Of a stretch of 20,961 nucleotides of DNA, positions 1-20,961 are shown one piece after another. A program made the translations under genes and the position numbers. Where the stretch lies: positions 1 to 20,961 of the IMG/VR virus record IMGVR_UViG_3300044802_000093; one strand, given 5' to 3'. The stretch comes from a virus. The notes below the pieces were generated by a model, which did not search any database, was not told the origin of the DNA, and worked only from the letters and a program-made list of their open reading frames with translations. Every line of letters starts with the position of its first letter. The first letter of the stretch is position 1.

Positions 1-1
1 G

Positions 2-562
2 CTAAATGTTCTTCGCGGCATGTTGATTTGTAGGGAGAACGCGGAAAGAATCAGTAGCATCCTTCCGCAGGAATGCGCTATTGATTCAACAATATTTCCG
101 GCTGAGCGATTTATTGATCAGTACCAGTACACCCGTGGCGATGCAAACAAGATGAAAGACATTGATTTTTTCGCGGCGATTGACGAACTGAATGCTGGCG
201 AAGAGAAAGAAAAATCCCATCTCATGATCTTCAACGGGCAAACCATCGTTGCAGGTTCCATGTTCTATCTCGGTTTTGTGCTCAACAACGTGAGCGATCT
301 GGAACTCGGGGCGCTGTTTCATTCCTTGTCAATGTGGAATGGTTTCATTGGTGGGCAAGGCAGTCGCGGGCATGGTCGGTGTAAGATTTTTCTCATTGCA
401 TCCGATGTGCTTGAAGTCGCGCCGCTTATTGTGGCGTACAAAGAGCACATTATGAGTAAAAAAGAGGAAATCAAAAGCTGGTTATTCGATTCGTTCGCCT
501 CAAAAAAAGACATCAAAAAGAAAGAAGATGCACATGCTGAAGAACTGGCGATTGACAATTAA
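2..562 (+). CDS. csf2: Type IV CRISPR Csf2 (Cas7-like) backbone protein, 5' end cut by window
   Basis: This is the C-terminal 186 residues of a protein whose reading frame is open to the left edge, so its true start lies outside the window; the first ATG (20) is internal. The visible part has a Cas7/RAMP look. An LRG stretch sits right at the edge, like the 'SLRG' segment of Csf2/Cas7 proteins. A TRGD segment follows, and then a glycine-rich loop (GGQGSRGHGR, about residues 117-126 of the visible part) and a lysine-rich tail. Csf2 is the multi-copy backbone that coats the crRNA in type IV complexes. The identification is much strengthened by the downstream csf3 and cysH-like genes in the typical type IV-B order. 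Csf3 starts inside its last codons (about 35 nt overlap), so the two are translated together. Other RAMP families (Csm3, Cmr) are less likely in this context. No nuclease motif is visible. Confidence 0.72.
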   Translation, partial: LNVLRGMLICRENAERISSILPQECAIDSTIFPAERFIDQYQYTRGDANKMKDIDFFAAIDELNAGEEKEKSHLMIFNGQTIVAGSMFYLGFVLNNVSDLELGALFHSLSMWNGFIGGQGSRGHGRCKIFLIASDVLEVAPLIVAYKEHIMSKKEEIKSWLFDSFASKKDIKKKEDAHAEELAIDN

Positions 563-1238
563 CATGCTTACGCCTCTGGCGGTCAAGCCGCCAGCGCTTG
601 ATGCTCTTCTTATGTGGGAGCTATCAAATAGGCTAGGGCTGAACAGGAGCGACGATTTGAACCTTAAGCAGCACGAGAATTTCATGCCCGAGAAATTAAC
701 TCGCAACGTTCCATTATCTCAGGTGAAAAAGTGTGAGCACTTGCCGTTGTGTAAGAAAACTATTGCCGGAGTCGATGTGTTCCGCTGCTCTGATCCAATC
801 TATCAGATAGAGCACGAATATACTGAACGGCAGGCGAAGCGGTTTGAATGCGATAAAATGGCACTCATGCTGCGGGAAGATGAAAGAAAATCGTTGCTGA
901 TTGCTTCCGGCCCGTACAAAATGCGTTTCGTTCCTATCCGTGTCATGCTCATTCCAAAGGTGGTTTATTTCTTTCGTGGGGACAAGGTCGAGGTAAGAAA
1001 ATTGCTAAAGGGAGTTTTCGCCATCGGAAAGCATCGGAATATCGGATATGGATACATTAAGAATTTTGAGTTTGAGGAAATGCAGGAAGACTTTTCTGTG
1101 ATTGCAGACGGGGTTTTAATGCGAAGCATTCCTTTTGTGAATGATCCAGCAATCAAGGGCGCTCGTAGGTCATACGGGGCATGCAAACCGCCCTACTGGC
1201 ATCCTGATAATTATATGGAGATTTTAGAACCATGCTGA
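528..1238 (+). CDS. csf3: Type IV CRISPR Csf3 (Cas5-like) protein
   Basis: A 236-residue protein, about the usual Csf3 length. The first beta strand (NWRLTINMLTPLAV) is followed by an ALDALLMWEL helix, as in Csf3 N-termini that read roughly 'P-x-LDGLLA'. The middle has an ASGPYK segment and a strand leading to PKVVYFFRGDKVEVRKLL. The glycine-rich RAMP loop IGKHRNIGYGYI lies at about residues 166-177, and the C-terminus has the KPPYWHPDNY block that I associate with Csf3. Csf3 is the Cas5-like subunit that caps the 5' handle of the crRNA in type IV complexes. The start could be ATG 528 or ATG 534. Both follow a purine-rich AAGAAAGAAG stretch and both keep beta strand 1, whereas ATG 564 would remove it. 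It overlaps csf2 by 35 nt and the cysH-like gene by 7 nt, so all three are one operon. The family call comes from remembered motifs, not a search. Confidence 0.78.
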   Translation: MHMLKNWRLTINMLTPLAVKPPALDALLMWELSNRLGLNRSDDLNLKQHENFMPEKLTRNVPLSQVKKCEHLPLCKKTIAGVDVFRCSDPIYQIEHEYTERQAKRFECDKMALMLREDERKSLLIASGPYKMRFVPIRVMLIPKVVYFFRGDKVEVRKLLKGVFAIGKHRNIGYGYIKNFEFEEMQEDFSVIADGVLMRSIPFVNDPAIKGARRSYGACKPPYWHPDNYMEILEPC

Positions 1239-1975
1239 TAACGTGTGATCGACATAAGCCAGAGGATTTAAAGCATTGGCAAGCGCATGAAACGTGTGAT
1301 TTATATCATTCGGAATCCAAGGGCTTTAAATACCGACTTGATAAAACATTGTGGATTATCAAAGAGTATATGACAAGCAATCGATTTTATTATGTAGGTG
1401 TTTCATGGGGCAAGGATAGTGTTGTTCTTGCTCACATGATTCATACTCTTAAAATCGGGAACCCGTTGTTTGTATATATCAGAATGCTTGACAATGAGAA
1501 TCCATACAGCATTATTGTTAGAAACATTTTTCTTTCAGAGTATGAGATCAATTACAAGGAGGAATCGTATTCATACAAGAATGCACCAGCTTCATGGTTT
1601 AAGAACGGAAAGCCGGTTCGTTGGTATCAGATTTTAAACGAATTGAAATTAAAGCATGGGGCGCATGTTACCGGGATACGCAAGGATGAATCGGCAAAAA
1701 GAAAGATGCGCTTCATCGGGCATGGCAGAGAATCAATAAACAGTTTTGCCCCATTTGAATTTTTTACTGTCAAAGACATATTCGCATATTTACAAATTAA
1801 CGATTTGCCGATACACCCGAACTATGCAATGCTTAGTGGAGGAAGATATGAGCGGGACAGATTGCGTGTTGCCTCACTTGGAAACAAGGAGGGTGACGGA
1901 ATCGGTCGCGCTGAATGGGAAAAGGAATATTACCCTGACATTTTAAGGAAGATTGAAAATCATGTCTCTTACTGA
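1232..1975 (+). CDS. CysH-like PP-loop (PAPS reductase family) protein of type IV-B loci
   Basis: A 247-residue member of the adenine-nucleotide alpha-hydrolase (PP-loop) superfamily. The nucleotide loop is SWGKDS at residues 58-63, preceded by a hydrophobic strand. Further on are GIRKDESAKRK, typical of CysH-like proteins, then the segment FFTVKDIFAYL, then a hPNY and WEKEYYPDI ending. The catalytic cysteine motif of true PAPS/APS reductases near the C-terminus is absent: the only cysteines are two near the N-terminus. Sulfate reduction is therefore unlikely. CysH-like genes of unknown function are a recognised companion of type IV-B csf loci, and this one overlaps csf3 by 7 nt, which supports the subtype. 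It might act as an ATP-pyrophosphatase that modifies nucleic acid or protein (DndC is a relative), but nothing in the sequence shows a substrate. Some phages carry stand-alone versions, so it could also be independent of csf. Confidence 0.8.
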   Translation: MLITCDRHKPEDLKHWQAHETCDLYHSESKGFKYRLDKTLWIIKEYMTSNRFYYVGVSWGKDSVVLAHMIHTLKIGNPLFVYIRMLDNENPYSIIVRNIFLSEYEINYKEESYSYKNAPASWFKNGKPVRWYQILNELKLKHGAHVTGIRKDESAKRKMRFIGHGRESINSFAPFEFFTVKDIFAYLQINDLPIHPNYAMLSGGRYERDRLRVASLGNKEGDGIGRAEWEKEYYPDILRKIENHVSY

Positions 1976-2522
1976 TTCGCTTTCAACATTCCCTGAAGTC
2001 TTCAATGAGCATTATTCAATTTCTCATGCACGTTACGTTTTCTCAAACATGCGTGACCGAGATCCGAAGGCATATGAGGAAAAAAAACTTTCAATACGGA
2101 AGGCCGCAGAATTGCTTAACGTCGATCATAAAACAATTCACCAGAGAATACGCGCCGGACTACTCAAGGTGAAAAAAGAAAAAGCTGAAAATAAATACGT
2201 GAAGCGGATGCTTGTATCTGTTCGCGATCTTGCAGATATGCTCATTCAGAAGCCGCTTAAAGAATGTTCAGGGAAACCAGCGAAGCGATACTCCAAGGAA
2301 GAAATTGAAGAACTGAAAAGAACCGGGAAAGTTACCGGGCGCACTTATGATTCGTATAAAGTCAAGGCGCATCGCCTCGGAATGAAACTGAAAGAAATAA
2401 GAGCGCACGTCGTGTGCGCGGAGCCGCCCGCAGAAAATCAAGGAGCGGAGCCGGTACATCTTACAACAGCCGCGTTACGCAAGGGGCGAAGCACCCACAT
2501 TGCCGAAGCGGCAACGTCGTAA
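1962..2522 (+). CDS. Two-domain helix-turn-helix DNA-binding protein
   Basis: A 186-residue basic protein. ATG 1962 is preferred over TTG 1953 because AAGGAA (1945-1950) lies at a workable distance; it overlaps the end of the cysH-like gene by 14 nt. Residues 43-70 (LSIRKAAELLNVDHKTIH) look like a MerR/excisionase-type helix-turn-helix. Residues 110-143 (YSKEEIEELK ... DSYKVKAHRLGM) resemble the Myb/GcrA-type three-helix unit, where the last helix usually reads 'K-x-HRLGL'. The last 20 or so residues are read out of the attC-like inverted repeat starting at 2461, so this tail is probably not an evolved domain. In the csf operon it could be a regulator, or it could be the last gene of a cassette. 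I do not recognise it as any Csf/Cas protein, although an unusual accessory role cannot be excluded. Confidence 0.7.
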   Translation: MSLTDSLSTFPEVFNEHYSISHARYVFSNMRDRDPKAYEEKKLSIRKAAELLNVDHKTIHQRIRAGLLKVKKEKAENKYVKRMLVSVRDLADMLIQKPLKECSGKPAKRYSKEEIEELKRTGKVTGRTYDSYKVKAHRLGMKLKEIRAHVVCAEPPAENQGAEPVHLTTAALRKGRSTHIAEAATS

Positions 2523-2543
2523 CACGGCATACGTTGTTTGTAA
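2461..2543 (+). repeat. attC-like imperfect inverted repeat A
   Basis: An outer ACAAC (2463-2467) pairs with GTTGT (2533-2537). One unpaired base separates it from the inner arm GCCGCGTTACG (2469-2479), which pairs with CGTAACACGGC (2518-2528) with one mismatch; a four-base spacer (ATAC) precedes the right outer box. The loop holds a second perfect hairpin, TTGCCG-AAG-CGGCAA (2500-2514). Outer boxes ending AAC and starting GTT, inner arms, unequal spacers and a variable terminal loop are the layout of integron attC sites. The outer boxes do not match the classical RYYYAAC/GTTRRRY consensus beyond AAC/GTT. The plus-strand gene ends inside the element, as cassette genes often do. Its loop resembles that of repeat B at 3642, so the two are homologous. 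Confidence 0.6.
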
Positions 2544-2557
2544 TACCGGGGCAGAGC

Positions 2558-2570
2558 GAATTTATAGGCG
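2558..2570 (+). repeat. 13-bp direct repeat, left copy
   Basis: GAATTTATAGGCG occurs here and again exactly at 4576-4588, about 2 kb apart. The two copies lie just inside the attC-like element A and at the end of the methyltransferase gene, and so bracket the GC-rich block. It may be a remnant of an insertion or of cassette shuffling. Confidence 0.6.
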
Positions 2571-2581
2571 CGCCCCAAAAC

Positions 2582-2603
2582 AAAAAGCCCGCATCGTGCG
2601 GGC
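2582..2603 (-). terminator. Intrinsic terminator of the minus-strand operon
   Basis: Read on the minus strand, a perfect 7-bp GC-rich stem (GCCCGCA / TGCGGGC, 2587-2603) with a three-base loop is followed directly by five T. It lies 23 nt downstream of the last minus-strand stop codon at 2627, where a rho-independent terminator of that operon is expected. Confidence 0.85.
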
Positions 2604-2626
2604 CAGAAGAAAAAAAATGAATAACT

Positions 2627-2779
2627 TTACTTTTGCTTATCTTTGCGCTTGGCCTCTCTCGCCGCACGCATCTTTTTATAGTGTTCTGAGTCGCCGCGAC
2701 TTTTTGACTCTCCGGTTCCGGCTTCTCCACCTTTTCGCCCGATTTCTGCTAGATACTTTTTTATCGGCGTTGTTGTCAT
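2627..2779 (-). CDS. Small basic protein, 50 residues, GRKGG type
   Basis: The protein begins MTTTPIKKYLAEIGRKGG and continues with GTGESKSRGD, a YKKMRAARE segment and a lysine-rich end. Short basic proteins with an 'IGRKGG' segment followed by a charged helix occur on proteobacterial plasmids and phages; their function is unknown. The ATG at 2779 is 3 nt from the stop of the upstream gene (2783), and GGAG lies 11 nt before it. It is the last gene of a three-gene minus-strand operon ending in the terminator at 2582. It could be a nucleic-acid-binding protein. Without homologues at hand I base the call on operon position, ribosome site and terminator spacing. Confidence 0.6.
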   Translation of the reverse strand: MTTTPIKKYLAEIGRKGGEAGTGESKSRGDSEHYKKMRAAREAKRKDKQK

Positions 2780-2782
2780 TTG

Positions 2783-3025
2783 TTAATGAGCTCCTTCGAG
2801 GCACTCTCGGAGTGTCTCAGGCTTGCGTGTCCACGCAGCTTCCCAAACCGAGTAGCAATCCTCGCGGGTATCAAAATCTTTGCCGTCCAGTCGCAGGCTT
2901 GTGCTTACGCTCGATCCTCCTTGCGATGCATCGCGGTAGCCGTGGACGAGGCGAGCCTTGCCCGCCTCGAATGCTTGTTGAATCTCCTCGCGTGTCACTG
3001 TCTCGCCGTCTCGTGTCAGGTACAT
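2783..3025 (-). CDS. Hypothetical protein, 80 residues
   Basis: The sequence begins MYLTRDGETVTREEIQQAFE and has a REDCYSVWEAAW segment near the C-terminus. No domain is recognised. The start is well supported: AAGGAGG lies 5 nt before the ATG, and the ATG overlaps the stop of the upstream zinc-ribbon gene at 3025. The protein appears soluble, with one cysteine and several tryptophans. Similar small proteins seem to occur in proteobacterial mobile elements, but I cannot name a family. As the middle gene of the cassette operon it should be co-expressed with the zinc-ribbon protein and the 50-residue basic protein. Confidence 0.7.
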   Translation of the reverse strand: MYLTRDGETVTREEIQQAFEAGKARLVHGYRDASQGGSSVSTSLRLDGKDFDTREDCYSVWEAAWTRKPETLRECLEGAH

Positions 3026-3477
3026 CAGTCCTCCTTGGTGTAGGGTGTATTGTCGGGTCTGTCGGATGCTCTATCTTGCATTGCGGTGTGCTCGCCTGCG
3101 CCGATCTGCGTGAGCAGTTGGCGGCACGAGTCACAGTAGTAGGTGGTCACCTTACCGTATCTGCTGTTCTCGGTCTGGCGATAGGCGTCGTGGCCTACGT
3201 GCTCGCCACAACGCTCGCATTTGCGGTGGGCGTCAGCCTCAGCCTCCATGCGTGCATTATCAGAGGCTATCTGTGCCTCGTCGCGGTGGTCATGCTCGGC
3301 AATCACCCGGATAATCTCGGCCATCGGCTTGGCCTTGAGCGCGGCCTGCATGAGAGACATCGGCGCCTTGCTGCCGATGAAACAGATCCCCGCGGTCTGG
3401 TGCTCGATCTCAAGGATACATTGCGCTATCTGACCTTTTGCCGCTCTTGCCTGGTCGAGTGTTTTGTAAGTGTCCAT
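3025..3477 (-). CDS. Zinc-ribbon hypothetical protein, 150 residues
   Basis: The N-terminal half is helical and begins MDTYKTLDQARAAKGQIAQC. The C-terminal half has a four-cysteine zinc ribbon made of CERCGEH and YYCDSCRQL, about 30 residues apart, and then a charged tail. AAGGAGAG lies 4-9 nt before the ATG, and a near-consensus promoter is 43 nt further up, so this is the first gene of the minus-strand operon. The function is unknown; a DNA- or RNA-binding regulator, possibly binding its own promoter, is a reasonable guess. Base composition is clearly GC-richer than the csf and phage genes around it, pointing to a separate origin for this cassette. Confidence 0.75.
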   Translation of the reverse strand: MDTYKTLDQARAAKGQIAQCILEIEHQTAGICFIGSKAPMSLMQAALKAKPMAEIIRVIAEHDHRDEAQIASDNARMEAEADAHRKCERCGEHVGHDAYRQTENSRYGKVTTYYCDSCRQLLTQIGAGEHTAMQDRASDRPDNTPYTKED

Positions 3478-3519
3478 TTTGCTCTCCTTTGGGTTTTGAT
3501 CTCTTTTGCCTACACCTTA

Positions 3520-3548
3520 AATATAACACAAGCTGCTTGCGTTGTCAA
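3520..3548 (-). promoter_or_regulatory. Sigma70-type promoter of the minus-strand operon
   Basis: On the minus strand TTGACA (3548-3543) and TATATT (3525-3520) are separated by exactly 17 nt. The spacer contains the palindrome CAAGC-A-GCTTG, a plausible operator. It reads into the AAGGAG and ATG of the zinc-ribbon gene at 3477. Confidence 0.85.
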
Positions 3549-3641
3549 TACTTATTTTAATTATTTTTTTGAGGGTAATTCATGGGCCGTCCTGGCCCAC
3601 AAAAGAGGGGCGCGCAGGACATTGCGGAGTGCCCCGGTACA

Positions 3642-3723
3642 GCAAACAACAGCGCCATGCTGCAAGGGCTAAAGCCACATGCCGGAGGAACCGGCACGTC
3701 AGCATAGCGCAAACGTTGTTTGC
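3642..3723 (+). repeat. attC-like imperfect inverted repeat B
   Basis: The outer boxes GCAAACAAC (3642-3650) and GTTGTTTGC (3715-3723) are perfectly complementary. One unpaired A follows the left box, and the inner arm GCGCCATGCTG (3652-3662) pairs with CAGCATAGCGC (3700-3710) with one mismatch; the right spacer is AAAC. The loop begins CAAGGG, has AAGC and CCACAT, then a hairpin (TGCCGG / CCGGCA) and ends ACGT. This matches repeat A piece by piece, although the hairpin itself differs. Such conservation of arms and spacers with divergent stem sequence is what recombination sites folded as single strands show. The methyltransferase gene starts 23 nt after the right box, as a cassette gene would. 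Confidence 0.65.
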
Positions 3724-3745
3724 AATTACGCCGGAGAGCGTTATT

Positions 3746-4585
3746 ATGATTGCGCCCGAAATACAGCCCTTTCTTAACACCGTGATTCACGGCGATTGCT
3801 TAGAGGTTATGGCGCGGCTGCCAGGAGAATGCGTCGATATGATTTTCACAGATCCACCATACGGCCACGGAAACCACGACGGCGACTGGAACGAAAGATT
3901 AAACAACCATCGTGGCATTGAAAATAAACCAATCGGCAACGATGACGCGGAGAGTATGCGCCGTGTGGTTTCAGGCATGCTTACACATGCAGCGCGGCTC
4001 CTAAAGAGCGACTGCTGCTGCTGCTGCTGCTGCGGCGGCGGCGGCGGCGGCCCAAAGCCGACCTTTGCGTGGGTAGCCCAGCGCATGGATGAAGGCGGCT
4101 TGTCGTTCTTTCATAGCGTTATCTGGGATAAGTGCAACCCCGGCCTTGGCTGGCGTTATAGGCGGCAGCACGAAATGATTATGGTCGCTCACCGTGCCGG
4201 GGGCCGCCTTCGCTGGGCAGACGAAACCGTCACGCAAAGGAACATTCTAACAATGTCGCCGCCGCGAGACCGCGAACACCCAAACGAGAAGCCTCTTGCG
4301 CTCGTTCGGCGTTTCATCGAGCTGCACACACTCCCCGGCGATGTGGTTCTCGATCCGTTCGCGGGCAGCAGCACAACAGCCATTGCATGCATCGAGCTTG
4401 GTCGCAATTTTATTTGCATTGAACAATCCGCGCAATACGTGGCCGTGAGTAAGCGACGCATTCAGGAGGCAGCCGCAAAAACAAGCCTTTTCGAGCCGGG
4501 CGCAATATTCAAGGAGTCCGGCGCAACAGTCAAACAACAGCAGCAGTACGAAATGCCGCTGGATATTTTGGAAAAGAATTTATAG
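3746..4585 (+). CDS. DNA adenine/cytosine-N4 methyltransferase with poly-Cys/poly-Gly tract
   Basis: A 279-residue SAM-dependent amino-methyltransferase of the N6_N4_Mtase type. The catalytic motif TDPPYGHG is near residue 35, and the SAM-binding DPFAGSSTTAIA motif near residue 205 is followed by GRNFICIEQSAQY. DPPY before FxG is the order of the beta class. Between them is a run of seven cysteines and six glycines, encoded by (TGC)7(GGC)6 at 4013-4051; related phage methylases have a similar Cys/Gly run there as I recall, so it may be functional. The start at ATG 3746 has GGAG 9 nt before it; an open frame continues upstream through the attC-like element but lacks a start signal. No restriction gene is adjacent, so it is probably an orphan enzyme that protects or marks DNA. 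GC-rich codon use sets it apart from the phage genes. Confidence 0.9.
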   Translation: MIAPEIQPFLNTVIHGDCLEVMARLPGECVDMIFTDPPYGHGNHDGDWNERLNNHRGIENKPIGNDDAESMRRVVSGMLTHAARLLKSDCCCCCCCGGGGGGPKPTFAWVAQRMDEGGLSFFHSVIWDKCNPGLGWRYRRQHEMIMVAHRAGGRLRWADETVTQRNILTMSPPRDREHPNEKPLALVRRFIELHTLPGDVVLDPFAGSSTTAIACIELGRNFICIEQSAQYVAVSKRRIQEAAAKTSLFEPGAIFKESGATVKQQQQYEMPLDILEKNL

Positions 4586-4588
4586 GCG
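4576..4588 (+). repeat. 13-bp direct repeat, right copy
   Basis: An exact copy of the 13-mer at 2558-2570. It includes the stop codon of the methyltransferase gene and lies 2 nt before the hairpin of the degenerate third cassette site. Confidence 0.6.
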
Positions 4589-4590
4589 GC

Positions 4591-4619
4591 ACGTTCGTAC
4601 ATGCTGCGAACGTTGGTGT
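4591..4619 (+). repeat. Degenerate third attC-like site / hairpin
   Basis: A perfect 7-bp stem (ACGTTCG 4591-4597, CGAACGT 4607-4613) with a 9-nt loop ends in GAACGTTGGTGT. The right end aligns with the right boxes of repeats A and B (ACGTTGTTTG) and is followed by a similar CCGG stretch. The left half does not match. It may be a decayed or much shortened attC-like site closing the methyltransferase cassette, or simply a terminator-like hairpin without a T run. Confidence 0.35.
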
Positions 4620-4662
4620 AAACTCCGGTCGCTCTAAAACACGTATTGAAAGGCGGCGCTAA

Positions 4663-4782
4663 GTGGACTTAACAAAGGTTTATCACGATCAGGATGGATT
4701 GAGCGGAAATATACTCCAAATTGTCAGGCGTGAGCCTGAGTGGGCGGCGAATCGTGTTCAGCATAACGCCGAGGCCTTTTAA
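4663..4782 (+). CDS. Possible small protein, 39 residues, GTG start
   Basis: A short frame beginning GTG-GAC-TTA, with AAGGCGG 6 nt upstream. The product reads DLTKVYHDQDGLSGNILQIV, then RREPEWAANRVQ and an acidic end. 'EPEWAANR' resembles a segment I have seen in small phage hypothetical proteins, which is the main reason for listing it. It lies just right of the degenerate cassette site and before the leader region. It could be a fragment of a longer protein. No function is suggested. Confidence 0.4.
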   Translation: MDLTKVYHDQDGLSGNILQIVRREPEWAANRVQHNAEAF

Positions 4783-4789
4783 TAAGCAG

Positions 4790-4817
4790 TTGTTTTTAGC
4801 TATGCGTTAATTATATT
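4790..4817 (+). promoter_or_regulatory. Weak candidate promoter
   Basis: TTGTTT (4790-4795) and TATATT (4812-4817) with a 16-nt spacer, in an AT-rich stretch upstream of the replication operon. A small inverted repeat, GTATCC/GGATAC (4825-4846), follows at the expected transcript start. Confidence 0.35.
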
Positions 4818-4848
4818 ATTAGGTGTATCCTCGTCGCACGGGATACGA

Positions 4849-4877
4849 TTGCAAAAAGGCACAGAATGAAGTATATT
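4849..4877 (+). promoter_or_regulatory. Promoter of the replication operon
   Basis: TTGCAA (4849-4854) and TATATT (4872-4877) with a 17-nt spacer, the same boxes and spacing as the promoter at 8629. Transcription would start near 4884, ahead of the hairpin at 4901 and about 90 nt before the initiator gene. Confidence 0.6.
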
Positions 4878-4900
4878 ACCATCGTAAATCGTTTTACCAT

Positions 4901-4953
4901 AACCCCTGGAGGATGGGCTATTGTGCCAGCCCGGCGACCCTTCAGGGGTTTTT
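4901..4953 (+). terminator. Nested hairpin with T run (terminator or attenuator)
   Basis: The outer stem AACCCCTG (4901-4908) pairs with CAGGGGTT (4943-4950) and overlaps a TTTTT run. The inner stem GGGCT (4915-4919) pairs with AGCCC (4928-4932). It can stop transcripts coming from the cassette block. Because it sits downstream of the promoter at 4849 it may also work as a leader attenuator for the replication operon. No known riboswitch class is recognised. Confidence 0.55.
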
Positions 4954-4975
4954 GTCGTTTATAGGGGGATGAAAA

Positions 4976-5953
4976 ATGGATGAACACCGAGGATTTAGGG
5001 GTATTTGGATACCAAAGGAAATTTATTTAGACGAAAGGTTGGATGCTAACGAAAAAATTCTATTCTCTGATATTTATTCTCTCTCGGATGAAAAAAAGGG
5101 TTGTTTCGCTTCAAATGAATACTTCGCTAAGTTTTTAAAGGTTAGCGACCGGCAAGTTCAGAGATATATCTCAAATTTAAAAAAATACAACCTCATTTTA
5201 CAGACCAATTTTGATGGCAGGCAACGATCTTTGATATGTAATTTTAGATACGACATGGGTGTCGTGTCTGCTATGACAAAAATGGCAAATCCCTTACTAT
5301 TAGATATAAATAAAGAAAGAAAAGGAAAGAAAGTTTCTTCTTTAAAGAAAACTTCTGAAAATAGTAAATATTTGCTCTTATCAGAGTACCTTCTTAAAAA
5401 AATCAAAGACTCAGGCACAGATGCAGTTTTCAAAGAGAGCGATTTAGGTAAATGGAATAATCAATTTCGGCTTATGATCGAACAGGACAAACGCACTGAG
5501 GAACAGATTCGATCTAAGGTTGACGCTGTTTTCGAAGACCAATTTTGGAGCAAGCAGATACGCAGCGCCGGCACATTGCGGGAAAAGTGGAAATTAGGGC
5601 GCTTAGATGGTCTTGGGGACAGCAAAAAGTCTGAAGCCGCTGATGATAACGAAGAAACCGCACCAGAAGCTCCTAAAACTCCTTTTCAGAGATTTAAGGG
5701 CAACACGACCCTAACCGACTCTGAGGTGGTTCTAAATTACCTGTATCGACAATGGGAGGCGATTTACGGGGACAAGGGATGGCAGGATTACAATTTCCCT
5801 GATGCAGACTCAAAAAATGAGGCGCTTTATCGGGAAATTTGGGAAGTTTATCGAGACATAAAGGACAAAAAACAAGCTTTCGAAGAAATATTGAAGCGGT
5901 TTAATATCAAAAAGGATGAAATGGGATCGAGTGTTGAAAATGAAGAATGGTGA
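4976..5953 (+). CDS. Phage replication initiation protein with N-terminal HTH
   Basis: A 325-residue protein. Residues 5-90 form the winged helix-turn-helix common at the N-terminus of phage replication (O-like) proteins: a GIWIPKEIYLDERLDANEK segment, then CFASNEYFAKFLKVSDRQVQ and RYISNLKKYNLI. The central part is charged and low in complexity, and the C-terminal third (from about residue 225) is a second helical domain that probably contacts the helicase. Such proteins bind the phage origin and help load DnaB, encoded next. GGGGGA lies 7 nt before the ATG. The gene overlaps the helicase gene by 14 nt. It ends with ENEEW; the helicase and the SNF2 protein also end in EEW. The role is inferred from the HTH type and the neighbour; no origin iterons were found inside the gene. 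Confidence 0.78.
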   Translation: MDEHRGFRGIWIPKEIYLDERLDANEKILFSDIYSLSDEKKGCFASNEYFAKFLKVSDRQVQRYISNLKKYNLILQTNFDGRQRSLICNFRYDMGVVSAMTKMANPLLLDINKERKGKKVSSLKKTSENSKYLLLSEYLLKKIKDSGTDAVFKESDLGKWNNQFRLMIEQDKRTEEQIRSKVDAVFEDQFWSKQIRSAGTLREKWKLGRLDGLGDSKKSEAADDNEETAPEAPKTPFQRFKGNTTLTDSEVVLNYLYRQWEAIYGDKGWQDYNFPDADSKNEALYREIWEVYRDIKDKKQAFEEILKRFNIKKDEMGSSVENEEW

Positions 5954-7271
5954 GCGGATACCTCCTCAGGCGCCCGATGTGGAGAGAACGGTTCTTGGGT
6001 CGATAATGGCAGATCGAGCGGCGGCGGAGATCGCTTTTGGTATTTTGTCGGAGAACTGCTTTTATACTGGGGCTAACCGGAAGATTTTTTTATGCATGCT
6101 CGCTCTTTTCGAGAAGAACGAGCCGATTGACATAGTTTCGGTTTCAAATAATTTGAGGATGAAATCCTGGCTGGATGAGGTAGGAAATGACGGGTATTTA
6201 GCTGATATAGTCGAGGCTATAGCTACGTCTGGGAACATTGAATACTACGCTAAAATTCTAAGAAATAAGGCCATCTTGAGGCATCTAATAGCCATCGCTG
6301 GGGAAATTCATACTGAGTGTTTCGATGAGGAAACCGACCCCGAGAAGGCTTTAGAATGTGCGTCGAATAAGATTTTTGAGGTTGCTACTTCACATGGGAT
6401 AGCTTGCCCGATTTTTACAGCAACGGACATGGTGAGAAAAACGTATGATGAGATGGAGCGGATACAAAAGGGCGGTAGAATCGGAGTTACGACGGGGTAT
6501 CAGAGTTTGGATGATATATTACTTGGTTTTTGCAGGCCGGATTTTATTATAATAGCCGGTAGGCCCTCAAGCGGAAAGACGGCAATGGCAATGAATTTTA
6601 TAACACGCCAAACCGTTGTTCATAGAATTCCGATTTTAATTTTCACGATTGAGATGAGCCAATTGGGGCTTGGTCAGCGGGCGTTATCGATTGAATCTTC
6701 TGTGGGGCTTTACAATATCCGAAAGATGGATATGGGGAGCGAGAAGCAGAGAATGGTGGCGGAGGCTGCGGGGAGAATAGCTGACGCACCGATTTATGGT
6801 TGCGACGCTTCAGGGATAACCTTGAATCAGATACGGACAGTTTCCAGGCGAGCAATACGGCAGTTTGGGATAGAGGTTATTTATATCGACCATACCAGGT
6901 TAATGGGATCGAGGCAGCATAATGCTATTGACCGTATGACTGAGATATCCCATGGATTGAAAAATCTTACGAAGGAATTGGATCGACCTATTGTCGCCTT
7001 GCATCAGATTTCTCGACCACAGAAGGGTAAGAAGTCGGTTCCTAAGCCTCAGTTATCGGACCTACGAGATTCAGGAGCGGTCGAGGAAGACGCGGACATT
7101 GTTTTATTCGTTCATCGGGATTTTATTTATACAAAAAAAGAAGAAGACCGGCACAAGGCAGAAATAATTATTGGAAAACAAAGAAATGGACCTTTGGGAG
7201 AAGTGGTATTAAATTGGAATGCCGAATATACGAGATTCAGTGAGTTAGACACCCAAACAGAGGAGTGGTGA
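5940..7271 (+). CDS. dnaB: DnaB-type replicative helicase
   Basis: A 443-residue hexameric-helicase-family protein. The N-terminal helical domain opens with PPQAPDVERTVLGSIM, the typical DnaB beginning; the linker is near residues 150-185. The RecA-like domain has Walker A GRPSSGKT (residues 207-214), FTIEMS, a Walker B strand IYIDHTRLM (near 315, with HTR where DnaB usually has YLQ), then ALHQISR and LSDLRDSGAVEEDADIV. It unwinds DNA ahead of the phage replisome. ATG 5940 is chosen: ATG 5916 in the same frame has no room for a ribosome site, whereas GAG lies 8 nt before 5940. It overlaps the initiator gene by 14 nt, and its stop overlaps the next ATG. The C-terminus is TEEW. Length is slightly below bacterial DnaB (about 470), usual for phages. 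No separate primase or loader is visible in the window. Confidence 0.95.
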   Translation: MKNGERIPPQAPDVERTVLGSIMADRAAAEIAFGILSENCFYTGANRKIFLCMLALFEKNEPIDIVSVSNNLRMKSWLDEVGNDGYLADIVEAIATSGNIEYYAKILRNKAILRHLIAIAGEIHTECFDEETDPEKALECASNKIFEVATSHGIACPIFTATDMVRKTYDEMERIQKGGRIGVTTGYQSLDDILLGFCRPDFIIIAGRPSSGKTAMAMNFITRQTVVHRIPILIFTIEMSQLGLGQRALSIESSVGLYNIRKMDMGSEKQRMVAEAAGRIADAPIYGCDASGITLNQIRTVSRRAIRQFGIEVIYIDHTRLMGSRQHNAIDRMTEISHGLKNLTKELDRPIVALHQISRPQKGKKSVPKPQLSDLRDSGAVEEDADIVLFVHRDFIYTKKEEDRHKAEIIIGKQRNGPLGEVVLNWNAEYTRFSELDTQTEEW

Positions 7272-7711
7272 TGGAACTACCGTGTATTTCTTTATGGCAA
7301 CCGTGGGCGCAGTTGGTAGCCGAAGGATTAAAGACAATTGAGACTCGGACGCATAATAGGTTTAAGGGGTTGTATGGTGTTACGATAGCTATTCATGCGG
7401 CACGGCAGTTTGATTATTCGTTTGGGTTTGTGGCTCGACCCTGGATGGCCAAAGAGGCAAAGGAAATAGCTGAAGGTAAAATAACCATTCTTAATCGAGG
7501 CGTAATCATCTGTACGGCTTTTGTGAATGGGTATACTGCTATGTCAGGGGGCCAAGGAAGGCAATTTTCCCAAAGGGCAATGATTAATTGCGGGGAAGGC
7601 TTTATTAGGTATGGTTTATTTTTAACGGATATAAGAAAGCTTGAACACCCGATTCCTGTGAAGGGCCGTCAGGGGATTTTTAATGTAGAAATACCCGATG
7701 AGGAAATATGA
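7271..7711 (+). CDS. ASCH-domain protein
   Basis: A 146-residue single-domain protein with the ASCH fold signature: ISLWQPWAQLVAEGLKTIE near the N-terminus, a TRTHNRFKG segment, AIHAAR, and a C-terminal PVKGRQGIFNVEI strand pair. ASCH proteins are RNA-binding PUA-like domains; some are N4-acetylcytidine amidohydrolases (YqfB), and many phages carry one. I see no further evidence for an enzyme reaction here. The start ATG 7271 shares its A with the TGA of the helicase gene, and AGGAG lies 5 nt before it; two GTG codons just upstream are less likely. It belongs to the replication operon by overlap, which hints at a role in RNA metabolism during early infection. Confidence 0.85.
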   Translation: MELPCISLWQPWAQLVAEGLKTIETRTHNRFKGLYGVTIAIHAARQFDYSFGFVARPWMAKEAKEIAEGKITILNRGVIICTAFVNGYTAMSGGQGRQFSQRAMINCGEGFIRYGLFLTDIRKLEHPIPVKGRQGIFNVEIPDEEI

Positions 7712-7977
7712 GTGATAGAACTGAAGCAATAGCGGGGAAGGGAAAGGCCGATCTTGAATTTTATGCTGATTATTCTTTTCACACTCACCGGTGCGCATGT
7801 GGTGCGGTTATTCCTAAGACGGTATACAACCATGATAAGTGTTGTAGGTGTCGTAGGAATAACGGGCTAAGAAAACGGCGACAGAAGGTCACTGAGAATG
7901 GCAGTGAGGATTTTAAAAAAACAAGTAACAATAAAACCTACACCAGTTTTTATGATTATCGGATTAGGAGTGCTTAA
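7708..7977 (+). CDS. Small cysteine-rich putative zinc-binding protein
   Basis: An 89-residue protein with HTHRCACGAVIPK and, about 15 residues later, CCRCRRNNGLRKRRQK, which together can form a zinc ribbon followed by a very basic stretch. The tail is rich in Lys, Asn and Tyr. It starts within the stop codon of the ASCH gene, with GAGG 5 nt upstream of the ATG. Its own stop overlaps the ATG of the next gene (TAATG), so it is embedded in the operon. The basic zinc finger suggests nucleic acid binding. No named family is recognised. Confidence 0.75.
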   Translation: MSDRTEAIAGKGKADLEFYADYSFHTHRCACGAVIPKTVYNHDKCCRCRRNNGLRKRRQKVTENGSEDFKKTSNNKTYTSFYDYRIRSA

Positions 7978-8192
7978 TGTTAGTATTGAAAGCTTGTCAT
8001 TTTTACGTTAACCGAAACCCCAAGAACTCAAAGTTTATTAATGAGATAATGCCGGTTAGGGATTTAGAGGTGAGTAAGATAATGTTCGATCAATTTCAAG
8101 ACACGACGGTTGATAATGTGTATATTGACGACAGAAAAGAGCATAGGAACGCATTAAGGGATATTTTAGAATCGACGGGAGCACCAAAGTGA
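7977..8192 (+). CDS. Hypothetical protein, 71 residues
   Basis: The protein begins MLVLKACHFYVNRNPKNSKF and continues with EIMPVRDLEVSKIMFDQF and an acidic/basic end containing DDRKEHRNALRDIL. No domain is recognised. The ATG overlaps the previous stop, and AGGAG lies 6 nt before it. The GTG of the NinG-like gene overlaps its stop. Tight coupling on both sides and good codon structure support it as a real gene. The position between a zinc protein and a NinG-like protein suggests a part in phage DNA replication or recombination. Confidence 0.7.
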   Translation: MLVLKACHFYVNRNPKNSKFINEIMPVRDLEVSKIMFDQFQDTTVDNVYIDDRKEHRNALRDILESTGAPK

Positions 8193-8644
8193 TACCAAAA
8201 AATCAGGTGGCATTTCCTAAGCCGTCGAGAAAACCCAAGTCTATGCCGAAGTTGATTGCTCGCTTGGATATGATATTCTCTCAGTATATTCGTCTCCGGG
8301 ATTCGAGTAAGCAGGGTACGTGTAGCTGTATTACCTGCGGGAGGGTAGCGGATTGGAAAGAAATGGATGCCGGTCATTTTGTGCAGCGGGACCGGAAGGC
8401 CACTCGGTGGGATGAGCGGAATGTCCATACTCAGTGTTCTTACTGTAATAGATATCGTTTGGGAGAGCAGTTTAGGCATGGTCAGCAAATAGATCGGTTA
8501 TATGGAAGAGGTACCGCGGGGTTATTGAAGGACCTCAGTATGGTGCGGGGGGTAAAAATGAATTCATGGTGGTTAGAAATAAAAATTGAGGAGTACAAGA
8601 AAAAAGTGAAAGAATTACAAGAAAAAGCTTGCAATCAAATATAG
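8189..8644 (+). CDS. ninG: NinG-like (Rap) recombination protein
   Basis: A 151-residue protein of the lambda NinG family, which helps RecA- and RecBCD-type recombination and branch processing in lambda. Seen here: an N-terminal basic segment, then CITCGRVADWKEMDAGHF with the first CxxC (47-50) and the GHF histidine, DERNVHTQC, and a second CxxC (83-86) as CSYCN. Downstream come LGEQFRHG and a C-terminal basic coil. The metal-binding layout is like that of HNH-fold proteins. The start is GTG 8189, with GGGAG 7 nt before it, overlapping the previous stop. It is slightly shorter than lambda NinG (204 residues), having a shorter C-terminal part. The -35 box and operator of the next promoter lie inside its last codons. 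Confidence 0.88.
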   Translation: MIPKNQVAFPKPSRKPKSMPKLIARLDMIFSQYIRLRDSSKQGTCSCITCGRVADWKEMDAGHFVQRDRKATRWDERNVHTQCSYCNRYRLGEQFRHGQQIDRLYGRGTAGLLKDLSMVRGVKMNSWWLEIKIEEYKKKVKELQEKACNQI

Positions 8645-8657
8645 TTTGATATATAAT
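8629..8657 (+). promoter_or_regulatory. Promoter with inverted repeat in the spacer
   Basis: TTGCAA (8629-8634) and a perfect TATAAT (8652-8657) with a 17-nt spacer. The spacer is nearly filled by ATCAAA-TATAG-TTTGAT (8634-8650), a likely operator. Transcription would start near 8664, that is, at the ATG of the next small frame. Confidence 0.75.
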
Positions 8658-8663
8658 TAAGAT

Positions 8664-8843
8664 ATGAGTAAACGAGATATTTTAATTCTTTTGGCAGGGG
8701 CCACCGAAGGGCAGAGCAGGGGCATTATAACTGGTGGATATTATCACGGGGTTTTGGTTGCTCTTTTACAAGGAGAGGGAAATGGTGACTTCGATCTTTG
8801 GTCGAGACGAGTTGCTGATAATGGCAAAGCTTGCGGAGAATGA
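8664..8843 (+). CDS. Possible leaderless small protein, 59 residues
   Basis: The frame begins MSKRDILILLAGATEGQSRG and continues with IITGGYYHGVLVALLQGEG. It starts exactly where transcription from the promoter at 8629 should begin, so the mRNA would have no leader; there is no proper ribosome site. It overlaps the next gene (8782) by 62 nt in another frame. The N-terminal half is hydrophobic and glycine-rich, the C-terminal half soluble. It may be a true leaderless gene or an accidental open frame. No family is recognised. Confidence 0.4.
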   Translation: MSKRDILILLAGATEGQSRGIITGGYYHGVLVALLQGEGNGDFDLWSRRVADNGKACGE

Positions 8844-9027
8844 TCAGAAAGACGTTCTGAAGTACGAGTATTTCAGTGGTCACGAAGGCCGGCAGAGAGT
8901 ACAATGGTCATACGTTGATAAGCGAGGAAATTTCCATACATCAATCAGCAGTGATTTGGAAACAGCCAGGCAGCAGGCGGCTAAGTACGGATATGATCGC
9001 GAGGTCACTGCGGAGCTTCAGGTATGA
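8782..9027 (+). CDS. Hypothetical protein, 81 residues
   Basis: The protein begins MVTSIFGRDELLIMAKLAEN and later has QWSYVDKRGNFHTSISS and ETARQQAAKYGYDREV. AAGGAG (8770-8775) gives a strong ribosome site for ATG 8782; an upstream in-frame ATG (8734) has none. Its stop overlaps the ATG of the SNF2 helicase gene, so the two are coupled. It looks like a small soluble alpha/beta protein. It may assist the helicase, but this is only from position. Confidence 0.7.
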   Translation: MVTSIFGRDELLIMAKLAENDQKDVLKYEYFSGHEGRQRVQWSYVDKRGNFHTSISSDLETARQQAAKYGYDREVTAELQV

Positions 9028-11117
9028 TTTTATTCCAAACCATAGCGAATGATGATTCGTGGGCGTATTGGGTAAAACTTGGAGATCGGGTTTGGTATTG
9101 CCAAAGTGATTTTAGCGAGAAGGATATTCCGAAGGCAGCGGGATTTTCTTTTCATGGAAAAAAAGATGAAAACGGAAAGTGGATAGGGAAAAGAATTTGG
9201 TGGACAAGCGACAAAGACAAGGCGACTAAACTTGCAGACTATGCAGCCGACCCACAGGCGGAGTGGGCGAAAGAATTAAGTGCAAGAAAAATTCATGCGG
9301 TAGAAAGCCTTGTCGGGTCTCGGCAAAGCGTTTCTTTCAATAGTTATCCGCACCCGGAGGGGTATGATTATTTTCCGTTTCAAAAAGCGGGGATAGATTA
9401 TATGCTTCGGCGTCAATCTTCGTTACTTGCGGATGATATGGGAATCGGTAAAACTATTGAGGCTATTGGGGTAATCAATGCTGATGAAACGATAAAAACG
9501 GTTTTGGTTATTTCCCCGGCGACACTGAAATTAAATTGGCAACGAGAAATGGGGAGGTGGTTGGTTCGGCCGGTTAAAATAGGAATTGCCGACACGAAAG
9601 TCGTCCCCATGCCAGCGGACGGATACAACGTAGTGATTACTAATTATGAGGCTGTAGGAAAAACAAATAAGAAGTTGTCTTCGATTCAATGGGACTTGTT
9701 GATTATTGACGAAGCGCATTATCTGAAAAATATGAAAACTGTTCGGTATCAATCGATTATGGGGACGGTGGTAGCCAAGAAAGAGGGGGCAATTTGTTAC
9801 GACAGGATTCAAGCGCGAAGAAAGATATTTACAACAGGGACGCCCATAGTGAATTGTCCCGCAGAATTATGGCCGCTTATCAGTGCTGTGGACCCGGAGA
9901 AGTGGAATCAGAAAACTTTTTGGTACTACCATAAGAGGTATTGCAATGTGCAAGCAGGAAGGTATGGAACGGATTTTAAAGGTGCGGCGAGTCAGGAACG
10001 TCTTGAGGAGCTACAGGTTATACTTAGAGAGCGGTGCATGATTCGGAGAATGAAGAGTGAAGTTTTGACCGAATTGCCGCCTAAAATTCGCCAGGTAGTG
10101 GAGTTGGAGTACAATGAAAACGACGGTGTAGTGAAAGCCGCCCTGACGCATGAAAAAGAATATCAGGATCGGATAAATAACGATGAGGGTATGATAGAAA
10201 TGGCAGCTCAGGCGGAGCTTGCCAAGGCCACGGATAACGACGACGAATATAAAACCGCGATAGAGTGCATGAGTAAGGCGAATTCGTATCGTTTTGAGGA
10301 AATGGCACGAATTAGGCACGAAACAGCGGTTGCGAAGATCCCCTACGCAATTGAGTATCTAAAAGAACAATTAGAAGTAGTTCCGAAGGCTGTTGTTTTT
10401 TTTCATCATCATGAAGTCGGGTTGGCGTTTCAAAAAGCATGGTCTCTTGAGTCGGTCTTAATTTACGGCGAGGTAAACCTGGAAGACCGCCAGGCAGCGG
10501 TTGATCGGTTTCAAAGTGACCCCGCATGCAAACTGGCGGTAGTTTCAATAAAGGCTGGTGGGCTCGGGATTACATTAACTGCCGCTTCGCATGTTTATGT
10601 AGTGGAATTACCGTGGACGCCAGGGGATTTAAGTCAGGCTGAAGACAGACTTCATCGCATAAGTCAAGCTGATGTGGTGAATGTTTATCATTTAGTGCTT
10701 AGGGAATCCATTGATGTAAAAATGGCGGCTACGATTATTTCAAAACAGAAAATTATCGAAGCAGCTTTGGATAAAATAACTGAAAGAGAGCCGGTATTAC
10801 CTTTGCGGAGCCAGGCAGTGTCTCATAATAGCAGTAGGAAACAAATAGCCGAAGCGGCGGCGAAGCTTACCCAAGAACAGATTGAGGTTATTCATGAGGG
10901 ATTGAAATCTTTAGCCGGTAACGATGGTGATTTTGCGCACATGGTTAACGGTGTTGGATTTAGCAAAATTGACGCAAGAATAGGGCACTCATTGGCTGAA
11001 TGTGTTTTTTTGAGTCCGAAACAAGCCGTTATAGGTGCAAAGCTTATTAAAAAGTACCGAGGGCAGATTCAAGGGCACTATGAAAGGGTGTTTGGAAAAA
11101 AAGACGAAGAATGGTAA
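9024..11117 (+). CDS. SNF2-family (SMARCAL1-like) DNA helicase/translocase
   Basis: A 697-residue superfamily 2 ATPase. After about 100 N-terminal residues come the Q-like segment YFPFQKAGIDYML, Walker A in LADDMGIGKT (residues 136-144), SPATLKLNW, motif II IIDEAHYLKN (DEAH 229-232), TTGTPIVN, a long insertion, and in the second lobe KAGGLGITLTAASHV and QAEDRLHRISQ (near 538-548), the arginine-finger motif. The closest type is the SMARCAL1/HARP-like group found in phages, which remodel forks or anneal strands rather than unwind chromatin. A C-terminal extension of about 120 residues includes an NGVGFSKIDARIGHSLAE segment, typical of phage SNF2 proteins. It starts within the previous stop (GGAG 8 nt upstream). 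It ends KKDEEW and closes the operon; a promoter follows within 10 nt. Confidence 0.93.
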   Translation: MILFQTIANDDSWAYWVKLGDRVWYCQSDFSEKDIPKAAGFSFHGKKDENGKWIGKRIWWTSDKDKATKLADYAADPQAEWAKELSARKIHAVESLVGSRQSVSFNSYPHPEGYDYFPFQKAGIDYMLRRQSSLLADDMGIGKTIEAIGVINADETIKTVLVISPATLKLNWQREMGRWLVRPVKIGIADTKVVPMPADGYNVVITNYEAVGKTNKKLSSIQWDLLIIDEAHYLKNMKTVRYQSIMGTVVAKKEGAICYDRIQARRKIFTTGTPIVNCPAELWPLISAVDPEKWNQKTFWYYHKRYCNVQAGRYGTDFKGAASQERLEELQVILRERCMIRRMKSEVLTELPPKIRQVVELEYNENDGVVKAALTHEKEYQDRINNDEGMIEMAAQAELAKATDNDDEYKTAIECMSKANSYRFEEMARIRHETAVAKIPYAIEYLKEQLEVVPKAVVFFHHHEVGLAFQKAWSLESVLIYGEVNLEDRQAAVDRFQSDPACKLAVVSIKAGGLGITLTAASHVYVVELPWTPGDLSQAEDRLHRISQADVVNVYHLVLRESIDVKMAATIISKQKIIEAALDKITEREPVLPLRSQAVSHNSSRKQIAEAAAKLTQEQIEVIHEGLKSLAGNDGDFAHMVNGVGFSKIDARIGHSLAECVFLSPKQAVIGAKLIKKYRGQIQGHYERVFGKKDEEW

Positions 11118-11126
11118 AAAAAAATA

Positions 11127-11155
11127 TAGACAATCAATCTATTTTGATATATATT
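11127..11155 (+). promoter_or_regulatory. Promoter with the same operator-like repeat as at 8629
   Basis: TAGACA (11127-11132) and TATATT (11150-11155), 17-nt spacer. The spacer contains ATCAA (11133-11137) and TTGAT (11144-11148), matching the arms in the promoter at 8629. Start of transcription would be near 11162, only about 3 nt before the next ATG. Confidence 0.7.
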
Positions 11156-11164
11156 AAATAAGGT

Positions 11165-11332
11165 ATGAAATGCTTGAACCCAAGGGAATGCGAAGTTAAA
11201 AAAGGTGATCTGTGCGAAGCCAGCATTAAGGGGTATTGTTCTTACCAGGAGATAAAAAAAGAAGATGTCCCGACAAAAGAAAGTGCCGATATCGGAAGCC
11301 AGAATGGTACTGTTGACTATTCTCGCTGGTGA
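11165..11332 (+). CDS. Possible leaderless cysteine-containing small protein, 55 residues
   Basis: The frame begins MKCLNPRECEVKKGDLCEAS and then has IKGYCSYQEIKKED. Four cysteines (positions 3, 9, 17, 25) spaced 6, 8 and 8 apart are suggestive of a small metal-binding or disulfide-bonded knot. It starts about 3 nt after the predicted transcript start of the promoter at 11127, like the frame at 8664. It overlaps the next gene by 68 nt, which counts against one of the two. The regular cysteines make chance less likely. Function unknown. Confidence 0.5.
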   Translation: MKCLNPRECEVKKGDLCEASIKGYCSYQEIKKEDVPTKESADIGSQNGTVDYSRW

Positions 11333-11525
11333 TATTGAGGTACTTAGGTTCTACGAAAATTATTTGGCAGTAAAATCGGGTCGGGGAAGATTAGAGGTGC
11401 CCGATTCTGAGATTTTAAGATATACGCTTCATAGGGCATTTGAGGCGGATCGAAAAACATTATCTAAGTGTGATTATAATATCATGGCAGAGGCAGAAAT
11501 ACCACTTACGAGGAGTAAAAGATGA
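11265..11525 (+). CDS. Hypothetical protein, 86 residues
   Basis: A soluble, mostly helical protein, beginning MSRQKKVPISEARMVLLTIL and containing LEVPDSEILRYTLHRAFEAD. AGGAG lies 13 nt before ATG 11265 and GAAG directly before it; ATG 11305 is a shorter alternative that would reduce the overlap with the upstream small frame. Its stop overlaps the ATG of the beta-helix gene (ATGA), which supports the frame. No family is recognised. Confidence 0.6.
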   Translation: MSRQKKVPISEARMVLLTILAGDIEVLRFYENYLAVKSGRGRLEVPDSEILRYTLHRAFEADRKTLSKCDYNIMAEAEIPLTRSKR

Positions 11526-12313
11526 ATACTAAGAGCAAAGTTAAGTTGTGGTTGAGGGACGAAAAGAATGAGTGGCAATTGTTCGAGAAAGATTCTCTTG
11601 GGGATTTTGCAGATGAGTTTAAGAGTAGGAATATAGGCATCGGTGATCGTTCGAGCATCGGTAATGGTTCGCGCATCGGTAATGGTTCGAGCATCGGTGA
11701 TGGTTCGCGCATCGGTAATTATTCGCGCATCGGTAATTATTCGAGCATCGGTGATGGTTCGCGCATCGGTAATTATTCGCGCATCGGTAATTATTCGCGC
11801 ATCGGTAATTATTCGAGCATCGGTGATCGTTCGAGCATCGGTGATCGTTCGAGCATCGGTGATGGTTCGAGCATCGGTGATGGTTCGAGCATCGGTGATG
11901 GTTCGCGCATCGGTAATTATTCGCGCATCGGTAATTATTCGAGCATCGGTGATGGTTCGCGCATCGGTGATGGTTCGAGCATCGGTGATGGTTCGCGCAT
12001 CGGTAATCGTTCGAGCATCGGTGATCGTTCGAGCATCGGTGATCGTTCGCGCATCGGTGATGATTCGCGCATCGGTGATTATTCGCACATCGAGAAAACC
12101 TATGATTGCGTGGTTGTTGGGCCTATTGGTTCTCGTGATTCGTATACTACGTTTTACAAAGATAAAAAGACAATTATGGTAATTTGCGGTTGTTTTAGTG
12201 GGGATATTGTGGCTTTTGAAGAGAAGGTTTTGGGAGTTCACAAAGAAAATTCAGATCATCGTAGAGTATATATAGCCGCGTGTTTATACGCAAGGTCGGT
12301 CATTCAATTGTAG
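11522..12313 (+). CDS. Hexapeptide-repeat (left-handed beta-helix) protein
   Basis: A 263-residue protein in three parts. Residues 1-39 are a charged N-terminal cap (KLWLRDEKNEWQLFEKDS). Residues 40-189 are 25 uninterrupted hexapeptides of the form I-G-[DN]-[GYRD]-S-[RSH], the periodicity of the left-handed parallel beta-helix known from acyltransferases; 25 hexads would give about eight triangular turns. Residues 190-263 are a C-terminal domain with VVVGPIGSRDSY, ICGCFSGDIVAFEEKV and a helix ARVY-like end, a domain I associate with hexapeptide-repeat phage proteins. No acyltransferase active-site histidine is visible in the helix, so a scaffold or binding role is more likely than catalysis. 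AGGAG lies 5 nt before the ATG. It sits in an early/middle operon before the ParB-like gene, not in the tail module. Confidence 0.85.
   Translation: MNTKSKVKLWLRDEKNEWQLFEKDSLGDFADEFKSRNIGIGDRSSIGNGSRIGNGSSIGDGSRIGNYSRIGNYSSIGDGSRIGNYSRIGNYSRIGNYSSIGDRSSIGDRSSIGDGSSIGDGSSIGDGSRIGNYSRIGNYSSIGDGSRIGDGSSIGDGSRIGNRSSIGDRSSIGDRSRIGDDSRIGDYSHIEKTYDCVVVGPIGSRDSYTTFYKDKKTIMVICGCFSGDIVAFEEKVLGVHKENSDHRRVYIAACLYARSVIQL
11639..12088 (+). repeat. 25 tandem 18-bp coding repeats
   Basis: The unit ATCGGTGATGGTTCGCGC recurs 25 times with no gap. Differences are confined to three codons: GAT/AAT (Asp/Asn), GGT/TAT/CGT/GAT (Gly/Tyr/Arg/Asp) and CGC/AGC (Arg/Ser, with one CAC). The other codons (ATC, GGT, TCG) are invariant even at third positions, which suggests recent expansion or gene conversion. 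All other frames are open as well because the unit is a multiple of three. Confidence 0.95.
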
Positions 12314-12321
12314 GGGATATT

Positions 12322-12732
12322 ATGGACGGACAAATGAATATTGAGACAAAAACCAAATTGATGAGGAAGTTCGGTAAGGCTTTGGGTAATGTTGTTTTCG
12401 TGGTTCAGGTGAAGGCGGGAATAGCACGGGTTAAGCTTGGAAAGAAAATAGTTGTCATTAATTGCCCGGATCGGCCGGCGGCTGAAATGCTCGCCGGGGG
12501 TCTTAACCAGGTACTTAGAAGCAATCAGGAGCAAGTGAATTTGATTCTTGATTTGCTGAGTAAAAAATGTGAGCAGCTTTCGTTAGAAACAATTCTATTC
12601 CCCACTTCAAAGGATGGAAAAGATGAGACTCCAGGACATGGCGACGAGCCGGAAGGACCAGTTCTTGATACCGATGGAGCTGTTGGAGGAGGACGGGACA
12701 CAACCGAGGCAGGACTTTTCGAACATACCTGA
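12322..12732 (+). CDS. Hypothetical protein, 136 residues
   Basis: Two regions: residues 1-80 form an alpha/beta segment with beta strands VVFVVQVKAGIARVKLGKK and IVVINCPDR, followed by AAEMLAGGLNQVLRSNQEQV. From about residue 95 a Gly/Asp/Glu-rich disordered tail runs to the end and overlaps the start of the ParB-like gene by 110 nt. AGGGG 5 nt before ATG 12322 fixes the start; an in-frame ATG at 12280 lies inside the previous gene and has no ribosome site. The function is unknown. The fold may be a small dimeric domain, and the association with the ParB-like protein is by overlap only. Confidence 0.7.
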   Translation: MDGQMNIETKTKLMRKFGKALGNVVFVVQVKAGIARVKLGKKIVVINCPDRPAAEMLAGGLNQVLRSNQEQVNLILDLLSKKCEQLSLETILFPTSKDGKDETPGHGDEPEGPVLDTDGAVGGGRDTTEAGLFEHT

Positions 12733-13423
12733 TCTTGCGATTTCGCTTTTTAACGCAGGTCAGCTTGAGGCTTGCGAAGTCAGGTTAGTCGGGGATAAGG
12801 CGGTTTTCACCAATGGAGCCAGACGTTTCAGGGCCGCTAAGTACGTTAATGACCATTATGTAGAGTGGACAAAGCAAGGGGCAGTTGGGGTCCGGTTTGA
12901 TGCGCTTTTGTGTAAGGCAGAGCCCAAGAATCTATCTGCGGATGAGCGGCTTATGCGACAGATTCAACAGGGCGGAGAAAACCTTTCCCTTCCGCTCAAT
13001 GCGCTTGAACTCGCGAAGGCGTACAAGCGGCTCATGGATGTTGGCTGGACCTTTGCAAAGATAGGCCAGAGGGTAGGTAAGAGTGCGCAGCAGGTTTCCA
13101 ATACTATGAGCCTTATCGATGCCCCGAAGGAGTTGCAGGACGCGGTTGAGAGTGGGAACATGTCCGCGACTGCCGCTGCCAAAGCCACCAAAGCTACGCC
13201 AGAGAAGCGACAGAAGGCCGTGGACAAGGTTAAGGCCGGGGAGAAGGTCCAGGTCAAGGATGTGTCCGAGTACGTTCCCCTTGGCCTTGATAAGGCCCGT
13301 AAGGTGATTCAAAGAGCGGATAATTTTAGGGCGGCGGCACAATCCAAAACTGAGGAGGCTCGCTGGGAAGGTGTGGTTCATGGAATTCAAATCGGTGTTG
13401 GTCTTCGACCGGTTGAATTTTAG
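12623..13423 (+). CDS. ParB/Spo0J-like DNA-binding protein
   Basis: A 266-residue protein. The ParB N-terminal domain has a DGTQPRQDF segment, VFTNGARRFRAAKY (the GxRR CTP/DNA-binding motif, residues 65-72) and LMRQIQQGGENLSLPLNALE, equivalent to the 'N-x-x-R-x-L-x-P-x-E' region. A KorB-type helix-turn-helix follows: ALELAKAYKRLMDVGWTFAK, then IGQRVGKSAQQVSNTMSLI. The C-terminal third is Ala/Lys-rich, with TAAAKATKATPEKRQKAV, and ends with a short dimer-like region. Phage ParB-like proteins serve in plasmid-like partition, transcription control or as nucleases; no ParA is visible in the window, so regulation is likelier here. ATG 12623 has AGG 9 nt upstream; 12614 and 12638 are alternatives. 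It overlaps the preceding gene by 110 nt. Confidence 0.85.
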   Translation: MRLQDMATSRKDQFLIPMELLEEDGTQPRQDFSNIPDLAISLFNAGQLEACEVRLVGDKAVFTNGARRFRAAKYVNDHYVEWTKQGAVGVRFDALLCKAEPKNLSADERLMRQIQQGGENLSLPLNALELAKAYKRLMDVGWTFAKIGQRVGKSAQQVSNTMSLIDAPKELQDAVESGNMSATAAAKATKATPEKRQKAVDKVKAGEKVQVKDVSEYVPLGLDKARKVIQRADNFRAAAQSKTEEARWEGVVHGIQIGVGLRPVEF

Positions 13424-13424
13424 T

Positions 13425-13595
13425 ATGACGAAAAGAATAACTTGCCATTATGAGCTGGTTATTAATTGCCCTGCTATTGACAGAAAGTTGCCAGAAAGGG
13501 TAATTTTCTGTTTAAGGGAGAGAAAAACGGTTGACCGGATTTGGTGTCGGCATGTTTGCAGGGAACGCGGTAAATATATTAACAAGGGAGGCTAA
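13425..13595 (+). CDS. Small Cys/Arg-rich protein, 56 residues
   Basis: The protein begins MTKRITCHYELVINCPAIDR and ends with IWCRHVCRERGKYINKGG. Cys and His residues (C7, H8, C15, C31, C43, H45, C47) could bind zinc. The ATG is 1 nt after the ParB-like stop (TAG-T-ATG), so translation is probably by re-initiation; there is no clear ribosome site of its own. A longer in-frame version would start inside the ParB gene and is less likely. No family is recognised. Confidence 0.55.
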   Translation: MTKRITCHYELVINCPAIDRKLPERVIFCLRERKTVDRIWCRHVCRERGKYINKGG

Positions 13596-13597
13596 GA

Positions 13598-13738
13598 ATG
13601 GAAATTCTTAATGGAGTAGTTGTCCTGATGCTGGCGGTAGCTTGTGTGATTGTTACCGTTCAGTTAAACGAGATTAAGCGGCTCAGGGGTTTGGTTCAAA
13701 TCGAAAGGCATTCGGCGAGGGAGTGGCAAGGAACCTAA
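13598..13738 (+). CDS. Small single-span membrane protein, 46 residues
   Basis: A hydrophobic helix GVVVLMLAVACVIVTV (about residues 6-21) is followed by a charged cytoplasm-type tail, QLNEIKRLRGLVQIERHSAR. A very good ribosome site, AAGGGAGG, lies 7 nt before the ATG. It could be a small membrane anchor or a host-interaction protein; holins usually have other features, and no lysis genes are adjacent. It is the last gene before the tRNA. Confidence 0.7.
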   Translation: MEILNGVVVLMLAVACVIVTVQLNEIKRLRGLVQIERHSAREWQGT

Positions 13739-13766
13739 AGCTCATGAGCCCTGTTCTCCTGAAATT

Positions 13767-13840
13767 CCGGGCTTGGCCCAGTCTGGTAGGGCACTTGCCT
13801 TGGGCGCAAGGTGTCATCGGTTCAAATCCGGTAGCCCGGA
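13767..13840 (+). tRNA. tRNA-Pro (anticodon UGG)
   Basis: A full cloverleaf can be drawn. Acceptor stem CCGGGCT (13767-13773) pairs with AGCCCGG (13833-13839). The D stem is GCCC/GGGC with AGTCTGGTA loop. The anticodon stem CTTGC/GCAAG (13794-13798, 13806-13810) has loop CTTGGGC, giving anticodon TGG at 13801-13803. The T arm is ATCGG-TTCAAAT-CCGGT, with one T-G pair. The discriminator base is A (13840). No CCA is encoded, so the host nucleotidyltransferase must add it. Confidence 0.95.
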
Positions 13841-13891
13841 AGTTAAAAAAGAGAAGGTAGAACAACTGAGCCTATTTTAAGGGGAGGAAAT

Positions 13892-14080
13892 ATGCCGAAT
13901 GACTCATTAGGGGTTATGGTGCAGGTCCGTTGTAGTTGCGGCAAGAGGCTGATGAAGAACGCCAAGGGTAATGTTTGGTGCTCAGGCTCGGAATGCAACT
14001 TTCATATCCGGGACGGCCGGGTAATAACACCGAAAATGATCGATGATTTGAGCAGAAGGGGCGAAGGAGATAATGAATAA
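13892..14080 (+). CDS. Small zinc-ribbon protein, 62 residues
   Basis: The protein begins MPNDSLGVMVQVRCSCGKRL and has VWCSGSECNFHIRDGRVITP. Two pairs of cysteines (CSCG at 14-17 and CSGSEC at about 30-35) make a compact zinc ribbon of the kind found in topoisomerase/primase tails and small phage proteins. AAGGGGAGG, 5 nt before the ATG, is one of the best ribosome sites in the window, so expression is probably high. Its stop overlaps the next ATG region by 8 nt. Confidence 0.75.
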   Translation: MPNDSLGVMVQVRCSCGKRLMKNAKGNVWCSGSECNFHIRDGRVITPKMIDDLSRRGEGDNE

Positions 14081-14351
14081 GGTTGTTTTTTTTCTCATCG
14101 TAATATCTTGTTTATGTTTTTCGCAAACCCCAATTACATACTATGATACTGTTGATTATGTTAAATGGATTCATACATTTATGAATGGCGATGAGATTAT
14201 GTTTACCCTTAAGCACGACAGAAGAAGGTGGACTAATTTTGGGGACTACAAAATTATTATTGGTGATATTATGGTTACTACAAAGGGTGAGTATAATAAT
14301 TTTAAGTACAAAATTAAAGATACCGATATAGAATGTTCCCCGGTTTATTAA
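14073..14351 (+). CDS. Small exported protein, possible lipoprotein
   Basis: A 92-residue protein beginning MNKVVFFLIVISCLCFSQTP, a clear hydrophobic export signal. VISC at 10-13 fits a lipobox, which would make Cys13 the lipidated residue; a cut after SQ or CFS is also possible. The mature part is a small beta-rich domain with YYDTVDYVKWIHTFMNGDEI and KIIIGDIMVTTKGEYNNFKY. The ribosome site is GAAGGAG, 4 nt before the ATG, and it overlaps the upstream gene by 8 nt. Exported phage proteins commonly block superinfection or act on the envelope; the sequence alone does not decide. The promoter for the terminase genes lies after it. Confidence 0.7.
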   Translation: MNKVVFFLIVISCLCFSQTPITYYDTVDYVKWIHTFMNGDEIMFTLKHDRRRWTNFGDYKIIIGDIMVTTKGEYNNFKYKIKDTDIECSPVY

Positions 14352-14366
14352 AATAAAAGAAACAGT

Positions 14367-14395
14367 TTGACTTAACCGATAAACTTGTATATATT
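14367..14395 (+). promoter_or_regulatory. Promoter of the terminase genes
   Basis: TTGACT (14367-14372) and TATATT (14390-14395) with a 17-nt spacer, the best -35 match on the plus strand. It lacks the ATCAA/TTGAT repeat of the promoters at 8629 and 11127, so it is probably controlled differently. Transcripts start near 14402, 23 nt before the small terminase start. Confidence 0.8.
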
Positions 14396-14424
14396 ATTAA
14401 GGTCTTTTGCCGTAAGGTGGAAAT

Positions 14425-15015
14425 GTGAATCAAGCAGGCCACAAGCGAGATCCAGCGGACGGACTTACTACATCCGAAAGAAATTTTTGTTATGCCTATT
14501 TGTTAAGCGGAGATCAAAGGAAATCCGCCAAGCTTTCGTTTAAGTGTAAAACCAATACCTATGCGGATCAAAGAGGTTGGCAGGTTTTAAGGCGTCCGCA
14601 GGTCACGCAGTTTATTGCTAAGTGCCGGGCTGAAATGATGGGTGGAACTGCCGCGGTCAACGAGCAGGGCCGGAAAATTATCGCAGAGCTTGCCATTCTT
14701 TGTTTTTCTGATCCACGGAATTACGTTGATGCTCTTGACCTTCCCGATGAAACCAAAAAAGCAATCAAAAAACTTGGTCCCGAAGCTAAGGCTATTTCAG
14801 AGATAGAGGTAGAGGAGAGAACGGTAGGAGAAGGAAAGGAAGCCCAAAAGGTACGGAAGGTTAGGTTTAGATTCCATTCAAAGGTGACCGCCTTGCAATT
14901 GCTTGGGAAGCACCATAAATTGTATTCTGAGCAAAATATTCCTTCAGATAACCATGTTTCACCAGGAGTTTATCAACTTCCCGATAATGGTATGGGCCCA
15001 AAGATAAATGAATGA
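14425..15015 (+). CDS. terS: Terminase small subunit
   Basis: A 196-residue protein with a helix-turn-helix region of the Terminase_2 (P27/xtmA) kind at the N-terminus: LTTSERNFCYAYLLSGDQRK, AKLSFKCKTNTYADQRGWQV, LRRPQVTQFIAKCRAE. The middle has IIAELAILCFSDPRNYVD, and the C-terminal part has KVTALQLLGKHHKLY, typical of this family. It recognises the packaging site and assembles the large subunit. The start is GTG 14425 with AAGGTGG 5 nt upstream; the nearby ATG 14423 is out of frame. It overlaps the large subunit by 8 nt. The length and motif order are standard. Confidence 0.93.
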   Translation: MNQAGHKRDPADGLTTSERNFCYAYLLSGDQRKSAKLSFKCKTNTYADQRGWQVLRRPQVTQFIAKCRAEMMGGTAAVNEQGRKIIAELAILCFSDPRNYVDALDLPDETKKAIKKLGPEAKAISEIEVEERTVGEGKEAQKVRKVRFRFHSKVTALQLLGKHHKLYSEQNIPSDNHVSPGVYQLPDNGMGPKINE

Positions 15016-16987
15016 GCTGATGATAGAGCGCCCCCAGGTTGGCCCGCAGGAGTGGTTTTGTGCTACAAGGGCGACGATAGCGATAGCTGGCGGGACGTTC
15101 TTCTCAGGTAAGAGTATTTCTCTTCTTATGGAGGCGGGCAGAGGGGTAAAGCACCCGAAGTATCGGGGATCAATCTTTCGTAGAACATACCCGCAGATTA
15201 CCGACTCCGGTGGACTTGCCGATATAGCTTCGAATATTTATCCACAAATGGGTGCAGTTCCCACAAAGGATCGTTGCTTATGGACTTTCCCGAGTGGGGC
15301 TTTTATAAAATTCAACCATATGCAGCACGACTCGAATATGGTGAATTACCGGTCATCTCAATTCTGTTTTCTTGGGATAGATCAGGTAGAGGAATTCCCT
15401 GAAGAGGCATTCTTTTATTTAAGGGCAAGGAATAGACCGGCGCCAGGGTACACGGGGCCAGCGTATTGTCGTTGCACATGCAATGCAGAGCCAGGGTGGC
15501 TTGCGGATTTAATTCGTTGGTGGTGGCACCCCGATAGCGGGTATCCTATAAAAGAGCGATCGGGGGTTATTAGATATTTTATTCGAAAAGACGGAAGGAT
15601 AATTTGGGTTGATAAGAGCTACAAAGATGGTGATATAAAACCAATTTCATTTACATTTATTCCCTCTATGGCTAAGGATAATCCAAAAGGATTAGAGTCC
15701 GACCCGAGCTACGAAAGCAATGTTGCCACAATGGATGGAGTTTCCGTTGAACGATATCTAAGAAATAATTGGAAGATAAGTTATTCAGGTGGAATGTTTG
15801 AGGCAAAATGGTTTAAAAAGATCAAGATGTCTGAGCTCCCAAAGGGGATTCGAAAAATGCGGTATTGGGACTTTGCCGCGACTGAAGCGAAGGATGGGAA
15901 AGACCCTGCATGGACCGCAGGGGTTGAGTGTGGGGAGTTCGCGGGTGACTTTTATATCATCGATGTTAAGAGATTTAGAGAAGCTCCGGGGACTACCGAA
16001 AAGAGGGTAATCGAAACCGCCAAGGAGGATGGTCCTGATGTTTCTATTCGTTGGGAAGAAGAAAAAGGAAGTGCAGGAAGGTTTACCTCTCATTTTTTAA
16101 GTGGAAAACTTCTTGGGTTTGACGCTCAATCCGATCCGGTATCAGGAGATAAGATCCTAAGGGCTCGACCCTTGTCTTCAGCAGCTTCAAACGGCAGGGT
16201 GTTTATTGTTGAAGGCTCATGGAATGATGCCTACACGAACGAGGCTGTTGCCTTCAGAGCTGAAGCCAGGTATAAGGACCAAATCGATGGAACTACAGGA
16301 TGTATGAAGTGTCTTTGTACTGAGCGGAGGGTATGGCCTACTTTTTCAATATCAAAGACAATTCCTTTTGCTATAAATTGGGATCAAACATCAACTTCAA
16401 CCATTGTTTATGGTTGCTATTTCCAGAACAGAAGTAATACGGTTTATTTCTTAGCGGCTTTATGGGATTCCTTAGAGGGTAAGCTTTGGGTATACAAAGA
16501 GAAAAGATATGAAGCCATAATTCCCGAGATAATATGTTCCGATGCCGTTAAGTCTATGAGGATAGGTAAGATAGCAAATATAAGGATTTTGGGTAACGAG
16601 GCTTTTGTATCTGAGTCGGGAAACAGGAGTACTTGTAGGGTAATAGGTAAGTGTTTTAGAGAGAACGCCTTACAGTGGAATCCAAGCATTCCGGTGCTCT
16701 ATGAGATGTATGGAGCCATTAATTATGCGAATGCTTTATTTTCTACCGAGCCATCAAGCATAGAGGTACATAAGGTTGTTATAGAAGCGGCGGCTCAGTT
16801 TGGGGGATGGGGGTACAAGGATGGTGATAAGGCGCCTACCGATGGGTTTGAATACGCCCAATGTCTTTGTTTGATTGTGAGTGACCTAAGGAGGCAGATG
16901 AGTACAAAGAAGAAGGAGTTCAAGGTTCAGGACTACCATGAGAAGGAAGAGCCCAAAAAGGAACGTGCAGTATGGCAGACAGCGTAG
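15008..16987 (+). CDS. terL: Terminase large subunit with extra C-terminal RNase H-like domain
   Basis: A 659-residue DNA-packaging motor. The ATPase has Walker A GGTFFSGKS (28-36), a Walker B strand LGIDQVEEF and a C-motif region. The first nuclease domain has MRYWDFAAT (near 285), RWEEEKGSAG and KDQIDGTTGCMKCL (about 422-435), the acidic pattern of the Terminase_6C RNase H fold, where most such proteins end. The chain then continues for 220 residues with a second similar pattern: PFAINWDQTSTSTIVYG (near 455), PEIICSDAVKSM (near 510) and TDGFEYAQCLCLIVSDLRR (near 611). No stop or frameshift separates the parts. It may be a fusion or duplication. ATG 15008 overlaps the small subunit. The first domain is certain; the second is an inference from spacing of Asp residues. 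Confidence 0.93.
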   Translation: MNELMIERPQVGPQEWFCATRATIAIAGGTFFSGKSISLLMEAGRGVKHPKYRGSIFRRTYPQITDSGGLADIASNIYPQMGAVPTKDRCLWTFPSGAFIKFNHMQHDSNMVNYRSSQFCFLGIDQVEEFPEEAFFYLRARNRPAPGYTGPAYCRCTCNAEPGWLADLIRWWWHPDSGYPIKERSGVIRYFIRKDGRIIWVDKSYKDGDIKPISFTFIPSMAKDNPKGLESDPSYESNVATMDGVSVERYLRNNWKISYSGGMFEAKWFKKIKMSELPKGIRKMRYWDFAATEAKDGKDPAWTAGVECGEFAGDFYIIDVKRFREAPGTTEKRVIETAKEDGPDVSIRWEEEKGSAGRFTSHFLSGKLLGFDAQSDPVSGDKILRARPLSSAASNGRVFIVEGSWNDAYTNEAVAFRAEARYKDQIDGTTGCMKCLCTERRVWPTFSISKTIPFAINWDQTSTSTIVYGCYFQNRSNTVYFLAALWDSLEGKLWVYKEKRYEAIIPEIICSDAVKSMRIGKIANIRILGNEAFVSESGNRSTCRVIGKCFRENALQWNPSIPVLYEMYGAINYANALFSTEPSSIEVHKVVIEAAAQFGGWGYKDGDKAPTDGFEYAQCLCLIVSDLRRQMSTKKKEFKVQDYHEKEEPKKERAVWQTA

Positions 16988-16996
16988 GGGTTAATT

Positions 16997-17056
16997 ATGA
17001 GTATATTACATAAAGTGTCGATAAAATGCGGGCTGGTATGTCAGTTATATGCATAA
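16997..17056 (+). CDS. Possible 19-residue micro-ORF
   Basis: MSILHKVSIKCGLVCQLYA, with TAGGGG 6 nt upstream of the ATG, between the terminase gene and the next gene (AAAGGGG just after it). It could be a small leader-like peptide or nothing. Listed only for completeness. Confidence 0.25.
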   Translation: MSILHKVSIKCGLVCQLYA

Positions 17057-17067
17057 AGGGGTGATTT

Positions 17068-17301
17068 ATGGCTGGAATGCCTTCAGCATACGGTGGTGAG
17101 TGGCGGGGTCGATGTGATGGGGCTCATAAGAGGTACCAAGAGAATCTTGAGAAGATCGACTGGAAGAATGATATTCCCATCTCTGTTGTTTCGCCAATAT
17201 TGAGAGCGCCAGCAAGTTGTTCTGCTTGTTCGAGGCGAGAGGGGTGTTCGGATGATTGCGCAAACGGTTCACAGGCCTGCAAAGATCGGTTAGGGTTATG
17301 A
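17068..17301 (+). CDS. Small cysteine-rich protein, 77 residues
   Basis: The protein begins MAGMPSAYGGEWRGRCDGAH. The C-terminal part has SCSACSRREGCSDDCANGSQ, with five cysteines that may bind a metal or form a ribbon. AAAGGGG, 8 nt before the ATG, is a good ribosome site. Its stop overlaps the ATG of the GNAT gene. It opens the right-hand operon that runs to the window edge. No family is recognised. Confidence 0.65.
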   Translation: MAGMPSAYGGEWRGRCDGAHKRYQENLEKIDWKNDIPISVVSPILRAPASCSACSRREGCSDDCANGSQACKDRLGL

Positions 17302-17663
17302 ACCGACACATTGATATAGTCCCGATAGCCCAACCTCCGGTGCAATATGTGATATTTAACGAAGAGGGTTGTCAGATGGCTGGGTATTGTCTTATAACGG
17401 CTAACATGAGGGAGCCTGTCTTAGTAGGCTCTAAGCCTATTAGGGAAGCCGCGATTTGGCATATCTACGTTGACCCTGCGTATCGCAGGCTTGGTTTTGC
17501 GAAGAATCTTATATCGGCTCTGAAGGTGAATTTTGATACAATATTCACACAGGCTTTAACCGGTGAGAGTAAGGGATTGCTGAAGAGTACGGGATTTGAG
17601 AAGGCGTATCATGAAGGTCCAAAAATGTGGCGGTGGAAGAGGAATGCAGAACAAGCCAAATAA
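17298..17663 (+). CDS. GNAT-family N-acetyltransferase
   Basis: A 121-residue compact GNAT domain. Motif A is at residues 54-75: HIYVDPAYRRLGFAKNLI, in which RRLGFA is the acetyl-CoA loop (usual R-x-x-G-x-G/A). Motif B is near the end, STGFEKAY. Acetyl-CoA-dependent transfer to an amine is expected, but the target is not shown; in this neighbourhood an amino sugar or a protein is possible. The start is ATG 17298 with TAGGG upstream, overlapping the previous stop; an earlier in-frame ATG (17256) lies inside the preceding gene. It overlaps the nucleotidyltransferase gene by 20 nt. Confidence 0.82.
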   Translation: MNRHIDIVPIAQPPVQYVIFNEEGCQMAGYCLITANMREPVLVGSKPIREAAIWHIYVDPAYRRLGFAKNLISALKVNFDTIFTQALTGESKGLLKSTGFEKAYHEGPKMWRWKRNAEQAK

Positions 17664-18120
17664 TACGGCGATTTTTAGTGGACGTTATGACCCGCCGCAC
17701 CTTGGGCATTTAATTACCATATTGGGTATTGCAGAATTATTCGGCAGAGTTATTGTTGTGATTCTGGATTACAAGGGGCGCGAGTCGTGTGGTGCGGGGG
17801 AAGCCCTAAGTATCCTCAATACTACTTTCGATATGATTTTTCCCGGTGGATTAAGAAGCAAAGTGGAGGTGGTGACTAATGATAAACATTTTGGTAAAAT
17901 TACTTTCGCTGAATACGACCTCTTTCTTAGGAATATTGGGGTGTGCTACAACCATTGTACTTATTTATCGGGGAATCCTGAAGTGCTGGCGAATATGGAA
18001 AGTCAACAGATAAGGCATTCGGCTTTTCCGAGAAGTTATGATAAATTTTATACTGGAACGGCAATTAGGGAGCAATTGAGGTGTATCGATAAAAGCGGAA
18101 AGACGGTATTAGGGGAATAA
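17644..18120 (+). CDS. Nucleotidyltransferase (NMNAT/cytidylyltransferase-like)
   Basis: A 158-residue HIGH-type nucleotidyltransferase. Residues 10-22 read IFSGRYDPPHLGH, the T/HxGH nucleotide-binding motif; TGTAIREQL near residue 140 matches the 'ISST-x-IR' motif of NadM, CoaD and CTP-transferases. The SGRYDPPH form is close to archaeal-type NMN adenylyltransferases, so NAD synthesis is one choice and activation of a glycan precursor (CDP-type) another; the LicD-like gene next door makes the second attractive. ATG 17644 has GGAAGAGG just upstream; the in-frame ATG 17596 lies within the GNAT gene. The next gene begins directly after its stop. Confidence 0.82.
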   Translation: MQNKPNNTAIFSGRYDPPHLGHLITILGIAELFGRVIVVILDYKGRESCGAGEALSILNTTFDMIFPGGLRSKVEVVTNDKHFGKITFAEYDLFLRNIGVCYNHCTYLSGNPEVLANMESQQIRHSAFPRSYDKFYTGTAIREQLRCIDKSGKTVLGE

Positions 18121-19128
18121 ATGGATAGGTTCTATACTGCATTGACTTGTTTATTTCGGAGATCATTTAAGCAGTGGGCTATAATTGATAGCACCTTGGC
18201 TTATTTTGTGGCCACAGGAACGCTTAAGGGATGTAAGGAAGTTCATATTGCAGTTACGGGGGATACCGAAGCCTACCGCTTTATGCAGCAGCTTCATGAG
18301 TTTATGGCGAATGAGCAGGTAATAGTTCATCATGTTGACGATATGAGAACTCCAATTGAGGAAATGCCGGCGGATTGGGATCGGGACACGTTAAAGTTCC
18401 CGGCTAATCTTGGTGAAATCCTTGATAGTTATAGTTCCAATTGGAGTGAAAAGTATAAGAGAGGCCGAGAATACCCTAAGAATTGTTTTTTTGACGAGGA
18501 ACGAAGAAAGAACGGTCATGAATTTATTAAGAGAATGATCGAGTGTGGGGGCAAGGTAGGAATAGCGGATAAGATGTTTCTTGGGTTTGGGAATGTTCTT
18601 GGGTATGCGCTCTACGGAGATTTCCTTCCCAACGATAATGATATTGATATGTGCTTCCTTGATGGGATATCACAGGAACAGCGCAAAGCTTATTTGGATG
18701 AGTGTAAGGCTGCGGGTTTGACAGAGAACAGGGTGCGTGAACCGGCGATCGTAGAGGGTAAGTATTCGTGGTTTTCTTCAGGCCCGAAGTCCCCGATGAT
18801 TGAACACGGGGTTAAAAGTTGTAAATGGTTCTGGTTTGAGCATGGAGGATATTATTGGCATTCAAAAGGCGCAAAATGGATAGGGCGCCGCGGGCTCAAT
18901 AAGAATCTTCCAACCGCTAAAGGAATACCGACTACCGTTTTCAATGGGGAGTTGAAGGTGGTGCAATTCGGCGACGTAGCGGTTCAAATACCCAAGAATA
19001 TTGGTAGGTGTTTGGATTGGTGGTATCCGGGGTGGTTGATTAGGAAGAAGGAGCAGAGCGCCGAGAAGGCTATTTTGGTTATGCCGCGAGAGGATCGAAG
19101 GTATTGGTATATTGAGGTGAAAGAATGA
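18121..19128 (+). CDS. LicD-like nucleotidyltransferase-fold protein
   Basis: A 335-residue protein. Residues 157-178 read GNVLGYALYGDFLPNDNDID, matching the LicD/fukutin-type 'G-x-LLG-x-x-R-x-G-x-x-P-x-D-D-DID' motif, with the Asp residues for metal binding. LicD proteins move phosphorylcholine or sugar-phosphate onto glycans. The N-terminal 150 residues have no match I can name; the C-terminal part is rich in Trp, with WFWFEHGGYYWHSKGAKW, and ends with CLDWWYPGWLIR. It starts immediately after the previous stop, with AGGGG upstream. The substrate is unknown, but the adjacent nucleotidyltransferase and glycosyltransferases fit cell-surface or virion glycan modification. Confidence 0.8.
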   Translation: MDRFYTALTCLFRRSFKQWAIIDSTLAYFVATGTLKGCKEVHIAVTGDTEAYRFMQQLHEFMANEQVIVHHVDDMRTPIEEMPADWDRDTLKFPANLGEILDSYSSNWSEKYKRGREYPKNCFFDEERRKNGHEFIKRMIECGGKVGIADKMFLGFGNVLGYALYGDFLPNDNDIDMCFLDGISQEQRKAYLDECKAAGLTENRVREPAIVEGKYSWFSSGPKSPMIEHGVKSCKWFWFEHGGYYWHSKGAKWIGRRGLNKNLPTAKGIPTTVFNGELKVVQFGDVAVQIPKNIGRCLDWWYPGWLIRKKEQSAEKAILVMPREDRRYWYIEVKE

Positions 19129-19889
19129 GAACAGGGATTTGCGCGGTAATAAAGGATTGTCGAGAGATTTATCTTAGGGAGTGGGTTGAGTGGCATACCG
19201 CTCTTGGATTCGACAATTTTATTATTTATGATAATGGTTCAGTAAAACCAATAAGAGAAACGCTTTCTGAATATAAGAACGTTCTTGTGTATAATTGGAG
19301 TGAAAGGTACGCTCAGAAGGCTATCTATCGGGATTGTTTACAGAAGCAGAAATCGGGATGCTTACCGACTTGCGATTGGCTTGCCTTCATCGATGATGAT
19401 GAATTTATAATGGTAGAGAATAAAGAGAAATCAATAAAAGACATTATCGGGGGTTGTTATGGGTCGGCACTTGCGTTGAATTGGTTGGTTTTTGGAGGGG
19501 TTAACGAGAAGAATGATATACTCCAAGTGGATAAGATGTTGTATAGGATTTCGGCAGATCGGCAGCCTAACCATCACGTAAAATCTATCGTTCAGCCTAT
19601 AAGGGTAAGGGATTACCATACTCCCCATAATTTCTACATGCAGGGTGACACTGTTGACGTTTACAATGAGTCAGTAAGAGGGCCGTTCACCAAACACCCG
19701 ACCGATAAGGTTGCGTGGATAAATCACTATTGGGGAAGGAGCCCGGAGGAGTACAGGGATAAATGCGCAAAGGGTAGGGTTGACATTCCAAGTCCGCAGC
19801 GAGGCTTCCAGGAGTATTTGGATATTCAGAGTTTAGCCACCGTATTCGATGATCGAGCTAAAAAGAGGAAGTATGAAAAAAATACATAG
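19125..19889 (+). CDS. Glycosyltransferase, GT92-like
   Basis: A 254-residue protein with the GT92/Glyco_tranf_2_4 pattern: CAVIKDCREIYLREWVEWH, LGFDNFIIYDNGS, then CDWLAFIDDDEFI (near 84-95), the DxD metal site, and NWLVFGG. Such enzymes transfer a sugar (often galactose) from a nucleotide sugar. No membrane segment is visible, so it probably acts in the cytoplasm. It overlaps the LicD-like gene by 4 nt and the next methyltransferase by 17 nt. The acceptor is not shown. Confidence 0.88.
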   Translation: MRTGICAVIKDCREIYLREWVEWHTALGFDNFIIYDNGSVKPIRETLSEYKNVLVYNWSERYAQKAIYRDCLQKQKSGCLPTCDWLAFIDDDEFIMVENKEKSIKDIIGGCYGSALALNWLVFGGVNEKNDILQVDKMLYRISADRQPNHHVKSIVQPIRVRDYHTPHNFYMQGDTVDVYNESVRGPFTKHPTDKVAWINHYWGRSPEEYRDKCAKGRVDIPSPQRGFQEYLDIQSLATVFDDRAKKRKYEKNT

Positions 19890-20406
19890 AGCAAATTATT
19901 GCCAGCAGAACGGACTTATTGAGGTTCTTTTAAGAATTCCTATTAAGTTTCGTGGGAGCCCAATGGTTGAAATAGGATCGTTTTATGGGGAGTCGGCATG
20001 TATTTGGTCTTTATTCTTTAGCCCTGTTTATTGTGTGGACGTTTTTTTTCCTAACGAGGATGTCCACCAGACCGGGGATGGGGTCTACCAGACATTTAAG
20101 GAGAATACAGTTGGCAGGGATATCGTTGTTATAAGGAAGCTAAGTATGGATGCAGTCAATGATGTCCCCGAAGACCTGAGCATGGTGTATGTTGATGCTG
20201 ACCACAAATACAGTGCAGTGAAAGAAGACGTCTTGGCGTATTGGCCTAAGATTAAGATGGGCGGGTTTATGTGCGGCCATGATTATGGCTTGAAGGACGC
20301 AAGGGGTGATGGGGTTAAGCCGGCGGTCGATGAGATATTCGGAACCCCGGATTTTGTTTTCGAAGACACGAGTTGGCTTGTAAAAAAAGTTCCTGGAAGG
20401 TTATAA
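19873..20406 (+). CDS. SAM-dependent class I methyltransferase
   Basis: A 177-residue protein of the Methyltransf_24/CmcI kind: PMVEIGSFYGESACI (residues 30-44) is the SAM-binding motif I, CVDVFFPNE is motif II, and MVYVDADHKYSAVKEDVLAY with MGGFMCGHDYG completes the family pattern. Methylation of a sugar or small molecule is likely given the flanking glycosyltransferases. GAGGAAG lies 2-8 nt before ATG 19873; an in-frame ATG at 19849 lies within the upstream gene and is less likely. The stop TAA overlaps the next ATG. Confidence 0.85.
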   Translation: MKKIHRANYCQQNGLIEVLLRIPIKFRGSPMVEIGSFYGESACIWSLFFSPVYCVDVFFPNEDVHQTGDGVYQTFKENTVGRDIVVIRKLSMDAVNDVPEDLSMVYVDADHKYSAVKEDVLAYWPKIKMGGFMCGHDYGLKDARGDGVKPAVDEIFGTPDFVFEDTSWLVKKVPGRL

Positions 20407-20961
20407 TGGAAAATCCTAAGGTTTCAATTATCATTATTACATATGATAATTGGCTAATGACAAAGCAATGTTTTGATTTTTTGAAGTTCTGTACCGAGGA
20501 CGTTTCCAAGGAAATAGTGGTAGTGGATAACGGCTCACCGCTTGAAATGATTGAGGAGCTTAAGAAGTATTCCGGTATCAGGTTTTTAAGGAACGATCAC
20601 GGGAAAACCCATTTTGCCCAAGGGTGTAACAAGGGGGCCTCTATTGCAGTTGGGAAGTATTTTTTATTCCTTAATAATGACACACTATTTACAAATGATT
20701 TTATAACCCCTATGATAGCCAATATGGATGATCCAAAGGTGGGGATAGTGGGGGCTAAGTGTATTTATATCAACGGGACCATTCAGCACGCAGGAGTAGG
20801 TTTTAAAAAGAACGGTTCCCCGAGGCATGTTTACAAAAACTGGCCCAGCGATGCGCCGGATGTGAATTTGAAGAAGGAGTTTCAAGCGGTGACTGCCGCA
20901 TGTATGCTTGTGCGTAGAGAGGCCTATTATCAGGTTAATGGATTTGATGAAATATTTAAGA
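20406..20961 (+). CDS. Family 2 glycosyltransferase, 3' end cut by window
   Basis: The first 185 residues of a GT2 enzyme, open at the right edge. The N-terminus reads MENPKVSIIIITYDNWLMTK. It then has EIVVVDNGS, FLRNDHGKTHFAQGCNKGA and FLFLNNDT, the DxD-equivalent, followed by GIVGAKCIY and EFQAVTAACMLVRREAY with NGFDE, the pattern of rhamnosyl- or galactofuranosyl-type transferases. It needs no ORF boundary on the right, as the gene continues beyond the window. The ATG is in the TAATG overlap with the methyltransferase stop. Confidence 0.9.
   Translation, partial: MENPKVSIIIITYDNWLMTKQCFDFLKFCTEDVSKEIVVVDNGSPLEMIEELKKYSGIRFLRNDHGKTHFAQGCNKGASIAVGKYFLFLNNDTLFTNDFITPMIANMDDPKVGIVGAKCIYINGTIQHAGVGFKKNGSPRHVYKNWPSDAPDVNLKKEFQAVTAACMLVRREAYYQVNGFDEIFK

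Follow-up and report, generated by a model that had tools for sequence, protein, structure and literature searches.

A probable integron-type gene cassette array with hairpin sites of distinct geometry in phages

The Array and Its Surroundings

The window, meaning the whole stretch of 20,961 nucleotides analyzed here, comprises positions 1 to 20,961 of the IMG/VR virus record IMGVR_UViG_3300044802_000093. The record begins inside a type IV Cas locus: positions 1-1975 hold a partial Cas7 gene, a Cas5 gene, and then, immediately before the array, a PAPS-reductase (CysH-like) gene, for whose product no relatives were found in phages. The array itself is composed of three hairpin sites, E1, E2, and E3, and two complete cassettes (Table 1). 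G+C content is approximately 0.40-0.45 outside the array and 0.52-0.60 inside it, and this abrupt shift is expected if the cassettes were acquired. No attI-like array start was recognized within the window.

Cassette 1 carries three small open reading frames (ORFs) on the opposite strand, and no relatives of their proteins were found in phages or plasmids; relatives of the 189-aa helix-turn-helix protein encoded upstream were also looked for, and none were found. The left end of cassette 1 is 88% identical to L008 1645-1736, beginning at the R' box. Its leader and trailer form an imperfect 44-nt inverted repeat, and in many cassettes leader and trailer are imperfect inverted repeats (TACCGGGGCA / TGCCCCGGTA) that enclose unrelated cargo.

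Cassette 2 carries a DNA methyltransferase gene. Its product and the methyltransferase of L010 4978-5892 share a stretch of seven consecutive cysteines and then four to six glycines (CCCCCCCGGGGGG), although the DNA there is only about 67% alike. Elsewhere in the window, positions 11522-12313 hold an ORF of about 25 head-to-tail 18-nt repeats (SSIGDGSRIGN...) that encodes a hexapeptide-like repeat protein, and a similar repeat stretch lies at L006 13558-14014. The terminase large subunit gene (15008-16987) has its best phage-record match in Methanoculleus virus L4768/Blf4 (38%), which makes an archaeal or unusual host possible.

Table 1. Coordinates of the array and adjoining features in the window. 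An arrow marks the crossover point.
Feature	Position	Strand	Basis and remarks
189-aa helix-turn-helix/excisionase-like ORF	1953..2522	+	3' end runs into E1
E1, attC-like site	2461..2539	+	Model R1 (trained without the window) 23.9 bits, E 4.4e-4; R'' TTACAAC, R' GTTGTTT; ↓GTT at 2533
Cassette 1	2533..3714	+; genes on opposite strand	Borders from sites (E1 ↓GTT to E2 ↓GTT)
Leader AATACCGGGGCA...TTTATAGGCGCGC	2542..2576	+	Directly 3' of R' box; common to other phage cassettes
50-aa ORF, cassette 1	2627..2779	-	ORF listing
80-aa ORF, cassette 1	2783..3025	-	No Pfam or PHROG match
150-aa ORF, cassette 1	3025..3477	-	No Pfam or PHROG match
Trailer GGGGCGCGCAGG...GAGTGCCCCGGTACA	3607..3641	+	Just 5' of R'' box; conserved in other phage cassettes
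E2, attC-like site	3644..3721	+	Model R1 29.7 bits, E 1.7e-5; R'' AAACAAC, R' GTTGTTT; ↓GTT at 3715
Cassette 2, DNA methyltransferase cassette	3715..4611	+	Borders from sites (E2 ↓GTT to E3 ↓GTT)
N6/N4 DNA methyltransferase gene	3746..4585	+	Pfam PF01555, N6_N4_Mtase 4.8e-34; stop codon inside E3
E3, attC-like site	4532..4618	+	Model R1 53.6 bits, E 2.4e-11; AAACAAC-A-GCAGCA-GTACGAA ... TTCGTAC-a-TGCTGC-GAAC-GTTGGTG; ↓GTT at 4612
Phage backbone right of array	4790..4970	+	82% shared with L006, whose cassettes at this place are different

Structure of the Sites

A first-pass annotation had proposed two attC-like hairpin elements at 2461-2543 and 3642-3723 that enclose a cassette. Both are present, with the model boundaries given in Table 1, and both follow the plan it described: a CAAC box, one base (A), an L'' arm, a loop with inner hairpins, an L' arm, a four-base spacer, and GTTGTTTG. 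The 189-aa ORF terminates within E1 as stated, and the methyltransferase ATG lies about 23 nt beyond E2. The two sites do enclose a cassette; overlooked was E3, which is a better hairpin than either.

In single-stranded DNA folding, the minus strand forms the stable fold of E1 (z -5.1) and E2 (z -7.1), with none of 200 shuffles as good. In each, position 5 of the arm is a C.A mismatch on the top strand (G.T on the bottom), with no bulge. A de novo hairpin scan by itself gives E1 no significance, its score of 11 being reached in 56% of whole-window shuffles, and the score of 14 for E3 is reached in 1%. E2 has a 97.5% identical copy in another phage contig, at L229 12912-12989. An Rfam search returned no match in the array region and only a tRNA in all, and none of the three window sites fits the R boxes RYYYAAC / GTTRRRY.

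The covariance model R1 was built with an imposed structure from ten aligned sites of relatives in other phages, with none from the window. Pairing in its inner stem is 95.8%, both partners have changed in 9 of 12 pairs, and its covariation score was matched by 0 of 500 shuffles. Sliding the partner by 1-3 columns loses the pairing, a test biased in favor of the structure because that structure was taken from the same sequences. The held-out window sites are an independent test of the model: in the window, R1 matches E1, E2, and E3 exclusively, and the next best match has an E value not below 3.9. Covariation in the relatives and these held-out matches together bear out the earlier view that pairing is kept although the stem sequences differ.

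The family collected here comprises 73 sites, each an imperfect palindrome in which AAC/GTT boxes (R''/R') surround L''/L' arms; the arms covary and the boxes stay fixed. On the left, the layout is R'' NNNCAAC, one base (A in 68/73), and a 6-bp stem; after a second stem and a variable top, the right half carries a G/A bulge on its arm, a four-base spacer whose last base is C, and R' GTTGNNN. C is the base before GTT in every site. Where a site is bulged, the extrahelical base lies on the L'-R' (right) arm in 40 of 43 cases and on the left arm in 3. Spacers measure 1 and 4 nt in 52/73 sites, and the R boxes fit RYYYAAC in 10/73 and GTTRRRY in 7/73. The gene-complementary strand folds better in 56/73 sites, as do attC bottom strands. 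Rho-independent terminators were considered and rejected, as the sites run on into GTTGNNN-GCAAT without a T run.

Distribution and Cargo

The search for the same repeats outside the window, which the first-pass annotation had recommended, found approximately 20 further phage contigs in IMG/VR with the same sites. Scanning IMG/VR for the sequence 3' of the R' box gave six further phage contigs, a second scan gave three near-identical ones, and a pattern scan combined with R1 gave eight more array contigs with 49 sites; another contig was added later. A first viral pattern drawn from E1/E2 identities had returned three chance matches in unrelated genes and was discarded, and the matches in L003-L005, L013, L015, L016, and L018 are likewise chance pattern matches.

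Arrays range from 1 to 17 or more sites, all in one orientation within an array, with a median spacing of 360 nt. With both contig ends counted, 3300031999_000047 carries no fewer than twelve sites, and one of the eight contigs from the pattern scan, 213 kb long, carries a terminase. In L229, two same-orientation arrays (814-5815 and 12094-13985, minus) flank a DnaB-containing backbone block. At the same locus, just upstream of shared sequence, L006, a relative of the window phage (DnaB 93% identical, DNA approximately 80%), has two such sites and a different set of cassettes.

Among scanned cassette proteins at least about 170 aa long, most are DNA methyltransferases, and these belong to four Pfam families (N6_N4_Mtase, MT-A70, Dam, and the C5 family DNA_methylase); radical SAM proteins also occur. 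Most other cassettes contain one ORF of 40-120 aa.

In favor of dispersed hairpin repeats of the REP or MITE type, independent of cassettes, are the repetition of hairpins of approximately 80 nt and the inverted repeat around cassette 1. However, all strong R1 matches lie in one-orientation arrays between short ORFs, the window holds just its three array sites, and no transposase was seen. The dispersal at non-cassette places that the first-pass annotation had named as part of its own refutation was thus not found, and such repeats are an extremely improbable explanation.

Movement of the Cassettes

In an all-against-all comparison, similarities begin at the R' box. The clearest case is the pair 3300031999_000047 and 3300031707_000086, whose backbones are 99.6% identical. 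Two cassettes of 349 and 272 nt are 100% identical between them, but their order is exchanged and other cassettes separate them, while a four-cassette block of 1.8 kb is present in one phage and cleanly absent from the other. The breaks fall at ↓GTT, and borders between near-identical phages begin exactly at GTT, which agrees with recombination at G↓TT of the R' box. That phages so nearly identical should differ by cassettes ending exactly at ↓GTT indicates that recombination is recent and site-specific. These comparisons show that the cassettes, read in the direction of the genes, are moving now as R'-to-R' units. At the clean deletion junction, the spacer differs between L220 9560-9571 and C11 4065-4076 (GAAC vs TTCC; AGAAC vs ATTCC, a three-base difference).

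Homologous recombination of the RecE/ERF type at conserved leaders and trailers, with the hairpins as mere terminators or RNA structures, was weighed as a source of the same exchanges. A RecE-like exonuclease is encoded in 3300031999_000047, conserved leaders and trailers flank different cargo, and the hairpins sit between genes. Against this, moved cassettes share about GTTG at their ends (C11 4070/5868 vs L220 9565), which is too little for homologous recombination; junctions recur at the same G↓TT; and neither the missing T run nor the covarying arms and fixed boxes suit such a role for the hairpins. Phage homologous recombination is therefore very unlikely to account for the arrays.

The position of the bulge would, by the VCR rule, predict the opposite reading to the R'-to-R' movement observed. 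Reading the sites as canonical attC on the other strand, where the bulge would lie on the left, was rejected because the moved cassettes are bounded by the right-hand GTT and hold a whole gene with its stop codon, so that reversal cuts genes. Some similarities stop instead at the left box (E2 vs L229; trailers), and a canonical R' crossover leaves these unexplained; perhaps the left box is also used, or the interior evolves fast. All six array starts read TA↓GTTG with no hairpin site upstream, and this sequence is a candidate attI-like site.

Search for a Recombinase and a Host

The first-pass annotation saw no integrase, and this holds for the array-bearing contigs searched. PF00589 had no match in 18 of them, with all 14 control genomes positive. 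Neither TIGR02249 nor an IntI protein query matched the array-bearing records searched, which for IntI included two contigs beyond the PF00589 set, and no Zn-ribbon serine recombinase was found in 7 records. The arrangement of a complete integron, with intI beside attI and the array, was accordingly not found. Contig 3300031999_000047 starts within the tail of the array and finishes within its head, and so covers nearly all of the phage genome. Among its genes are those for the terminase small subunit, portal, capsid, protease, DnaB, and RecE, and it has no PF00589 match. That no integrase was found in a genome so nearly complete suggests that recombination most likely occurs in trans, as has been argued for CALINs generally (PMC9668308).

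Bacterial genomes bearing the sites were also sought. The leader had 0 matches in GTDB contigs, and the site pattern occurred in 0 of 398 Pseudomonadota genomes; R1 found 0 of 400 in Chloroflexota under stricter filters and without a positive control, which shows little. On both strands, R1 matched nothing near 160 integrases (2.1 Mb), of which 80 are viral loci (1.1 Mb) and 80 are genome loci (1.0 Mb), mostly from beta- and gammaproteobacteria. It also matched nothing in class 1, TJE1, or Rctr41k arrays. In IMG/VR, 270 viral contigs encode integron-integrase relatives, many of them 50-60% identical to IntI1 (loci L114-L193); some may be mis-binned bacterial DNA, and a survey of phage-borne integrons looks worthwhile.

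Comparison with Known Systems

Canonical attC sites (class 1 aadA1, VCR) resemble the present sites in their two inverted box pairs, unpaired spacer, variable hairpin top, and stabler bottom strand. They differ in the arm that bears the extrahelical bases, in spacer lengths (~5/5 vs 1/4), and in box consensus. Extrahelical bases of canonical attC lie on the R''-L'' arm (PMC2727003), and class 1 attC controls run through the same scoring script had the bulge on the left in all cases and spacers of 5-7. The sites appear, from the cassette borders, to work like attC; since three defining canonical features are lacking, they are not filed as attC.

Integrase-less arrays with methyltransferase cargo have been published as CALINs on the phages TJE1, P12002L, and PH101 (Qi et al. 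2023, PMC9892861), so a phage location is not in itself new. These CALINs also share AAC/GTT hairpin sites and crossover at G↓TT with the present family, and IntI1 recombined 5 of the 6 phage attC sites on which it was tested (PMC9892861). The present family is distinguished by arrays of up to 17 or more sites, the mirrored bulge, and the 1/4 spacers, whereas the TJE1 attC (L029 1016-1075), with spacers of 7/6, carries its extrahelical base on the R''-L'' arm and is not matched by R1.

Virus Rctr41k (KX853513) is similar in carrying a phage-borne cassette array with methyltransferases, but it has its own IntI-like integrase (45% to IntI1) and left-arm bulges. Besides this integrase, annotated as xerD, the region L031 4680-10100 contains two methyltransferases and a canonical attC array. 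Rctr41k probably carries a complete integron, absent from table 1 of Qi et al. 2023.

Cryoconite phages, in the passages of Bellas et al. 2020 considered here (PMC7468147), offer another parallel: near-identical phages have interchangeable genes in flexible gene modules or metagenomic islands, and DNA methyltransferases are the most frequent. Those passages put the exchange down to general recombination and describe no site-specific mechanism. New here are the size of the family, the evidence that near-identical phages have recently shuffled cassettes, and the distinct geometry of the sites.

The reading of the locus as attC-like and CALIN-like stands in outline, with conserved-structure sites, cassettes as units, one orientation, and no integrase. 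It does not stand as to canonical attC, given the bulge arm, the spacers, the R boxes, and the lack of R1 matches near the sampled integrases. An array of at least two sites without a neighboring integrase, as in a CALIN, is observed, and its sites fail the canonical attC tests.

An ordinary CALIN would consist of canonical attC cassettes from a bacterial sedentary integron, their shape being attC variation, that are moved by a standard host IntI. Several features point this way: AAC/GTT boxes that read AAC-A at the left and C-GTT at the right, like those of class 1 attC; cassettes that each hold a single small gene ending within the site; a few exact matches to GTTRRRY (L008 763-850); and the acceptance of published phage CALIN sites by IntI1. 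Yet the extrahelical base is on the wrong arm, spacers and R boxes depart from the canonical form, and R1 finds no such sites near the 160 integrases sampled. Moreover, inverting the extrahelical bases of VCR lowers IntI1 bottom-strand recombination approximately 2.8e5-fold (PMC2727003). An ordinary CALIN is accordingly an unlikely explanation.

Proposed Mechanism

Positions 2461-4618 probably belong to a phage-borne array of integron-type gene cassettes whose recombinase would be supplied in trans. Each cassette would consist of a gene, such as the methyltransferase, or of three small opposite-strand ORFs, followed by a hairpin recombination site. While the phage DNA replicates, a tyrosine recombinase of the integron-integrase type, provided by the host or a co-resident element, would fold a single strand of the site and exchange it at G↓TT, the partner being either another site or an attI-like TA↓GTTG at the array start. 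The geometry of the family, with the base on the L'-R' arm and spacers of 1/4, means that this enzyme must read the hairpin otherwise than IntI1 or VchIntIA. Three results count against this explanation: none of the integrase-associated attC sampled shares the geometry of these sites; some similarities stop at the left box; and neither a recombinase, in the array contigs searched, nor a site-bearing bacterial genome, among GTDB contigs, Pseudomonadota, and Chloroflexota, was found.

A further reading is a separate phage cassette-shuffling system, with mirror-geometry sites, a recombinase other than the known integron integrases, and attI-like TA↓GTTG entry, dedicated to swaps of methyltransferase and small counter-defense genes. 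Its recombinase may be phage-encoded outside PF00589 or come from an unrecognized host. Such a system is considered unlikely.

Under the preferred reading of an integron-type array served in trans, the benefit to the phage would be fast swapping of DNA methyltransferases against host restriction. An anti-restriction role is the natural reading of these methyltransferases as judged by their families and by comparison with orphan phage methyltransferases (PMC9892861; PMC7468147). Shuffling of this kind would be under way in likely lytic phages in which no integrase of their own was found.

Biological Meaning

Strand choice by extrahelical bases is the central rule of integron recombination. In the sites described here, which make up a large natural family, the bulge lies on the arm bearing the observed crossover box, which makes both the strand-choice rule and the enzymes testable. 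Integron-type shuffling of methyltransferase cargo in these phages would supply a concrete mechanism for the quick exchange of counter-defense genes between phages, and a reservoir of cassettes that would be missed by standard integrase-based surveys.
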